Below, one piece after another: positions 1-64,000 of a stretch of 64,000 nucleotides of DNA (its first letter is position 1; each line of letters begins with the position of its first letter). The notes under the pieces were generated by a model. That model did not search any database. It worked only from the letters and a program-made list of their open reading frames with translations, and had not been told where the DNA came from. Source of the DNA: Williamsia faeni (GTDB lineage: Bacteria; Actinomycetota; Actinomycetes; Mycobacteriales; Mycobacteriaceae). The stretch is taken from assembly GCA_003202005.1 (NCBI GenBank), contig QJJF01000001.1, positions 341,099 to 405,098 of the forward strand, given 5' to 3'. The position numbers were made by a program, and so were the translations under genes.

Positions 1-1075
1 CCTCGGCCGCACGCTGGCGCAGCGCCGTCACCGTGGGCGTGACCTCGGCCTGACGCTGATTCGTCATGTAGTCGGCCAGCTCCGCCAGCACGATCTCGCG
101 GGCAGCCGTTTCGTCGGCGTCGGCAGCCTTGGTCGCGTCGTCGCCGCGCAGACCCTCGATGTCGATGATGTGCACATTCGGCAGACGCCCGGCCGCCGGA
201 TCGACGTTTCGGGGGAGACCAAGATCACAGATGACCAGCGGGCTCCGAGCGGTCCGCTTGGCCAGTGCCGAGTGCACCTGCCCGACCCCCACCACCGCGC
301 CGATCGTGCCGGTACAGGTGACCAGGACATCGGCATCGGCGAGTGCGTCGGTCAGATCGTCCATCGGAACCGCACGCGCATCGACTCCGTGATTCTTGAT
401 GACGTTGCCGGCCAGATGCTGGGCCTTTTCGTGCGTCCGGTTGACCAGCGCGAGGTCGGAAACACCCGCGCGGGCCAGGTGTGCGGCGGCCAGAGCGCCC
501 ATCGCACCGGCACCGAGCACTACTGCCGACTCGATGTCGCGGCCGAGGACAGCACGCGCTCGATCCAGCGACACCGACACCACCGAGGCACCGGCCCGGT
601 CGAGTCCGGTCTCGCTGTGGACCCGCTTGCCCACCCGTAGCGCCTGCTGGGCGAACTCGTGCAAGACGCGCCCCGCCGAACGGTTGGCGTCGGCGCTGGC
701 ATACGACGAGCGGATCTGACCGAGGATCTGCTGTTCGCCGACCACCATCGAGTCGAGCCCGGCCGCCACCGAGAACAGGTGCTCGACCACGGCCTCGGAG
801 TAGCGGACGTAGGCGTAGCGGGTCATCTCGTTCACCGACATGCCCGAATGCCGGCCCATCACCTCACCGACGGCTTCGAGAGCCGGGTGGAAGGCGTCGA
901 CAACGGCGTAGATCTCGACCCGGTTGCAGGTCGAGACGATCATGGCCTCGCTGATCTGCGAACTCTCGAGGAGTTCGTCGATGAGCTTGGGCCGGTCGTA
1001 CTCGGTGACCGTCAGTTGCTCCAGGATCGATACCGGTGCACTGCGATGCGATACGCCGAACAGGAAGATACTCAC
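1..1075 (-). CDS. hemA: Glutamyl-tRNA reductase, C-terminus cut by window edge
   Basis: NADPH-dependent reduction of glutamyl-tRNA to glutamate-1-semialdehyde, the first committed step of tetrapyrrole synthesis by the C5 route. The N-terminus reads [15 protein letters not shown] and is followed by the active-site segment STCNRVEIY, whose Cys forms the thioester. A Rossmann segment with VVLGAGAMG lies mid-protein, and helical dimerisation sequence follows up to the edge. About 358 residues are present, so some 80-100 C-terminal residues lie outside. The GTG start shares GTGA with the rex stop codon, so the two genes should be translationally coupled and come under Rex control. Identity is secure; only the missing C-terminus is unknown. 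Confidence 0.95.
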
Positions 1076-1824
1076 ACGCCCACCGACCTCTTGTTCGATC
1101 GCGTCCGGGGCCCCTGAGCCCGGCCGCGCTGCAACTCATTTGGTTGCGCCACTTCACTTTCGGCATTTTGCTGACGCGCCGCATTGAACGCCATCACCTG
1201 TAGTTCGAGGGCCAGATCAACCGGACGCACGAACACGTGCTCGGGAACCTGCGGGGTGACGGCGGTGAAGTTCAGGATCTGCTGCACCCCGGCAGCCACA
1301 AACGCGTCACAGGTGACCTGGGCGTCGGCATCCGCGGTGGCGAGCACCGCGATCTTGACGCCGTGTTCCACACAGATCTGGGCGATCTCTCCGAGGTCGC
1401 CGACCACCATCTCACTCTCGTTGCCCGCGACCTTGGTCCCGACCAGTTCGGGATCGGCGTCAACGAGCGCGACGATCTTGATACCGCGGCGGTCGAACCC
1501 GGCGCGGCTGACCAGCGCCCGGCCGAGATGTCCGGCGCCGGCGAGCACCACGTTGTGGTTGTGCTCGACGCCAAGGGTCAGTGCGATCCGCGCGATCAGG
1601 CGGCTCACGTCGTAACCCACACCGCGCACGCCGCTCGATCCCACGTGGGAGAGGTCTTTGCGAAGGATTGCGGGGTTCACGCCGGCCGCGGCCGCGAGCT
1701 GGTTCGACGAGACGACGAGGTCGCCGCTTTCGCTGATCGAGCGCAGGACGTGCAGATAGGTGGCCAGCCGGGCCACCGAGGCACCCGGAATGTCGGGCTG
1801 CCCCAACGTGGGACTTTTTGCCAT
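1072..1824 (-). CDS. rex: Redox-sensing transcriptional repressor Rex
   Basis: Rex represses respiratory and haem genes and leaves DNA when NADH/NAD+ rises. The protein of about 250 aa has an N-terminal winged helix ([18 protein letters not shown], then [19 protein letters not shown]) and a C-terminal Rossmann domain with [14 protein letters not shown] chose ATG 1824 (MAKSPTLG) because the fold begins just after it and an AAAGA-type ribosome site precedes it; a start at 1893 would add 23 residues without domain support. An 18-bp perfect Rex operator lies 114 bp upstream, implying autoregulation. The stop overlaps the hemA start. A rex-hemA pair is known from Streptomyces; as far as I recall M. 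tuberculosis has no rex at this locus. Confidence 0.93.
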
Positions 1825-1897
1825 GCCGACCGTCTTTCTGATCTGGGCTGCGTTGTTCGGGGCATCACGGACCGATGGCCGGCCCCCGAACACCTTC

Positions 1898-1915
1898 GGT
1901 TACGCGAACGTAACC
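1898..1915. promoter_or_regulatory. Perfect inverted repeat in the rex 5' region
   Basis: GGTTACG-CGAA-CGTAACC is a perfect 7-4-7 inverted repeat between the Rex operator and the ATG at 1824. It could be a second protein-binding site or a small hairpin in the rex leader. Function is not established. Confidence 0.4.
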
Positions 1916-1937
1916 ACTCGACGGTCCACGGTACCGC

Positions 1938-1955
1938 TTGTGAATCGATTCACAA
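1938..1955. promoter_or_regulatory. Rex operator (ROP site)
   Basis: TTGTGAATCGATTCACAA is an 18-bp perfect palindrome that fits the Rex consensus TTGTGAA-N4-TTCACAA at every defined position. It sits upstream of rex and downstream of the oppositely read end of the glutaredoxin gene, so the rex-hemA promoter is the obvious target and Rex the obvious ligand. Confidence 0.88.
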
Positions 1956-1989
1956 ACTTGGCTCCCGGAATTCTGTCCACAAGTCTGGA

Positions 1990-2247
1990 CTACTGTCCAG
2001 CAAGAGACCGTAAATCTACTTCCAACCTGGGGATATCGACATCCCAATAGCTGTGCTCACGACCGTCGAGCAGGATCACCGGCAGGCGATCGCCGTATTC
2101 GGCACGAAGTGAGGGATCGGTGGCCGAGGCCGCGTCGACGTCGATTTCTTCGAACTCGGCACCGAACTCGTCGAGGAGCGGTTGCAGATCGGCCAAAGCA
2201 CGCGCGCAGGCGGCACAACCCGCCCGGGAGAGCAGCGTGATCGTCAC
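1990..2247 (-). CDS. Glutaredoxin-like thioredoxin-fold protein
   Basis: A small 85-aa thioredoxin-fold protein. From GTG 2247 it reads [17 protein letters not shown], with a CAAC redox motif at about residues 11-14, and carries the cis-Pro segment LPVILLDG and C-terminal helix of the DUF836/glutaredoxin group. Counterparts lie between serB1 and hemA in mycobacteria (Rv0508 as I recall), matching this position. It probably acts as a cytosolic thiol-disulfide exchanger; the partner is unknown. An upstream extension of the frame to 2544 has no domain and overlaps the divergent HAD gene, so I excluded it. A short inverted repeat (CTGGAC-TACT-GTCCAG, 1985-2000) overlaps the stop codon. Confidence 0.82.
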
Positions 2248-2309
2248 ACAACCAGTGTTGCACCGCGCACCGACTACGCTTGAAGCGGACCGATCAGGGA
2301 GGCGAAGGA

Positions 2310-3383
2310 GTGACTCAAATTCCAGACGACGGGTACACCGGCGACGAGGATTCAGCGACCGCCCCCCACGACGAGAACAACCGTGACGACGACTTCCCCG
2401 GGAAGCCGGCCACCCCGTCGGGGCCGCTGTCACCGCTGACCAGCCGGGTCGGACGCTTCCGGCAGTCCGCCGCCGAGCTGCGCCAGTCACTGGCAGGCGA
2501 GGCGAGCGCGCACGCCGCCTACTCGAACCTCCGGGAACGATCACTGCGCGTCCCGGACGAGGGAATCGTCGCCACCGTCGAGGTCGACGAACCGGGTGTA
2601 CCCACCGACGTACCGCCGGACCTGACCGCCGCCGCGTTCTTCGACGTCGACAACACCCTGGTGCAGGGTGCCTCGATGATCCACTTCGCCCGCGGCCTCG
2701 CCGCCCGCGACTACTTCAGCTACCGCGACGTCATGGAGTTCGTCTGGGCCCAGGCGAAGTTCCGCATCACCGGCCGGGAGAGTTCCGAAGATGTCGCCCA
2801 GGGCCGGGAGAAGGCACTGTCGTTCATCGCCGGCCGGCCCACCGACGAGCTCGTCCGGCTCGGCGAGGAGATCTTCGACGAGTACATCGTCGACAAGATC
2901 TGGCCGGGTACCGCCTCGCTGGCCCAGATGCACCTCGACGCCGGACAACAGGTCTGGCTCGTCACCGCCACCCCGGTACAGCTGGCACAGACGATTGCCG
3001 ACCGCCTGGGGCTGACCGGGGCGCTGGGGACCGTGGCCGAAAGTGTCGACGGTGTCTTCACCGGACGGCTCGTCGGCGACATCCTGCACGGACTCGGCAA
3101 GGCCCATGCGGTGCGGACCCTGGCGATCCGCGAGGGCCTCAACCTCAAGCGATGTACCGCGTATTCGGATTCACACAACGATGTGCCGATGCTGTCGCTC
3201 TGTGGCACCGCCGTGGCCATCAACCCCGACGCCGACCTACGGGACGTCGCCCGGGTCCGCGGCTGGGAGATCCGGGACTACCGCACCGCCCGCAAGGCCG
3301 CGAAAATCGGTTTGCCGACCGCAGTGGTCCTCGGCGCCGCCGGTGGTGGCGCCGTGGCCGCGGTCAAACACATGCGCCGCTGA
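2310..3383 (+). CDS. HAD-IB family phosphatase, SerB1-like
   Basis: A 357-aa haloacid-dehalogenase-superfamily hydrolase of subfamily IB. After about 105 residues of low-complexity N-terminus come motif I DVDNT (D112, D114), motif II in LVTATP, the motif III Lys in HGLGKAHAV and the motif [11 protein letters not shown]. The order matches SerB-type phosphatases; the mycobacterial gene at this spot is called serB1 (Rv0505c). Whether phosphoserine is the true substrate is not shown. GTG 2310 is preferred because AGGGAGG lies 7 nt upstream; a TTG at 2280 is also in frame. A C-terminal hydrophobic stretch ([18 protein letters not shown]) may touch the membrane. It converges on the acyltransferase at 4637. 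Confidence 0.85.
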
Positions 3384-3402
3384 CGCCCGCGCCCCGGCCC
3401 CC

Positions 3403-3465
3403 GATGATGTGGCCTTTTGGCGAACAAAACCCCAGGTGGGATGCGCCAAAAGGGCACATTATTGG
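3403..3465. repeat. Dispersed palindromic repeat, copy 1
   Basis: A 16-bp arm ATGTGGCCTTTTGGCG (3407-3422) pairs with CGCCAAAAGGGCACAT (3444-3459), 15 of 16 bases matching, around a 21-nt loop containing CCCCAGGTGGG. The same element occurs inverted at 48691-48753, with loop sequence also conserved. Both copies lie between the 3' ends of convergent genes. It may serve as a two-way terminator, but loop conservation points to a repeated (REP/MITE-like) sequence family. Confidence 0.8.
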
Positions 3466-3476
3466 GTTAGGGGCGT

Positions 3477-4637
3477 TCAGCCGAAGTAGATGCTGCCGCG
3501 GCGGCTGAGCATCTTGAAGAGGGTCTGCTGGATCTCTTCACGGACGTGATCGGTGAGGTCGAAGACGACCATCGGATCGTCGGCGGCCTGCTCGTCGTAG
3601 TGACCGGTCTCGATCGGTGTCCCGAAATGGATCTTCCACTTCGACGGCAGCGGTACCAGCCCCAACGGGCCGAGCAGCGGGAACGTCGGGGTGACCGGGA
3701 GATACGGCAGACCCAGGAGCCGGGCCAGCGGCTTGAGGTCGCTCAGCATCGGGTAGATCTCCTCGGAGCCGACGATCGACACCGGGATGATCGGGACACC
3801 TGCCCGCAGTGCGGTGGTGACGAACCCGCCGCGCCCGAACCGCTGCAGCTTGTAGCGGTCTTTGTAGAGCTTGCCGATGCCCTTGAATCCCTCGGGCCAT
3901 ACCGCGGTCAGTTCGCCGCCGCGCAGCAAACGCTGGGCGTCGGCGGTGCAGGCCAGGGTCGACCCGGTACGCCGGGCGATCTCGCTGATGAACGGGGTGT
4001 CGAAGACCAGGTCGGCGGCCAGCACCTTCAGGTGCCGCTTGGCCGGGTGATGATCGTGCACGGCGACCGAGGTCATCAGCGCGTCGATCGGGATGGTTCC
4101 GGCATGGTTCGCGACCAGCAGCCCTCCACCGTCCAGCGGAAGGTTTTCGATGCCACTGACGTCGACGCGGAACCACTTGTCGAAGAGCACGCGCAAGGCA
4201 GGCAGCCAGACCGATTCGGTGAAGTGCGGATCGAACCCGAAGTCGTCCACCTCGTAGTCGCCGGTGACGCGCTGCCGGACATATCCGGCCGCACCGGTGA
4301 TCGTGTCGGCCACCGCGCCGCGCACGCCGTCGAAGCTCAGCAGCGACGACGACTGCTCCTGGTCGTCGAACTCCCCCGCCGCCAGCTTCGCACCGACATC
4401 GGCGCTGATCGGTGTAACCGGCGCCTGATGGAAGTCGTCAGTATTGGGATGCCCGTTGACGGAATGGCCGTTGGTCTTCGAATTCTGTTGCGCCGGTTTG
4501 GGTTTGATCCCGCTCGCAGTCGCCTGCGATGGATGTCGGCGGCGCTCGCGGCCATTCGGCCCCGGTGAACTCGAATACAGCTGGATCACCTTTGCCGTCC
4601 GCGCATCAGACGTTCGGTCCCGACCCGACAACAGCAC
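3477..4637 (-). CDS. PlsC-type lysophospholipid acyltransferase family protein
   Basis: A 386-aa protein. The first ~125 residues are polar and disordered; the acyltransferase fold follows, with motif I region VANHAGTIPIDALM, a glycerophosphate-binding-like WPEGFKGIGK and the later VPIIPVSIVGSEEIYP. These place it with the Rv0502-type membrane-associated acyltransferases, which would move an acyl chain from acyl-CoA/ACP to a lipid acceptor; the acceptor is unknown. Start GTG 4637 has GAGGGAGG just upstream. It follows the epimerase on the same strand, 132 bp on, as in mycobacteria (Rv0501-Rv0502), so a joint envelope-lipid role is possible but unproven. Confidence 0.82.
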   Translation of the reverse strand: MLLSGRDRTSDARTAKVIQLYSSSPGPNGRERRRHPSQATASGIKPKPAQQNSKTNGHSVNGHPNTDDFHQAPVTPISADVGAKLAAGEFDDQEQSSSLLSFDGVRGAVADTITGAAGYVRQRVTGDYEVDDFGFDPHFTESVWLPALRVLFDKWFRVDVSGIENLPLDGGGLLVANHAGTIPIDALMTSVAVHDHHPAKRHLKVLAADLVFDTPFISEIARRTGSTLACTADAQRLLRGGELTAVWPEGFKGIGKLYKDRYKLQRFGRGGFVTTALRAGVPIIPVSIVGSEEIYPMLSDLKPLARLLGLPYLPVTPTFPLLGPLGLVPLPSKWKIHFGTPIETGHYDEQAADDPMVVFDLTDHVREEIQQTLFKMLSRRGSIYFG

Positions 4638-4769
4638 ACACCTCCCTCAAGCTAAGGATTTCCACCCCTGGATGTCGCATTCAATACACAACATCTTTGA
4701 TTGTCCCCGCCCCGACCTGTTATGCGCCAGTCGACGGGAAAGTTCGGTGATACCAAATCCGGAGCGAAC

Positions 4770-5831
4770 TCATGTCAACTGGAGTGCGGCCTTCCGAACC
4801 CACCGTTCCAAGCGGTACCAGGCGTCCGGCGAGATCACCGGTTCCAGCGGTTTGCGCGACAGAAAATCATCGAACGTCTCGATGCTTGTGTATGCCGGGA
4901 CGAACCCCAGTTCGGTCCGCATCCGCGTCGTGTCGAGAACCCGGCCGAAGGTCACATAGTCGGCCTGATCGAATTGCATCGACGACACCCGCATCCCCCG
5001 GTACACACCCGCGACGGTACCGAGCATCGCCGCCGGTACCGGGAGTCCGATCCGGCCGGCCCGACGCACCGCCTGGGTGAGGGTCAGCACCCCATCCGCG
5101 GCGACGTTGAAGATCCCGGGACGAGCGGCGAGCGTGGCGTGCTCGAGAGCGGACAACGCGTCCTCCTCGTGCAGGAACTGCAACCGCGGCTCATGCCCGA
5201 TCACCACCGGGATCACCGCCGACGAGAAGTACTTGCTCATCCGGGTCGAGATCTTCGGACCGAGCACCGCCGACAACCGCAGAATGGTGACGGTCATGTC
5301 GGGGCGGCGGCGGCCCAGCCCGCGGACGTACGCTTCGACGTCGATGAGGTCGCGGTCGTACCCCTTGGTGGGCTCCACGCGCGCGGATGTCTCTTCCGAG
5401 AAATGCGCCGGGTCCGCGGAACTGGCCCCGTAGACGATCCCGGACGACCGGACGATGAACCTCTTGACCGTGGGGCTGCGCTGCGCGGCCGCGCACAGCT
5501 GCATCGAGCCGATGACGTTGAACTCCTTGATCGCGGCCGAATGCCCGACGGTGTCCATCACAGAGGTCGCGGCGTGCACGATCGTGTCGACCCCGGCCTG
5601 ATCGATGATCTTGGCGATGCTCGACCGTCGGATATCGGTGCGAATGAACTCGGCCCGGCCGAATCGCCGCTGCATGTCCTTGGATGGAACGAGGGAATCG
5701 ACCGCGATAACTCGGTCGATGGCCGGGTTCTGGGCCAGTCGGGTGATGAGATAACCACCCAGAAACGTCGATGCCCCGGTCACCAGCACCACCTTCGGTG
5801 CCGACTCCACCCCGCCTTCACGCTCCACCAT
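4770..5831 (-). CDS. NAD-dependent epimerase/dehydratase, GalE2-like
   Basis: An extended short-chain dehydrogenase of 353 aa. The cofactor loop VTGASTFLGG is at about residues 18-27, D60s-type acidic residues follow in RTDIRR, and the SGIVYGAS segment carries the Ser and Tyr region. The spot where YxxxK is expected reads GYDRDLIDVE, so no Lys is obvious four residues after that Tyr; catalysis may be altered or the true motif lies elsewhere. Mycobacterial homologues are annotated galE2 (Rv0501), with substrate not firmly known. Upstream lie a perfect inverted repeat (5890-5918) and a terminator that isolates the gene from bS22, so it probably has its own promoter. Confidence 0.82.
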   Translation of the reverse strand: MVEREGGVESAPKVVLVTGASTFLGGYLITRLAQNPAIDRVIAVDSLVPSKDMQRRFGRAEFIRTDIRRSSIAKIIDQAGVDTIVHAATSVMDTVGHSAAIKEFNVIGSMQLCAAAQRSPTVKRFIVRSSGIVYGASSADPAHFSEETSARVEPTKGYDRDLIDVEAYVRGLGRRRPDMTVTILRLSAVLGPKISTRMSKYFSSAVIPVVIGHEPRLQFLHEEDALSALEHATLAARPGIFNVAADGVLTLTQAVRRAGRIGLPVPAAMLGTVAGVYRGMRVSSMQFDQADYVTFGRVLDTTRMRTELGFVPAYTSIETFDDFLSRKPLEPVISPDAWYRLERWVRKAALQLT

Positions 5832-5889
5832 GCGCCCAGCGTACGGAAGTTGCTTCCGGACCGGACAGGGTACAAAGCCTTAACATCTC

Positions 5890-5918
5890 GACAATCTGAA
5901 CCAAAAGTTCAGATTGTC
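5890..5918. promoter_or_regulatory. Perfect 12-5-12 inverted repeat upstream of the epimerase
   Basis: GACAATCTGAAC (5890-5901) and GTTCAGATTGTC (5907-5918) are exact complements around CAAAA. The repeat lies 59-87 bp upstream of the epimerase start and below the bS22 terminator, so it falls in the presumed promoter region. It has no T-run, which argues for an operator rather than a terminator. The binding protein is unknown. Confidence 0.55.
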
Positions 5919-5939
5919 ACGGTCACGACCTCAGAAATG

Positions 5940-5971
5940 ACAAAACCCGCCGACAATGCGGCGGGTTTTGT
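5940..5971 (-). terminator. Intrinsic terminator of the bS22 gene
   Basis: ACAAAACCCGCCG pairs perfectly with CGGCGGGTTTTGT (13 bp, 6-nt loop). The arms end in A4/T4 runs, so it can act in both directions. It lies 15 bp past the bS22 stop. Confidence 0.85.
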
Positions 5972-5986
5972 AAAGAGCGAGAAAAC

Positions 5987-6088
5987 TCACTTACCAAGTT
6001 TCCTGCGCTGCACTCGCGTGCGACGCAGCAACTTGCGGTGCTTCTTCTTCGACATACGCTTGCGGCGCTTCTTGATTACTGAACCCAT
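5987..6088 (-). CDS. Small ribosomal protein bS22 (AURKAIP1/COX24 family)
   Basis: A 33-aa, extremely basic protein: it starts [19 protein letters not shown] and ends VQRRKLGK. This is the actinobacterial 30S protein bS22 (Rv0500B counterpart), found near the decoding centre in mycobacterial ribosome structures. ATG 6088 has GAGGAAG 7 nt upstream, and a strong terminator follows. It sits between the helix-turn-helix gene and the epimerase, as in mycobacteria. At 102 nt it is below the size cut-off of most gene finders. Confidence 0.93.
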
Positions 6089-6346
6089 CTGGGAACTTCC
6101 TCACGATCTGACCTGATGGTCCTACAGGTTTTGGCCGTCCACACAGGCTGGCTCACTTACTTTCGTGCGCCAGAACACCGGCGAACGGGTCGCCTGCAAA
6201 CCTTACCGCCAGAGCGACCGGTGACGAAATCCACCCGGATCCTTCGATCCGCGAACCAGTGGTTGGTGCGCATGTTGGCAGGTCAGCACTCTACGGACCG
6301 CAGATGTTCTCCGCGACCCGCACCTGGCGATTACTGCGACCGGGGC

Positions 6347-6562
6347 CTAACCGGCGTCGAAGTACGACGTCTCGAGATAGTCGTGAACCGCTTTTGCGTG
6401 CACGCGGAATGAGCGACCCACACGAACTGCAGGCAACTCACCGTTGTGCACCAAGCGGTACACCGTCATCTTGGAGACCCGCATCAATGTTGCGACCTCG
6501 GCGACGGTGAGGAACTGGGTTCCACCACCGGCGTTGTCACCTGGCTTGTTTGCAGATGCCAT
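6347..6562 (-). CDS. Excisionase-type helix-turn-helix protein
   Basis: A 71-aa DNA-binding protein of the excisionase/MerR-like group: TVAEVATLMRVSKMTVYRLVHNGELPAVRVGRSFRVHAKAV forms the helix-turn-helix plus wing and fills most of the protein. The conserved chromosomal counterpart next to proC in mycobacteria is Rv0500A; it is not a phage remnant. Targets are unknown. ATG 6562 has GGAGG 12 nt upstream, rather far, so a slightly different start is possible. About 258 bp separate it from bS22; I see no further gene there. Confidence 0.85.
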   Translation of the reverse strand: MASANKPGDNAGGGTQFLTVAEVATLMRVSKMTVYRLVHNGELPAVRVGRSFRVHAKAVHDYLETSYFDAG

Positions 6563-6727
6563 GAAAATTTCATACCTCCGGTGCACGCGTCGCGGCCGCA
6601 GGCTTCCCCTCCTGCGGACTCCAGACACGCACGTGCTTCACGCAGCTTAGCGTGGCGGGTGGGGTTAATGCGACGTGAGTGGGCAATTGTTTCCAATCGA
6701 TGGCCCGAAAATGGCCATTCTCCCAAC

Positions 6728-6749
6728 AAAAAACGGGCGGTGGCCGCCC
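6728..6749 (-). terminator. Intrinsic terminator after proC
   Basis: On the minus strand GGGCGG-CCA-CCGCCC is followed by GTTTTTTG. It closes the long ppx-to-proC operon 59 bp after the proC stop. Confidence 0.85.
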
Positions 6750-6807
6750 AAAGCATTCGCTTCGGTTGCGGCCGCCGCCCGCGTGTCGGGTCTGTGCGGG
6801 CTCCGGA

Positions 6808-7644
6808 TCAGTCGGATTCGATCGCCGAGAGCACTGCTTTGCCTATTTCTTCGCTCTTGGCCGAGCTGGCGAGGACGGCCTCGGAGACCGCATGCCGGAA
6901 TCCGTACCGCTCGAACTCGCGCATTGCGGCTGCCGTCGTGCCGGCCGGCGAGGTGACCGCGGCCCGCAGATCCACCGGCGAAACCCCGGAATCGGTGAGC
7001 AGCACACCGGCACCGCGGATCGTCTGGGCGGCGAGTTCGGTGGCCATCGTCCGGGTCAGCCCCAGGCTGACACCGGCATCGGCCATCGCCTCTGCCATGA
7101 GGAACAAGTAGGCAGGACCGGACCCGGACAGCGCGGTGATGGCGTCCATCTGCTTTTCCGGAACGACCACCACCTTGCCGACGGTCTCGAGCAGCGACAC
7201 CACGGTCGCGACATGCTCGTCGGTGGCATAACGTCCGCCGGACACACCGCACATCGCCTCGCCGACGAGCATCGGGGTGTTCGGCATGACCCTGACAACC
7301 GGCGTGCCGGCGGGCAGCGCGTTCTCGTACTTCGCGGTCGGCAGCCCGCTGACGAGGGTGACGGTCAGGCGCTCCTGATCGCCCTGGTCCTCGACCTCGG
7401 CGATCACCGACAGCACGTCGTCGACGTCACCCGGCTTGATGGCCAGGATCACGATCGCGGCACTTTCCACGGCGTCAGCGATGTCTGTGACGCGGACCCC
7501 GTAGTCGTCGGAGAGTTCTTTGGCCCGGGCGGCGAACTTCTCGGCCACGACGAGGTCCTTGATCGGCTTGCCGGTCCGGATCAGACCGGCCAACAGGGAT
7601 TCCCCGATGTTGCCGCCGCCGACGATTGCGATTCGCTGGGTCAT
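6808..7644 (-). CDS. proC: Pyrroline-5-carboxylate reductase
   Basis: Last step of proline synthesis, reduction of pyrroline-5-carboxylate with NAD(P)H in the cytosol. The 278-aa protein has the N-terminal dinucleotide loop IAIVGGGNIGESL, the VRVMPNTPMLVGEAM segment and the C-terminal signature GSGPAYLFLMAEAM through RAAVTSPAGTTAAA. ATG 7644 (MTQRIAIV) is preferred over GTG 7653 because of spacing to GAGAAAG. It is the last gene of a same-strand run with the thioesterase 40 bp upstream, and a clear terminator follows. Gene order matches Rv0500. Confidence 0.95.
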   Translation of the reverse strand: MTQRIAIVGGGNIGESLLAGLIRTGKPIKDLVVAEKFAARAKELSDDYGVRVTDIADAVESAAIVILAIKPGDVDDVLSVIAEVEDQGDQERLTVTLVSGLPTAKYENALPAGTPVVRVMPNTPMLVGEAMCGVSGGRYATDEHVATVVSLLETVGKVVVVPEKQMDAITALSGSGPAYLFLMAEAMADAGVSLGLTRTMATELAAQTIRGAGVLLTDSGVSPVDLRAAVTSPAGTTAAAMREFERYGFRHAVSEAVLASSAKSEEIGKAVLSAIESD

Positions 7645-7684
7645 GGAAGTCACTTTCTCACGCTGAGATCGATGGAGGGATGCG

Positions 7685-8533
7685 TCAGTCGGCGTCGGGG
7701 ATCAGCGCCAGCTGACGGGACTGCACAACAACATTGCCGGTCGAGTCGACGACGACATGGTCTTCTTCGAACCAGCCGTGGCCGACCTCGGTGCTCGAGG
7801 ATTCGATCCGCAACCAGCCCGGAGCCGGATTGCGGCGCAGGTAGGTGGTCAACTGCATGGTCGGCGCCCAGCCGAACAGTCCCAGATTCATCACAACCGG
7901 CGCGCTGATGTCACCGGCGAGTATCGCGAAGAGGCCGTCGGGTGTCGTGGTCTTCGGGCGCACCCACATCCGGAAGACCGGGTCACCCTTCTGACCGCGG
8001 GCGAACGCTATGGATTTCTCCTCGATGGCGATGTCGAGGATGGCGCCGAGGTGCATGATGTCGCCCATCGGGCTGTCCTCGATGTAGACCACGCCGCCGC
8101 TGGGTTCGGCCGGCAACTCGGTCAGCGACGAGGGCGCCGAATAGTGGCTCTCGATGTCGGGGGTGCCGATGGTGATCGTCGAATGGACCAGATTGCGCCC
8201 GTTCTGATGGACCTCGACGTCCACGAGCGAGACCCGGCGCCCACGCTTGCGTACCCAGACCTGCAGGGTGATCTCAGCGGGGTCCGGTGCGCCCAGGAAG
8301 TTCGTGGCGACGGCGATCGGCGCGAGCCCCGCGGCGGCAGGCTTGTCAGCTGGTGCGGTCGCGATGAACCCGGCCAGCGCCGCATTGGCGGTGAGCATCT
8401 GCAGGGTGCCGCCATGAACCTTGGGACCGATGGTGAAGACGGGGTCGATCTGGGCGGTGTACTCGATCCGGTCCGATTCCCCGGTTCCGACCTGCTGCAG
8501 GGTGTTGACAACGTCAAGGCTGGGCACAGACAA
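7685..8533 (-). CDS. Acyl-CoA thioesterase-like hotdog protein (Rv0499-like)
   Basis: A 282-aa protein that looks like a double hotdog of the TesB/FcoT-like kind: an N-terminal half with PKVHGGTLQMLTANAALAGF and a C-terminal half with GLFGWAPTMQLTTYLRRNPAPGWLRIESSSTEV. This pattern is typical of thioesterases of the 4HBT group in actinobacteria; the acyl substrate is unknown. Start is TTG 8533 or GTG 8527, with AGGAG upstream. The gene lies 19 bp after the isomerase and 40 bp before proC on the same strand, in the position of Rv0499. Confidence 0.75.
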   Translation of the reverse strand: MSVPSLDVVNTLQQVGTGESDRIEYTAQIDPVFTIGPKVHGGTLQMLTANAALAGFIATAPADKPAAAGLAPIAVATNFLGAPDPAEITLQVWVRKRGRRVSLVDVEVHQNGRNLVHSTITIGTPDIESHYSAPSSLTELPAEPSGGVVYIEDSPMGDIMHLGAILDIAIEEKSIAFARGQKGDPVFRMWVRPKTTTPDGLFAILAGDISAPVVMNLGLFGWAPTMQLTTYLRRNPAPGWLRIESSSTEVGHGWFEEDHVVVDSTGNVVVQSRQLALIPDAD

Positions 8534-8552
8534 CGTACAAATACTCCTGTGG

Positions 8553-9422
8553 TTACGCTCGCTCTAGGTTTTCTCTTGCGAAATCCAGTGAGCGGGAAAG
8601 GATTTCGCGGCGCTCAGGTTTGGTGTTCACCGCACTGCTGCTGACTTCCAAAATGACCGAACCGGAGAAATCGGTGTCGGCCAGTCGCCTACAGACTTCC
8701 ACACAGGGTTGAGAACCTTCACCGGGGACCAAGTGTTCGTCAACTGCGGCGCCCGATCCATCCGCGAGATGAAGGTGGCGCAGTCCCGACCCCATCCGAT
8801 CCAGCATGCCCAACGCGTCGACTCCCGCGGTCGACGTATGGGACAGGTCAAGGGTGTAGTGCGCGAAACCGTCGTCGGTCGGATCGATCGAGGTCGCAAA
8901 GGCCGACACCGCTGTGCCCGGGCCCCCACCGCGACGCAACATCCGGCCCGCCGCCTCGTCGTACTTGCCGAAGAACCGATCGGTACGAATCGGGAACATG
9001 TTCTCCACCGCGATGTCGACGTCGGAGTCGTCCTCGAGGATTTCCACCAGATCCCGAAATCCGTTCGCGTACTTTCGCTGCCACCGAAACGGGGGATGCA
9101 CCACCACGGTCTTGGCACCGAGATCCTCGGCGGCGGCCACCGAGCGAGCCAGCTTCGCCGCCGGGTCTCGACCCCAAACCCGTTGCGAGATAAGCAAACA
9201 CGGCGCATGCACGGACAGGACCGGCAGGTGGTAGCGCTCCGACAGACGCGCGACACGGGTGATGTCCTGGCTGACGGTGTCCGCCCACACCATCAATTCG
9301 ATGCCGTCGTACCCCAATTCGAGGGCGTACTGGAACGCCGCCTCTGTGTTCTGTGGATATACCGAGGCCGTCGAGAGCCCGACCGCAATCTCACCCGGTG
9401 GAAGTTCCGGACCCGCCGACAC
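8553..9422 (-). CDS. Sugar phosphate isomerase/epimerase family TIM-barrel protein
   Basis: A 289-aa xylose-isomerase-like/AP-endonuclease-2 TIM barrel. Metal-ligand segments appear in the expected order: SVHAPC, TVVVHPPF, IAVENM, YTLDLSHT, HLHLADG, PGEGSQP and VILEVSS. Such proteins use a divalent metal to isomerise small sugars or related hydroxy acids; the substrate here cannot be told. GTG 9422 begins 6 nt after the membrane-protein stop codon, so it is part of the ppx-proC operon, in the position of Rv0498. Confidence 0.82.
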   Translation of the reverse strand: MSAGPELPPGEIAVGLSTASVYPQNTEAAFQYALELGYDGIELMVWADTVSQDITRVARLSERYHLPVLSVHAPCLLISQRVWGRDPAAKLARSVAAAEDLGAKTVVVHPPFRWQRKYANGFRDLVEILEDDSDVDIAVENMFPIRTDRFFGKYDEAAGRMLRRGGGPGTAVSAFATSIDPTDDGFAHYTLDLSHTSTAGVDALGMLDRMGSGLRHLHLADGSGAAVDEHLVPGEGSQPCVEVCRRLADTDFSGSVILEVSSSAVNTKPERREILSRSLDFARENLERA

Positions 9423-9428
9423 CTCGGG

Positions 9429-10907
9429 TCAGTCCCCGGCAATCAGAAGTAGGACCAGCGGACCGATCGTCACCAGCAATCCCACGCCCAGCGCCAACAA
9501 CGTGCTGATCAGGTCATTGCTGCGACGTACGACGTGGACCAGCGTCACCAGACCGAAGATCACCGCCACCGAGAGAACCAGCGCAAACAGGACATTCCAG
9601 CGCCACAACTCGGTGAAACCCCAGAACAGGGCCACGCCGACGGCCAGCCCGGCGAGCACCTGACCGATGAGCAACAGCCATTGCACCGTCGGGGACTGCT
9701 CCCCCTCGGTGCCCGTGTCGCGCACTGAATCCGAGGAGTCGGCGACCGGCTTGGAGAGCGAGATCGGAGCATCGCCGGTGTTCTTGTCGAGGTCGACCAC
9801 CGGCGCATCCGGCGCGTCGGTGTCGCGAACCCTTCCGAGCTGTGACGTCGGGGACTCGTCCGCGACCTCAACCGACTTTGCGGTGTCGGTGTCGGCGTCG
9901 TCGTCCAGATCGAACCGGAGGTACCGGTCGGTCGCCGCGGCCACAGCGCCGGCCTGCTCCCGCGGGGCCGGCACCGGCGCGGGCTCCGGTGCGGTTTTCG
10001 GCTCGGATGCGGGTTCCGGTTCCGGTGGTCCCGAGGTTTCGGGCGCCCGAGCATCGTCGGCAACCTTCGGGATGAACTGTGTCGCAGTGTGATCCGAGTT
10101 GTCGCCGGGATCACCACCGGCATCCGGCGTCGACGCTTCTACTGTTCTGCGACCGAATCCGAACAGACCGCGCTTCTTCTTCTTTTTGGTGCCCGTGGCG
10201 GCATCGCCCTCGGTCTCGACATCTTCGAAGTTTCGGTAGCGCTCGAAATCTCGTTCCCGCTCGGCGGCACTGAGGACCCGATGATCGTCGTCACCGGCGG
10301 AGTCCACCTGCGAGTAGGCCTGCATCGACGGGATGACCCCGGTCGTCTCCTCGTCCGGGTCGGCCGGAGCATCGGCGGAATCGGATGGAGGTTCGGCCGC
10401 CGCCGGCTTTGCACTTAGGGGAGCCGGCCGATCGGGCGCACCGGGTGTCGGCTTGACTGTGGGCTCGGCTTCCGCTGTCGCCCGCTTCGACACCGCCGCG
10501 CTGCTGAAGTCCCGGGTCGGTGGCGGTGTCGGCGAGGGCGGTGTCGTCGGGGCCGCCTTCACCTCGGCCTCGGCGGGCTTGTCGTTCGACTGCTGCGCTT
10601 CGTCAGCCTTCGGCTCAAGTGCTTCGTCAGCCTTCGGCTCGGGTGCTTCGTCAGCCTTCGGCTCGGATGTCTCGTCAGCCTTCGGCTGGGATGTCTCGTC
10701 AGCCTTCGGCTGGGCGGTCACCCGCGGCATCTCACCGGTCAGCTCCGCAACCGAGACCCCGTCCTTGCCACCGCGACGGCGACGTCCGGTCGCCGCAGGT
10801 GAACTGCCGACCGCCCCGGCCACATCGTCGGCACCCTGCTCCTTCGCACGAGCCAACAACTCGGCAACCGAGATGGGACGCGATTCGGGATCCATTCCTC
10901 TGGCCAT
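9429..10907 (-). CDS. Membrane protein with long disordered N-terminus and octapeptide repeats (Rv0497-like)
   Basis: A 492-aa protein. Residues 1-60 hold two copies of a short motif (ISVAELLARA and VSVAELTGEM) around a basic GRRRRGG patch. Residues 66-105 are five octapeptide repeats of the form (Q/E)PKADE(T/A)x. A long Ala/Pro/Glu/Asp-rich region follows, with an internal basic KKKKKRGLFGFGRR. Three hydrophobic helices sit at the C-terminus (QWLLLIGQVLAGLAV, VLFALVLSVAVIFGLV, TLLALGVGLLVTIGPLVLLL). The disordered part is probably cytosolic and may bind a partner. Position corresponds to Rv0497, a transmembrane protein of unclear role. Starts at 10907 and 10895 are both possible. Confidence 0.8.
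   Translation of the reverse strand: MARGMDPESRPISVAELLARAKEQGADDVAGAVGSSPAATGRRRRGGKDGVSVAELTGEMPRVTAQPKADETSQPKADETSEPKADEAPEPKADEALEPKADEAQQSNDKPAEAEVKAAPTTPPSPTPPPTRDFSSAAVSKRATAEAEPTVKPTPGAPDRPAPLSAKPAAAEPPSDSADAPADPDEETTGVIPSMQAYSQVDSAGDDDHRVLSAAERERDFERYRNFEDVETEGDAATGTKKKKKRGLFGFGRRTVEASTPDAGGDPGDNSDHTATQFIPKVADDARAPETSGPPEPEPASEPKTAPEPAPVPAPREQAGAVAAATDRYLRFDLDDDADTDTAKSVEVADESPTSQLGRVRDTDAPDAPVVDLDKNTGDAPISLSKPVADSSDSVRDTGTEGEQSPTVQWLLLIGQVLAGLAVGVALFWGFTELWRWNVLFALVLSVAVIFGLVTLVHVVRRSNDLISTLLALGVGLLVTIGPLVLLLIAGD
10593..10712 (-). repeat. Five tandem 24-bp units inside the membrane-protein gene
   Basis: Five in-frame 24-bp units encode QPKADETS, QPKADETS, EPKADEAP, EPKADEAL and EPKADEAQ. 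The nucleotide core TCGTCAGCCTTCGGCT recurs in each (top-strand orientation). Unit number could change by slippage without breaking the frame. Confidence 0.9.
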
Positions 10908-10924
10908 GAGTTACTTCACCATCC

Positions 10925-11881
10925 TTAGCGTTGACCTGCCGGCAATTCGGCATCACTGGACTCAAGATCCAGTCTGCGCAGGATCACACCTTCACGCAGG
11001 GCCCAAGGGCATATCTCCAAGGTATCGACGCCAAGAGCGCGCATGGTGGACTCGGCCACGAGTGCGCCGGCCACCAACTGTCCAGCCCGGTCCACACTCA
11101 CTCCCTCCAGCTCGGCCCTGTCCGATGCGGTCATCCGTGAGATGAACGCGATCAACTGTCGTAAACCGTTACTGGTCAGTGTCCTCTTGACACGGGGTCC
11201 TGCGCTGGAAGGCGCCGCTCCGGTGAGTCGCGCCAGCGAACGGAAGGTCTTCGAGGTGCCCACGGCCATGTCCGGTCGTCCCGGTGAGAGGAGCTGTTTG
11301 GATGGGACCACCAGTTCCGCGTCGAGCCAATCCCGCAGCACAGCAACCCGCCGGCGACCGGGCGGTTCCTCCGACAACCACTCCCGGGTGAGCCGGCCCG
11401 CGCCCAGCGGCAGCGACAACGCCGCATCAGGTTCCTCATCCACGCCATTGGAGAGCTCCAGGGAGCCACCACCGATGTCGAGGGCGAGGATCCGGCCCGC
11501 ACCCCAGCCGTACCAGCGACGGACCGCCAGCGACGTCAGACGGGCCTCGTCGACACCGGAGAGCACCGTGACACGAACACCTGTCTCGGACTCCACCCGA
11601 TCGAGCACCTCGTCGGAATTGGTCGCGTCCCGCACCGCTGAGGTGGCAAACGCCATGACCTGTTTGCAGCCCGAGGTGTAGGCGATCTTGGTGAACTCGT
11701 CGACTGCCTCGACCAGCGTGTCGGCGCCGTACGGCGTCAACTTGCCGTCGCCATCGATCTGCTCGGCAAGTCGCAAGGTCGACTTGGTCGAACTCATCGG
11801 GGTCGGGTGACCGCCACGATGAGCATCGACCACCAATAGGTGGACTGTGTTGCTGCCGACATCTAGCACTCCTAAACGCAC
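10925..11881 (-). CDS. Ppx/GppA-type exopolyphosphatase
   Basis: A 318-aa member of the sugar kinase/Hsp70/actin superfamily. It opens with the phosphate-1 motif [18 protein letters not shown] and carries [11 protein letters not shown] and the phosphate-2 motif [13 protein letters not shown]. It is the short, two-domain form without an HD domain, like mycobacterial PPX1 (Rv0496), which degrades short-chain polyphosphate; ppGpp-related roles are debated. GTG 11881 is the only reasonable start. It heads the operon reading towards proC and faces the Rv0495c-like gene with only 13 bp between start codons. TAGGTT lies 7 nt before the GTG, the spacing of a leaderless -10 box. Confidence 0.9.
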
Positions 11882-11894
11882 GCTCTACAACCTA

Positions 11895-12770
11895 ATGCGT
11901 CTACCGTTGGCGTTTGTGCACGCAGCCTCCAAAATCGCGCCGAAACCTGAAGTTCCTCTCGACTTTCCCCGTGAGTGGTACGAGTTCGTCGACCCATCGA
12001 ACCCGGAGCACCTCATCAACGCAGACCTGACGTGGCTGTTGTCGCACTGGACCTGCGTCTTCGGCACCCCCGCCTGCCAGGGCATCATCGAGGGCCGCGA
12101 GGACGACGGGTGCTGCAGCCACGGCGCCTATCTCTCCGACGACGAGGACCGCGAGATCCTGGCCAAGGGCATGGCAATGCTCACGCCGGATGACTGGCAG
12201 TTCTATGAAAAAGGTTCGGGCAGAAACCCTTTGGGCAAGCGCGGTTATCTCGAGGAAGACGACCTCGACGGTGAGCCCGCCCTCAAGACGCGCAAGTACA
12301 AGGGTGCCTGCATCTTCCTCAACCGCCCCGACTTTGCGGGCGGTCAGGGTTGCGCGCTGCACTCGATGGCACTGCGCAAGGGCATCGAGCCGCTCGAGGT
12401 GAAGCCGGAGGTGTGCTGGCAGCTACCGGTGCGGCGGGAACAGCAGTGGGTCGAGCGTCCGGATGGTGAACAGATCCTGAAGACCACGATCACCGAGTTC
12501 GATCGGCGCGGCTGGGGTTCGGGTGGCGCCGACCTCAAGTGGTACTGCTCGGGATCACCTGATGCGCACATCGGCGCAAAGCAGGTGTGGGAGTCATATC
12601 GACCCGAGCTGATCGCACTGATCGGTGAGCCCGCGTACGACGAACTGGCCAAGATCTGTAAGCGACGTGGCGCGCTCGGACTCATCGCGGTGCATCCGGC
12701 CACTGCTGCCGCCACCAAACGCACCGAAGGCGATATCAAGTACGCGCAGCATCCCGAAGAGCACGCCTGA
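11895..12770 (+). CDS. Conserved cysteine-rich protein (Rv0495c-like)
   Basis: A 291-aa cytosolic protein with many Cys residues in paired contexts: [61 protein letters not shown] and AKICKRRG. The arrangement resembles Fe-S or zinc-binding proteins. The counterpart beside ppx in mycobacteria is Rv0495c, of uncertain function; I recall reports linking it to redox homeostasis. ATG 11895 gives 13 bp to the divergent ppx start; GTG 11916 is an alternative with a TACCGT box 7 nt ahead. It converges on regX3, with a two-way terminator between. Confidence 0.75.
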
Positions 12771-12782
12771 ACGATCTGCTGT

Positions 12783-12809
12783 GCGCGGCTCCGGACTTCG
12801 GAGCCGCGC
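12783..12809. terminator. Two-way terminator between the Cys-rich gene and regX3
   Basis: GCGCGGCTCCG pairs perfectly with CGGAGCCGCGC around GACTT. It lies between convergent stop codons. There is no long T-run, so a strong hairpin would have to act alone. Confidence 0.7.
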
Positions 12810-12818
12810 CGGGTGCGA

Positions 12819-13508
12819 TCAGGGCTCGAACTTGTAGCCCAGGCCGCGGACCGTGACGAGATGCTTCGGATTGCCCGGGTCTGATTCGATCTTCGACCGC
12901 AACCGCTTGACGTGGACGTCGAGGGTCTTGGTGTCGCCGACGTAATCGGCGCCCCAGACCCGGTCGATCAACTGGCCCCGGGTCAGGACCCGCCCGGAGT
13001 TGCGCAGCAGATACTCCAGGAGATCGAACTCCTTGAGCGGCAACGTGATCGGATCACCGCTCGCGGTCACCGTGTGGCGCTCGACATCCATCGAGACCGG
13101 TCCGGCCTCGATCAATCCGCTGTCGTATATGTCAGTGTCGCCCTCGACCGCACCGCGCCGGAGCACCGCACGGATCCGGGCGATCAGTTCACGCGCCGAA
13201 TACGGCTTGGTGACGTAGTCGTCGGCGCCGAGTTCGAGACCGACGACCTTGTCGATCTCACCGTCGCGGGCGGTCACCATGATCACCGGCACAGACGAAC
13301 GCGCGCGAATCGACTTGCACACCTCGATACCCGAGAGGCCCGGGAGCATCACGTCGAGCAGCACGATGTCGGGCCCGACGCGCTCGAACTCCGGTAGCGC
13401 GCTGGCCCCGTCGGTGACGATCGTGGTGTCGAACCCTTCCTTTCGGAGCAAGAATGCAAGCGGGTCCGCCAAGGACATCTCATCCTCGACGATCAGCACA
13501 TGTGTCAA
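12819..13508 (-). CDS. regX3: Phosphate-responsive response regulator RegX3
   Basis: A 229-aa OmpR/PhoB-family regulator. The receiver domain (1-115) has acidic pocket EDE at 8-10, phospho-acceptor D52 in VLLDVMLPG and the switch Lys in YVTKPY. The winged-helix domain (135-229) includes [31 protein letters not shown] and [14 protein letters not shown]. In relatives SenX3-RegX3 turns on phosphate-scarcity genes. I set the start at TTG 13508 ([10 protein letters not shown] once translated), which gives the family length and overlaps the senX3 stop as TTGA; open frame further upstream would run into senX3. Overlap implies coupled translation. Confidence 0.95.
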
Positions 13509-14821
13509 CGGCTCAGTTCTCTCTCTTCGAAGACCGCGACGGCGGTCGGTTCGGCTTTGGTGGCTGTGGAAACGGCATGGCGGCCCGCCGGCGGCGTTTC
13601 GCCGGCCAGCGGAATGGTGAGAGTGAAGGTGGAGCCGGTACCCGGCGCACTCCACAGATTGATGGCACCACCGTGGTTGGAGGCGACGTGTTTGACGATC
13701 GCGAGTCCGAGGCCGGTACCACCGGTTGTGCGGGACCGGGCCTTGTCGACGCGGAAGAATCGTTCGAAGACCCGCTTCTGGTGCTCCGGCGCGATTCCGA
13801 TGCCACGATCGGTCACCGCGATCGCCACCATCTTCTGATCACCGACGTCCGTCGTCCGACGGCTCACCGACACCGCGGTACCGCTGGGTGAATACGCAAT
13901 GGCATTGGCGACCAAGTTGTTCAATGCGGTCAGCAGCAACGTGTGGTCGCCGAGGACATGGAGCCCGGAATTGTCATCGGCAGTCAAGTTGATCCCGGCG
14001 GCCTCGGCGTTTATGTGCGCCCGGTCGATGACCTCATCGATCAGCGGATCGACCTCGACGTCCTCGAAATCCGGCAGGCGTTCGGCACCCTGCAGACGTG
14101 ACAGTGCGATCAGTTCGGAGACCATGGCGCCCATCCGCTGGGACTCGATGCGGACGCGCTCTCCGAAATGCTCGACGGAGTAGGGATCGTCCGACGATTC
14201 CATCAGTGCTTCGGCGAGCAATCCGATCGCGGCGACCGGAGTCTTGAGTTCGTGGGACACGTTCGCCACGAAGTCGCGCCGGGTTTCCTCGACGCGGGCG
14301 TTTTCGGTGTCGTCCTGGCCGTAGACCACTGCGTAGCGTTCGATGCCGTCGGTGACCAGACCAGTGCGGCAGGACACGGCAAGGACTTTACGTCCGGGGC
14401 TGATTCCGGTGGACACGAAGGCACCGGCACTCTGCGTCGGGACGAACCTGAATCGTTCGACGCCGCCGGTCTCCAAGGTGGACTGAGCATGTTCCCAGAC
14501 GTCGTCGTCGAGCAGATGATCGCGGACCATTCCGAGATAGACCGCGCGCTCGTTGTAGAACACGACGTCGCGCACCACGTCGACCACTGCCAGTCCGGTT
14601 TCACCGCCCTCGACGATGAGGTCGAGCAGGGTCGCGCGGGTCATGGGGAGACGGTCGGTGTTCGACAGCAGCACCAACGATTCCGGTGGTGTCTGCGAAT
14701 GCACGACCGTCGCCGACGGCAGGACACGCACACCTGATCGGTGAGCGCGGAGGAACCATCCGGCCAGCCCGCCGATGAGAAGCGCGAGCAAAGCCACCCC
14801 TGCGACAACGATTACGGTCAC
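13505..14821 (-). CDS. senX3: Sensor histidine kinase SenX3
   Basis: A 438-aa membrane sensor kinase. One N-terminal transmembrane helix ([19 protein letters not shown], 7-25) is followed by a PAS-like region (60-170), the phospho-acceptor segment [12 protein letters not shown] with H190, and the ATP-binding domain with NAIAYSPSG (N box), [11 protein letters not shown] (G1), [13 protein letters not shown] (F box) and [12 protein letters not shown] (G2). GTG 14821 is the only plausible start. A PhoB-type direct repeat about 95-110 bp upstream may allow autoregulation by RegX3. The gene lies downstream of gpmA and a GNAT gene on the same strand, as in the mycobacterial gpm1-senX3-regX3 order. 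Confidence 0.95.
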
Positions 14822-14914
14822 AGGGAAATCTTACGGGCAGCGCAGTACTCCACCCCTGCAGGATGCGCGGCATCTACCCCGGATAACAAGCCGGTACGCG
14901 AGTGTTCGGGCGCT

Positions 14915-14932
14915 GTTCACCGGAACTTCGCC
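14915..14932. promoter_or_regulatory. Candidate RegX3/PHO-type box upstream of senX3
   Basis: GTTCACC-GGAA-CTTCGCC (top strand) is an imperfect direct repeat of 7-mers with 11-bp periodicity, the layout bound by PhoB/OmpR-family regulators. GTTCACC is the core of Streptomyces PHO boxes and the complement of the GTGAAC half-site described for mycobacterial RegX3. It lies in the 154-bp senX3 upstream region. Confidence 0.45.
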
Positions 14933-14975
14933 GTGGCGAGCCCCTCACCCGCGGAGCTCGGTCAGGTCGGAACAG

Positions 14976-15275
14976 TCAACGCGTGACTTCTGTGGCCATC
15001 GCCGCGTATTCGGGGTGCTGTTCGATGTAATAGCCGACATAGGAGCAGAGCGGAACCACGTCTTTTCCGGTCTTTGCTATGTCGTCCAGAACGTACTTGA
15101 CCAGGTGCGCAGCGTATCCGTGGCCGCTGTATTGGTCGTGCACCACGGTATGGGTCAACACAACCTGTTCGGTTTCGTTGACGTAGTCGAGATAGCCGAC
15201 GTATAGCTCGTCGACGTAGATTTCGTAACGCTCCTGAGGCACCGAATGCGACACTCTGATTTTGGGCGTACGCAT
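14976..15275 (-). CDS. Small GNAT-fold acetyltransferase (Acetyltransf_CG type)
   Basis: A 99-aa protein almost wholly made of one short GNAT domain. VVLTHTVVHDQYSGHGYAAHLVKYVLDD holds the acetyl-CoA loop (here QYSGHG) and KDVVPLCSYVGYYIEQHPEY is the signature tail of the compact PF14542-type family. Targets of this family are not well known. ATG 15275 has a GGGGGCAG ribosome site; ATG 15287 is also possible. It lies between gpmA and senX3 on the same strand, with 154 bp before senX3. Confidence 0.8.
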   Translation of the reverse strand: MRTPKIRVSHSVPQERYEIYVDELYVGYLDYVNETEQVVLTHTVVHDQYSGHGYAAHLVKYVLDDIAKTGKDVVPLCSYVGYYIEQHPEYAAMATEVTR

Positions 15276-15399
15276 TTCTGCCCCCATCTTTGATGTGTTT
15301 TTGCCCACCATGGAACCAGAGTAGACCGCACATCGTCGGATCCGTCCGAGTTGCGACAACCGCATGAAATTCAATGCGGTCATCGCCTCCCGGATTCGG

Positions 15400-16146
15400 C
15401 TATTTGTTGCCCTGCGCCGCAACCGCTGCCGCACCGGCAGCGGCGGCTTCGGGATCGAGGTAGGTTCCACCCGGATTGAGCGGCTTGAGGTTCTCGTCGA
15501 GGTCATACCGCAGCGGGTTGCCGGTGGGGATGTTGAGTCCGGCGATGTCCTCGTCCGAGATGCCGTCGAGGTACTTGACCAGGGCCCGCAGCGAGTTGCC
15601 ATGTGCGGCCACGAGCACCGTCTTCCCGGCTCGCAGGTCGGCGGCAATGGTCTCTTCGAAGTACGGGATCAGCCGCACCACAACATCTTTGAGGCATTCG
15701 GTCAGCGGGACCTCCGGGAGGTCTGCGTACCGGACATCCGCGTCCTGGCTGTACTCGCTGTCCTTTTCGATGGCCGGCGGTGGGGTGTCGTAGCTCCGGC
15801 GCCACAGCATGAACTGGTCGTTGCCGAACTTCTCTTTGGTCTCGGCCTTGTTGAGACCCTGCAGCGCGCCGTAGTGCCGCTCGTTGAGGCGCCAGTCCCG
15901 GACCACCGGGATCCAGTGGCGGTCGGCCGCATCGAGTGCGATCTGAGCCGTGGAGATCGCGCGCCGCAGCAGCGAGGTATACAGCACGTCGGGCAGTAGA
16001 TCGTGCTCGACGAGCAGCTCTCCGCCGCGGACGGCCTCGGCCTCGCCCTTCTCGGTCAAGGCCACATCGACCCAACCGGTGAACTGGTTGGAGGCGTTCC
16101 AGGTGCTCTCGCCGTGGCGCATCAGGATCAGGGTTCCGTTGCTCAT
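15400..16146 (-). CDS. gpmA: 2,3-bisphosphoglycerate-dependent phosphoglycerate mutase
   Basis: Glycolytic interconversion of 3- and 2-phosphoglycerate. The 248-aa protein has the usual family length, the phosphohistidine motif [12 protein letters not shown] (H11), [15 protein letters not shown] and [17 protein letters not shown] with the second catalytic His. ATG 16146 gives the standard N-terminus; in-frame sequence upstream to 16179 has no homology. It is divergent from the phosphatase gene with 53 bp between starts, and upstream of the GNAT and senX3 genes. Confidence 0.96.
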
Positions 16147-16199
16147 GAGGCAATAGTTTTCCACAGCTCCGGTGGTCACACAGTCATCACCTTGCGGCA

Positions 16200-16970
16200 G
16201 TGACCATTTACACTGACGCCATGCTCCCCGGCGCCTGGAACTTCCGCGATGTATCCGACCTCAAAACCTACGAAGGGCGTTACGTCGGTGCAGGTTTCCT
16301 GTTCCGAAGCTCTGAACTCAGCGGCCTCGAGGACGCCGGTGCCCAAACACTCTCCGAACTGGGTGTGACCGACGTATTCGACCTTCGTGATCCGACCGAG
16401 GTCGAGCGCAGCGGATCCGATCGGGTTCCGGACGGCGTCCGGGTTCACGCATTTCCCTTCGGGCTGAGCCAGGGTGGTGGCAAGGCACCGCACGAGATGA
16501 CGGCCGAGGAATACGAGGCCCACCGCGGCCATTACATGCTCGACGTCTACGCGCGGATGCCGGCGCTGCCGGGTGCGATGAGCGCCGTCAGATCTGCCAT
16601 CGACGTTCTGGCTGACCCCGACCGGCGCCTGCTCACCCACTGTGCGGCCGGTAAGGACCGCACCGGCTGGGTCACCGCCGTCGTCCTCGATGCACTCGGC
16701 GTGCGCCGCGACGAGATCGTTGCCGATTACCTGGCCAGCAACAACGATGTCGAAGCACTTCGGACGCATTTGATGAAGGTCTACGGCGCAGCCGCCACGG
16801 ACGGGAAACCATTCGAGATCTCGACCGACCTTCTCGGTGTCCGCGAGGAGTACCTGGACGTCTCCTACCGAGCGATGACCGACGGCTTCGGCTCGATCGC
16901 CGACTACCTGACGGCATGCCAGGTCGGCGAAGCCCAAATCGAGGCGTTGCGGGACCGCCTGCTCGTCTGA
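16200..16970 (+). CDS. Tyrosine/lipid phosphatase, PtpB-like
   Basis: A 256-aa protein of the Tyr_phosphatase_3 family. It begins with [30 protein letters not shown], the characteristic opening of this group, and holds the P-loop [11 protein letters not shown] with nucleophile C148. The Lys after Gly is typical of PtpB-type enzymes, which act on phosphotyrosine, phosphoserine/threonine and phosphoinositides. No signal peptide is visible; secretion, if any, would be by an unknown route. GTG 16200 or ATG 16221 may be the start. It is the first gene of the accessory insert after gpmA, 53 bp divergent from it. Confidence 0.85.
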
Positions 16971-17039
16971 GGTCCCCTCGTCGTCTGGCAGGATAATTCG
17001 GTCCGCCGCCCGACTTGTTTGTAGCCCCCACATGCATGC

Positions 17040-18512
17040 ATGATGCAAGTAATGAAAACTTTAGAAGCCAAGCCGGTCAAACCGCGGGTACTGATCGCGG
17101 TCTTGTGCTTCGGCGGCCTGCTTGCATCGTTCATGCAGACCCTGGTGATCCCCATCGTGGGTCGACTGCCGGCGTATCTCGACACCACATCCGACAATGC
17201 CTCCTGGGTGATCACCGCCACCCTGTTGACGGCAGCTGTGGCAATGCCCATCGCCGGCCGGCTCGCCGACATGTTCGGCAAGCGCCGGATCATCCTCGCC
17301 TGCATCGGCGCGATGATCATCGGTTCGATCATCTGCGCGATGACCAGCATGGTCGTCCCGATGATCATCGGGCGCGGCATCCAGGGCCTGGCCATGGGAG
17401 TCATCCCCTGTGGCATCAGCCTGCTGCGCGACAAGCTGGATCCGGCGCGGATCCCCGGCGCCATCGCCACCATGTCGGCGACCCTCGGCGTGGGCGGCGC
17501 GATCGGTCTGCCGGTCGCCGCCTGGATCACCCAGACCTTCGACTGGCACGTGATCTTCTGGGTTGCCGCCGGACTCGCCGTGTTCACCTTCGCTCTCGTC
17601 TTCACCCTGGTCAGCGAGTCCGACGCGCGTTCGCCCGGCACCTTCGACTTTGTCGGGGCGATCGGACTCACCACGGCGCTCGTGAGCCTGTTGCTCGCGT
17701 TGTCCAAGGGGTCGACCTGGGGCTGGGCCAGTGCCCTGACCGTGGGCCTCGCGACCTTTGGACTGGTCACCCTCGCCGCCTGGGGCTGGATCGAGCTCCG
17801 TATCAAGACACCGCTCGTCGACCTGCGCACCTCGCGGCAACCCGTCATCGTGCTGACCAACGCCGCGTCGGTCCTGTTCGGTTTCTCCCTGATGGCCATC
17901 GGACTGGCGGCGCCTCAGCTACTGCAGATCCCGAACATCCCCGGAGTCGTGGATTACGGGATGGGGCAGACCATCCTGGCGACCGGCCTGATCCTCGCAC
18001 CCGGTGGACTGATGATGATGTTCTTCTCGCCGGTCTCGGCGCGCATGAACATCAAGATCGGCCCCAAGATCACGCTGCTGATCGGTGGCATGGTCATCAC
18101 CCTGGGCTATGTGATGTCGGTCTTCATGATGTCGGAGCCGTGGCAGATCTTCGTGTGCAACATCGTCGTCAGTATCGGTGTCGGTATCGGCTACTCGGCC
18201 ATGCCGGCCCTGATCATGTCGGCCGCACCGCTGCATCAGATGGCGGCGGCCAACAGCCTCAACTCGTTGATGCGATCGATCGGTACCGCGATTGCATCCG
18301 CGCTTCTCGCCACGATTCTCGCGAGTTCGGTGATCGATCTCGGTGGCGGCCACCACGTCCCGACCGAATCGGCCTTCCAGCTGGTGTTCATCATCGGCAG
18401 CGGCGCGGCGCTGCTGGCAGCGCTGATCGCGCTGAGCATCCCGTACAAGTTCGTCCGTCAGAGCGCCGGCAGCGGCGTGATCGAGTCCAACACGATCGCC
18501 GCAAAGGTCTAG
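17040..18512 (+). CDS. MFS multidrug-type exporter (DHA2/EmrB-QacA family)
   Basis: A 490-aa membrane protein with about 14 hydrophobic helices. It has motif A GRLADMFGKRR between helices 2 and 3, GRGIQGLAMGV in helix 4, and the DHA2-type helix 5 region GGAIGLPVAAWI. The family exports drugs or metabolites using the proton gradient; the substrate is unknown. The start region ATGCATGCATGATG offers several ATGs without a clear ribosome site; 17040, 17043 and 17052 are all in frame. It lies 69 bp after the phosphatase on the same strand and converges on the binding lipoprotein. Confidence 0.88.
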   Translation: MMQVMKTLEAKPVKPRVLIAVLCFGGLLASFMQTLVIPIVGRLPAYLDTTSDNASWVITATLLTAAVAMPIAGRLADMFGKRRIILACIGAMIIGSIICAMTSMVVPMIIGRGIQGLAMGVIPCGISLLRDKLDPARIPGAIATMSATLGVGGAIGLPVAAWITQTFDWHVIFWVAAGLAVFTFALVFTLVSESDARSPGTFDFVGAIGLTTALVSLLLALSKGSTWGWASALTVGLATFGLVTLAAWGWIELRIKTPLVDLRTSRQPVIVLTNAASVLFGFSLMAIGLAAPQLLQIPNIPGVVDYGMGQTILATGLILAPGGLMMMFFSPVSARMNIKIGPKITLLIGGMVITLGYVMSVFMMSEPWQIFVCNIVVSIGVGIGYSAMPALIMSAAPLHQMAAANSLNSLMRSIGTAIASALLATILASSVIDLGGGHHVPTESAFQLVFIIGSGAALLAALIALSIPYKFVRQSAGSGVIESNTIAAKV

Positions 18513-18559
18513 TCACGCCCGCTCCCGGCCTCGATGGCGAGTCGAATCGAACCGCCGGA

Positions 18560-19933
18560 CTACTTCACATCGTTCATGCTCTTTCCGACGTCGGCGAGGG
18601 TCATCGGGGCACCATAGTCACCGGTGTACTTGTACGGCGGGCTGTCGCAACGGTATTGACCGTTGTCGGGTCGGAAGTCGGCGTCCTCCCAGCCGTTTGA
18701 GGTCGCTTTCTGCACGTTGAAGCACGGTGATGGTGGAGCGGGCGCGGCAAGATTCTGCGGTGCCGTCAATCCACCTCCGGTCCAAGCAGTTTCAGCTTTG
18801 CCTGCGTTGTAGAGGCACGTCCGCGTCAGGTCATCACCACAACTCGCAGCTGACTTGGCGAACAACAACCACGACGATATCGCGCGGATCGCCGGCAGTG
18901 TGATGTCGGCATCGGGAGCGTACTTGGCGTACAGCGCAGTCAGATCCTTCATCGCCGGTTCCGTGCTGCTGATGGGGCTCACCCCGCCGAGGTCGACGTA
19001 GTTGTTCTGGGAGTCGGCGGAGGTACCCAACAACTCGATGAACTGTTGTCCGTACGCATTGTTGTTCGAATCGATCCAGTCGAGCTTGTAATCCATACCG
19101 CTCAGCACACTCTCGAGTTTGGCCAGCTGCTGGAACTGGCCGTAGAAGATCAGGCCCTTGACCCCCTCGTTCTTCAGGGCCTGTGCATACGGAGTCCAAT
19201 CCGAGATGCCCATCGCCGGGTACACATCGTTGTAAACGAACATCCCGCCGGCCGCCTCTGTGGCCTCGACGGCCTGCTTACCGATGGACTTGGTCAGCGG
19301 TGAATCTCCATTGATGATTCCCACCGCATTCCGAGAATCCGGATAGGCCTCATTCATCAGCCAACTCCGGAAGCCGAAGAACGGGTCATAGCCGGCAGTC
19401 GAGGCCGGCGAAGCAGCTATCTGCAAGTCGGAGCCCGTCGATGCCGGCTGCACCGTCTGCGCCACAAAGTTGGGCAACGTGCAACCGAGGCGTTCCTTGA
19501 CACCCAGCCCGTCCAAACCACTACCACCACCGACCAGCGCGAAATCCTCACGGCACGCGGCGATCATCTGTTGACGCGTTTCCATCAGCTTCGCATCGCG
19601 GGTGTTCGCGACAATCTTGCGCCCGTTGATGCCGCCGAGTTCGTTGCACCATGAGGTGAAGACCTTCGCCGCATCGATGAACTCCGAGTTCTTGTTGAAC
19701 CCCACATCAGAGAACACACCGACCCGGACCTCGCCATCCGTAACCCCTTGCGTAGGAGATCCTTTCGCATCACCCGCCTGACAGACGTCGGTCAGGTCGC
19801 CAAAAGAACTCGAGGCTGATTCCGCCGATGTCGAGCCGCCGCCACCTTCGTCGCCACCTCCTCCGCGGTCACTACAGCCGGCAACAACCAGCACGATCGC
19901 CGTCAGAGCGATGAGCAAACGTTGTGGTTTCAA
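18560..19933 (-). CDS. Periplasmic-binding lipoprotein (Leu/Ile/Val-type ABC binding fold)
   Basis: A lipoprotein of about 457 aa: basic start LKPQR, hydrophobic core, lipobox VVAGC, then a Gly/Ser-rich linker. The mature part resembles type-1 periplasmic binding proteins (DGEVRVGVFSDVGF, later DFALVGGGSGLDG, VKGLIFYGQF). TTG 19933 has GAGGGG upstream; GTG 19972 would add 13 residues with no ribosome site. No permease or ATPase gene is nearby, so it is an orphan receptor. It is divergent from the TetR gene, and a TetR-type palindrome lies between them, suggesting control by that repressor and a role in recognising the substrate or inducer of the oxidative operon. Confidence 0.8.
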   Translation of the reverse strand: MKPQRLLIALTAIVLVVAGCSDRGGGGDEGGGGSTSAESASSSFGDLTDVCQAGDAKGSPTQGVTDGEVRVGVFSDVGFNKNSEFIDAAKVFTSWCNELGGINGRKIVANTRDAKLMETRQQMIAACREDFALVGGGSGLDGLGVKERLGCTLPNFVAQTVQPASTGSDLQIAASPASTAGYDPFFGFRSWLMNEAYPDSRNAVGIINGDSPLTKSIGKQAVEATEAAGGMFVYNDVYPAMGISDWTPYAQALKNEGVKGLIFYGQFQQLAKLESVLSGMDYKLDWIDSNNNAYGQQFIELLGTSADSQNNYVDLGGVSPISSTEPAMKDLTALYAKYAPDADITLPAIRAISSWLLFAKSAASCGDDLTRTCLYNAGKAETAWTGGGLTAPQNLAAPAPPSPCFNVQKATSNGWEDADFRPDNGQYRCDSPPYKYTGDYGAPMTLADVGKSMNDVK

Positions 19934-20132
19934 GTTCCTGCCCCTCTTTTCGTGGCCTCCGCCCGACATCACGGGACGGGGATATCGCTATTCTTGGCCA
20001 GTTCTCATGCGAATAGCGCAGTCTCACAAAGCGACTCCGTTTGGTCGTCGCATGAGCACCCGAAGGCACGCGGTCCACCAATCCAACGATGTGACATACG
20101 CAATTCGCGGCGCGCTGTGTGATCTCGCTTAC

Positions 20133-20148
20133 TGTACAAGTTTGTACA
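20133..20148. promoter_or_regulatory. TetR operator copy 1, lipoprotein/TetR intergenic region
   Basis: TGTACAAGTTTGTACA is an inverted repeat with TGTACA half-sites 4 bp apart (7-2-7 when the flanking A/T is counted). It lies between divergent genes, 78 bp before the TetR start codon. A second TGTACA-N4-TGTACA occurs at 20957-20972 in the operon promoter. Confidence 0.8.
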
Positions 20149-20225
20149 TAAAGATCAAGGGTGTACCCGAAATCGACGCCAACGTGCGCAATCGAACGAT
20201 GGCTGCCATGTGCAAAGATGGGCGG

Positions 20226-20837
20226 ATGGCCGAACGGTGGACACGTGAGCGAAGACTGGAGCACACTCGCGGACTCCTCTTGGACGCAGCGGAGGAATCG
20301 TTTGCCCGCAACGGCTTTGGAGCAACGCCCCTAGAAGAGATCGCCGAGGCCGCGGGCTACACCCGCAGTGCCATCTACTCCCACTTCGGCACCAAATCCG
20401 AGTTGTTCCTGGCCGTCATCGAACGTAGCCGGGAACGTTTCCTCGGCGGATTCACCGATCTCGTCGCCTCCCTACGAAGCCTCGATGACCTAGAACTCGA
20501 TGTTCTCGCGGATCGTTGGCGCGAACTGAGCATGCGGGAAGCCGGGCCTGATCGCGCCGCACTGGGATACGAGTTCACGTTGTTCCTACTGCGCAACCCG
20601 GAGGCGCGCGAGCGGGTCAGAGCCCAACGGGCCGAGGCCATTCGCCGGCTCGGCGAGTACATCACCAACGATGTGGCCCGCATCGGCGCCACCCTGACGA
20701 TCCCGGCCGACACATTGGCACACGTCATCATCGCCACCAATGATGCGGTCACCCTCAACTGCCACCTCGACGACGAAGACCTCTACAGCCCCTTCCTCCA
20801 GCTGATCGTGTCGAGCATCGTGCCACGCGAGGGCTGA
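20226..20837 (+). CDS. TetR family repressor, predicted regulator of the oxidative operon
   Basis: A 203-aa TetR protein. The helix-turn-helix domain (about 10-57) reads TRGLLLDAAEESFARNGF through LEEIAEAAGYTRSAIYSHFGTKSELF; the C-terminal ligand domain is helical and not assigned to a known ligand. ATG 20226 (MAERWTRERR) is the natural start; ATGs at 20199 and 20208 are in frame. Matching inverted repeats upstream of this gene and upstream of the Rieske gene make it the likely autoregulated repressor of both the divergent lipoprotein and the operon. A terminator follows the stop. Confidence 0.9.
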   Translation: MAERWTRERRLEHTRGLLLDAAEESFARNGFGATPLEEIAEAAGYTRSAIYSHFGTKSELFLAVIERSRERFLGGFTDLVASLRSLDDLELDVLADRWRELSMREAGPDRAALGYEFTLFLLRNPEARERVRAQRAEAIRRLGEYITNDVARIGATLTIPADTLAHVIIATNDAVTLNCHLDDEDLYSPFLQLIVSSIVPREG

Positions 20838-20865
20838 TCGACCGCTCGATCATGAGATCCGCCAG

Positions 20866-20899
20866 CGCCACCAACGGGCTTCCCGTCGGTGGTGTTTTT
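20866..20899 (+). terminator. Intrinsic terminator after the TetR gene
   Basis: CGCCACCAACGGG-CTT-CCCGTCGGTGGTG (11 of 13 pairs) is followed by TTTTT, 28 bp past the TetR stop. Confidence 0.85.
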
Positions 20900-20946
20900 C
20901 TATGTTTATCGCGCTGACCTGCAGAAACAACATATAAAGTACATCC

Positions 20947-20974
20947 TTGCACTTCATGTACATTGTTGTACACT
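20947..20974 (+). promoter_or_regulatory. Predicted promoter of the oxidative operon
   Basis: TTGCAC at 20947-20952 and TACACT at 20969-20974 are 16 bp apart and fit sigma-70-type -35/-10 boxes (TANNNT). The predicted start of transcription is at or near 20981, which is the A of an ATG. The TetR operator covers the spacer and part of the -10. Confidence 0.45.
20957..20972. promoter_or_regulatory. TetR operator copy 2, Rieske operon promoter
   Basis: TGTACATTGTTGTACA has the same TGTACA half-sites and 4-bp spacing as the site at 20133-20148. It overlaps the predicted -10 box, where bound repressor would block RNA polymerase. Confidence 0.8.
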
Positions 20975-20980
20975 AGTGGC

Positions 20981-21136
20981 ATGGATCACAGCCACGTCGA
21001 TCCTGGGAACAGGTCACCCCTTGTTTGGCCTCGACCACTGCCCCCGCTCCCGGTAACCAACGGCCCGCATGGTCGGCCCCGAGGGGGATCCATGGGCCGT
21101 ATCGATCCGATCCTGCCGCCTACAAAGAGAGTGTGA
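20981..21136 (+). CDS. Possible 51-aa leader ORF upstream of the Rieske gene
   Basis: ATG 20981 opens a 51-codon frame (MDHSHVDPGNRSPLVW...) ending 5 nt before the Rieske ATG. The ATG coincides with the predicted transcription start, as in leaderless mRNAs common in mycobacteria, and its position would couple termination to Rieske initiation. Codon use is not strongly actinobacterial and no homologue is recognised, so it may be chance. Confidence 0.25.
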   Translation: MDHSHVDPGNRSPLVWPRPLPPLPVTNGPHGRPRGGSMGRIDPILPPTKRV

Positions 21137-21141
21137 ACCCG

Positions 21142-22488
21142 ATGGAAACAGCACGTACCGGAGAGTGGGTCGAGGAAGCCCGAGGACTCGACGAGTATCA
21201 ACAACAAGGGTTTCCGACGCAGATCCCGAACTCCGAATACACGTCTCACGAGTTCCAACAGCTTGAGCGAGAACATATTTGGAACAAAGTCTGGCAGTTC
21301 GCCGGTCGCGAGAGCGAAGTCCCCGGTCCCGGCGACTGGAAGGAGTACAAGATCCTTGACCAGACCTACATCATCGTCCGGGGCAAGGACGGCACGATTC
21401 GCGGATTCGTGAACGCCTGCCGGCATCGCGGAAATGTGCTGTGCCAGGGCAGCGGTACTGCCAAACGCGGATTTCTCTGCCAATACCACTTGTGGTCGTA
21501 CGATCTCGAGGGGAAATTGCTCGGAATGCTACGTGAAAAGGCGCAGGGCGATCTCGACAAGGATGATCTCTCGCTGATCCCGGTGCCAGTGGACACTTTC
21601 GGCGGCTTCATATTTCTCAATCCAGACCCAGATGCGCAACCGCTGTCCGTCTATCTCGGCGAGGATGTCAACCGACTGTTGGCGCCCTATCGACTCGAGG
21701 AAATGACCACGGTCATGAATGTCCGGGAGAACATCCCATGCAACTGGAAAGTTGTGATGGATGCCTTCGAAGAGGGATACCACATCTCGGGGATCCATCC
21801 AGAGTTGCTCAATGTGATCGCGCTGGATCCGACCACCAGCAAGTTTCAGTTCTTCGACAACCACAGTGTGGCCTGCGCGCCCTTCGATGTTGCGAACTCG
21901 CTCTCCCCCGAGGACGAGATCCTGGGCATCAAGGCGCTCCCTGAGACGTTCCCGGGCACTGCTGCGGTCATGCCACGTTTTGACGAGCTGGTGAGCGAGT
22001 ACCAGACCGACGACGGACGAGTCGCGTTCCCCGACGGTGTGACCGGACGAACGATCTTGCAGCAGGCGACCCGCGACACCCTCACCGGGATGGGGCTCGA
22101 TGTCAGCGGACTGACGGATGCGCAGATGAGCGACAACCACGGCTGGGTGTTGTTCCCCAACCTCTTCATGACCATCCGCGCCGGCGAGGCGCACATCGTG
22201 ATGGCGGTGCCCGACCCTGATGGCGACCCCAACCGGTGCATCTGGCATGTGGCGAGCTTCATGTGGCTTCCAGAGGAACTGCGGGATGTGTACAAGGCCG
22301 ACCTGGTCGAGGTCGATGAGCCGGGCAGCTACAAATATTTCCTTGCGCTGCAACAGGATTACGAGCAGATGCCGCGCCAGCAGCGCGGGCTCCGCAACAC
22401 CGGGCTCAAGTATATGTCGCTGGTGAAAGAGGAAATCGTCGTCTCGCATTTCCACCATGTCCTCAACAAGCACATCGCCGGACTGTGA
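21142..22488 (+). CDS. Rieske non-haem iron oxygenase, alpha subunit type
   Basis: A 448-aa ring-hydroxylating oxygenase large subunit. The Rieske [2Fe-2S] ligands are C93-x-H95 in NACRHRGNVLC and C113-x2-H116 in LCQYHLWSY; mononuclear iron ligands H214 and H219 lie in DAFEEGYHISGIH, with the third, acidic ligand probably in LQQDYEQM. It would insert oxygen into a hydrophobic ring compound using electrons from a ferredoxin. Start ATG 21142 (METARTGEWVEEARGLDEY) fits the usual family opening; a TTG at 21025 is also in frame. First gene of a co-directional six-gene operon. No dedicated Rieske reductase is nearby. Substrate unknown. Confidence 0.9.
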   Translation: METARTGEWVEEARGLDEYQQQGFPTQIPNSEYTSHEFQQLEREHIWNKVWQFAGRESEVPGPGDWKEYKILDQTYIIVRGKDGTIRGFVNACRHRGNVLCQGSGTAKRGFLCQYHLWSYDLEGKLLGMLREKAQGDLDKDDLSLIPVPVDTFGGFIFLNPDPDAQPLSVYLGEDVNRLLAPYRLEEMTTVMNVRENIPCNWKVVMDAFEEGYHISGIHPELLNVIALDPTTSKFQFFDNHSVACAPFDVANSLSPEDEILGIKALPETFPGTAAVMPRFDELVSEYQTDDGRVAFPDGVTGRTILQQATRDTLTGMGLDVSGLTDAQMSDNHGWVLFPNLFMTIRAGEAHIVMAVPDPDGDPNRCIWHVASFMWLPEELRDVYKADLVEVDEPGSYKYFLALQQDYEQMPRQQRGLRNTGLKYMSLVKEEIVVSHFHHVLNKHIAGL

Positions 22489-22523
22489 ACTCACACCGAA
22501 ACGATCAGATGGAGAATCGACAA

Positions 22524-22997
22524 ATGTCACTCAAGCCGCTCGACGAAGTTCTCGACAACTACACCGGACTTTCGCGAAAAGCTCTGCAATACGGCCTCGT
22601 CACAAAGAGCATTGTGGAAGGGCCTGCCAAGGCGCCCGGGTTTTCGGCCGCAAGTTGGGCTCCCCTGGCAGAACTGATCGCTGTTGAAGAATTCGAGCGC
22701 ATCGGCAATTTCAAAGAGGTCATGAACTGGTCGGAGTACGTCGGATTCCTCACCGCATGGGCGAGTTCGGCAACGTGGGACTGCTCGTTCAAAAGGGTCA
22801 CCGAGAGTGGCAATACGGTATTTCTCGAACTCGAGGAGCGCAGCACCGTCGGAGACTTCAACAGCGTGGTCAATTCGGTATCGGTGTACGAATTCACCGA
22901 AGCCGGCAAGGTACGCCATGTCGACGTGTACCTGCAGATGGCCATGCCGGAGGGGGACATGTTCGGTAGCTATGAGGGAGTGACGATCTCAGGATGA
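22524..22997 (+). CDS. NTF2-like/SnoaL-fold protein 1
   Basis: A 157-aa protein, 35 bp after the Rieske gene. The middle (ELIAVEEFERIGNFKEVMNWSEYVGFLTAWASS) and the C-terminal strands (VFLELEERSTVGDFNSVVNSVSVYEF through VRHVDVYLQM) match the cone-shaped NTF2 fold used by SnoaL cyclases, ketosteroid isomerases and small subunits of Rieske oxygenases. It could be a structural beta-like partner or a separate lyase/isomerase. ATG 22524 (MSLKPLDE) with GGAG upstream is chosen; ATG 22509 is an alternative. Its stop overlaps the P450 start as ATGA. Confidence 0.7.
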   Translation: MSLKPLDEVLDNYTGLSRKALQYGLVTKSIVEGPAKAPGFSAASWAPLAELIAVEEFERIGNFKEVMNWSEYVGFLTAWASSATWDCSFKRVTESGNTVFLELEERSTVGDFNSVVNSVSVYEFTEAGKVRHVDVYLQMAMPEGDMFGSYEGVTISG

Positions 22998-24286
22998 GTG
23001 CACCAGAGAAGGTGAACGTCGACGAGGTCGACTTCTTCGTCGACAACGACGTGCTCGCCGACCCCTACGAGTACCTCGCCACGCTGCGCGGTGAATGCCC
23101 GGTCCGGCGCGAAAGCCACCATGACGTCGTGATGATCACGGGATACGATGAGGCCCTTGCGATCTACAACGATCCAGCGAAGTTCTCATCGTGTATTTCG
23201 GTGGGAGGTCCATTCCCCGGGTTCCCTGTCCCTCTCGAGGGCGACGACATCTCCGAGCTGATCGAGCAGCATCGCAGTGAACTGATCATGAATGATCAAC
23301 TGCCGACGATGGATCCACCGATGCACACCGCTCACAGAGCACTGTTGTTGCGGATGATCACGCCCAAGCGCCTGAAAGACAATGAGACATTCATGTGGCG
23401 TCTGGCCGATCAGCAGCTCGACGCGATACTGACCGGCGATCGGTGCGAGTTCAACGGCGAGTTCGCGACACCCTTTGCCATGCTGGTCATCGCCGACCTC
23501 CTCGGCGTGCCGGAGTCGTCACATGAGGAGTTCCGCACCGCGCTGTTGAGCGGCACCGATATCGGCAGTAGCAGTGGTGCGGCGATGGACCATTCACCCC
23601 TGGGATATCTCTATGCGAAGTTCGCCGAGTACATCGAGGATCGCCGGCGCACCCCGCGTGGTGACGTCCTGACGGGTGTCGCTTCGGCAACCTTTCCGGA
23701 TGGGAGTATTCCGGCGGTGTCGGACGCAGTTGCGGTGGCCGCGAATCTGTTTGCGGCCGGTCAGGAAACAACGGTTCGGCTCCTGAGTTTTGCGGTGAAA
23801 CACATCGCAGAGGACCCCGAACTCCAGGCGAGACTTCGCGCCGATCGAAGCCTGCTCCCGGCATTCATCGAGGAGACCCTTCGTTTCGAGAGTCCCGTGC
23901 GTGGCGACTTCCGGCTCTCCAAGGTCCCGGTCACAGTCGGTGATGTGGATCTGCCGGCCGGGACGACGGTGATGCTGATCAATGCCGCGCTCAATCGGGA
24001 TCCGCGAAAGTTTGCCGAACCCGATGTTTTTGACATCGATAGGCCGAACGCCAGGAGTCACGTGGCATTCGGCCGAGGTGTGCACAGCTGCCCCGGCGCG
24101 CCCCTGGCGCGAGCCGAAGCCCTGATCAGCCTGCAACTGCTCCTGGATCGAACCACTGACATCTGGATCGACGAGCAGAAGCACGGTCCGGTCGACAACC
24201 GGCGATACCAATACCTGCCGACCTTCGTCTTACGGGGGCTGACGAAGCTGCACATCGGATTCAGTTTGTCGGGGAGCGATGGGTGA
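22994..24286 (+). CDS. Cytochrome P450
   Basis: A 430-aa soluble class I P450. I-helix oxygen-binding AGQETT (residues 255-260), K-helix EETLR and haem loop FGRGVHSCPGAPLAR with Cys366 are intact. It would hydroxylate or oxidise a substrate using electrons from a ferredoxin, and the next gene encodes one. Start and stop overlap both neighbours by 4 nt, showing tight coupling. CYP family number cannot be given from the sequence alone. Its pairing with a Rieske oxygenase and SDR suggests successive oxidations of one compound, perhaps a terpenoid or steroid-like molecule, which is inference. Confidence 0.93.
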   Translation: MSAPEKVNVDEVDFFVDNDVLADPYEYLATLRGECPVRRESHHDVVMITGYDEALAIYNDPAKFSSCISVGGPFPGFPVPLEGDDISELIEQHRSELIMNDQLPTMDPPMHTAHRALLLRMITPKRLKDNETFMWRLADQQLDAILTGDRCEFNGEFATPFAMLVIADLLGVPESSHEEFRTALLSGTDIGSSSGAAMDHSPLGYLYAKFAEYIEDRRRTPRGDVLTGVASATFPDGSIPAVSDAVAVAANLFAAGQETTVRLLSFAVKHIAEDPELQARLRADRSLLPAFIEETLRFESPVRGDFRLSKVPVTVGDVDLPAGTTVMLINAALNRDPRKFAEPDVFDIDRPNARSHVAFGRGVHSCPGAPLARAEALISLQLLLDRTTDIWIDEQKHGPVDNRRYQYLPTFVLRGLTKLHIGFSLSGSDG

Positions 24287-24483
24287 ATCTGTTCGTCGAC
24301 CCCGATCGCTGCGCCGGACACGGGGCCTGCGTCGCAACCTGCCCGGCGGTATTCGGGTTCACCGACGACGGATTTGCCGAAGTGCTGGTGGCCACCGTTC
24401 CCGACGACCTCGCCGGATTTGTCGACCAATCCATCCGTCACTGCCCCGAACAGGCCATCCGCACCGCGGATCCCGCGGAATAG
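24283..24483 (+). CDS. P450-type single-cluster ferredoxin
   Basis: A 66-aa ferredoxin, MNLFVDPDRCAGHGACVATCP at the N-terminus and RHCPEQAI at the C-terminus. Cys10, Cys16 and Cys54 are the usual [3Fe-4S] ligands; the second cluster position is His13 (CAGHGAC), as in many actinobacterial P450 ferredoxins, and Cys20 is extra. GTG 24283 overlaps the P450 stop (GTGA). It should pass electrons to the P450 and possibly to the Rieske centre; a reductase must come from elsewhere in the genome. Confidence 0.93.
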   Translation: MNLFVDPDRCAGHGACVATCPAVFGFTDDGFAEVLVATVPDDLAGFVDQSIRHCPEQAIRTADPAE

Positions 24484-24525
24484 CGGCCAGTACCAACCAA
24501 TCCACTCCTGTGAGAGGACACCGTC

Positions 24526-25281
24526 ATGCCCTTTGAGAAAACAACCGCGGTTGTCACCGGTGGCGCGTCAGGACTCGGCCTGGCCATCGCCGAAGGACTG
24601 ATCGCACGTGGCACTCAGGTCGCCATCTTCGACATCCATGCCGAACAGCTCGAACTCGAGGTGAAACGATTGCGGGCGGATGGCGCAGCGGTCAACGGGT
24701 ACGTGGTCGACGTCTCCGATCGTGCACAGGTCCGAAGTGCAATGGCGCACGTGCGATTCGACTTCGGCCCGGTGCTGATCCTGATCAACAACGCCGGAAT
24801 CGAGCAGTTCGGAAAATTCGATGAGATCTCGGACGAGTTCTGGGATCGCGTCATGGCGATCAACCTCCGTGGGCCGTTCATCTGCACGCAGGAAGCATTG
24901 CCGGACATGAAGGCCGCACAGTGGGGCCGGATCGTCAACATATCGTCGTCGAGTGCGCAGGGCGGGCAGTCCCAGATGGCGGCCTACGTTAGCTCGAAGT
25001 CCGGATTGATCGGCCTCACAAAGAGTTTGGCTCTCGAGCTCGGCCGGTACGGGATCACCGTCAACACTGTTCCGCCGGGAATGGTGGTGACCCCATTGCT
25101 GGAAAGGGCGATCGCCGAGGGTCGTTTCACCGCTTCCCTTGAACACTTCGCCAAGATCACCCCGGTCAAACGAGCCGGCCGTCCCGAGGACATCGCCAAC
25201 GCGACGGTCTTCCTGTGCCAGGACGAATCCTCCTACATCACAGGGCAAGTCATCGGCGTCAACGGTGGACGCCGGACCTGA
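24526..25281 (+). CDS. Short-chain dehydrogenase/reductase
   Basis: A 251-aa classical SDR. Cofactor loop TGGASGLGLAIA, NNAG at about residue 88, catalytic Ser in VNISSSSAQGG and YVSSK for the YxxxK pair are all present; D36-type acidic residue after the second strand (FDIHAEQ) favours NAD over NADP. C-terminal GQVIGVNGG is typical. It probably oxidises an alcohol produced by the oxygenases. ATG 24526 lies 42 bp after the ferredoxin, with GAGAGGA upstream. Confidence 0.92.
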   Translation: MPFEKTTAVVTGGASGLGLAIAEGLIARGTQVAIFDIHAEQLELEVKRLRADGAAVNGYVVDVSDRAQVRSAMAHVRFDFGPVLILINNAGIEQFGKFDEISDEFWDRVMAINLRGPFICTQEALPDMKAAQWGRIVNISSSSAQGGQSQMAAYVSSKSGLIGLTKSLALELGRYGITVNTVPPGMVVTPLLERAIAEGRFTASLEHFAKITPVKRAGRPEDIANATVFLCQDESSYITGQVIGVNGGRRT

Positions 25282-25399
25282 CGGACCAATTGAACAGAAA
25301 GAGAATGAAAAGAACGCAACTGAACAGAAAGGTGATCAAACACCAGCGCGTTCAGCACCTTGTAGATGAGAGACCAAGTCCACAAAGGAGAGCACTCGC

Positions 25400-25939
25400 A
25401 TGAATCTCGAAGAACGTATTGCCCATCACCGCCAGATGGCCGAAAGCTACCGGAACGCATACCTGCGTCAAGGGGTGAAGGACGGCGAACAATACACCGA
25501 TGACGAAGGGCATGAGGCGTGGAAGTTCGCGGCCGACGCCGTGTATATGTCGCCGTACTTCACCGGCGATCAAGAGTTCCTGATGAGCGATTTCCCCACC
25601 GACACAGCTAATTCCGCGACGCTGGAAGCGAAGGTGTATTCGCTGACCTTTCCCGACTGGAAGCCAGAGAGTTTCAAATACTGGTCAGCAGGTGATGGTT
25701 TCGTGATGATGACCCGATGGCAGGGCCACACCGTCGACGGCACGGGGATGGGTTTCTACTCGTACAGCTTCGTCAACACCAATGAGGACGGCGACGTCAT
25801 CCGTTGGGAAACACACTGCAACGACGAATACAGTCGCTTTCTCGAGGTCGCGATCGGCGTGAGCGGGCCCTTCCAGGGCACCACCGAGTACCTCGATGCC
25901 CTCCACCGGCGCCTGGACAAGGCGAGCGTCACCGCCTGA
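25400..25939 (+). CDS. NTF2-like/SnoaL-fold protein 2
   Basis: A 179-aa protein that closes the operon. It has an N-terminal helix (LEERIAHHRQMAESYRNAY) and curved-sheet strands such as GFVMMTRWQGHTVDGTGMGFYSYSF and GDVIRWETHCNDEYSRF, consistent with the NTF2/SnoaL fold. It is not a close copy of the first NTF2-like protein. Ribosome site AAAGGAGAG precedes ATG 25400. The 118-bp spacer before it carries two TGAACAGAAAG direct repeats (about 25290 and 25322). Function unknown; it could isomerise, dehydrate or bind a pathway intermediate. Confidence 0.68.
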   Translation: MNLEERIAHHRQMAESYRNAYLRQGVKDGEQYTDDEGHEAWKFAADAVYMSPYFTGDQEFLMSDFPTDTANSATLEAKVYSLTFPDWKPESFKYWSAGDGFVMMTRWQGHTVDGTGMGFYSYSFVNTNEDGDVIRWETHCNDEYSRFLEVAIGVSGPFQGTTEYLDALHRRLDKASVTA

Positions 25940-25942
25940 TCA

Positions 25943-25996
25943 CACCCGCACCACCAACCGTCACCGTCTCCGTCGTGACGGTTGGTGGTGCGGGTG
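25943..25996. terminator. Two-way terminator, 22-bp perfect stem
   Basis: A perfect 22-bp inverted repeat (25943-25964 with 25975-25996, core CCACCAACCG / CGGTTGGTGG) surrounds a 10-nt loop. It lies between the convergent ends of the oxidative operon and the ligase gene and should insulate both. Confidence 0.8.
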
Positions 25997-26009
25997 CGAG
26001 GCGAGAGGA

Positions 26010-27608
26010 CTACTTACGCAGATCCTTGCGCAGGATCTTGCCGGCGGCACTCTTCGGGATCGCTTCGATGAATTCGACCGCACGGACCTTCTTGTGCGGG
26101 GACACCTGCGACGCCACGAACTCGATGACCTGTTCACCGGTGAGTTCGCTGCCCTCGCGTTTGACGACAAACGCCTTTGGGATCTCCTCGCCGGTCTCTT
26201 CTTCGATGACACCGACGACCGCGACGTCGTCGACGTCGGCGTGTGTCAGCAGCAGCGCCTCGAGTTCGGCGGGCGGCACCTGGTAGCCCTTGTACTTGAT
26301 CAGTTCCTTGAGCCGGTCGACAATGTATACGAATCCATGGGAGTCGACTGTCGCCATGTCACCGGTGTGCAAGAACCCGTCGGCGTCGATGGTCTCCGCG
26401 GTCGCGGCGTCGTTGTTCAGATATCCGACCATCACGTTGGGACCGGACACCCACAGTTCGCCCGCTTCGCTCATACCCTCGGCGGGGATCTCGATGTCCT
26501 CGCCCGTCACCGGGTCGACGATCTTGTTGACCGTGTTGGGGATCGGCCAGCCACAAGAGTTGAGCGGCGCCTGCGGACCTCCACGGTTGTCGACCGGGAT
26601 GACATGGCTGACCGGGCTGAGCTCACTCATGCCGTACCCCTGGATCACCTGCGTGCCAAGACGTTTCGCGACAGCGTTTCCGAGCTGCTCGTCTAGGGGT
26701 GCCGCACCCGACATGATGGTGTTGACCGAAGAGAGGTCGTATTCGTCGACCATCGGATGCTTGGCCAGTGCCACCGCCACCGGTGGCGCGATGAAGATGT
26801 AGCTGCACTTGTAGTTCTGAATCGACGACAGGAACTGCTCGAGTTCAAAGCGCGGCATCACGACAAGCTTTGCCCGGTTGAGCAGAGCTGCGTTGAGCAG
26901 CACCGTCATTCCGTAGATATGGAAGAACGGGAGCACCGCGAGAATCGCATCGCTGGCCTTCATCTCGAGCAACGGCCTGATCTGCGCGATGTTCGCCGCG
27001 AGGTTGCGATGCGTGAGCATCACACCCTTCGGGTTGCCCGTGGTGCCGGAACTGTACGGCAGTACCGCGAGATGGGTCGCCGGATCAAAGCTGACATCGG
27101 GGGCCGGAAGACCGGCGGCCAGCAGGTCGATCGCGTTGGGGTTGGGGCCGGCCTTCTCACCGGGCCCGTTGAGGATGATCACCGCGCTCTCGGGGATACC
27201 GACCTCGGCGGCGGCAATCTTTGCCTGCTCTTCGAGTTGCGTGATGGTGACAAGCATTTTCGCGCCGGAGTCGGTGAGCTGCTTGGCGATATCCTTCGCG
27301 GTGAACAGCGCGTTGATGGTGGTCGCGGTCGCACCGGCGCGCAGGATGCCGTGGAACACAAAGGCAAACGCCGACGTGTTGGCCGAAAGCAGCCCCACCA
27401 CGTCGCCGACACCGATTCCGCGGGCGGCCAGGGCACCGGCGAAACCGTCGATGCGGGCGATCAATTCGCGGTAGGTGGTGCCTTCGGTGGCACCGGCATC
27501 GATTGCGGCGACCCGATCGAGGTCCTCTTCGCTGATCGACCCGAACAGCGTGTCGTAGACCGACGAATCTGAGATCTCGACAGGCGGGTAAGGGCTTTTG
27601 AAACTCAT
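26010..27608 (-). CDS. Acyl-CoA/4-coumarate-CoA ligase-like enzyme
   Basis: A 532-aa ANL-superfamily adenylating enzyme. P-loop motif YSSGTTGNPKGVMLTH, A5 motif GYGMSELSPV, A7 HTGDMATVDSHGF, A8 hinge DRLKELIKYKGYQV and catalytic Lys near the end in PKSAAGKILRK are all present. The overall pattern is nearest 4-coumarate-CoA ligases and related FadD enzymes, which activate a carboxylic acid with ATP and CoA. ATG 27608 has GGAGG 8 nt upstream; GTG 27623 is a less likely start. It follows ybjN on the same strand (56 bp) but converges on the oxidative operon, so it may activate an acid from that pathway. Confidence 0.92.
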   Translation of the reverse strand: MSFKSPYPPVEISDSSVYDTLFGSISEEDLDRVAAIDAGATEGTTYRELIARIDGFAGALAARGIGVGDVVGLLSANTSAFAFVFHGILRAGATATTINALFTAKDIAKQLTDSGAKMLVTITQLEEQAKIAAAEVGIPESAVIILNGPGEKAGPNPNAIDLLAAGLPAPDVSFDPATHLAVLPYSSGTTGNPKGVMLTHRNLAANIAQIRPLLEMKASDAILAVLPFFHIYGMTVLLNAALLNRAKLVVMPRFELEQFLSSIQNYKCSYIFIAPPVAVALAKHPMVDEYDLSSVNTIMSGAAPLDEQLGNAVAKRLGTQVIQGYGMSELSPVSHVIPVDNRGGPQAPLNSCGWPIPNTVNKIVDPVTGEDIEIPAEGMSEAGELWVSGPNVMVGYLNNDAATAETIDADGFLHTGDMATVDSHGFVYIVDRLKELIKYKGYQVPPAELEALLLTHADVDDVAVVGVIEEETGEEIPKAFVVKREGSELTGEQVIEFVASQVSPHKKVRAVEFIEAIPKSAAGKILRKDLRK

Positions 27609-27664
27609 GCGTGCGACCTCCACAGTGTGTTACCTGGCGGTGAACAACCTACCAATGATTCGAC

Positions 27665-28279
27665 TCAGCCCTCGATGGATCCAAATAGTTCGCGATCGGT
27701 CGGTTCTGCGATGTTTGCCAGTTCGCCACCCTGGCTGTCAGCGGCCGCGCCATCGCCGGACAGGTCTTCCTCGCGGATGAGATGTTCGAAAACCTTCAGG
27801 TTGTTCAGCGATTCACCCCGCGACACCCGCCAGGCCCACTCGCGCCGGATCGAGGTGGCGAATCCGATCTCCAACAGCACATTGAAGTCGCCGTCCGCGG
27901 CTTCGAGCGCCTGACCGAGTAACCGGTCCAGTTCGTCCGCGTTGATCGATTCGGCCGAATGCCTGCCGACGAGATAGATGTCGCCGGAATTGTCCAAGGT
28001 GTACGCCATCCCGTACAAACGGCGATTGCGTTTGAGGATCCACCGGTAGACGCCCTCGTGGTTTTCGTCGGGCTGGCGGCAGACGAACGCCTCCAACCGG
28101 AGCCCGTGTGTCCCGGCCGTCAGCAGCACCCCGGTCTTGAGCTTCTTCTCCCCCGGCAGTTCGACCACAAAATGCTCGACGTCGCTACCGCCGGAATCCT
28201 TACGGCCATAAGCGAACTCGCGACTGATCAGGAACTCGTCAACCACAACGCCCAGGTGGGAAACAGCTTCGGTGGTCAC
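27665..28279 (-). CDS. YbjN-domain protein (Rv0487-like)
   Basis: A 204-aa protein with the YbjN/type III chaperone-like fold: [65 protein letters not shown] and a final helical part. In mycobacteria the same gene follows mshA (Rv0487); its function is not known, chaperone-like binding being the common guess. GTG 28279 overlaps the mshA stop as GTGA. The last ~30 residues are polar and probably disordered. Confidence 0.85.
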
Positions 28280-29652
28280 GCACGTACTCCATTTCGTCGT
28301 CCGGTAAAACGTCTGGCGATCCGGGACAGTGGCCGGGTGTCGGTTCCTGCCACGTCCGCATCTGGGTGCGGTGCCAACGGGTAATGCCCGTGGAAGGTCC
28401 CGATGGCCCGGCTGTAACTGTCGAGCAACTGGTCCGCGGTGTGGTCCCAGGAGAAGTTGCGGGCATGGATCCGCGCGGCCGCGCCCATCGTGGCCAACAG
28501 GTCCGGATCATCGAGCAGACGCCCGAGTTCGGCGCTCCAGTGATCGACGTCGTGACCGGACACCAGAACTCCGGTGACACCGTTGTCCACGGCCACCCCC
28601 AGACCACCGACGTCGGCGGCGATCACCGGCACACCGACCGCCTGCGCCTCGATCGCGACGAGACCGAAGCTCTCCGAATAGCTCGGCACCGCAACCAGAT
28701 CCGATGCGCGGTACACCCCGGCGAGTCGCTCGGGCGATTGCGGCGGAATGAAGGTCACCGATGATTCCACACCCAGCTCGCGGGCCAATTCGATGAGCGA
28801 TGTCGGGCGCTCGAGGCCCGAACCCGACGGACCCCCGGCGATCAGGACACGGAGCTTGCGGCCCCCGGTCAGTCCGCGACGGATCAGCGGCGCCGCCGCC
28901 CGCACCAGAATGTCAGGCGCCTTGAGAGGCTGGATGCGACCGACGAAGGTCACGACCACCTCGTCGGGATCGATGCCGAGCGACAACCTCGCCTCGGTCC
29001 GCGATCCCGGGGTATAGCAGTCCAGATCCGCGCCCGGCGTCACCACATCGATGCGTGAGCGGTCCGCGTGATGGATCGAAACGAGTTGCTGCGCTTCGGT
29101 TTCGGTGTTGACGATCAGGCGGTCGGCTTCGTCGACCACCTGCTGCTCACCGATTTGGCGCATCGGGGGCTCGGGTGTGTCCCCCTCGGCGAGCGCGGCG
29201 TTCTTCACCGCGGCCAGGGTGTGTGCGGTGTGCACCAGCGGCACCGCCCACCGGTCGCGGGCCAGCCAGCCCACCTGCCCGGACAACCAGTAGTGCGAAT
29301 GCACCAGGTCGTAGTACCCGGCGGGGCGGCCGGCCTCGGCACGCAGCACCCCGGCTGTGAATGCACACAGCTGAGTGGGCAGATCCCGCTTGTCGAGCCC
29401 TTCGAACGGCCCGGCCACCACGTTGCGGACGGTCACGCCGGGTGCGGCCGTTAGCATCGGCTCATCGGTCGATGATGTTGCACGCGTGAATATCTCGACC
29501 TCGACACCGCGTTGCGCGAGGCGTTTGGCCGTCTGCCAGACGTAGACGTTCATCCCACCGGCGTCGCCGACCCCCGGCTGGGCCAGCGGCGAGGTGTGCA
29601 CCGAGATCAGTGCCACCCGGTGCGGGACGGGTAAGTCGTTGGCCGCGTTCAC
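28276..29652 (-). CDS. mshA: D-inositol-3-phosphate glycosyltransferase
   Basis: First step of mycothiol synthesis: transfers GlcNAc from UDP-GlcNAc to inositol-3-phosphate. The 458-aa GT4 protein has the N-terminal loop [31 protein letters not shown], the phosphate-binding [11 protein letters not shown] and the nucleotide-binding [14 protein letters not shown]. These are hallmark MshA segments and length matches. GTG 29652 overlaps the upstream hydrolase stop (GTGA), and the stop overlaps ybjN, so three genes form one tightly coupled operon. Mycothiol itself identifies the organism as an actinomycete. Confidence 0.96.
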
Positions 29653-30515
29653 CGCAACGCTCCTGCGGTGGCGCTCACGAACTCGCGCACCTGGGCGGCG
29701 AACCGGGGCGGGTCTTCGACAAAGGGTGCGTGGCCGGCGCCATCCCAGTATCGGGTGACGGTGTTCGGGACCAGCGTCTGGACGTGCTGCGCGCAGGAGA
29801 TGTCGACCACCGTGTCCGAGGTTCCGTGAATCACCATCACCGCACCACCGAACCCGGCGAACAGGTCGTCGTAGGAGGCGGTGCGTCCGAACAGTCCCGC
29901 CCGGACCGCGGGCGGGACGGTCAGTGACGTTCCGAGGAATTGCTGCGCGAGTGGCCCCTGTTGCGCCGGGACCAACGCGTCGGCAAACGACTGCAGTGCC
30001 GCGGTGGCGACGGCAGGATCCTCGGAATAGGCGGCGGGCAGTGCCGCGCGCATCGCCGGCCCGACCCGGCCACCGGCCTCACCACGTCCCATCGAGGTGA
30101 TCGCATCGACCAGGATCAGCCCGGCCAGATTCCCCGCAGCCGGCGAGGCGCCTTGTGCGCGGTACTTCAGGTAATCACCGATCACCAGTCCGCCGTACGA
30201 CCAGCCGAGCAGGAAGACCGGCTGTTCTCCGGCGACTTCTGCCGACAGCACCGCGGCGATGTCGCCACCGAAGTCGTCGGCGGTCAGGTGACCTTCGGCT
30301 GGCACCGAGGAATCTCCGTGACCACGCAGGTCGATCGCGATGACGCGGAAGTCTTTGGACAGTTCGTCGACCAGCACATCGCCCCACGATCGCGACGATT
30401 GCGCCCAACCGTGGATCAGCACGACAACCGGGGAATTGTCACCGGGAGACTCAGTCGTGCGGTAACTGATCTGGGTGCCGTCGCCTGCAAGGACGTGGCC
30501 CGTGGAAGTACCCAT
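29649..30515 (-). CDS. Alpha/beta hydrolase
   Basis: A 288-aa alpha/beta-fold hydrolase: oxyanion-side [14 protein letters not shown], nucleophile elbow GWSYGG (Ser), acid in HGTSDTVV and catalytic His in [11 protein letters not shown]. This looks like the peroxidase/lactonase/esterase group; the true substrate is unknown. It heads the operon with mshA and ybjN through a GTGA overlap. The start ATG 30515 ([13 protein letters not shown]) is 215 bp from the divergent pirin gene. Confidence 0.85.
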
Positions 30516-30673
30516 GGGTCCACACTAATCGTGCGGGCCTACCGGGTTCCGCCCGCCGACTCGCTCCCCGGTCCGGCCGGCTCCCGTCCGGCGAGTTCGG
30601 CCATCACGGATTCGAAGTCAACAACCCGGTGGGACAATCGACTCGAGCGGCACCCTCACCTTCGGGAATTATT

Positions 30674-30687
30674 CGGACCGCGGTCCG
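30674..30687. promoter_or_regulatory. 14-bp perfect palindrome in the pirin promoter region
   Basis: CGGACCGCGGTCCG is a gapless palindrome 44-57 bp upstream of the pirin ATG. A TAAATT -10-like box follows at 30694-30699, so the palindrome sits where a -35 box or spacer would be. A regulator dimer could bind there; none is identified. Confidence 0.5.
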
Positions 30688-30730
30688 GTTATGTAAATTG
30701 TATCGCCCACCAGCTTCGAAGGAGCCAGTC

Positions 30731-33065
<2,335 letters not shown>

Positions 33066-33218
33066 CCCGCACGAGCATCACCATGAAGTCCAGGTACCGG
33101 CCGACTCACACTATGAAGTTCTCAAAGGTCGTGCAGTACACAGCGGTTGCTGTGTTGCTTGGGGTTCTCGGAATATGTCGTCGTAGGGTTCTGGTCTTGC
33201 GGTTCCGGCTTCGCCTGG

Positions 33219-34532
33219 TTATGCGGCGGCGAGGTCGGACGTCATGGTCCTGCGGGCGTGGGATCGCAGAGGCGTTTTGGTGGCGTCGTCAGGGTTGATG
33301 AACCAGGGATGCCCGTCGGTACCGATGAAGACTTCCCAACGCATGTGATGGATGTACCGGTGGTGGCGCCGGCACAGGAGAACAGTGTTGGTCAGGCTGG
33401 TCACCCCGCCTTCACTCCACGGGCGAATATGATGCGCATCCGTCCTCCCTGCTGGGCAACCGCACCCTGGGTACGCACATCCCCGATCCCGGGCGATCAA
33501 CGCTTTGCGGATCGCCGGTGTCACCGTCCGGTGGTCCCGTCCGACGTCGAGCGGGACCATGTTGTTGTCGACCAGGATCTTGGTGATCACCGAATCGCAG
33601 GCCACCATCTGCGCTGTCGATGCGGAGGCCGGGCCGGTCCATTCAAACGAGGCAGCCAGCGCCGGCGGCGTGACGCCGCTCAGGCCGCGGAGCTGGAAGT
33701 CCTGCAGGCCCTCAGGTGAAAGCGTCATGACCACATGCGGTTTCGCGCCACCACGCGTGGGTCGGTCTTCCTGATCGAGATAGGAATCCAATAGTTGCTC
33801 GAGCGCGTCGGCGCGAACCTGCGCATTGGAACGCCGATCCGGAGACCCATCAGGTTCAGGCACCGGCTTCGACAACGGATCGAGCGCTACCCGCAGTTTC
33901 TCGCCGAGGAGGTTGTCCAGGTCCAATGTGCCGTGACTGCGCCCGTCGTCACCGGTCCCGAACGAGAACTCATTGAGCTCGTGATTCTCGGCGTCGGGGA
34001 TCTCCTTATCCGGTGGCGACAACACGATCGCCAGATGCCGTGCCCGAGCCGCTACCGCCGACGGACTGGTGGTCAACGCTTCGGCCAGCAGGCCACGCAC
34101 ACAATCAGTCCGATCTGAATCGGGCAGCTCTGGGTTGCGTCGCTCAATATGGCTGAGGCCCTTCACTATCGAGTCGATGTGCTCGCCCGAGAGAGTTCCG
34201 TCCACCCCGTACGACGCGACCGATGGAATGTCCTTGATCGCCTTGCCTACTCGCACGTATCGATGCGCTACCGCCGGCGCCATCCCGGCCTGCTGCAACA
34301 ACCGTGCTGTTGAACCTTCCCCCGACTTTTTGGCGACTCCACGTACCTCGAGTTCGCCGACCAGTCGGAAAAGTAGTTGTTCCACAACATGATTGAGTCG
34401 AATAACCGCCACCGTACGCGAAGACACCTCAGTGTCATCGCCGGCAACCAAAGCCGCATCCCCAGCCAGATCAGAAAGTCTGGCGAACATTCCCCCGAAG
34501 TCCATGACCCCAATGTACTCGCCAATTTCCAT
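33219..34532 (-). CDS. DUF222/HNH endonuclease-domain protein (13E12-repeat family)
   Basis: A protein of about 437 aa with the two-part layout of the REP13E12 family: an all-helical DUF222 domain (RTVAVIRLNHVVEQLLFRLVGELEVRGVA to about residue 300) and a C-terminal HNH nuclease motif, RDRGCAYPGCGCPAGRTDAHHIRPWSEGG followed by LLCRRHHRYIHH. Such genes are multicopy in mycobacteria and relatives and behave like selfish or phage-linked elements. The start is uncertain: ATG 34532, 34505 and 34487 are in frame with weak ribosome sites. Frame continues upstream through a (TGGCGG) tract that would encode Trp-Arg repeats, which I regard as non-coding. Confidence 0.87.
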   Translation of the reverse strand: MEIGEYIGVMDFGGMFARLSDLAGDAALVAGDDTEVSSRTVAVIRLNHVVEQLLFRLVGELEVRGVAKKSGEGSTARLLQQAGMAPAVAHRYVRVGKAIKDIPSVASYGVDGTLSGEHIDSIVKGLSHIERRNPELPDSDRTDCVRGLLAEALTTSPSAVAARARHLAIVLSPPDKEIPDAENHELNEFSFGTGDDGRSHGTLDLDNLLGEKLRVALDPLSKPVPEPDGSPDRRSNAQVRADALEQLLDSYLDQEDRPTRGGAKPHVVMTLSPEGLQDFQLRGLSGVTPPALAASFEWTGPASASTAQMVACDSVITKILVDNNMVPLDVGRDHRTVTPAIRKALIARDRGCAYPGCGCPAGRTDAHHIRPWSEGGVTSLTNTVLLCRRHHRYIHHMRWEVFIGTDGHPWFINPDDATKTPLRSHARRTMTSDLAAA

Positions 34533-34634
34533 TCGCACAAGTGTTCGGTAAGAGTAATTCCACTGCCCCTCAACATGTTTGAATCCACAGACGAACCTAA
34601 ACCCCTCACCATAGCGAAGCGGTCCGACAAAGGG

Positions 34635-34686
34635 CCGCCACCGCCGCCACCGCCACCGCCACCGCCACCGCCACCGCCACCGCCAC
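34635..34686. repeat. Hexanucleotide tract (CCGCCA)n
   Basis: One imperfect unit precedes seven exact CCGCCA units (34644-34685). It lies about 100 bp upstream of the HNH start. Both strands read it as low-complexity Pro-rich or Trp-Arg peptide, with no sign of selection for protein. The tract is a candidate for slippage. Confidence 0.9.
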
Positions 34687-35183
34687 GACAAGAGCATGGG
34701 ACGCCACCGTGCGATCAGACCACACCCGACACAGTCCGCGGGCCGCAACGCGACCGAGCGGCCGAGGCCTCGGCCCGGCTCCGAGTCCTCCTACACCAAT
34801 ACCGATGCCAGTCAAGCGAGTTCAGCTCTTCTCTGAGTCTCGCCTGGGCCAAAGTCCGCGTCGTAGATGCATGCCGCATCCGGACGCGACCATCTTGCAA
34901 CCGGCGCGAATTGAGCGCGGGACAATCGACTGTTGGCTGGTCACCTCTATCGGCTGCAGAACAGAGATTGGCGAACGCCGTCGATCAGCTTCGCTGGCCG
35001 GCGGTCATGGTTGCCGTCTTCTTCGCATTCACGGCGACGTTGCCAGTCACGAAAATAGGGCTCATCCGCGATATACCGCTGATTCTCGATGCGACCCCCA
35101 TCCGCCCGGCGTCACCGGCTTGCCCCGGACTCAGCCCGCACATTCGTGCCACACCGAACAACCCGATCGAAAGGTCACAGGCG

Positions 35184-35270
35184 ATGAATACTCGGACGAC
35201 GACCCGCCCCTGGACCATCGAACGAATGGTTCCACTGCTCGCCGGCAGCGTGATTCTTGTCAGCCACCCC
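35184..35270 (+). pseudogene. Remnant of a DUF2892 (YgaP-like) membrane protein gene
   Basis: From ATG 35184 the frame reads MNTRTTTRPWTIERMVPLLAG and then SVILVS, which is how the small DUF2892 membrane proteins of actinomycetes begin. The expected second half (hydrophobic helix and WCP segment) is missing; the frame runs on into unrelated HPDGANCADHAN sequence. I read it as a truncated relic. The match is from memory of the family and covers under 30 residues. Confidence 0.4.
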
Positions 35271-35367
35271 GACGGTGCGAATTGCGCTGACCACGCGAAC
35301 TGCGTCGACCGCAGCTGGGGCCGCCAAATAGGCAACCTGTCAATTGATGGTTGACACAAGTCGACTT

Positions 35368-35387
35368 ATGTCTCACGATTGAGACAT
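35368..35387. promoter_or_regulatory. TetR-type operator overlapping the P450 start codon
   Basis: ATGTCTCACGATTGAGACAT is a perfect 8-4-8 inverted repeat. It includes the first two bases of the P450 ATG (35386). TTGACA lies just upstream at 35351-35356. The TetR gene of the same operon (36609) is the likely ligand. Confidence 0.7.
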
Positions 35388-36612
35388 GTCAACGAAAGTG
35401 TCGCATGGAGCAGCGTATGAGCTGCGATCCGGCGACACTTGGCGCGATCCGTGGCAGATGTACGCCGATCTGCGTGATCACGACCCGGTTCACCGTGTTC
35501 GATCGGACAATCCCGACCACGATTTCTGGGTTCTGACCAGGCACGCCGACGTATCGCGCGCCGCCGATGACTGGCGGACGTTCACGTCGTCGCAGGGACT
35601 CACCACCACATATGGCGAGCTGGAAAGCATCGGGCTGGCCGACAACCCGCCGATGGTGATGCAGGATCCGCCGGTGCACACCCATTTTCGAAAGCTGGTG
35701 TCGCGCGGATTCACACCCAAGCAGGTGACCGAGGTCGAACCCGCCGTTCGAGAATTCGTCCGTGCGAGGATCGCCGCGTTGGTCGAGGCCGGTGCCGGCG
35801 ACATCGTGACCGAGCTCTATAAGCCACTGCCATCCATGGTTGTTGCTCACTACCTCGGTGTCCCCGAATCGGATCGGATGGCATTCGACGGATGGACCGA
35901 GGCGATAGTCGGCGCGGACACGTCCGACCTGAGCAAGGCCGGCGACACCGCCACCGCCGCAGTACTCGAGATGATGGCCTACTTCGGCACGCTCATCGAG
36001 TACCGGCGCACACACCCGGGAGACGACACGATCTCCCACCTGGTGAAGGCAGGCGTAGGCGAGGACGACAGCACTGAGGGGATGCTGTCGCTCCTCGCCT
36101 TCACCTTCACCATGGTTGCCGGTGGCAACGACACCACCACCGGGGTACTCGGCGGTGCGACCGAATTGCTGGGTGAGTATCCGGAGCAACGGGCGGCGCT
36201 GGTCGAGGATCCGGAACTCGTCGACGACGCGGTCGACGAGTTCCTGCGGCTCACCTCACCGGTGCAGGGTCTCGCCCGGACCACCACGGTCGAGGCCACG
36301 TTCGGCGATCACACCATTCCGGCGGGACGCAAGGTCTTGCTCAGCTACGGCTCGGCGAACCGGGACCCGCGAGCATTCGGTGACGATGCCGACCGCCTGG
36401 ACATCAACCGCCGCCCGCGGCAGATCCTGACGTTCAGTCGTGGCGCCCACTACTGTCTCGGCGCCGCGGCGGCGCGGATGCAAACGCGGGTCGTACTCAC
36501 CGAACTGTTGGCCCGCTGCCCCGAGTTCACCGTCGATCCGGAATCGATCACCTACGCGCCGGGCAACTATGTGCGCCGGCCGACCACCATGCACCTGACT
36601 GTCGGCCCATGA
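35386..36612 (+). CDS. Cytochrome P450 (second)
   Basis: A 408-aa P450. I-helix VAGGNDTTTG, K-helix DEFLRL (ExxR) and haem loop FSRGAHYCLGAAAAR with Cys357 are present. It differs clearly from the P450 at 22994. No ferredoxin gene adjoins it, so it must borrow electron partners. ATG 35386 overlaps the operator; GTG 35398 (VSHGAAYELRSG) is a possible later start that would clear it. The stop overlaps the TetR start (ATGA), making a two-gene autoregulated unit. Substrate unknown. Confidence 0.92.
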   Translation: MSTKVSHGAAYELRSGDTWRDPWQMYADLRDHDPVHRVRSDNPDHDFWVLTRHADVSRAADDWRTFTSSQGLTTTYGELESIGLADNPPMVMQDPPVHTHFRKLVSRGFTPKQVTEVEPAVREFVRARIAALVEAGAGDIVTELYKPLPSMVVAHYLGVPESDRMAFDGWTEAIVGADTSDLSKAGDTATAAVLEMMAYFGTLIEYRRTHPGDDTISHLVKAGVGEDDSTEGMLSLLAFTFTMVAGGNDTTTGVLGGATELLGEYPEQRAALVEDPELVDDAVDEFLRLTSPVQGLARTTTVEATFGDHTIPAGRKVLLSYGSANRDPRAFGDDADRLDINRRPRQILTFSRGAHYCLGAAAARMQTRVVLTELLARCPEFTVDPESITYAPGNYVRRPTTMHLTVGP

Positions 36613-37223
36613 GCCGCCGGTCTCCGGCAACCGCCGGACACTCCGGGACCACGCAAGCCCCGGATTGGCTCGGCACCAATCGGCCCGAGTCCGCGGCCTC
36701 CCGCATCCTCGATGTCGCCGGCGACCTGTTCGTCACCCACGGGGTCACCGCGGTGAACATGAATCAGATAGCGACGGCGGCCGGATGTTCTCGGGCCACT
36801 CTCTATCGATATTTCGCGTCGCGCTCCGAACTGCACCTGGCCTACGTGGAACGGCAGGCGCGCCGGCTGTCGACCGCGGTCAGTGCTGCCACCGCGGAAA
36901 TCACTGATCCCGGCGAACGCATCACCGAGTCGATCCTGACGGCGGTGGCCGGCGTCCGCTCCGATCCGGTGATGCGCAGCTGGTTCAGTCCGGAAGCAGC
37001 CGGATTGGCGGGTGCCATGGGTACAACGTCGGAATCGGTCAACAAAGCCGCCATCGCATTGATCACCGGCGAGACCACCGCCCCTGAGGCCGAGCTCACC
37101 CTCGAAGCCCGGTTCATCGTCCGAATGGTCATATCGCTGCTGATGACACCCGGCTCCGATGCAGCCGAAGAACGAGAGATCGTGACCCGATTCGTCACGC
37201 CTGCGATCCTGCGGCGATATTGA
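36609..37223 (+). CDS. TetR family regulator, partner of the P450
   Basis: A 204-aa TetR protein. After a polar N-terminal tail of 30 residues the helix-turn-helix reads ASRILDVAGDLFVTHGVTAVNMNQIATAAGCSRATLYRYFASRSEL. The ligand domain is not assigned. Its start codon overlaps the P450 stop by 4 nt; both genes lie behind the inverted repeat at 35368-35387, so autoregulation of the pair is the simplest model, with the P450 perhaps acting on the inducer. Confidence 0.9.
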   Translation: MSRRSPATAGHSGTTQAPDWLGTNRPESAASRILDVAGDLFVTHGVTAVNMNQIATAAGCSRATLYRYFASRSELHLAYVERQARRLSTAVSAATAEITDPGERITESILTAVAGVRSDPVMRSWFSPEAAGLAGAMGTTSESVNKAAIALITGETTAPEAELTLEARFIVRMVISLLMTPGSDAAEEREIVTRFVTPAILRRY

Positions 37224-37238
37224 TTTTCACAAGTTGTC

Positions 37239-37251
37239 GGTAACGGTTATC
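37239..37251. promoter_or_regulatory. Candidate Zur-type operator upstream of the metal ABC genes
   Basis: GGTAACGGTTATC is a near-perfect odd palindrome (5 of 6 pairs) in an AT-richer stretch continuing as ATTAGCATCTGTTAG, 77-89 bp upstream of the binding-protein start. The AACGGTTATCA core resembles Fur-family Zur sites of actinomycetes. The assignment rests on motif likeness and gene context. Confidence 0.4.
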
Positions 37252-37327
37252 ATTAGCATCTGTTAGATGGTTCCTCGCGATTCAGCCCCGCGCGGACACA
37301 CCATCCTTTGATGCGAAAGGTCCTGTA

Positions 37328-38314
37328 ATGGCAACCTGGTCCCGGCTTCTTGGGGTCACCACAGCGCTGACCTTGGCCATCGGCGTGGCCGCCGGGTGTT
37401 CCTCCGATGACAGCGGGATGACCTCGGACGGCAAGGTCGCCGTGGTCGCATCAACCAATGTCTGGGCTTCGGTGGCCGAGGCCGTCGGCGGTGAACACGC
37501 CGACGTGAGCGCCCTCTACACCTCGGCGGACGGCGATCCGCACGAGTTCGAGGCCAACGCCAAGGACACCGCGAAAGTCGCCGACGCCGGTGTTGTCGTC
37601 CTCAACGGCGGTCACTACGACGCGTACATGGAATCCGCTCCGAAGAACTCGGACGCGATCGTGATCAACGCATTCGACATCATGGAAGGTGACGAACACA
37701 GCGATGAACACGACGGCAACGATCACGACAGCGGCCATGACGAAGGCGACCACAGCCACGCCCCCGGCGCGGTCAACGAGCACGTCTTCTACAACCTGAC
37801 CGCCGTCGGCGAGGTTGCGAACAGAATCGCGAATGCATTGTCCGAGAAGGACCCCGCCAACGAACAGTACTTCCGCGACAACGCCGGGGCGTTCAACGAC
37901 CAGATCAACGAACTGCACGCGGAGCTGGCCGCAATCAAGGCGGCAAACCCGGGCGCAACAGTTGCCCAGACCGAACCGCTGGCGGGTTACCTCCTGGCCG
38001 AGGCCGGGCTCGACGACGTCACACCCGCCGGACTGCAGGATGCGGTCGAGGCCGGACAGTCTCCGTCGGCGCGCGACGTCGCCGCGACACATGAACTGAT
38101 CTCAGGTCGTGGGGTGCGGGCGTTGATCTACAACACCCAGGCCGTGGACGACGGCACAAAAGCCCTACTCGCGATCGCCGACAAGGCCGGTGTCCCGGTT
38201 GTCGACCTCACCGAGACCTTCCCGTCCGGCGTCACGAACTATATCGACTGGCAGCGGGCTAATGTTGAGGCGCTGACGTCTGCCCTGGCGGCCAGCGCAA
38301 ACAGCACTCGTTGA
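37328..38314 (+). CDS. znuA: Metal ABC transporter substrate-binding lipoprotein, zinc type
   Basis: A 328-aa cluster A-I binding lipoprotein. Signal sequence with lipobox VAAGC (around residue 24) leads to a mature domain with VASTNVWASVAEAVGG, DPHEFEANAKD (first metal His) and a later His (VNEHVFYN). Between them lies a His/Asp-rich loop (residues 119-143: EGDEHSDEHDGNDHDSGHDE and on), the hallmark of zinc over manganese receptors. C-terminal DLTETFPSG carries the last ligand region. It is followed by ATPase and permease genes on the same strand. Confidence 0.9.
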   Translation: MATWSRLLGVTTALTLAIGVAAGCSSDDSGMTSDGKVAVVASTNVWASVAEAVGGEHADVSALYTSADGDPHEFEANAKDTAKVADAGVVVLNGGHYDAYMESAPKNSDAIVINAFDIMEGDEHSDEHDGNDHDSGHDEGDHSHAPGAVNEHVFYNLTAVGEVANRIANALSEKDPANEQYFRDNAGAFNDQINELHAELAAIKAANPGATVAQTEPLAGYLLAEAGLDDVTPAGLQDAVEAGQSPSARDVAATHELISGRGVRALIYNTQAVDDGTKALLAIADKAGVPVVDLTETFPSGVTNYIDWQRANVEALTSALAASANSTR

Positions 38315-38330
38315 TGAGGCAATCCACCAC

Positions 38331-39242
38331 ATGACCCAGCCCGAACCGGCACCAGCGCCACCGTCGAAAACAGCTGACCACCAAGCTGCCGACGGTCTGA
38401 AAACCGTGCACCAAACCGCAGGCCGGGGAGCCGCGATCACAATCGTGGGCGCCCGATTGTCGTTCGGCCGCAGGGTCCTGTGGGATCACTTCGACCTCAC
38501 CGTCGCGCGCGGCGAGTTCATCGCCGTCCTCGGTCCCAACGGCTCGGGCAAGACGTCGCTGCTGAAAACCCTTCTGGGTAAATACACTTTGGACTCCGGC
38601 ACCGTCACCGTCGAGGGCCGCGGACTGCGCAGTGGTGACAGCAACGTCGGATACATCCCGCAGCAGGAGACCCACGACGAGGGCGTGCCACTACGTGGCC
38701 GTGACCTCGTCGGTCTCGGTGTCGACGGCCAGGCCTGGGGCCTGGGATTCCGGAATCGCAAGCGTCGCAACGCACTTGTCGACGATGCCATCGCGCAGGT
38801 CGATGCCCGCGACTTCGCCGACGCACCATTGGGTCTGCTCAGTGGTGGTGAACAGCAACGTCTTCGGGTCGCGCAGGCACTGTCCGGCAACCCCGCGGTA
38901 TTGCTCTGCGACGAGCCGTTGCTGAGCCTGGATCCGGCCAACCAGAGTCGCGTCGCGGCGCTCATCGACCGTCGCCGCCGCGATCACGGCACAGCCGTCT
39001 TGTTCGTCACCCACGAGATCAATCCGATCCTGCCGTACGTCGACCGGGTCGTGTACCTCGTCGACGGCCGCTTCCGGATCGGCACACCCGCGGACGTCAT
39101 GACATCGGAGACGCTGAGTGAGCTGTACCAGACCCGTGTCGATGTGCTGCGGGTCCAGGACCGGCTCGTGGTCGTCGGAGCCGACGAATCGGCCTGCCAC
39201 GGTGACCATTCGTTCACACCGTCAATCGAGGTAACCGAGTGA
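38331..39242 (+). CDS. znuC: Metal ABC transporter ATP-binding protein
   Basis: A 303-aa ABC ATPase. After a 40-residue polar extension come Walker A GPNGSGKTSLLK, the Q loop IPQQETHDEG, signature LLSGGEQQRLRVAQAL, Walker B VLLCDEPLLSLD and switch His in FVTHEINP. The N-terminal extension is unusual for the family; an internal start near AITIVGARLSFG cannot be excluded. It starts 17 bp after the binding-protein stop and overlaps the permease start (GTGA). It powers metal uptake, zinc being likely. Confidence 0.92.
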   Translation: MTQPEPAPAPPSKTADHQAADGLKTVHQTAGRGAAITIVGARLSFGRRVLWDHFDLTVARGEFIAVLGPNGSGKTSLLKTLLGKYTLDSGTVTVEGRGLRSGDSNVGYIPQQETHDEGVPLRGRDLVGLGVDGQAWGLGFRNRKRRNALVDDAIAQVDARDFADAPLGLLSGGEQQRLRVAQALSGNPAVLLCDEPLLSLDPANQSRVAALIDRRRRDHGTAVLFVTHEINPILPYVDRVVYLVDGRFRIGTPADVMTSETLSELYQTRVDVLRVQDRLVVVGADESACHGDHSFTPSIEVTE

Positions 39243-40132
39243 ACCGCAGCTGGTCCGACTTCTTCGACTTCGCCGAGACCGCCGATCTCCTCTCCTACGG
39301 CTTTGTGCAGCAGGCGCTGCTCGCCACCGCACTGCTCGGCATTCTCGGTGGGATCCTCGGACCGATGGTGGTCAGCCGGCAGATGGCATTTGCCGTGCAC
39401 GGCACCGCCGAACTGACATTCACCGGTGCGGCCGCCGCGCTGTTGCTGGGGATCAGCGTGAATCTCGGCGGTCTGATCGGCGCGGTCATCGCCTCGGTGA
39501 TCTTCGGTCTGCTGGGAAACCGCGTGCGCGAACGTGATTCGGTAATCGGTGTGGTCATGGCCTTCGGCCTCGGATTGGGTGTGCTGTTCATCGCCCTGTA
39601 CGGACGCACCGGCGCCGGCTTCAACCTGCTCACCGGCCAGGTCGTGAACGCCGGAGCGCAGGGTGTCGGGGCCGTGATCGTCACGACCGTCGTGGTGGTT
39701 GTCGTGATGGCGGTCATCTACCGTCCGCTGCTCTTCGCCAGTACCGATCCGCGGGTGGCCGAGGCGCGCGGTGTGCCGATGCAGCTGCTGTCTGTCGTCT
39801 TCGCCGTCCTACTCGGTGCCGCAGTGGCACAGAGCGTCCAGATCATCGGCGCGTTGCTGGTGATGTCGCTGATCATCACACCCGCCGCCGCAGCGATGCG
39901 GGTGTCGTCGAATCCGACCACCGTGCTCGCGCTGTCGATCCTGTTCGCGGAGATAGCCGCAATAGCCGGGATCATCCTGTCCTTGGCACCGGGTCTGCCG
40001 CCGTCGGTGTTCGTCACGTCCATATCATTTGCGATCTACATGGTGTGCCGAGTGATCGGCACCCGGCGTTCCCGCAATGCCGGACGGCGGACATGGGTCA
40101 CGGACGCCGAACAGACACTCGTCAAGAATTAG
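39239..40132 (+). CDS. znuB: Metal ABC transporter permease
   Basis: A 297-aa ABC-3 family permease with about eight membrane helices, for example ALLATALLGILGGILGPMVVS, GLIGAVIASVIFGLLG and VQIIGALLVMSLIITPAAAAM, the last being the conserved cytoplasmic-coupling/helix region of the family. GTG 39239 overlaps the ATPase stop. Together the three genes make a complete zinc (or manganese) importer. About 140 bp of non-coding sequence separate it from the SARP gene. Confidence 0.92.
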   Translation: MNRSWSDFFDFAETADLLSYGFVQQALLATALLGILGGILGPMVVSRQMAFAVHGTAELTFTGAAAALLLGISVNLGGLIGAVIASVIFGLLGNRVRERDSVIGVVMAFGLGLGVLFIALYGRTGAGFNLLTGQVVNAGAQGVGAVIVTTVVVVVVMAVIYRPLLFASTDPRVAEARGVPMQLLSVVFAVLLGAAVAQSVQIIGALLVMSLIITPAAAAMRVSSNPTTVLALSILFAEIAAIAGIILSLAPGLPPSVFVTSISFAIYMVCRVIGTRRSRNAGRRTWVTDAEQTLVKN

Positions 40133-40272
40133 GGCAATCGGCAAAAATTAGACTGATCGGACGTACCCCTCGAACGCACCAGTCACCTAAGCTCTGGTTC
40201 AGCCGCTCACGACCCGGCGGGGTCCACACCGAGCGGAATCAGTGTGTGTTCGGCGAGCGGCGAAGGACGGGT

Positions 40273-43200
40273 ATGCGCTATCAGATACTCGGGCCGCTCG
40301 AAGTACTCCGGAACGACGGCAGTGAATCCAGGATTGACCTGGGCTCCCCCAAACAGCGGATCATTCTGGCAATACTGCTGATCCACCGCGGCAAAGTGGT
40401 GTCCACGGACCGGCTGTGCGACGCATTGTGGGGCGACGAGGCACCACCGAGTGCCACGTCTAGCCTGCAGGCATACATCTCCAATCTGCGCCGCGCACTC
40501 CGCAATGACGCGGGAACATCTCCGATCCGGCGACAGTCCACCGGCTACATCCTCGACGTCGCCGACTGCGATGTGGATGTCAGCGAGTTTCTCGCCCACG
40601 CGGGCGAGGCCCAGCAGCATGCCGACAACGAAGAATGGGCGCCTGCGCTCGATTCCGCGGATCGCGCACTGGCCTTGTGGCGCGGGCCGCTGCTCGACGG
40701 TCAGGGTGATGAGGACTGGGTGCGCACCGAGGCGGCCGGACTCGAGGAGATCCGCAGCGGCAGTATGGAGAACCGGATCACCGCATTGCTTGCGCTGAAC
40801 CGGCTGCCGGAGGCCCTGGCCGACGTTGTCGCGCTGCGAAACCGGCAACCGTACCGCGACCACAGCTGCTGGCTGCACATGCTGGCGCTGCACCGCGCCG
40901 GCCGGTCCGCCGAGGCGCTCGACGTCTTCGGCGACCATGCCCACCGGCTCGACACCGATCTCGGCCTCGAGCCGAGCACCGAACTCCGCGATCTGCAAGG
41001 CGCCGTCCTACGCCATGACCCCGAACTGATCGCCTGGCCACGCAAACCGATCTGGTCCGGTGCCGGCGAACTCCGTGTGCCCGACAACCCACCCGCTCAG
41101 GTTTCCACCGACGCCGAGATCCCCACACACCGCGGGCTGATCGGACGGGTTCGCGAACTCGACCACATCGCCGCGGTGCTGCAGGACGTCCTGGCCGGCG
41201 ATACGCGCTGGCTGATCTTCATCGGCCCTCCCGGAATCGGCAAGACCAGGCTCGCCGACGAGGTGGCCCACCTCATGCATTCGGCCGGTGGGCGGGCCGT
41301 CTGGGCGCGGAACCCGGAAGAAGGTGCGCCGTCGTGGTGGCCGGCGCGGCAGCTGGTCGAATCCCTCGGCTCCGACCCCGGCGAGGTCTTCCTCACCACC
41401 GGAGCCGTCGATGCGGACACCGCCCGGTTCACTGTTTACGATCGGGTGCAGCGGATCATCGAACAGTCAAGTGAAACAAGACCACTCGCGGTGATCGTCG
41501 ACGACGCCCAGTGGGCGGATTCGATGTCGGTCGGCGCTCTCGCCTCGCTGGCAACCGCAGTGCACCGGCACCCGATCGCATTTGTGATCACACTGCGCGA
41601 GGGCGAACACAATCCGGCGATAGCCCGACTGCTCAGCGCGGTCGCGCGCGGTACCGGCAACCGGCAGATCGTCGTTCCGGTACTCGACGAAGCCGAAGTC
41701 GGCGCACTCGCCAATGAGATCGCCACCGAAGAGCTGACCGCCGACGAGGTCGCCGGGCTGGCCAAGCGGACCGGCGGCAATCCGCTGTTCGTCTCCGAAT
41801 ACGCCCGGCTCCCTGCCGGTGAACGCAGTACCGGCGAACTCCCGGTGGCCGTCCGGTCGGTACTCGGATTGCGCCTTGCCGGACTGGATCCCGCTGTGTT
41901 GCAGGTCCTCCGGATGGCAGCGGTCATCGGCGACACCATCGACATCGTGCTGCTGTCACGGGCCACCGGACTCGACATCGACACACTCGCCGACCAGCTC
42001 GATGCCGCCGCCGATGAGCGCATCGTCACCGCCACACCTGGCAGTGACAGCTACGCGTTTGCCCATGGCCTGCTCCGGGAAGAGGTCCTGGTCCAGATAC
42101 CGGCACTGCGGCGCAAGCGTGCGCATGCGAAGGTCGCCGAGATCCTTGCCGATGCAGAGGGATCCGACGCCCTCGGCAGACGAGCACAACATCTGATGGC
42201 CGCACTTCCCCTCGTCGATCCGGAGCTGGCGGTCGACGCTTGTATGGCAGCGGCGGAAGCTTCTGCCGCACAGTGGCATTCAGAGGTCGCCGCACACTGG
42301 TGGCAGCAGGCGATGATCGCCTATGCCTTGCTCCCAATGGCCGAACAGGTCGACGAACGACGCGATGAACTGACCGTGCTGTTGCTCGAGTCGCTGTCTC
42401 GGGCCGGCAAGGGACAGACCGTCATGCAGACGGTGGAGGCCGCGCTCACGACCGCTGTCCAGGCCGAAAAGTCTTCCACCATCGGCAAACTTGCCGGTTC
42501 GCTGCTGCGGTCGGGAGGTGGATGGCCATGGGTGTCACCGGCGGAGGATCCCGCGTCACTGCTGGCACTGCTGGCCCGGACCGAGGAAACCGTCGCCGAT
42601 GATCCCGGCGAGCGTGCACAGGTTCTGGGCGCATTGAGCGTCGGGCACAGCTACGACCCCGACCCGACGATCGCCCCGGAATTGATCCGGCGCGCAGAAG
42701 GATTCGCAGAGTTCTCCCACGACCCCGATATCATCGCCGAGGTGATGATGGCCCGGCTGATCACATTCTCCGGAGTCGCCACGCATGCGCGTGAATCGGT
42801 CGCGCTGATCAACAGCCTTCTCGCGCTCAATCATCGCCAGGCCCGCTTCGATGCGGTCATCGCCCACTCGATCGGGACGATGGCCACCTTCACCCTGGGC
42901 GACGTCTCCGCTGCCCGCAGTCATCTGCAGCTGGCCATCGCGGGCAGCGAAGAACTGAACTTGCCGATCCTGCGCGCCCAACTGCGTTGGATGGAAGTCG
43001 TTGTCGCGGTGTGGATCGGTGATTTCGAACGGGCACAACAACATCAGGCGATCGCCAAACGCGTTCACGAACAGACCGAGTTGTATGTGACCGGGCAAGC
43101 CGACATGTCGCTGATGTCACTGAGCCGCGAGCTCGGGAGTATCGCCGAAATCGGTGCAGACCGGGCCCTGGAGACGATCACCGGTGTGGCGGCCAGCACC

Positions 43201-43725
43201 GAGGACACCAACATGCTCGGGGTGATCGCCGCCGGTACGGCGGGTATACCCGGCGCACCGGTGGACCGCGCGCTCGCAGCGGCACTGGTGGCGCAACGGC
43301 AGGCCACCTGCGGTGCGCATGTGTGGCACACGCTCGGTCACGCCGTGGCCCTCGCCCATGTGGTCGCAGACTTCGAATTGACCGCGTACGCAGAAGAATT
43401 CATCACCGAACTCGAACCCTTCAGCGACCACATCGGACTGATCGGACAACTCGGCAACGTCGGCCCGGTGGCACTGGCGCTGAGCCGGCTGTACCTGCTC
43501 ACCGGCAATCTCACCGCGGCAAGGGAATCGGTCGCGGTGGCAGCGGGCATCGCCGAACGAACCGGTGGACTTCCCACGCTCCTGCGGTGCCGAGTTCTCG
43601 GTGTGCGACTACGCCCTGCCGGCGACCTGTTGGCCACCGAGCTCGACGACCTCGAACGTCAGGCCGAGAAACTCGGGATGGCCGGCGTGCTCAGCGAGGT
43701 GCGCGGCTTGCGCACCGCGCGCTGA
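40273..43725 (+). CDS. Large SARP/AfsR-type regulator with AAA ATPase and TPR-like repeats
   Basis: A 1150-aa regulator. Residues 1-95 form an OmpR-like winged helix (MRYQILGPLEVLR, LGSPKQRIILAILLI, DRLCDALWGDEAPPSATSSL); 100-245 is the bacterial transcriptional activation domain (CDVDVSEFLAHAGEA, GLEPSTELRDLQ). An AAA/STAND ATPase follows, with Walker A FIGPPGIGKTRLA at about 318-325 and Walker B LAVIVDDAQWAD near 407. The last ~550 residues are helical, TPR-like. ATG 40273 has GAAGGACGG upstream. Such proteins switch on nearby metabolic genes; SARP-like direct repeats lie in front of the next gene, an FAD oxidase, the probable target. Confidence 0.9.
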   Translation: MRYQILGPLEVLRNDGSESRIDLGSPKQRIILAILLIHRGKVVSTDRLCDALWGDEAPPSATSSLQAYISNLRRALRNDAGTSPIRRQSTGYILDVADCDVDVSEFLAHAGEAQQHADNEEWAPALDSADRALALWRGPLLDGQGDEDWVRTEAAGLEEIRSGSMENRITALLALNRLPEALADVVALRNRQPYRDHSCWLHMLALHRAGRSAEALDVFGDHAHRLDTDLGLEPSTELRDLQGAVLRHDPELIAWPRKPIWSGAGELRVPDNPPAQVSTDAEIPTHRGLIGRVRELDHIAAVLQDVLAGDTRWLIFIGPPGIGKTRLADEVAHLMHSAGGRAVWARNPEEGAPSWWPARQLVESLGSDPGEVFLTTGAVDADTARFTVYDRVQRIIEQSSETRPLAVIVDDAQWADSMSVGALASLATAVHRHPIAFVITLREGEHNPAIARLLSAVARGTGNRQIVVPVLDEAEVGALANEIATEELTADEVAGLAKRTGGNPLFVSEYARLPAGERSTGELPVAVRSVLGLRLAGLDPAVLQVLRMAAVIGDTIDIVLLSRATGLDIDTLADQLDAAADERIVTATPGSDSYAFAHGLLREEVLVQIPALRRKRAHAKVAEILADAEGSDALGRRAQHLMAALPLVDPELAVDACMAAAEASAAQWHSEVAAHWWQQAMIAYALLPMAEQVDERRDELTVLLLESLSRAGKGQTVMQTVEAALTTAVQAEKSSTIGKLAGSLLRSGGGWPWVSPAEDPASLLALLARTEETVADDPGERAQVLGALSVGHSYDPDPTIAPELIRRAEGFAEFSHDPDIIAEVMMARLITFSGVATHARESVALINSLLALNHRQARFDAVIAHSIGTMATFTLGDVSAARSHLQLAIAGSEELNLPILRAQLRWMEVVVAVWIGDFERAQQHQAIAKRVHEQTELYVTGQADMSLMSLSRELGSIAEIGADRALETITGVAASTEDTNMLGVIAAGTAGIPGAPVDRALAAALVAQRQATCGAHVWHTLGHAVALAHVVADFELTAYAEEFITELEPFSDHIGLIGQLGNVGPVALALSRLYLLTGNLTAARESVAVAAGIAERTGGLPTLLRCRVLGVRLRPAGDLLATELDDLERQAEKLGMAGVLSEVRGLRTAR

Positions 43726-43765
43726 TCAGCCGGTTCTCCCCGGATCCGACGCCGCCCGGAGCTCC

Positions 43766-43783
43766 TTGAAACATTCTTGAACA
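43766..43783 (+). promoter_or_regulatory. SARP-type direct repeats upstream of the FAD oxidase
   Basis: TTGAAAC-ATTC-TTGAACA: two 7-mers differing only near the 3' end, with an exact 11-bp period, the layout bound by SARP-family winged helices. The site lies 80-97 bp before the oxidase ATG and just after the SARP gene. Confidence 0.55.
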
Positions 43784-43862
43784 TCGCCACCAAGAACCTC
43801 CCAAGTGCTCGGGTGCATGATGACGCCATCAATGAAGGACTTCTATCGAAGGAACCAACACG

Positions 43863-45254
43863 ATGACCGTCATCACCCCCAGTACAGGTACCGATCCGCT
43901 CACGGACCTCCGGGCAGCCGTCGCCGGCGTGGTTGTCCGACCGGGAGAGCCTGGCTTCGAACGGGCGATCCCATGGAATGTTGCGGTCCCGACCGACCCC
44001 TATGCCGTGGTGTTCGTGGAGTCCGCAGCCGATGTCGCGGCCACCCTGCGCATCGCGGCACGCCACGGACTCACCGTCGGCGTCAACGCCACCGGCCATG
44101 GCGCCCTGCCGCTCGACCAGGGCACCGTCCTCGTGCACACCAGCGCGCTGGACGGACTCGAGATCGACCCGCAGGCCCGTACCGCGAAGGTCGGCGCCGG
44201 GGTGAAGTGGCAACGGGTCATCGAGGCCGCCGCGCCGCACGGACTGGCCGGGCTGGGCGGTTCCGCACCCGACGCCGGAGTCGTCGGATTCCTCACCGGC
44301 TGCGGCATCGGACCATTCGTCCGCACCCTCGGTCTGTCCTCCGATCACGTGCGTTCCTTCGAACTGGTCACCGGCCAGGGCGACATCCTTCACGTCACAC
44401 CCGCGAGCCATGCCGAACTGTTCTGGGGATTGCGCGGTGGCAAAGCCACCCTCGGCATCGTCACATCGGTGGAGATCGATCTCCTGCCCATCTCCGAGTT
44501 CTACGGCGGTGCGCTCTACTTCGACGGAGCTGACGCGGCCGCGGTCTTCCTCGCCTGGCGCGACTGGAGCCTCGATCTGCCCGAGCACGCCAACACCTCG
44601 ATCGCACTGCTCCACCTGCCCCCGCTTCCGGAGGTACCACCGCCGCTGGCCGGCAAGCTGACGGTGGCGGTCCGTTACGCATCCCTCGCCGACCCCGAAA
44701 CCGCCGAGGCGCTCATCGCCCCGCTGCGCGCCGTTGCCACCCCGATAATCGATGCGATCGCGGTAATGCCTTATGCCGCAATGGGTGCGATCCATGCGGA
44801 CCCGGTTGATCCGATGCCGAGTTTCGAAAGCGCCACCCTGCTCAGCGAGTTCAACGACACCGTTCTGGACACCCTGCTCGCGCTCGCGGGTCCCGGTTCG
44901 CAGTCACCGCAGGTGGTTGTCGAAGTCCGCCGATTCGGTGGCGCGATGGCCCGCCCGGCCACCCATCGAAGCGCGTTCTGCCACCGGGATGCGGGCTACC
45001 ACCTGTTCACCGTCGGCGTACTGGCACCGCCTGTCGCCGAACACGTGGCACCCCATGCCGCCTCCATCATGGGCGCGATGGCACCGTGGGCGATCGGCGA
45101 ACTACCGAACTTCAATCCGGGCATCACGCCCGAACGGATTTCCAGTTGCTACGACGAAGACACCCTGGCCTGGCTCAGCGCGCTCGCCGAGCGACATGAT
45201 CCCGAAGGTGTGCTGCGGGCCGGCCAGGTCGTTCGGATCACCACCCCGGTCTGA
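43863..45254 (+). CDS. FAD-linked oxidase (PCMH/berberine-bridge-enzyme type)
   Basis: A 463-aa flavoprotein. The PCMH FAD-binding domain is evident: DPYAVVFVESAADVAATLRIAARHGLTVGVNATGHGALP, with a His where many relatives attach FAD covalently, then TAKVGAGVKWQRVIEAAAPHGLAGLGG and FLTGCGIGPFVRTLGLSSDHV. A BBE-like C-terminal segment (FNPGITPERISSCYDEDTLAWLSALAERHDPEGVLR) completes it. It lacks a signal peptide, so it is cytosolic. It follows the SARP gene by 137 bp and is its likely target. The substrate, probably an alcohol or phenolic, is unknown. Confidence 0.9.
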   Translation: MTVITPSTGTDPLTDLRAAVAGVVVRPGEPGFERAIPWNVAVPTDPYAVVFVESAADVAATLRIAARHGLTVGVNATGHGALPLDQGTVLVHTSALDGLEIDPQARTAKVGAGVKWQRVIEAAAPHGLAGLGGSAPDAGVVGFLTGCGIGPFVRTLGLSSDHVRSFELVTGQGDILHVTPASHAELFWGLRGGKATLGIVTSVEIDLLPISEFYGGALYFDGADAAAVFLAWRDWSLDLPEHANTSIALLHLPPLPEVPPPLAGKLTVAVRYASLADPETAEALIAPLRAVATPIIDAIAVMPYAAMGAIHADPVDPMPSFESATLLSEFNDTVLDTLLALAGPGSQSPQVVVEVRRFGGAMARPATHRSAFCHRDAGYHLFTVGVLAPPVAEHVAPHAASIMGAMAPWAIGELPNFNPGITPERISSCYDEDTLAWLSALAERHDPEGVLRAGQVVRITTPV

Positions 45255-45273
45255 CATCGCATCTCGTGGCGCA

Positions 45274-45807
45274 CTAGGGAATCTGTTCTTCCGGCGCGCC
45301 GGGGTTGCACTGTGCGGCGATCATCTGGGCCTCGGTAACCACCGGTCGCCAGGGTTCGAGGTTCCAGCTGGTCTTCTCGGGCGCCACGAGCCGGGCAAAC
45401 CGCCAATGGCAGGCGAATTGGTCGCGCATACCAGGGGTATCTGCGGTCGGGTCCATGGCAACAACTTCGGACCAGGCCGCATCCAATTCACTGCCACCGG
45501 GTGTGTACCGGCCCGATTCGGTGGGAAACACCTGCAAGCTCGGTCCCTGATCCGTCTGCGCCCACGCCGTCCGGCTGATGAACGGCGGCAGATAGACCGG
45601 TGCCGCGGACCTCGACGCCGGCGATAGCCCCGATGTGCTCGACGAGGTAGACGTCACCTGAGTTGTCGTCGGCGACGTCGTGACGGCAACGCCGCCGTCG
45701 TTGGAGGAATCACCGGAGGAATCACCGCACCCGACCAGCAGTGCCGCGGCCAGCAGCATCGCTGCTGATCCGCGGCACAGTGAACTGACGCGACGGGTGA
45801 GCGTCAA
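45274..45807 (-). CDS. DUF2599 lipoprotein
   Basis: A 177-aa exported lipoprotein: basic N-terminus LTRRVSSLCRGS, hydrophobic core, lipobox LLVGC, then a Ser/Thr-rich linker (about 30-65) and a compact domain with PPFISRTAWAQ, SELDAAWSEVV, GMRDQFACHWRFA and KTSWNLEPWRP, the conserved signature of DUF2599. No function is known for the domain. TTG 45807 shares TTGA with the MaoC stop, so it is the third gene of an overlapping esterase-MaoC-lipoprotein operon. Confidence 0.8.
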   Translation of the reverse strand: MTLTRRVSSLCRGSAAMLLAAALLVGCGDSSGDSSNDGGVAVTTSPTTTQVTSTSSSTSGLSPASRSAAPVYLPPFISRTAWAQTDQGPSLQVFPTESGRYTPGGSELDAAWSEVVAMDPTADTPGMRDQFACHWRFARLVAPEKTSWNLEPWRPVVTEAQMIAAQCNPGAPEEQIP

Positions 45808-46262
45808 AAAAGAACCCGGACAACCATCTCCGAGACCAGGGCCGGCTTGGTGCCGCCCTCGATCGCCAGACTGTGGCCGAAGACAAGCTGAACGGCGCCG
45901 TCGGGCAACTCGGTCGCCTCGGCGAGTGTGGTGGTCAGCTGGACCTTCGATCCGACCAGCACCGGCGACGGGAAACGAACCTTGTTGCTGCCGTAGTTCA
46001 GCGCCATCTTCACGTTCTCGAAGCCGTAGATCTGGGCGCCGAGCATCGGGAGGAGCGACAACGACAGGAAGCCGTGTGCGATCGTCCCACCGAAGGGGCT
46101 CGACTTGGCACGCTCGACATCGACGTGGATCCATTGGTGGTCACCGGTGGCATCGGCGAACAGATTGACCCGCTCCTGCGTGACCTCCAGCCAGTCGCTC
46201 TTACCGAGTTCAGAACCCACCGCCGCCAGGGCTTCAGCGGCCGATGTGAATACGCGCGTCAT
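45804..46262 (-). CDS. MaoC-like (R)-hydratase
   Basis: A 152-aa single-hotdog MaoC-family hydratase. The hydratase-2 motif ADATGDHQWIHVDVERAKSSPFGGTIAHGFLSLSLLP includes the catalytic Asp and His. Members hydrate 2-enoyl-CoA to (R)-3-hydroxyacyl-CoA. ATG 46262 (MTRVFTSAAEAL) overlaps the esterase stop by ATGA and its own stop overlaps the lipoprotein TTG. The pairing with an esterase suggests ester or lipid breakdown. Confidence 0.9.
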   Translation of the reverse strand: MTRVFTSAAEALAAVGSELGKSDWLEVTQERVNLFADATGDHQWIHVDVERAKSSPFGGTIAHGFLSLSLLPMLGAQIYGFENVKMALNYGSNKVRFPSPVLVGSKVQLTTTLAEATELPDGAVQLVFGHSLAIEGGTKPALVSEMVVRVLF

Positions 46263-47821
46263 ATTTTCTCCAATGTCTCCGTGGCCGGTTCGAGTCCCGA
46301 AATCGCGGCCACATAATCGCCGAATCCCGCCCACGCCTCGCGACGGGCGCGATAGGGGTCGATTTCCACATAGGAGTGTTTGTCGAAGATCCTGGTGGCG
46401 CGGACCTTCGGAGTGTATCGCGGCCAGGATTCCAGCGGCTCGCCGGTTTTGGCGAACGCCAGCCACTGATCCTGGACCTCGGACGTGACCTCCAGCGCTT
46501 TGCGCCGATCGCTCCCCCGGGCGAGCAATCGGCCGGCTTTACCCCGGTAGATTCCGAAGACGGCGAACAATTCCGTCGCGTGCGTGGCGCCCAGCCCCAG
46601 CCACTTCAGCAGTCGGGGGGCGTAGTCGTACCGGTAGGCGTAGGTGGGTGCGTGCTGCGAATGGCCTTCGGTTGCGGCGATCGTGCCGACCCAGAAGATG
46701 TAGTCCCCGCCGAACTTCACCATCGACCTCGGCTTCGGGAACCCGCCATATGCGCCGACAATGCGGTCCTGCGCATCGGGATCGGTGGCGGCGAACATCG
46801 CGGTGATCGACTCCTCCGTCGACAACATGCCCTGAGGCAATCGTTTGAACAGTGTTCCCTCGTTGCGGTTTGTGCCGATGATCATCGGAACCCGATGTGC
46901 CGTCCCGTCCGCGAACGCGTCCAGCGGCGACTCCGGCAGATAGTCGCCGTCGACGACCGGACCAAAGGGCAGGAGTCCAGGGGTGTCCTCGGTGACCCAG
47001 CGGGCCAGCCGGTGTCCGGCCCGGCCGATCTCGGCGAGCGAGGCGTTGACCAGCGCTTCGGCCGGATCGTCCACACCCATGTCGGCACATAGGAGTTCGG
47101 TGAGCTTGCCCGCCCACTTCCGGGCAAAATGCTGGTGCAGCGTGAGGATCGGCGCCGAGCTCTCGGCGATCGCACGGTGGAACAGACCCGCGGCCGCGGG
47201 CGTGGCCATCAGCGTCGTCACGGCATTTCCGCCGGCACTCTCGCCGAAGAGGGTGACGTTGCCGGGGTCTCCGCCGAACTCGGCGATGTTGTCCTGCACC
47301 CACTGCAATGCCGCAACCTGGTCACGCAGTCCGAGGTTGGATTCGAACGGCCGCTCGGGTGTGGACAATGCGGTGAAATCGCCGTACCCCAGGGGGCCGA
47401 GGCGGTAGTTCATCGACACGAAGATCACATCCCCGCGCCGGACGAGATCGTGACCGTAGTAGAGCGGTGTGGCCGTCGAGCCGAGGATGTAGGCGCCGCC
47501 GTGGATGAACACCATCACCGGGCGGGGCTCGGTCGACGCCTTCGCCGGCGCCACCACGTTCAGGATCAGCGAATCCTCACTGACCGGCTGCTTCTTGCCA
47601 CGTTCGGCGATCGCGTACCTGGGGTGCTGCGGCGATGCGTTCCCGAAACTGTTCGCCTCCAGCACCCCGGTCCATGGAATGGCGGGCTGCGGGGCGCGCA
47701 ACCTGAGGTCGCCCACCGGCGGTGCGGCAAAAGGGATGCCCCGCCAGCGGATGATGTCGCCGTCGCGAACGCCGGCGACAACACCGTCGGACAGTGTCAC
47801 TCGTGTGCTTGCTATGCCCAT
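46259..47821 (-). CDS. Type B carboxylesterase/lipase
   Basis: A 520-aa carboxylesterase of the cholinesterase-like fold: IRWRGIPFAAPPVGDLRLRAP near the start, oxyanion hole VFIHGGAYILGS, nucleophile in VTLFGESAGGNAV, acid in IIGTNRNEGTLF and His in GATHATELFAVFG. No signal peptide is visible from ATG 47821 (MGIASTRVTLS), so it is probably cytosolic. First of three genes linked by 4-nt overlaps. It is divergent from the hydrolase at 47913 with 91 bp between. Confidence 0.92.
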   Translation of the reverse strand: MGIASTRVTLSDGVVAGVRDGDIIRWRGIPFAAPPVGDLRLRAPQPAIPWTGVLEANSFGNASPQHPRYAIAERGKKQPVSEDSLILNVVAPAKASTEPRPVMVFIHGGAYILGSTATPLYYGHDLVRRGDVIFVSMNYRLGPLGYGDFTALSTPERPFESNLGLRDQVAALQWVQDNIAEFGGDPGNVTLFGESAGGNAVTTLMATPAAAGLFHRAIAESSAPILTLHQHFARKWAGKLTELLCADMGVDDPAEALVNASLAEIGRAGHRLARWVTEDTPGLLPFGPVVDGDYLPESPLDAFADGTAHRVPMIIGTNRNEGTLFKRLPQGMLSTEESITAMFAATDPDAQDRIVGAYGGFPKPRSMVKFGGDYIFWVGTIAATEGHSQHAPTYAYRYDYAPRLLKWLGLGATHATELFAVFGIYRGKAGRLLARGSDRRKALEVTSEVQDQWLAFAKTGEPLESWPRYTPKVRATRIFDKHSYVEIDPYRARREAWAGFGDYVAAISGLEPATETLEKI

Positions 47822-47912
47822 GCACCCGACCCTAGCGAAAGTTAGCGGACGCTTGCCCGCCATCGGACGATTCACCGCGCCCGGCAGGCCACGATCTGGA
47901 ATCCTCGAGGCC

Positions 47913-48683
47913 ATGACCACCGACTTCAGTGGATACGTCGCGATCAGCCATCCCGTGCCCGGCACAAAGATCTGGCATCAGGTGGCCGGCGCGGGCACCC
48001 CGGTGGTCCTGCTTCACGGCGCGTTCTCGAGCGCCGCGGACTGGGGCGGTCAGTTCCAGCCGTTTGTCGACGCCGGTTTCCGGGTCTATGTCCCGGAGCG
48101 CCACGGACACGGGCACAGCGCAGACGTGACCGAGGAGTTCCACTACGAAACAATGGCCGACGAGACCATCGTCTATCTCGACGAGGTCGTCGGCGGCCGG
48201 GCCCACATCGTCGGATGGAGCGATGGTGCGGTCATCGCCTTCCTCGTCGCCCTCAAGCGACCGGACCTGGTCGACCGCATGGTCGTCCTGGGCCAGTATC
48301 TGAATTCGTCGGGCCGGGCGCCGGGCGGAATCCTCGACGACATCGGCGACATCGACTCCGACATCGTGCAGTTCCTCCGGGCCGACTACGCCTCGGCCTC
48401 ACCGGACGGAGACGACCACTTCCCGGTGGTATTCGAGAAGACCAACGCCATGGTCGCGAGCGAGCCCGAAATGGATCTCACCGATCTGACAGCCGTGACC
48501 GCGCCGACTCTGGTGATGCAGGGCGATCACGACGAAGTGCTCGTCGAGCACAGCCTGGCGATCGTCGATCATCTGCCGAACGGACGCTTGGCGGTGCTGC
48601 CCGGAACCCATCTCATCCCGATCGAGACACCCGCGGTGGTGAATCCGGTGATCATCAATTTCCTCGAGGGCGACCCCGCCTAA
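47913..48683 (+). CDS. Alpha/beta hydrolase
   Basis: A 256-aa alpha/beta hydrolase: VVLLHGAFSSAADW, nucleophile elbow VGWSDGA (Ser followed by Asp, a variant of GxSxG), acid region MQGDHDEV and His in LPGTHLIPIET. Related to lipases and ring-cleavage-product hydrolases, but substrate is not clear. ATG 47913 (MTTDFSGYVAI) is the natural start. Downstream is the second copy of the palindromic repeat, shared with the convergent rlmB gene. Confidence 0.83.
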   Translation: MTTDFSGYVAISHPVPGTKIWHQVAGAGTPVVLLHGAFSSAADWGGQFQPFVDAGFRVYVPERHGHGHSADVTEEFHYETMADETIVYLDEVVGGRAHIVGWSDGAVIAFLVALKRPDLVDRMVVLGQYLNSSGRAPGGILDDIGDIDSDIVQFLRADYASASPDGDDHFPVVFEKTNAMVASEPEMDLTDLTAVTAPTLVMQGDHDEVLVEHSLAIVDHLPNGRLAVLPGTHLIPIETPAVVNPVIINFLEGDPA

Positions 48684-48690
48684 CTCACCC

Positions 48691-48753
48691 GATGATGTGC
48701 CGTTTTGGCGGACCCCACCTGGGGTTTTGTTCGCCAAAAGGCCACACTATCGG
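48691..48753. repeat. Dispersed palindromic repeat, copy 2 (inverted)
   Basis: ATGTGCCGTTTTGGCG (48695-48710) and CGCCAAAAGGCCACAC (48732-48747) flank a 21-nt loop with CCCACCTGGGGTTTTGTT. Read on the other strand it matches copy 1 (3403-3465) through arms and loop. Like copy 1 it lies between convergent stop codons, here of the hydrolase and rlmB. Confidence 0.8.
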
Positions 48754-48767
48754 GGTTGGGGGGTGGG

Positions 48768-49733
48768 TCAGGAACGGCGCTGGCGAGCGAACTCGGCGAG
48801 CACGACACCGGCGGCGACCGAGGCGTTGAGGCTTTCGACGTCACCGGCCATCGGGATCGACAGGATCGAGTCACACGATTCACGGACCAGACGCGACAGG
48901 CCCTTGCCCTCGGATCCGACCACGATGACCGTGGGTCCGGAGCCGTCGTAGTTGTCGAGGGTCACGTCACCATCGGCGTCGAGACCAACCAGCTGGACGC
49001 CGGACTCGGCCCAATCCTTAAGTGTCCGAGTCAGATTCGTGGCCTGGGCGACGGGCAGACGCGCTGCCGCACCGGCACTGGTCCGCCATGCGACCGCGGT
49101 GACCGAAGCGCTGCGCCGGGCTGGGATCACCACACCGTGACCACCGAACGCGGCCACCGAGCGGATCACGGCACCCAGGTTGCGGGGATCGGTGATGTTG
49201 TCGAGGGCCACCAGCAGCGGCGGACGACCACTGTCGATCGCCAGCTGCATCAGGTCGCTGGGATGGGCGTAGCGGTACGGCGGCACCTGCAGGGCCACGC
49301 CCTGGTGCATGCCGTTGGCGCTCATCCGGTCGAGTTCGGGACGCTGCACCTCGAGGATCGAGATACCGGCGTTGGCGGCGAGCTGCACGGACTCGGTCAC
49401 CCGCTCATCGGCCTCACCTCCGAGAACCACATAGAGCGCGGTGGCCGGCACCTTGGCGCGCAAGCATTCGACGACGGGATTGCGGCCGAGTACGTATTCC
49501 GGACCATCGGTGGTCGGTTTACCGCGCTGCGGACGTCCGCCGGAGGGTCCACCTGAACTCTTGGCCGCGGCCTTGGCACGCTTGTGCGCCGCGTGGTACG
49601 TACGTTCCGTTGCTTTCGGGGTCGCACCCCGGGCCTCGAGTCCGCGACGGCGTTGTCCGCCCGAACCCACGGTCTGGCCCTTCTTGGTGCTGCCCTTGCG
49701 AACTGCACCCTTACGTTTTGAATTGCCGGCCAT
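48768..49733 (-). CDS. rlmB: SpoU/TrmH-family 23S rRNA 2'-O-methyltransferase, RlmB-like
   Basis: A 321-aa SPOUT methyltransferase. The first ~75 residues are Lys/Arg/Gly-rich and disordered ([19 protein letters not shown]). Then [15 protein letters not shown] starts the substrate-binding domain, and SPOUT motifs follow: [22 protein letters not shown] (motif 1), [12 protein letters not shown] (motif 2) and [20 protein letters not shown] (motif 3). It methylates G in 23S rRNA in E. coli; the exact site here is assumed. It lies 64 bp after cysS in the conserved carD-ispD-ispF-cysS-rlmB string. Confidence 0.92.
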
Positions 49734-49797
49734 CAGGCCACCCACCTTACGCGAAATGCGCTGTAATCTTCGATCGCCGGGACACCCGGCATCGCGT

Positions 49798-51210
49798 TCA
49801 TCGGTCCGTCTCTACGGTTTCTTTTGGTTCGGACATCGACCACTGCGGGCCGTCCGGAGTATCTGTGACTTCAATCCCGGCGCGTGCCAACCGATCACGA
49901 ACCTCGTCTGCGGTGGCCCAGTCCTTCTCGGCCCGTGCGGTGGTCCGGCGCTGCAACTCGGCCCGAACCAGTACGTCGAGCGCGGCGGTGGTGTCGGAAT
50001 CGGAAGCGGAATCCGCCCAGTTCTCGGCCAGCGGATCGACGCCGAGCACACCCATCATCGCGCGGACCGTGGCGGCCGCGGCGACTGCCGCCTGGTGATC
50101 GCCCGACTCCAGCGCCGTGTTGCCGATCCGCACCGCACCATGGATCTCGGCGAGTGCGGCCGGGACGCCCAGGTCGTCGTCGAGGGCGGCGGCGAACTCA
50201 GCTGTGATCTCGCCGACCGGAACGGCTCCGGCACGCGAAACCGTCCGCTGCACAAAGGATTCCAACCGTCGATAGCCTTCGGCGGCATCCTTGAGAGCAC
50301 CTTCGGTGTACTCGAGCATCGATCGGTAATGGGCGCTGCCCAGGTAGTAACGGAGCTCCACGGCCCGGACCCGCTGCAGCATCGCCGGGATCGCGACGAC
50401 ATTGCCGAGCGACTTCGACATCTTCTCGCCGCCCATGGTGACCCAGCCGTTGTGCATCCAGTACCGGGCGAACGGGTCGCCGGCGCCGTGGCTCTGCGCC
50501 TGCTCGTTTTCGTGGTGGGGGAAGATCAAATCCATTCCGCCGCAATGGATATCGAACTCGGGACCGAGGAGCGAGGTGACCATGGCCGAGCATTCCAGAT
50601 GCCAGCCGGGACGACCGCGGCCCCACGGGGTCGGCCAGGACGGTTCACCGGGTTTGGCGCTCTTCCACAGGGTGAAGTCGCGGGGGTCGCGTTTGCCGGT
50701 CCCGGCGCTCTCACCCTGATGGACGTCGTCGAGGCGATGTCCCGACAACGATCCGTAGTCGGGCAGGCTCTGGACGTCGAAGTACACGTTGCCGTCGGCG
50801 GCATAGGCGTGGCCACGTTCGACCAGACGCTCCATGTACTCCACCATCTGAGTGATGAACCCGGTGGCGCGCGGCTCGGCCGACGGCGGCAGCACCCCGA
50901 GCTGGTCGTATGCCTTGGTGAACGCACGTTCGTGGGTGGCTGCCCATTCCCACCAGGGGCGGCCGGCATCGGCCGCCTTGCGCAAGATCTTGTCTTCGAT
51001 GTCGGTCACATTCCGCACAAACGCCACATCGAGGCCCTTGTGCGTCAGCCAGCGACGGAGAATGTCGAAGGCGATACCGCTGCGGACGTGCCCGATGTGC
51101 GGAATTCCCTGGACGGTGGCGCCACACAGGTACACCGAGGCATGTCCGGGTCGGATCGGCGTGAAATCACGCAGCTCTCGGGCGGCGGTGTCGTAAAGGC
51201 GCAGGGTCAC
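49798..51210 (-). CDS. cysS: Cysteinyl-tRNA synthetase
   Basis: A 470-aa class I synthetase. N-terminal [16 protein letters not shown] is standard; [20 protein letters not shown] has the first zinc Cys and [13 protein letters not shown] and PHHENEQAQ supply the other zinc ligands, and [11 protein letters not shown] is the KMSKS loop. A helical anticodon domain ends the protein. GTG 51210 is preferred over TTG 51219 because it gives the normal N-terminus. ispF ends 11 bp upstream. It charges tRNA-Cys; MshC, its mycothiol paralogue, would have a different loop pattern, so I call this the true synthetase. Confidence 0.95.
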
Positions 51211-51221
51211 GATCGGCAATC

Positions 51222-51686
51222 TTACTGGTCAAGTAACAGTGCAGTGGCCACGGCAGCAATGCCCTCGCCCCGTCCGGTCAATCCGAGACCGTCGGTGGTG
51301 GTGGCGGAGACCGAGACCGGCCCTCCGAGAAGGGCACTGAGGACCACCTGCGCTTCGGTACGGCGAGGGCCGATCTTGGGCCGGTTGCCGATCACCTGAA
51401 CTGCGGCGTTGCCGATGACAAATCCTTGTGCTTCGTACAGTTCGCGCACGTGCGCGAGCATCCGGGCACCGCTGACGCCCTCCCATTGTGGTTGCCCGGT
51501 ACCGAACACCGACCCGAGATCACCGAGGCCCGCTGCCGACAGGAGCGCGTCACAGAGCGCGTGAACGGCCACATCGCCGTCCGAGTGCCCGGCGCAGCCG
51601 TCGGCGTCGGCAAAGAGCAGTCCGGCCATCCAGCACGGCCGGCCGATCTCGATGGGATGAACGTCGGTGCCGATACCCACCCTCAT
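51222..51686 (-). CDS. ispF: 2-C-methyl-D-erythritol 2,4-cyclodiphosphate synthase
   Basis: A 154-aa MEP-pathway enzyme forming the cyclodiphosphate from CDP-ME-2-phosphate. Metal ligands occur in VGIGTDVHP (Asp8, His10) and [10 protein letters not shown]; the signature [11 protein letters not shown] and the C-terminal [19 protein letters not shown] complete the fold. ATG 51686 overlaps the ispD stop (ATGA), so both enzymes are coupled. Fits the trimeric family length. Confidence 0.96.
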
Positions 51687-52351
51687 GCGTGAGCCCGATC
51701 CGTGAGCAGCCACGTGGCCAAGTTGAGATCCCACGCTGTGGTGATCTTGAAGGCCATCGGGTCGCCTGGAATCGTCTGCACATCGATCCCCTGGGATTCG
51801 ATGAGACCGGCGTCGTCCGTGAAATCGGTGGCGGCGGCAGCATAGGCGGCTTTGAGCACGGAGTAGTCGAATCCTTGCGGGGTCTGCACCGCACGTAGCG
51901 GCGCGCGATCGACGGTTCCGGTGACGATGCCGGTGGGGTCGACGGATTTGATGGTGTCCACCACCGGAAGTGCGGGAACAACCGCGGACGCGCCCGATCG
52001 GACAGCGTCGACAACATCTGCGAACAACGTTGCAGGGGTGAGGCAGCGGGCGGCGTCGTGCACCAGCACCACCTCGGAGTCGGACGGCGCCGCCAGCAAG
52101 GCGGCCTTCACCGAATCCGAACGATTGGAACCACCGGCCACCACAGTGGACTCGGGGAACTCGGACCGGACCTGGTCAACCAGATCTACAGGTACCGAGA
52201 TGACGACACGGTCGACGACCCCGCTGGACAGAACACCCTGCACACAGTGGTGCAACATGCTCTGACCTGCGAGGTCGACAAACGCTTTTGGTAAACCCAT
52301 GCCGAGTCGCTCTCCACGACCTGCAGCCGGGATCAATGCGACCGTAGACAC
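51683..52351 (-). CDS. ispD: 2-C-methyl-D-erythritol 4-phosphate cytidylyltransferase
   Basis: A 222-aa nucleotidyltransferase, third step of the MEP isoprenoid pathway. Nucleotide-binding [30 protein letters not shown] and the C-terminal [13 protein letters not shown] are signature segments. GTG 52351 (VSTVALIP) lies 19 bp after carD; upstream frame to 52462 overlaps carD and is excluded. Overlaps ispF by 4 nt. Co-occurrence with carD upstream is conserved across actinomycetes. Confidence 0.95.
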
Positions 52352-52370
52352 CAGAATCGAGCCGGCGTGC

Positions 52371-52859
52371 TCAGGAAGCTGCGGCGAGAACCTCGTCGAG
52401 AATGATCGAAGCCTTCTCGTCGTTGGTGTTCTGCGCCAGCGAGAGCTCGTCGACCAGGACACGGCGGGCGCGGGTCAGCATCCGCTTCTCGCCTGCGGAC
52501 AGACCGCGATCCTGCTCACGACGCCAGAGGTCGCGAACGATTTCGGCGACCTTGATGATGTCCCCGGAGATCAACTTCTCCTGGTTTGCCTTGAAGCGGC
52601 GAGCCCAGTTGGTGGGCTCTTCGGTGTGCGGCGCCCGGAGGACGTCGAAAACCTTGCCCAAACCCTCTTCCCCGACTACGTCGCGGACTCCTACATATTC
52701 GAGCTTTGTCGATGGAATCTGAACTGTCATGTCACCATCAGCCACCTTGAGAACGAGGTACTCTACTGCCTCGCCCTTGATGGTCCGGGTCACAATGTCT
52801 TCGACCAGTGCGGCACCGTGATGGGGGTAGACAACGGTGTCACCAACTTTGAAATTCAA
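52371..52859 (-). CDS. carD: RNA polymerase-binding transcription factor CarD
   Basis: A 162-aa protein that stabilises RNA polymerase open complexes at rRNA and many other promoters. The N-terminal Tudor-like RNAP-interaction domain starts [19 protein letters not shown]; the helical DNA-binding domain has Trp85 in NWARRFKAN, the residue that wedges the upstream fork. I set the start at TTG 52859: AAAGGGG lies 10 nt upstream, and this gives the 162-residue length and W85 numbering of M. tuberculosis CarD. Additional in-frame sequence upstream to 52919 has no homology. Confidence 0.96.
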
Positions 52860-53104
52860 TGTTCCATGCCCCTTTCGATTTCTCCAGTCTAGCACGGGGC
52901 ATTCCGCCTCATCAGCCAACGGCGCAGGTCAGCGGCATAGCGACCGGATCCGAAACCTTGACGGCAACTGAAATGTGTGCTGGCACAGCGCCCGAAGTCC
53001 GAAGGCCCGAGCACTCGAGGCCCCCCGCCACGGGCAGATTGTGGGCACCAGTTCAGACAACTGTCCACCAGATGGCATGCGGCCCGGACCGCCGCGACCA
53101 CCGG

Positions 53105-54022
53105 CTAGGCGGTCACCTCGCGCAGCAGGGTCACGGTCGTCAGGGCGAGCACGGTGTCGCCGGTACCGGCATCGACCAACTGGACATCCACAACACTGTG
53201 GTCACCGGCATCCCGGACGACCACTCCGCTCGCCCGCGCCGGACCGACCCGGACCTGCGAGAGGTAGTGGATCTGCATGTCACAGGCCACCATTCCCGGG
53301 CGCATGGCGCAGGCGGCCGACTCGGCGAGCACCGCCTGCGCACCGCCCAGGATGGTGCCTATCTGGTTGACGACAAACGGGGAAAGGTCGAGTTCGAGCA
53401 CGCCGGCGTCCGGATCGATCACGCGCATGGCGAGTCGGGAGTACACCGTCCCGTCGACAGGAGTCGGCTTACGCTCCTGGATCGTCCCCACCGTCTTCGC
53501 CGGCGAATACAGATCGGCGTCGACGGCCGCGGTCCGCGGGATGCGGGCGAACACCACCAGGGCCCGACCGGCCCGGGTCAGGCCGTGGGCTCCGGAGTCG
53601 ATGGCATCGGCCAGCGCCCGGAGGTCGGTCGCACCATTTCCGTCATAGACATCAACGGAGATGACCACCACCTTTTTGCCTGCCCGGATGAGCTTGGCGT
53701 CGGCGACAATCGGCCCGCGGGTGATCGGATCGGCGGCATACAGCGACAGATCCTGGGTTGCGGTCCAGTCGGGCGCCGCGGCGACCAGCGCCGGATCCGA
53801 GGCCACGATGTCGACCACCGTCATGAGAACCCCTGTCGCGGCCGCCCCACCGGAGTCCCGGAGTTTGTCGGTCAGCATCGCCGTCATCACCGAACGCTGC
53901 GGCGTCGGCTGAAATGACGTCAGCCCGAAGTCCGATGCAAACGACACGGGACCCGGCAGGACCATTCCCGGCCGACCGCCCACCTGAACAGGAGGTGCGG
54001 CGGAAATCAGATTCTCACTCAT
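53105..54022 (-). CDS. Hotdog-fold thioesterase-like protein
   Basis: A 305-aa protein that appears to hold two hotdog units: the first with LRDSGGAAATGVLMTVVDIVASDPAL and RAGKKVVVISVDVYDGNGAT, the second with VNQIGTILGGAQAVLAESAACAM and GMVACDMQIHYLSQVRVGPARASG, the latter close to PaaI-type acyl-CoA thioesterases. Substrate unknown. ATG 54022 (MSENLIS) is preferred. It sits between carD and lpqE, divergent from lpqE; 245 bp of sequence without a gene separate it from carD. Confidence 0.72.
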   Translation of the reverse strand: MSENLISAAPPVQVGGRPGMVLPGPVSFASDFGLTSFQPTPQRSVMTAMLTDKLRDSGGAAATGVLMTVVDIVASDPALVAAAPDWTATQDLSLYAADPITRGPIVADAKLIRAGKKVVVISVDVYDGNGATDLRALADAIDSGAHGLTRAGRALVVFARIPRTAAVDADLYSPAKTVGTIQERKPTPVDGTVYSRLAMRVIDPDAGVLELDLSPFVVNQIGTILGGAQAVLAESAACAMRPGMVACDMQIHYLSQVRVGPARASGVVVRDAGDHSVVDVQLVDAGTGDTVLALTTVTLLREVTA

Positions 54023-54070
54023 GAGAATCATCATGCCAGCTGGCCGGTGGATGCGAAACAGATTGTTTTC

Positions 54071-54100
54071 GCGACCCCATCGGGAATTCCCGAGGGTCGC
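54071..54100. promoter_or_regulatory. Inverted repeat with EcoRI-like core between the hotdog gene and lpqE
   Basis: GCGACCC (54071-54077) and GGGTCGC (54094-54100) enclose the gapless 14-bp palindrome TCGGGAATTCCCGA, with a 2-nt bulge (CA) on the left. It lies between divergent start codons. Confidence 0.5.
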
Positions 54101-54101
54101 C

Positions 54102-54118
54102 CACTACGCTGCGTAGTG
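54102..54118. promoter_or_regulatory. CACTACGC-T-GCGTAGTG palindrome upstream of lpqE
   Basis: A perfect 8-1-8 palindrome immediately next to the repeat at 54071-54100, 100-116 bp before the lpqE start. Candidate operator for lpqE or the divergent hotdog gene; ligand unknown. Confidence 0.5.
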
Positions 54119-54217
54119 CACGCATTGTGTGTCCGGTGTGCGCTGGTCGAGTACCTGCGCCGCCCGACGACACGGCGCGCGCGTCGTCGCATCAGGACCT
54201 ACCTCGGAGGAAAACCG

Positions 54218-54901
54218 GTGTCAGTGCAGAAAGAATCGGCCCAGCCCACGGGCTTCGGGCCGGCCCGGCCGAAGGCCTTTTCGTCGGCGCGGACCGTCCG
54301 GCGAAGTCGAGTCGCATCGACCCTCGCCGCCGCAGCCATCGCCTCAGGCCTGCTGATCGGCACCACCGCGTGCGGCGCCGGCCAGATCAGCCAGACCGCC
54401 AACCAGGCACCGGCCATCAACGGAACCGAGATCGACGCCGGAGCCCTGGCTCTGCGCAACGTGCAGATCATGTTCCCGAAGGACGGCAGCACCGAAGAGT
54501 TCGTCAACGGCGGGCCGCTCGAAATGGGGTTCGTGATCGCCAACACGTCGCCCGACACGGGCGACAAGCTCAAGAGCATCGCCTTCGCCGACGGCAAGGG
54601 CACCGTGACGATCGACGGTGACACCACGATCGGCCCCGCCCGGGCGCTACATGCGGGTGAGCCTTCCGGGTTGCTGAAAGTCGACGTCGAGCACACCCCG
54701 AATCCGGTCGAAGATCGAATCACCGTGACCGTGACGAATGCACCGAACAAGCTCACACCCGGCCTGACCGTCCCGATGGTCTTCTCGTTCGAGAACGCCG
54801 GCGAGACCACCGTCGATGTCCCGATCGACGCCGGCACAGTCCTGCCCCGTCAGGACAAGCCCCGCGGCGTCGACGCGGACCACGCCGAAGAGCAGCACTA
54901 G
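54218..54901 (+). CDS. lpqE: LpqE-like lipoprotein
   Basis: A 227-aa lipoprotein. The N-terminal tail is long (about 30 residues) before the hydrophobic segment STLAAAAIASGLLIGT and lipobox TTAC. The mature domain, with LALRNVQIMFPKDGS, LEMGFVIANTSPDTGD and VPMVFSFENAGETTVDVPID, is an Ig-like beta sandwich as in mycobacterial LpqE (Rv3584). No clear metal motif is seen. GTG 54218 has GGAGG 8 nt upstream. Position upstream of radA matches the mycobacterial order. Confidence 0.85.
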   Translation: MSVQKESAQPTGFGPARPKAFSSARTVRRSRVASTLAAAAIASGLLIGTTACGAGQISQTANQAPAINGTEIDAGALALRNVQIMFPKDGSTEEFVNGGPLEMGFVIANTSPDTGDKLKSIAFADGKGTVTIDGDTTIGPARALHAGEPSGLLKVDVEHTPNPVEDRITVTVTNAPNKLTPGLTVPMVFSFENAGETTVDVPIDAGTVLPRQDKPRGVDADHAEEQH

Positions 54902-54910
54902 TCGCCGGTG

Positions 54911-54936
54911 GGGGTTCTGGCCGACGCCGGAACCCC
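54911..54936 (+). terminator. Hairpin after lpqE
   Basis: GGGGTTC and GAACCCC (7 bp, plus an inner GG/CC pair) lie 10 bp past the lpqE stop in the 91-bp gap before radA. No T-run follows, so termination may be weak. Confidence 0.5.
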
Positions 54937-54992
54937 ATCCCTCGCGGCGCTGCCGGCACTTCGCTGTCAGACCCGCTGGCTAGAGTCACCCA

Positions 54993-56390
54993 GTGGCCAA
55001 ACAGAAGTCGACGTACCGGTGCAGTGCCTGCGCATATCAAGTCGCGAAATGGGTTGGCCGCTGCCCTGAATGCGGTGAATGGGGCTCGGTGACCGAAGCC
55101 GCCCTGGCAACCGTGGGCGGATCCGGAATCGGCGGGGGCAAATCCGCCACCGTCGCAACGATTCCCAGCCGGCCGGCGCGTCCGATGACGCAGATCGATG
55201 CAACCAACGCCGCCGCCTTCCCCACCGGCATCGGCGAATTCGACCGGGTACTGGGCAAGGGCATAGTCCCCGGCTCGGTCATGCTCCTCGCCGGCGAACC
55301 AGGTGTCGGCAAGTCCACCCTGTTGCTCGAGGCCGTCAAACAATGGGCGCTGCAAGGCCGTCGGGCCCTCTACGTCACGGGCGAAGAGTCGGCCGGTCAG
55401 GTCCGGCTCCGTGCCGAACGCACCGGAGCCGTCCACGACGAGATCTACCTCGCTGCCGAATCCGACCTGGGCGCGGTCCTCGGCCACGCCGAAGCAGTCA
55501 TGCCATCGCTGATGGTGGTCGACTCGGTACAGACGATGATCGCCCAGAACGTCGATGGCGTGAACGGCGGCGTCACCCAGATCCGCGCGGTGACAACAGC
55601 ATTGACCTCCCTGGCCAAGAATGCCGGAATCGCTGTCATCCTCGTCGGCCACGTCACCAAGGACGGCACCGTTGCCGGCCCACGCTCGCTGGAACACCTG
55701 GTGGACGTGGTCCTGTCGTTCGAAGGCGACAAGCATTCACCCCTGCGCATGGTCCGCGGGATCAAGAACCGCTTCGGGTCTGCCGACGAGGTCGGTTGCT
55801 TCGAACAGCGCGAAGACGGCATCCACGAGGTCACCGACCCCTCCGAACTCTTCTTGCACCACCGCGACATCGGGGTTGCCGGCACCGCCATCACCGTGGC
55901 GCTGGACGGTAAACGTCCACTCCTCGGCGAAGTCCAGGCGCTGGTCTCGAAATCGAGTTTGGCAAACCCCCGTCGTGCAGTGGTCGGGCTCGATTCGGCA
56001 AGGGTGGCAATGATTCTGGCCGTCTGCGCAGCCCGGGCGAACCTGCCCACCCACGATCAGGACGTCTACGTCGCCACCGTCGGCGGCATGAAGATCAGCG
56101 AACCCGCCGCCGACCTCTCGGTGGCACTGGCGCTCAGTTCCATCCTCGCCCAGCGATCGCTGCCGGGGTCGATGGTGGCCATCGGCGAGATCGGACTCGC
56201 CGGAGAGGTCCGCCGGGTGGCCGGGGTCGGCCGTCGGGTCGCCGAGGCAAAGCGGTTGGGGTTCAAGCACGCAATCGTTCCGGCCGGATCGCTGGATCTG
56301 CCATCGGGCATCAAGATCACCCAGGTCGCCGACCTTCAGACGGCGATGCGCGCCGCACTCAAAGGCCCCGCGGGCCCCTTCTCATTCTGA
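54993..56390 (+). CDS. radA: DNA repair protein RadA
   Basis: A 465-aa recombination helper that promotes branch migration. N-terminal zinc finger YRCSACAYQ...RCPECGEW (four Cys), RecA-like core with Walker A GEPGVGKSTL, VDSVQTM (Walker B), the RadA-specific KNRFG loop, and a C-terminal Lon-protease-like domain with SEPAADLSVALALSS and GEIGLAGEVRRV. GTG 54993. It meets the thioesterase gene end to end with 9 bp between; disA follows beyond that gene. Confidence 0.96.
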   Translation: MAKQKSTYRCSACAYQVAKWVGRCPECGEWGSVTEAALATVGGSGIGGGKSATVATIPSRPARPMTQIDATNAAAFPTGIGEFDRVLGKGIVPGSVMLLAGEPGVGKSTLLLEAVKQWALQGRRALYVTGEESAGQVRLRAERTGAVHDEIYLAAESDLGAVLGHAEAVMPSLMVVDSVQTMIAQNVDGVNGGVTQIRAVTTALTSLAKNAGIAVILVGHVTKDGTVAGPRSLEHLVDVVLSFEGDKHSPLRMVRGIKNRFGSADEVGCFEQREDGIHEVTDPSELFLHHRDIGVAGTAITVALDGKRPLLGEVQALVSKSSLANPRRAVVGLDSARVAMILAVCAARANLPTHDQDVYVATVGGMKISEPAADLSVALALSSILAQRSLPGSMVAIGEIGLAGEVRRVAGVGRRVAEAKRLGFKHAIVPAGSLDLPSGIKITQVADLQTAMRAALKGPAGPFSF

Positions 56391-56399
56391 CTCGCGGCG

Positions 56400-56966
56400 C
56401 TAGACGCCGCCGCTGCGCTCCTTGCGTGCGATGGCTTCGGAGTAGAACTCTGCGGCACCGCTGACGGCATAGCTGTCCCTGTAGTGCTCGAGCGGTTTGA
56501 TGATGACAAAGATCGCATGCGCCGCGGCAACCGCTTCCGTGCTGTCGCCGAGATACGCGACAGCACGGGAGTACAGCTTGCGCCGGACCGTCCCGACTGT
56601 CTCGGCCTCGATCCGCAGTTCCGAACCGAGTGGGATCGGTTTGGCGAAGTCGATCTCGAGATGCGCGGTCACTGCGACCTGGCCCACGATGTAGTGGGTC
56701 AGACCCATCGCCTCGTCGAATGCGGTCGAGAGAATGCCGCCGTGGATCGTGCCCGGACCACCCTCGAAACGTTTGTCGACCTGCATGCGGACCGTGGCGT
56801 TCGTGCCCTCGCCCGCGATAGCGACCACGTGGAGTCCACCCTCGGACTGCTCCCCGCATCCAAAGCACATCGGATTGTGCGCGCGCACGCTTTCCCCGGG
56901 TGGTGGAGCCTTGGGCGACCGGACTGCCGGGACGAGCTCGTCGGGCAAAACAAAGGAGGTTTTCAC
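56400..56966 (-). CDS. PaaI-type thioesterase, opposite strand between radA and disA
   Basis: A 188-aa hotdog protein. [14 protein letters not shown], then [20 protein letters not shown], holds the HGG segment and acidic residue used by PaaI/4HBT acyl-CoA thioesterases. The C-terminal ~35 residues are extra. GTG 56966 lies 47 bp from the divergent disA ATG. In many actinomycetes radA and disA are adjacent and co-directional, so this gene interrupts the pair and splits their transcription. Substrate unknown. Confidence 0.82.
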
Positions 56967-57013
56967 AGACAGCTAATCTAGTCACCACTTGCGTTACTAC
57001 AGAAAGGCGCCTC

Positions 57014-58096
57014 ATGCCAGAGGTTCCGGCCTCCGATCTGCTCCGCACCACGATCGCCCGGCTCGCACCCGGCACACCCCTTCGAGATGGCCTGGAACGC
57101 ATCCTGCGTGGCCGGACCGGCGCTCTCATCGTCATCGGGCACGATCCCGAGGTCGAGAGCATCTGTGCGGGTGGCTTCGATCTGGACGTGGCATTTGCGC
57201 CGACCCGGCTGCGTGAGCTGTCGAAGATGGACGGTGCGGTTGTTCTTTCGACCGACGGCGCGCGGATCGTCCGGGCCAATGTGCAGCTGGTTCCCGATCC
57301 GTCGATCCCGACCGAGGAATCTGGTACCCGGCACCGTAGCGCCGAGCGCACCGCCATCCAGACCGGATACCCGGTGATCTCGGTGAGTGCGTCGATGTCG
57401 ATCGTGTCCGCATACGTCGACGGAATCCGCTATGTGGTCGAGGGTTCGGACGCCATCCTCTCGCGCGCGAACCTGGCGGTGGCAACACTCGAGCGGTACA
57501 AGACCCGACTGGACGAGGTCAGCACACAGCTGTCCCGTTCGGAGATCGAGGATTACGTCACGCTGCGCGATGCGATGACGGTGGCCCAGCGCCTGGAAAT
57601 GGTCCGACGCGTCTCCGAGGAGATCGAGTACTACGTAGTCGAACTCGGTGTGAACGGCCGCCAGCTCAGCCTGCAGCTCGAAGAACTCGTGGGCGACAAC
57701 GACTCTGCGCGCGAACTGGTGGTCCGCGACTACTTCGCAAGTCCCGAGCCCGCGAGCACCCAGGAGGTCGAGCAGGCCCTGGCCGCCATCGAAAAGCTCA
57801 CCGACGCAGACCTTCTCGACCTGACGGCACTGGCCCGTGCATTCGGCTACCCGAATACCGTTGACGCACAGGACACCGCGATGAGCCCCCGCGGATACCG
57901 GCTGCTGGCCCGGATCCCCCGCCTGCAGTTCGCCCACATCGATCGACTCGTCCGCAGCTACGGCACCCTGCAGGCGCTCCTCGCCGCAACCGCCGCCGAC
58001 CTGCAGGCCGTCGAGGGCATCGGCAGCATCTGGGCCCGCCACATCCGCGAGGGCCTGTCCCGGCTGGCCGAATCCAGCATCGAACGCTTCGACTGA
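57014..58096 (+). CDS. disA: DNA integrity scanning diadenylate cyclase
   Basis: A 360-aa protein making cyclic di-AMP from two ATP. The N-terminal DAC domain has the DGA motif at 73-75 (KMDGAVVLS) and RHR at 106-108 (GTRHRSAER), as in B. subtilis DisA. A helical linker and C-terminal helix-hairpin-helix domain ([21 protein letters not shown]) bind branched DNA. ATG 57014 has AAAGG upstream. It is separated from radA by an antisense thioesterase gene, so it should have its own promoter in the 47-bp gap or inside that gene. Confidence 0.96.
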
Positions 58097-58106
58097 CTCC
58101 CGGCGG

Positions 58107-58871
58107 CTACTGCGCGTTCGCGCGATCGATGTTGAATGTGATCGGCGCGCTTGGCTTCTCGCCGATCTTGGCGATGGCCTGGTAAGCACCCGGAACCACT
58201 GGCTCTCGCGGGGTCTGACAACCCGGGGTGCTGGTGGTGCCCGACCACTGGATGGTGTCCTGGACCTGCTGGCCCGGCTTGAGGAGCTGGTTGTTGACGC
58301 CGGCTACCGGAGCGCAGTCACCCGAAGCCCAGATCCGGCGATCACCGGCGAGATTCAGGACGGTCACGCTCTGCATGGCCTTGCCGACGTCCCGCGTGCA
58401 CTCGGACAGTCCGGCGTTGGTCACCGCGATCGTGAAGATCGGCTGCTCGCCCTCTTTGTAGGCGGGCTTGTCGGTGTAGAGGACAACCGAGATGTTCTGG
58501 TCGGGGCACAGTCCACTCGCCGGAACCGGCGCCGGGGTCTGGCCCGCGGGCACCGCACCTGGTGCAACGGGCGCACCCGAGGCGTCGACCTGACCGAGTG
58601 CGACATCCCCGCCACCACCGGACGTGCCGCCGCTCCCACCGGGACTCGCCGATGCCGAGGCCGACGAATCGCTGTAGGCCGACGGAAGGACGTAGCTCGA
58701 TGAACTCGAGAGGTCGCTGCCGTTGGAGGTGTTCTTGTTGCTGTCGTCACCACCGGTGACCCAGAAGACCAGACCCACGATGACCGCCAGAACAACCACC
58801 AGCACGCCGGCCGCGAGTGCGCGACGGCGCCAGTAAATTTCCGGCGGCAAGGGGCCCTGAGGATCCAACAC
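58107..58871 (-). CDS. Single-pass membrane protein with Ser/Gly-rich linker (Rv3587c-like)
   Basis: A 254-aa protein: short cytosolic part (PEIYWRRR), one transmembrane helix (ALAAGVLVVVLAVIVGLVFWV), a long Ser/Gly/Pro-rich linker (about 45-120) and an extracellular beta-sandwich-like domain with Cys residues (LCPDQNISVVLYTDKPAYKEGEQPIF, GDCAPV, TPGCQTPREP) likely forming disulfides. The counterpart downstream of disA in mycobacteria is Rv3587c, function unknown. GTG 58871. It converges on disA with 10 bp between stop codons. Confidence 0.83.
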   Translation of the reverse strand: MLDPQGPLPPEIYWRRRALAAGVLVVVLAVIVGLVFWVTGGDDSNKNTSNGSDLSSSSSYVLPSAYSDSSASASASPGGSGGTSGGGGDVALGQVDASGAPVAPGAVPAGQTPAPVPASGLCPDQNISVVLYTDKPAYKEGEQPIFTIAVTNAGLSECTRDVGKAMQSVTVLNLAGDRRIWASGDCAPVAGVNNQLLKPGQQVQDTIQWSGTTSTPGCQTPREPVVPGAYQAIAKIGEKPSAPITFNIDRANAQ

Positions 58872-58961
58872 ACCCCGACGCTAATCGGAGCGTGCCGTCG
58901 GCTGTCTGACCTCGGGCGGCGTGTCGCGAGACGATGCTGTGCGCGAGGTCTCACCCCCAGG

Positions 58962-59615
58962 TCAGGATGCCAGGCTGGGCATGCGCGGATCGTCTTCGAC
59001 CTCGCCGAGCGTTCCGCGCAAACTGACCGCACCTTCGGCGAGCTCGTACGTCAGCCCCACGATCCCGAGCCGACCGCTGTCGATCTTCTCGGAAATGATC
59101 CGGCTCCGCTGGACCAGGAGACGACCGGTCTCTTTGACGTGACGCGCCTCGAACTCATCGACCCGGGTGAGACCTTCACTGCGACCGGCCAAGATGCTCG
59201 GGGTCACGCGTTCCACCACGTCACGAATGAATCCGCCCGGGATCTGCAGGTCATCGAGGGCTTCCAGCGTGGCCTTGACCGCGCCACAACTGTCGTGTCC
59301 GAGGATCGCGATCAAGGGCACGTCGAGCACCTCGACGGCATATTCGATCGAACCGAGGACCGCGGAGTCGATGACGTGCCCTGCGGTGCGGACGACGAAC
59401 ATCGAACCGAGACCCTGGTCGAAGATGATCTCTGCCGCGACTCGCGAGTCAGCGCAACCGAACAGCACAGCTTGCGGGTGCTGCCCTTCCGCCAAACGCG
59501 CACGGTCCTCGATACCCTGACTGGGATGATTCGACTTGCCCGCCACAAAACGTTCGTTGCCTTCGCGGAGGTTCGCCCATGCTTGAGCCGGAGTAGTTAG
59601 GGACATGCATGACAT
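58962..59615 (-). CDS. Beta-type carbonic anhydrase
   Basis: A 217-aa beta-carbonic anhydrase, CO2 to bicarbonate. Zinc ligands sit in LFGCADSRVAAE (Cys, with the Asp-Arg dyad) and LGHDSCGAVKA (His, Cys). ATG 59615 (MSCMSLTTPA) has AGGAGGG 4 nt upstream; ATG 59606 is the alternative. The gene corresponds to canB (Rv3588c) next to mutY. Its 5' end overlaps the 5' end of divergent mutY, an unusual arrangement. Confidence 0.92.
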   Translation of the reverse strand: MSCMSLTTPAQAWANLREGNERFVAGKSNHPSQGIEDRARLAEGQHPQAVLFGCADSRVAAEIIFDQGLGSMFVVRTAGHVIDSAVLGSIEYAVEVLDVPLIAILGHDSCGAVKATLEALDDLQIPGGFIRDVVERVTPSILAGRSEGLTRVDEFEARHVKETGRLLVQRSRIISEKIDSGRLGIVGLTYELAEGAVSLRGTLGEVEDDPRMPSLAS

Positions 59616-60501
59616 TCTGCCCTCCTCCGGTTCGGTCCCGCCGGGCAAGCTCCTCTCCTGGTTCGATCGAGCCGAGCGCGAGCTCCCCTGGCGAGCGCCC
59701 GGCGTCAGCGCCTGGCACATCCTGATCAGCGAGATCATGCTTCAGCAGACTCCGGTCGCACGGGTGGCCCCGATCTGGGAGCAGTGGGTGGCGCGGTGGC
59801 CGGTGCCGTCAGCGATGGCCACGACACCGGTGGGCGAGGTCGTCCGGGCGTGGGGCAAGCTCGGCTACCCGCGGCGCGCGATGCGCCTGCATGCTTGTTC
59901 GGCGGTCCTGGCGGCCGAACACGGGGATGTGGTTCCCGCCGACGTCGACGTGCTGCTGACGCTGCCGGGAATCGGTGATTACACGGCGCGGGCGATCGCC
60001 TGCTTCGCCTATGGGCAATCGGTACCGGTCGTCGACACCAACGTGCGGCGTGTCATCGCCCGGGCGGTGCACGGCCGCGCCGAACCGGGCAACCCGGCGC
60101 GGGCAGATCTCGGTGACGCGCAGGCACTGCTGCCCGACGATGATCGCGCGCCGAGGTTCTCGGCGGCGCTGATGGAGCTGGGGGCGTTGGTGTGTGTCGC
60201 CAAGAACCCGAGATGCCAGAGCTGCCCACTGACCGACTGCCTGTGGGTGGCGACCGGGCGGCCGGCCCACACCGGCCCGGCGCGCAAGGTGCAGAAGTTC
60301 GCCGGCACCGACCGCCAGGTTCGCGGGCTGCTGCTCGACGTTCTGCGCGCCGGCAACAGTCCGGTTCCGCGAGCATCACTCGACATCGTGTGGACCACCG
60401 ACACCGCGCAGCGCGACCGCGCGCTCGATTCGCTCCTGGTCGACGGACTCGCCGAGGTCACGTCCGACGGTCGTTACGCCCTGGCGGGCGAAGGGGACTG
60501 A
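59605..60501 (+). CDS. mutY: A/G-specific adenine glycosylase
   Basis: A 298-aa base-excision glycosylase removing A opposite 8-oxoG. Catalytic Glu in ISEIMLQQTPVARV, helix-hairpin-helix LLTLPGIGDYTARAIACFAYG, catalytic Asp in VPVVDTNVRRV and the [4Fe-4S] Cys cluster CVAKNPRCQSCPLTDC (spacing 6-2-4). The C-terminal domain is shorter than in E. coli, with no clear Nudix-like fold. ATG 59605 overlaps the carbonic anhydrase start region on the other strand; its 3' end overlaps the convergent hydrolase by 28 bp. Confidence 0.94.
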   Translation: MHDILPSSGSVPPGKLLSWFDRAERELPWRAPGVSAWHILISEIMLQQTPVARVAPIWEQWVARWPVPSAMATTPVGEVVRAWGKLGYPRRAMRLHACSAVLAAEHGDVVPADVDVLLTLPGIGDYTARAIACFAYGQSVPVVDTNVRRVIARAVHGRAEPGNPARADLGDAQALLPDDDRAPRFSAALMELGALVCVAKNPRCQSCPLTDCLWVATGRPAHTGPARKVQKFAGTDRQVRGLLLDVLRAGNSPVPRASLDIVWTTDTAQRDRALDSLLVDGLAEVTSDGRYALAGEGD

Positions 60502-61298
60502 ACCCGCGGGCGCTGCACCATGACGGTCTCCTGCAGGCCACAGAGAAATGCCTCCACCGCGCCCCGGTATTCGTCGGGGGCGGAATCATGCACCAGGTGA
60601 TCGGAGCCCGCCACCTGCAAGAGGATCGAATTGTTCACCGCGGCAGCCATCTTCGCCATCTGCCCGGGGGGCGTCACACTGTTCTGCGCCTCGATCAGCA
60701 GCGTCGGGACCTTGACCGCCTGCCACTGCTGCCAGAAGTCCCGCCGCCCCCACTCTTCGGCGATCTCAGCCCAGACCTCCAGCCGGCCGTGCAGGACACC
60801 GTCGTCGAACGCCTCATAGAAGTACCTCCCCGCGACCTCACCGAACATCGACTGCGCGTGCTCGAGTGAATCGAATCGCTCGGGCCACGACGAGAACCAC
60901 GGTTCCCAGCCGGCCGTCGTCCGCCCGCGGAAGTCGGGAGCCATGTCCTCGATCACCAACGCAGAGACCAACTCCGGATACTCTGCCGCCGTGCACCACG
61001 CATGCAGGGCACCCATCGAATGGCCGATCAGCACTGCCGGCCCCATGTCGATCCAGGTGAGGGCCTCGGCGAGATCCGCGACAAAGCGTTCGGTACACAG
61101 TTCGTCGGGACCGGCCCCGGCGGCGTCGTCGGCACCCCGATGGCAGGCAGCGTCGTAGGTGAATACCCGGCCATACCCACGCAACCAAGGGATCTGCCGT
61201 CGCCAGGTCCGGCCCCGGCCCATCAGTCCGTGCAACAGGACTATCGGCGCGCCGTCCGGCCTTCCGCCGTAGTCGATGAATCCGATGTCCGCGCTCAC
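60474..61298 (-). CDS. Alpha/beta hydrolase (Rv3591c-like)
   Basis: A 274-aa alpha/beta hydrolase: IVLLHGLMGRGRTWRRQIP, elbow LIGHSMGALHAW, acid region LLIEAQNSV (weak) and His in AGSDHLVHD. It keeps the place of Rv3591c beyond mutY in mycobacteria. Substrate unknown. GTG 61298 is the start. The last 28 nt overlap the end of mutY in antisense. The stretch 61299-61396 between it and divergent mhuD is short and holds only their promoters. Confidence 0.85.
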   Translation of the reverse strand: MSADIGFIDYGGRPDGAPIVLLHGLMGRGRTWRRQIPWLRGYGRVFTYDAACHRGADDAAGAGPDELCTERFVADLAEALTWIDMGPAVLIGHSMGALHAWCTAAEYPELVSALVIEDMAPDFRGRTTAGWEPWFSSWPERFDSLEHAQSMFGEVAGRYFYEAFDDGVLHGRLEVWAEIAEEWGRRDFWQQWQAVKVPTLLIEAQNSVTPPGQMAKMAAAVNNSILLQVAGSDHLVHDSAPDEYRGAVEAFLCGLQETVMVQRPRVQSPSPARA

Positions 61299-61396
61299 GA
61301 GGTAGAACCTTAGCCGCGATAGGCCCGCGTGCCGGGATATCCGAGAGGCCGTCGACGGGGTTCACCCGCACGATCGACGGCAGTAGGGTGAGCGAC

Positions 61397-61705
61397 ATGG
61401 CAATTGTGAAGATCAACGCGATTTCTGTCCCCGAGGGCGCCGGCCCCGAACTGGAGAAGCGGTTCGCCCAGCGCGCCCACACCGTCGACGGATCGAAGGG
61501 GTTCCTCGGGTTCCAGCTCCTGCGCCCGGTCAAGGGCGACGACCGCTACTTCGTGGTCACCCAGTGGGAGACCGAAGAGGACTTCGCCGCCTGGTCGGCC
61601 GGACCCGCTCGTGCGGCCCACGCCGGCGAACACGCCAAGCCCGTCTCCTCGGGCGCGAGCCTCCTCGAGTTCGAGGTTGTCATCGACGCCCGCCCCTCCA
61701 CCTGA
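61397..61705 (+). CDS. mhuD: Haem-degrading monooxygenase MhuD-like
   Basis: A 102-aa ferredoxin-like-fold dimeric haem monooxygenase. From ATG 61397 it reads MAIVKINAISVPEGAGPEL, and the MhuD/IsdG catalytic set falls at Asn7, Trp66 and His75, the same numbers as M. tuberculosis MhuD (Rv3592), with GFLGFQLLRP and GASLLEFEVV also conserved. MhuD opens haem to mycobilin and releases iron without CO. An in-frame GTG at 61388 is possible, but the numbering favours ATG. A hairpin terminator follows. Confidence 0.95.
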   Translation: MAIVKINAISVPEGAGPELEKRFAQRAHTVDGSKGFLGFQLLRPVKGDDRYFVVTQWETEEDFAAWSAGPARAAHAGEHAKPVSSGASLLEFEVVIDARPST

Positions 61706-61721
61706 GAGAACGTGTGACACC

Positions 61722-61760
61722 AACTGCGGAGATCGCCGCATCTGGCTGATCTCCGCAGTT
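61722..61760 (+). terminator. Hairpin terminator after mhuD
   Basis: AACTGCGGAGATC and GATCTCCGCAGTT are a perfect 13-bp pair around 13 nt, 16 bp past the mhuD stop. There is no T-run, but position and strength suggest a terminator. Confidence 0.65.
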
Positions 61761-61858
61761 CGCGGCTTCGCGCCCGCGTGCAGGCCAGAATTTCCTGCCG
61801 CAAAACTGGAACGTGTTCTACCATTGGTACCCAGAGGCAACCACCAACTGGAGGACCA

Positions 61859-63346
61859 ATGACGGACACCGCCCACGCGGCACCACCCACCTCGCGCGAC
61901 CACAGCGACCTGCTGATCGGCGGGCGCTGGACCCCTTCCCATTCCGCCGACATTCTCGAGGTCTTCTCGCCGGCCACCGGGCAGCGCGTGGGCAGCACAC
62001 CGCTGGCCGATGCCACCGACGTCGACACCGCGGTGAAAGCCGCGCGGGCCGCATTCGATTCGGGCGTCTGGCGCAATACCTCGCCCGAAGACCGGGCTGC
62101 CGTCATCGCCAAGGTCGCGGATCTGATCGACGAACGCGGCACCGAGATCGCAAACCTCGTCGCATCGGAGATGGGCGCTCCGCCACTCGCGGTGGCCACT
62201 CTCCAACAACTCCCCGCCACCGGTGTCCTTCGCGAATACGCCAAAGCAGCAATCAATTACAGCTGGCTCGAGTATCGCGACGGATTGTTCGGCAAGTCGC
62301 AGATCACCCGCGAACCGGTCGGTGTCGTCGGTGCGATCACGGCGTGGAACGTGCCACTGTTCCTGATCTGCAACAAGCTCGGCCCGGCGCTGGCCGCCGG
62401 ATGTTCGGTGGTCCTCAAGCCCGCGCCCGAGACCCCGCTGTCGGCCAACTACATCGCCGAACTGTTCACCGAGGCCGGACTGCCCGAAGGTGTGTTGTCG
62501 GTTGTCCCAGGCGGACCCGAGACCGGCAAAGCCCTTGTGGCCCACCCCGACGTCGACAAGATCACCTTCACCGGATCAACCGCGGCCGGCCGGGCGATCG
62601 CTGCCGCCTGCGGTGAACAACTCAAGCGCTGCTCGCTCGAACTCGGCGGCAAGTCTGCTGCCATCGTGCTCGCGGACGCCAACCCCGCCGAGATCGCCGG
62701 CATGCTCACCTTCACCGGCCTGATGAACACCGGCCAGGCGTGCGTCGCCCAGACCCGGGTGCTGGTCCCGAGTTCCAAGCGCGACGAGATCGTCGCCGCG
62801 ATGGTCGAGGCTGCCAAACTGCTGAAGCCGGGCCTGCCCGACGACCCGGAAGCGCAACTCGGACCACTGATCACCGAAAAGCAGCGCACCAAGGTCGAGG
62901 ACTACATCCAGAAGGGCAAGGACGCCGGTGCCACCGCCGTCCTCGAGAGCACTCGGCCGGAGGGGCTGGAATCGGGATACTTCCTCAGTCCCACAATCTT
63001 CACCGGTGTCACCAATGACATGGTCATCGCCCGCGAAGAGATCTTCGGCCCGGTCATCTCGGTGATCGACTACGAGACCGAGGACGAGGCGATCGCCATC
63101 GCCAACGACTCCGACTACGGTCTCGCCGGCACCGTGTGGACGGCCGATGTCGAACGTGGTCTCGAGATCGCCGCCCAGATCCGCACCGGAACCTACGGGG
63201 TCAACTGGTACGCAATCGATCCCGGTTCACCGTTCGGTGGTTACAAGAACTCCGGTATCGGCCGCGAGAACGGACCCGAGGGCCTCGAGTCCTACATCGA
63301 ACACAAGTCGGTCATCCTGCCGATGGGTTACGACCCCACCGCCTGA
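61859..63346 (+). CDS. NAD(P)-dependent aldehyde dehydrogenase
   Basis: A 495-aa ALDH. AITAWNVPLFLICNKLGPALAAG and FTGSTAAGRAIAA bind cofactor, Glu261 in SLELGGKSA and nucleophile Cys295 in MNTGQACVAQTRV are the catalytic pair, and EEIFGPVISVIDY and SPFGGYKNSGIGRENG are conserved. It resembles the mycobacterial Rv0223c-type dehydrogenases acting on aliphatic or aromatic aldehydes; exact substrate unknown. ATG 61859 has GGAGG 5 nt upstream. It stands alone between two hairpins. Confidence 0.94.
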   Translation: MTDTAHAAPPTSRDHSDLLIGGRWTPSHSADILEVFSPATGQRVGSTPLADATDVDTAVKAARAAFDSGVWRNTSPEDRAAVIAKVADLIDERGTEIANLVASEMGAPPLAVATLQQLPATGVLREYAKAAINYSWLEYRDGLFGKSQITREPVGVVGAITAWNVPLFLICNKLGPALAAGCSVVLKPAPETPLSANYIAELFTEAGLPEGVLSVVPGGPETGKALVAHPDVDKITFTGSTAAGRAIAAACGEQLKRCSLELGGKSAAIVLADANPAEIAGMLTFTGLMNTGQACVAQTRVLVPSSKRDEIVAAMVEAAKLLKPGLPDDPEAQLGPLITEKQRTKVEDYIQKGKDAGATAVLESTRPEGLESGYFLSPTIFTGVTNDMVIAREEIFGPVISVIDYETEDEAIAIANDSDYGLAGTVWTADVERGLEIAAQIRTGTYGVNWYAIDPGSPFGGYKNSGIGRENGPEGLESYIEHKSVILPMGYDPTA

Positions 63347-63365
63347 CCCTCCACACGAGCCACCT

Positions 63366-63405
63366 ATACGAAGACGAGCCACATATTTGTGGCTCGTCTT
63401 CGTAT
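63366..63405. terminator. Two-way terminator, 18-bp perfect stem
   Basis: ATACGAAGACGAGCCACA pairs perfectly with TGTGGCTCGTCTTCGTAT around TATT and is followed by TT. It lies between the convergent aldehyde dehydrogenase and Mce-associated genes. Confidence 0.85.
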
Positions 63406-63435
63406 TTCCGGCTCGCCTGCTGGGTGGGGCTGGGA

Positions 63436-64000
63436 TCAGGGGGTGGGCGCCGGTGCCGGGGTGGATGGCGCGGGAGCCGCTGGACCAGGCGTTGCCGAAC
63501 CTTCTGGTGCCGGGACCGGGACCGTGGATGCCCCGACCTTGTCGGCCTCGGTGGCAAGTCTGGCCTTCACCGAATCATCGGTCAGGATATCGATGTTCGA
63601 GACCAGCCACTTGTCCCCGGACTTCTCCATCGAATACTCCAGCCGACTGGCCTCGATCGATACCAGATCCTTGCCACCCTTGGTGACGGACTGGTTCATG
63701 AAGATCAGAAGCAGGGCTGTGTCCTGGGTGGAGTTGACAACCCCGGCCTCCTGGATGGTCACCTCTGATTTGACCTGCTGGTCTTTTACCGCGACAACAA
63801 GATTCGCGTTGGTGATGATCTCGTCGTATTCCTTTTGCGCCGCGCCGGTGAGCAGTGTTTTCGTCTGCTCCACCTGCTGCGCGACGTTGTCCGGCGCATA
63901 TCCGAACATCATTGTCGCCGCATGTGTTCCGGCTTCGAGCGACTCACCCCGGGCATCTTCGGTCAGCTTGGTGTCGCGGTAGTGCAGACCGGTAATTGTC
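63436..64000 (-). CDS. Mce-associated protein, N-terminus outside the window
   Basis: About 187 residues open to the right edge. The sequence LTEDARGESLEAGTHAATMMFGYAPDNVAQQVEQTKTLLTGAAQKEYDEI, then VTIQEAGVVNSTQDTALLLIFMNQSVTKGGK and MEKSGDKWLVSNIDIL, is the Mce-associated (Mas) pattern: helix after a membrane anchor, then a curved beta sheet. A Pro/Ala-rich tail ends the protein. The membrane segment and start should lie beyond 64000. Such proteins stabilise Mce lipid-import complexes; no mce gene is visible here. Confidence 0.82.
   Translation of the reverse strand, partial: TITGLHYRDTKLTEDARGESLEAGTHAATMMFGYAPDNVAQQVEQTKTLLTGAAQKEYDEIITNANLVVAVKDQQVKSEVTIQEAGVVNSTQDTALLLIFMNQSVTKGGKDLVSIEASRLEYSMEKSGDKWLVSNIDILTDDSVKARLATEADKVGASTVPVPAPEGSATPGPAAPAPSTPAPAPTP

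Follow-up and report, generated by a model that had tools for sequence, protein, structure and literature searches.

Gene organization and insertion site

The window analyzed here is a stretch of 64,000 nucleotides of Williamsia faeni DNA. Between an MFS gene and a CoA-ligase gene, it carries eight genes that form one inserted block: a minus-strand ABC-type binding protein, followed by TetR, Rieske, ntfA, a CYP150-type P450, a [3Fe-4S]-type ferredoxin, an SDR, and ntfB. The features are as follows.

18513..26009, no strand: inserted island of 7497 bp, between the MFS gene and the CoA-ligase gene
18560..19972, minus strand: ABC solute-binding protein (receptor) of the branched-chain-amino-acid type (Peripla_BP_6), a lipoprotein as judged by eye
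20133..20148, no strand: operator-like palindrome TGTACAAGTTTGTACA, exact, between the receptor and TetR genes
20199..20837, plus strand: TetR-family regulator, start uncertain (20199–20226), open frame from 19911
20957..20972, no strand: operator-like palindrome TGTACATTGTTGTACA, upstream of the Rieske gene
21142..22488, plus strand: Rieske non-heme iron oxygenase, 448 aa, with C93xH95, C113x2H116, H214, H219, and D406
22524..22997, plus strand: ntfA, predicted NTF2-fold protein, 157 aa, over no Pfam cut-off
22994..24286, plus strand: cytochrome P450 of the CYP150 family (PF00067), 218/417 aligned residues identical to CYP150A6
24283..24483, plus strand: single-cluster ferredoxin with a CxxHxxC motif, 66 aa (Fer4_15)
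24526..25281, plus strand: short-chain dehydrogenase/reductase (SDR), 251 aa (adh_short)
25400..25939, plus strand: ntfB, second predicted NTF2-fold protein, 179 aa, over no Pfam cut-off
25943..25996, no strand: perfect inverted repeat (arms 22, loop 10) at the point where the ntfB and ligase genes converge, terminator-like

The GC content of the island is 59.6%, lower than that of the flanking 10 kb on each side (63.9% and 64.0%). The site is empty in 5/5 same-genus genomes read (five of the eight other genomes of the genus; the ligase gene of L163 is cut by a contig end): the MFS and CoA-ligase genes are directly adjacent, with about 80–130 bp between their stop codons. Because they are direct neighbors in all five genomes without the island, these two genes are resident and lie outside the system. 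The original prediction had included a CoA ligase and an exporter as its parts, an assignment that was rejected on this ground and for want of any match of at least 45% to them in 48 related loci (these loci were found through ntfA, so that its count of 48 is by design). No full-length match to the Rieske protein above 33% identity was found in the eight other genomes of the genus, in which partial matches reached 40% over about 195 residues. A plasmid origin was also rejected; 941 plasmid records match the Rieske protein and none reaches 60%, the best among the matches listed being 31.7% over 94%. The inverted repeat behind ntfB was not among the calls of the terminator scan.

The six reading frames from Rieske to ntfB lie where they had been predicted, four being recognized by Pfam (Rieske, P450, ferredoxin, and SDR) and two by their predicted NTF2 folds. 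As also predicted, the set has one ferredoxin and no reductase gene, and combines two unlike oxygenases (PF00355 plus PF00848, and PF00067) in one predicted operon. The claimed 4-nt overlaps are found between ntfA and the P450 gene (ATGA, 22994–22997) and between the P450 and ferredoxin genes (GTGA, 24283–24286), but the ferredoxin–SDR and SDR–ntfB spacings are 42 and 118 nt. An overlap of Rieske and ntfA requires a GTG start at 22485, whereas the likelier ATG at 22524, with GGAGAA ahead of it, fits the starts of the relatives. The unit proved larger than the six genes, with TetR and the receptor in the same island and a palindrome common to both.

Regulator, palindromes, and receptor

The TetR_N domain occupies residues 123–169 of the long TetR frame, and TetR orthologs of 55–63% are present in 21/48 loci. 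The palindrome has the consensus TRTACA-N4-TGTAYA, and the TetR gene and the palindrome go together across loci. With at most two mismatches, it occurs upstream of the Rieske gene in 22/22 loci with TetR and in 0/21 without (L043, whose Rieske gene is at a contig edge, was omitted), although it was first noticed in the same upstream regions that were later counted, and many of the 22 are closely related to one another. Base shuffles gave an expectation of 0.39 per 43 upstream regions. The 5.5-Mb host genome contains two exact palindromes, both in the island, with 0.15 expected from base composition. At one mismatch or fewer, however, the palindrome is not commoner genome-wide than a reversed control (3 versus 5), and the promoter scan gave nothing above chance (1 versus 2.1 expected).

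The linkage of a receptor to the operon, suggested earlier, was upheld by the palindrome between the receptor and TetR genes and by receptor orthologs (58–60%) beside the Rieske operon and a LIV-type permease in three Rhodococcus loci. The function of the receptor is putative because the island has no ABC permease gene, and what comes nearest to the Rhodococcus permease lies on contig C13, next to a receptor paralog of its own.

Rieske oxygenase

The Rieske protein has the features of an alpha subunit, namely the [2Fe-2S] ligands CxH...CxxH, a 2-His-1-carboxylate site, and matches to PF00355 and PF00848. C93, H95, C113, H116, H214, H219, and D406 are invariant in 30/30 alignment rows (the window and 29 of 43 rows), and we infer from its place that D406 is the iron-site carboxylate. 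The phmmer matches to solved oxygenases cover the first half only (to about residue 249). The best matches are glycine-betaine monooxygenase GbcA and carnitine monooxygenase, which would suit a demethylase or monooxygenase of the carnitine/glycine-betaine/stachydrine type acting on an N-methylated compound, e.g., an alkaloid. The amidohydrolases, creatinase-like peptidase, and GMC enzyme nearest to choline dehydrogenase models that are carried by related loci point in the same direction. We nevertheless regard this assignment as improbable: the matches span only residues 25–229 in the better-conserved first half, the GMC and amidohydrolase families are broad and their scores are below the curated cut-offs, and the substrate of CYP150A5 is a terpenoid ketone. 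The neighbors in other clades (GMC, TauD, amidohydrolases, and a luciferase-like monooxygenase) give mixed hints, from which no conclusion was drawn.

Distribution of the gene set

Of the related loci that have a Rieske gene, 44/44 have an NTF2 gene no more than 80 bases behind it, as the next gene among the 22 protein classes looked for; all gaps between the aligned parts measure 11–78 bases. This pairing is not due to chance because the genes stay together across many genera. In a survey of 298 genomes of the order, the Rieske gene was found in 13, close ntfA in 12/13 and ntfB in 11/13 of these, and ntfB in 0/285 genomes without the Rieske gene. Two genomes have Rieske and ntfA without ntfB (G124 and G162), one has Rieske and ntfB without ntfA (G180, 17 kb read), and one has ntfA without this Rieske gene (G249). 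Distant ntfA relatives (39–41%) lie behind a CYP150-like P450 and an SDR with no Rieske gene in the 15–16 kb read.

The neighborhood search proposed with the original prediction found the Rieske–NTF2 pair kept, but the P450 and ferredoxin are variable partners. The CYP150 gene is absent from 30/44 Rieske loci. In 8/48 loci, a ferredoxin gene follows the NTF2 genes and none of the three P450 classes looked for is present; because these loci have the ferredoxin without CYP150, it may feed the Rieske oxygenase too. Two of these eight loci, L063 and L073, carry a different P450 of about 30% identity at a distance of some 6 kb. Parts of the gene set recur in many mycobacteria, and the gene order of the window (ntfB last, 118 nt behind SDR) was found in none of the other loci mapped.

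This variability could mean that two modules, Rieske–NTF2 and P450–ferredoxin–SDR, are stacked under one regulator and serve different compounds, a possibility that we hold to be rather unlikely. The loci lacking CYP150, P450–SDR–ntfA-like sets without a Rieske gene in G180, and seven changes of the P450 label on the Rieske tree are consistent with it. The tree comprised 43 Rieske rows and the window (the filter removed none); L070 (54%) is below its 55% limit and was counted only among the 44 loci. However, P450 is also on the deep branches of the tree (Actinocorallia, Nocardia, and the window; midpoint root only), and in L056 a P450 match of 63 residues is located behind ntfA, a picture closer to the repeated loss of an old association.

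NTF2-fold proteins

Neither ntfA nor ntfB matched any Pfam or NCBIfam model at E ≤ 0.001. Both were predicted to adopt NTF2 folds (pLDDT 90.3 and 83.4), and there is no profile similarity between the two. They resemble limonene-1,2-epoxide hydrolase, SnoaL, ketosteroid isomerase, and PhzA/B in predicted fold, at no more than 16% identity among the 50 hits listed for each, which include SnoaL2, AclR, and PhzA/B. Pfam SnoaL_2 appears in their rows below its cut-off only. Limonene-1,2-epoxide hydrolase, an NTF2-fold enzyme with an Asp-Arg-Asp triad, gave the top fold hits; Pfam LEH was found in 1/44 ntfA rows at E 0.047, and the Arg-x-Asp pattern was not seen by eye.

The original prediction had also suggested that ntfA is a beta-type subunit of the oxygenase. 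In a broader form, ntfA and/or ntfB would make the Rieske enzyme a hetero-oligomer in which one or two of the subunits are unusual proteins of NTF2 fold. The predicted fold, the NTF2 gene behind Rieske in every related locus, and the confinement of ntfB to genomes with the Rieske gene (11/11) argue for this, whereas a canonical beta subunit, defined by a PF00866 match next to the alpha gene, has no sequence support. PF00866 matched none of 44 ntfA rows (the window and 43 of 48 loci) and 28 ntfB rows (the window and 27 of 29 listed loci), although the same model detects an alpha–beta pair in the host genome at C6. hhalign gave no profile similarity to the canonical beta subunit of the host, a weak test with shallow alignments. 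Moreover, neither protein is needed singly, and ntfA occurs without this Rieske gene, being solitary in the host genome as a second copy, or with P450 and SDR in its distant relatives. The beta-subunit assignment is accordingly no more than tentative. It is more doubtful still that the Rieske clade founds a new architecture, in which a catalytic alpha subunit would need a partner from either of two NTF2 families, dissimilar to each other and distinct from the known beta-subunit family, and would share one [3Fe-4S]-type ferredoxin with a P450, the two chemically different oxygenases acting in series.

In L096 and L076, solitary ntfA adjoins a flavoprotein of the ketosteroid-dehydrogenase group. 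A steroid substrate was rejected; this hint was not used because the flavoprotein scores far below the cut-offs of all its curated models.

P450 and ferredoxin

Assignment to a P450 family requires at least about 40% identity to its members. The island P450 is 52% identical to CYP150A6 (PDB ID: 6dcd; 488 bits, versus 175 for the next solved structure), which places it in CYP150. The ferredoxin contains CAGHGAC ... CP within 66 residues (for a protein of about 60–100 residues), in accord with the CXX?XXC(X)nCP motif that defines [3Fe-4S]/[4Fe-4S] P450 ferredoxins (PMC6237146). As in the window, CYP150A5 of Mycobacterium marinum is of this family and is accompanied by a CxxHxxC single-cluster ferredoxin, Fdx8; the pair converts beta-ionone to 4-hydroxy-beta-ionone (PMC6237146). 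No Rieske or NTF2 partner is mentioned in the parts of that article that describe the pair, whereas the window has all of them in one predicted operon. As for PAH substrates, the PCR-based suggestion of cyp150 in pyrene-degrading Mycolicibacterium (PMC10301208) has no direct bearing on the operon.

Proposed function and comparison with known systems

Here, we propose that the island was acquired horizontally and is a catabolic module induced by its substrate, a reading to which we give a probability of about 0.55. Its enzymes probably break down one small compound. TetR would bind both palindromes until the substrate or an early product releases it, and the receptor would capture the compound on the outer side of the membrane. 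The CYP150 enzyme would hydroxylate the compound, the SDR would turn the alcohol into a ketone, and the target of the Rieske oxygenase would be either the activated ring or a methyl group on N or O. The NTF2-fold proteins may act on the oxidized intermediate, in a role such as that of an isomerase or hydratase, or else be companions of the Rieske enzyme. Electrons from a reductase whose gene lies elsewhere would pass through the single [3Fe-4S]-type ferredoxin to the P450, and probably to the Rieske oxygenase as well. By analogy with CYP150A5 and beta-ionone only (PMC6237146), the substrate may be one hydrophobic, probably cyclic compound.

The empty site with the GC drop, the Rieske protein without a close full-length match in the genus, and the co-occurrence of TetR and palindrome with two exact genomic sites support the catabolic module. 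So do the Rieske–NTF2 pairing with its survey co-occurrence and invariant metal ligands, the ferredoxin in loci without the searched P450 classes, the CYP150A5 reaction, and, as described below, the [3Fe-4S] ferredoxins of actinobacterial ring-hydroxylating oxygenases and MgaD. The missing permease, the gene order without a counterpart among the mapped loci, the other P450 in L063 and L073, the result of the promoter scan, and the caveats on the palindrome speak against it.

SnoaL-type proteins and P450–ferredoxin pairs are common in natural-product clusters. Such pairs are described there (PMC6237146), and with SnoaL2, AclR, and PhzA/B among the fold hits the gene set might be a tailoring operon of natural-product synthesis. 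This is very unlikely, as the island has no synthase gene and uptake is suggested by its binding protein and by the LIV-type permease of three Rhodococcus loci.

The open-licence literature searched contained no description of the gene set and linked no named pathway to the operon, as had been anticipated. The dit cluster of Pseudomonas abietaniphila, for abietane diterpenoids, likewise combines a Rieske oxygenase, a [3Fe-4S] ferredoxin, a P450, and an SDR in one region. The likeness to the catabolic module is one of gene list, not sequence; here the CoA ligase is outside the island, and there is no ring-cleavage enzyme among its eight genes. DitA uses a [3Fe-4S] ferredoxin, and ferredoxins of this type also serve actinobacterial ring-hydroxylating oxygenases, such as those of type V, where a GR-type reductase is the partner and its gene is distant or missing (PMC2358900). 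The island ferredoxin fits this type and its operon has no reductase gene, but type V enzymes are described there as alpha–beta, unlike a Rieske protein whose companions are two NTF2-fold families without a PF00866 match. MgaD, a proposed isomerase of the NTF2 family in syringate catabolism, a pathway with a Rieske demethylase (PMC12314914), offers a parallel by description, not sequence. In Mycobacterium bovis, TetR and PF00355/PF00848 genes with neighboring numbers are raised about twofold by isocorydine (PMC12740009); this pair is also alike by description, not sequence, and no P450 or NTF2 partner is named in the section concerned.

Two families over no Pfam cut-off gain a firm genomic context beside one Rieske clade, and for the CYP150 family there is now a candidate pathway that includes a receptor, a regulator, and a probable operator. 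The TetR–palindrome pair offers a direct route to the substrate through screening of compounds for release, and the empty site makes deletion of the island a clean test.

An eight-gene island between resident genes

The MFS and CoA-ligase genes of the window are separated by an insert of 7,497 bases, with a GC content of 59.6% as compared with 63.9% and 64.0% on its two sides. The island carries eight genes, encoding a receptor (ABC-type solute-binding protein), a TetR regulator, a Rieske protein, the NTF2-fold protein ntfA, a P450, a ferredoxin, an SDR, and a second NTF2-fold protein, ntfB. The last six are those of the original prediction, and all were found in the window.

18513-26009, island
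18560-19972 (−), receptor gene
20133-20148, palindrome, putative operator
20199-20837 (+), TetR gene
20957-20972, palindrome, putative operator
21142-22488, Rieske gene
22524-22997, ntfA
22994-24286, P450 gene
24283-24483, ferredoxin gene
24526-25281, SDR gene
25400-25939, ntfB
25943-25996, inverted repeat

The MFS and CoA-ligase genes adjoin directly in all five same-genus genomes read, where ~80–130 bases separate their stop codons. Their identity to the window is 80–81% (MFS) and 83–86% (CoA ligase; 91% over 103 residues in L163, where a contig end truncates the gene). Because they are adjacent in same-genus genomes without the island, the CoA ligase and the MFS exporter are resident neighbors outside the system, of which they had been taken as members. 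Three further same-genus genomes have an equal ligase–phosphatase gene distance, a comparison of distance only. No full-length Rieske match above 33% identity was found in the eight other genomes of the genus, and partial matches there reached 40% over about 195 residues. The inverted repeat lies where the ntfB and ligase genes converge and is perfect, with 22-base arms; the relatives' empty sites have a hairpin at the same place, but a different one.

Enzymes and NTF2-fold proteins

Each enzyme of the set is a member of a known superfamily. The Rieske protein has both family domains, the [2Fe-2S] ligands, and the iron-binding histidines, and these ligands and histidines are invariant in all 30 aligned rows. 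The P450 shares 218 identities over 417 residues with the solved structure CYP150A6, and the next structure is far behind. The ferredoxin contains CxxHxxC, a motif reported for mycobacterial [3Fe-4S] P450 ferredoxins (PMC6237146). Among the best 25 of 231 matches of the SDR, only two broad SDR subfamily models scored above cut-off.

Neither ntfA nor ntfB matched a Pfam or NCBIfam model at E 0.001. Structure predictions gave NTF2 folds with good confidence for both, in agreement with the NTF2-like character first ascribed to them. For ntfA, the best fold matches were of the limonene epoxide hydrolase, SnoaL, and ketosteroid isomerase types; for ntfB, they were of the AclR, PhzA/B, and SnoaL2 types. 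A row-by-row scan at E 1 gave SnoaL_2 matches under the model's cut-off for 13 of the 44 ntfA rows and 3 of the 28 ntfB rows. Profile comparison of the two families detected no similarity.

Association of the Rieske and NTF2 genes

An ntfA scan with one genome per species gave 48 related loci, most of them named as Mycobacteriaceae or Nocardiaceae, with one Actinocorallia and some metagenome bins. At the thresholds applied, they contain genes for Rieske (44), ntfB (28), TetR (21), ferredoxin (15), CYP150 (14), SDR (9), and the receptor (3). The loci without Rieske are L032, L033, which begins at a contig edge, L040, a 4.4-kb contig, and L076. The gene next after Rieske is ntfA (26) or ntfB (18) in 44/44 loci, with gaps of 11–78 bases between the aligned parts. 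In a survey of 298 genomes of the order, which were not selected through ntfA, Rieske was found in 13, accompanied by close ntfA in 12 and ntfB in 11; the 285 genomes without Rieske had ntfB in none and ntfA in one (G249). Genome G180 has Rieske and ntfB but, in the 17 kb read, no ntfA; it also has two distant relatives of ntfA (39–41%), which adjoin a CYP150-like P450 and an SDR. Genomes G124 and G162 have Rieske and ntfA, and ntfB is absent genome-wide.

The presence of an NTF2 gene after every Rieske gene points to a partnership, whereas solitary ntfA genes point to a role of its own for ntfA. In the host, such a second ntfA (73% identity) immediately follows a tRNA-Ser gene on another contig (G000 C7:187939-188400; L093 1489-1968), with a GC content of 57% and no other set gene in the 17 kb read (L103). 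The beta-subunit model PF00866, which detects a canonical pair in the same host genome, matched none of the 44 ntfA and 28 ntfB rows. Profiles of ntfA and ntfB showed no similarity to the host's canonical beta subunit, a weak test with shallow alignments. We consider it possible, though less likely than not, that the NTF2 proteins are beta-type subunits of the oxygenase.

Elsewhere, solitary ntfA lies beside a flavoprotein of the 3-ketosteroid/4-oxocyclohexanecarboxylate dehydrogenase group (L096 8167-10246, L076 10001-12085), with an IclR regulator also adjacent in L096. In G015 (C1:5228512-5230809; L083, L121, L122), the match to Rieske is spread over two frames, and the adjacent ntfA match is marked with one stop, representing a decaying copy or a sequencing error. 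In the Mycolicibacterium peregrinum group (L038-L056), Rieske–ntfA is seldom accompanied by P450; on its flanks are an ABC transporter set (type guessed from sequence), an MFS gene and, in seven loci, a luciferase-like monooxygenase.

TetR regulator and palindrome

A TetR ortholog (55–63% identity) occurs in 21 of the 48 related loci, and its gene is associated with a palindrome, TRTACA-N4-TGTAYA, that precedes Rieske at a distance of up to 300 bases (304 in the window). At ≤2 mismatches, the palindrome was found in 22/22 loci with this TetR, window included, and in 0/21 without it; the 22 are not independent cases, since the pattern was derived from the same upstream regions and many of the loci are closely related. 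At ≤1 mismatch, it was present in 16 of 43 upstream regions. Base shuffles expect 0.39 regions at ≤2 mismatches and 0.02 at ≤1. A second copy lies 19 bases off in 16 of the 22 loci (≤2 mismatches); the neighboring copy in the window has three mismatches.

The 5.5-Mb host genome has only two exact palindromes, at window 20133 and 20957, as compared with 0.15 predicted from base composition. At one mismatch, the palindrome is not commoner there than a reversed control (3 versus 5). The position of the 20133 palindrome, between the receptor gene start and the probable TetR start (20199-20226), suggests that the receptor belongs to the TetR regulon. In M. bovis, TetR and Rieske genes with adjacent numbers both rose about twofold with the alkaloid isocorydine (PMC12740009), a similar pair as regards the kinds of regulator and oxygenase.

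P450 module and electron supply

When CYP150 presence is mapped onto a tree of 44 Rieske proteins, rooted at the midpoint, seven changes are required. CYP150 occurs on deep branches, and two large Mycobacterium groups (13 and 11 rows) mostly lack it, with one exception each; L056, in the 11-row group, has a 63-residue P450 match behind ntfA. The simplest reading is an old Rieske–ntfA–P450 set that lost the P450 several times.

Eight of the 48 loci have a ferredoxin after the NTF2 genes and none of the three P450 classes searched; in two of them, an unlike P450 (30–31%) lies some 6 kb away. Since [3Fe-4S] ferredoxins serve actinobacterial type V ring-hydroxylating oxygenases (PMC2358900), the island ferredoxin may feed the Rieske enzyme as well. 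The same source describes electron-transfer genes as often apart from oxygenase genes, and the reductase-less operon fits this scattering.

Host contig C25 (L140 7423-11868) has in one row a reductase (FAD, NAD, and 2Fe-2S domains), an SDR, a Rieske oxygenase, a 125-aa frame that matches nothing in Pfam, and a TauD enzyme. Contig C13 (L139 935-4500, L138 4441-7643) carries a receptor paralog (70%) with its own LIV-type permease and a TauD–SDR–Rieske set like that of Rhodococcus loci, among acyl-CoA dehydrogenase and thiolase genes. There, the Rieske gene is followed by a 108-aa frame (L139 6733-7056) that likewise matches nothing in Pfam.

Proposed mechanism and novelty

Gene content, the island, and the TetR–palindrome association are what this analysis observed; TetR binding, co-transcription, step order, and substrate are what we infer in the following proposal. 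The receptor would catch the substrate, which would enter through some permease, and TetR would release its two putative sites. The P450 would hydroxylate the substrate, the SDR would oxidize the resulting alcohol, and the Rieske enzyme would oxygenate the activated product, with the NTF2 proteins acting on an intermediate or accompanying the Rieske enzyme. The functional anchors are CYP150A5 of M. marinum, which produces 4-hydroxy-beta-ionone (PMC6237146), and, as regards the fold, a member of the NTF2 family that has been proposed to act as an isomerase in syringate catabolism (PMC12314914).

The gene combination was not found in the open-licence literature searched; a PCR-based suggestion of cyp150 in pyrene-degrading Mycolicibacterium (PMC10301208) has no direct bearing on the operon. 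The novel features are the occurrence of both NTF2 families in this context, the conserved TetR–palindrome pair, and the island.
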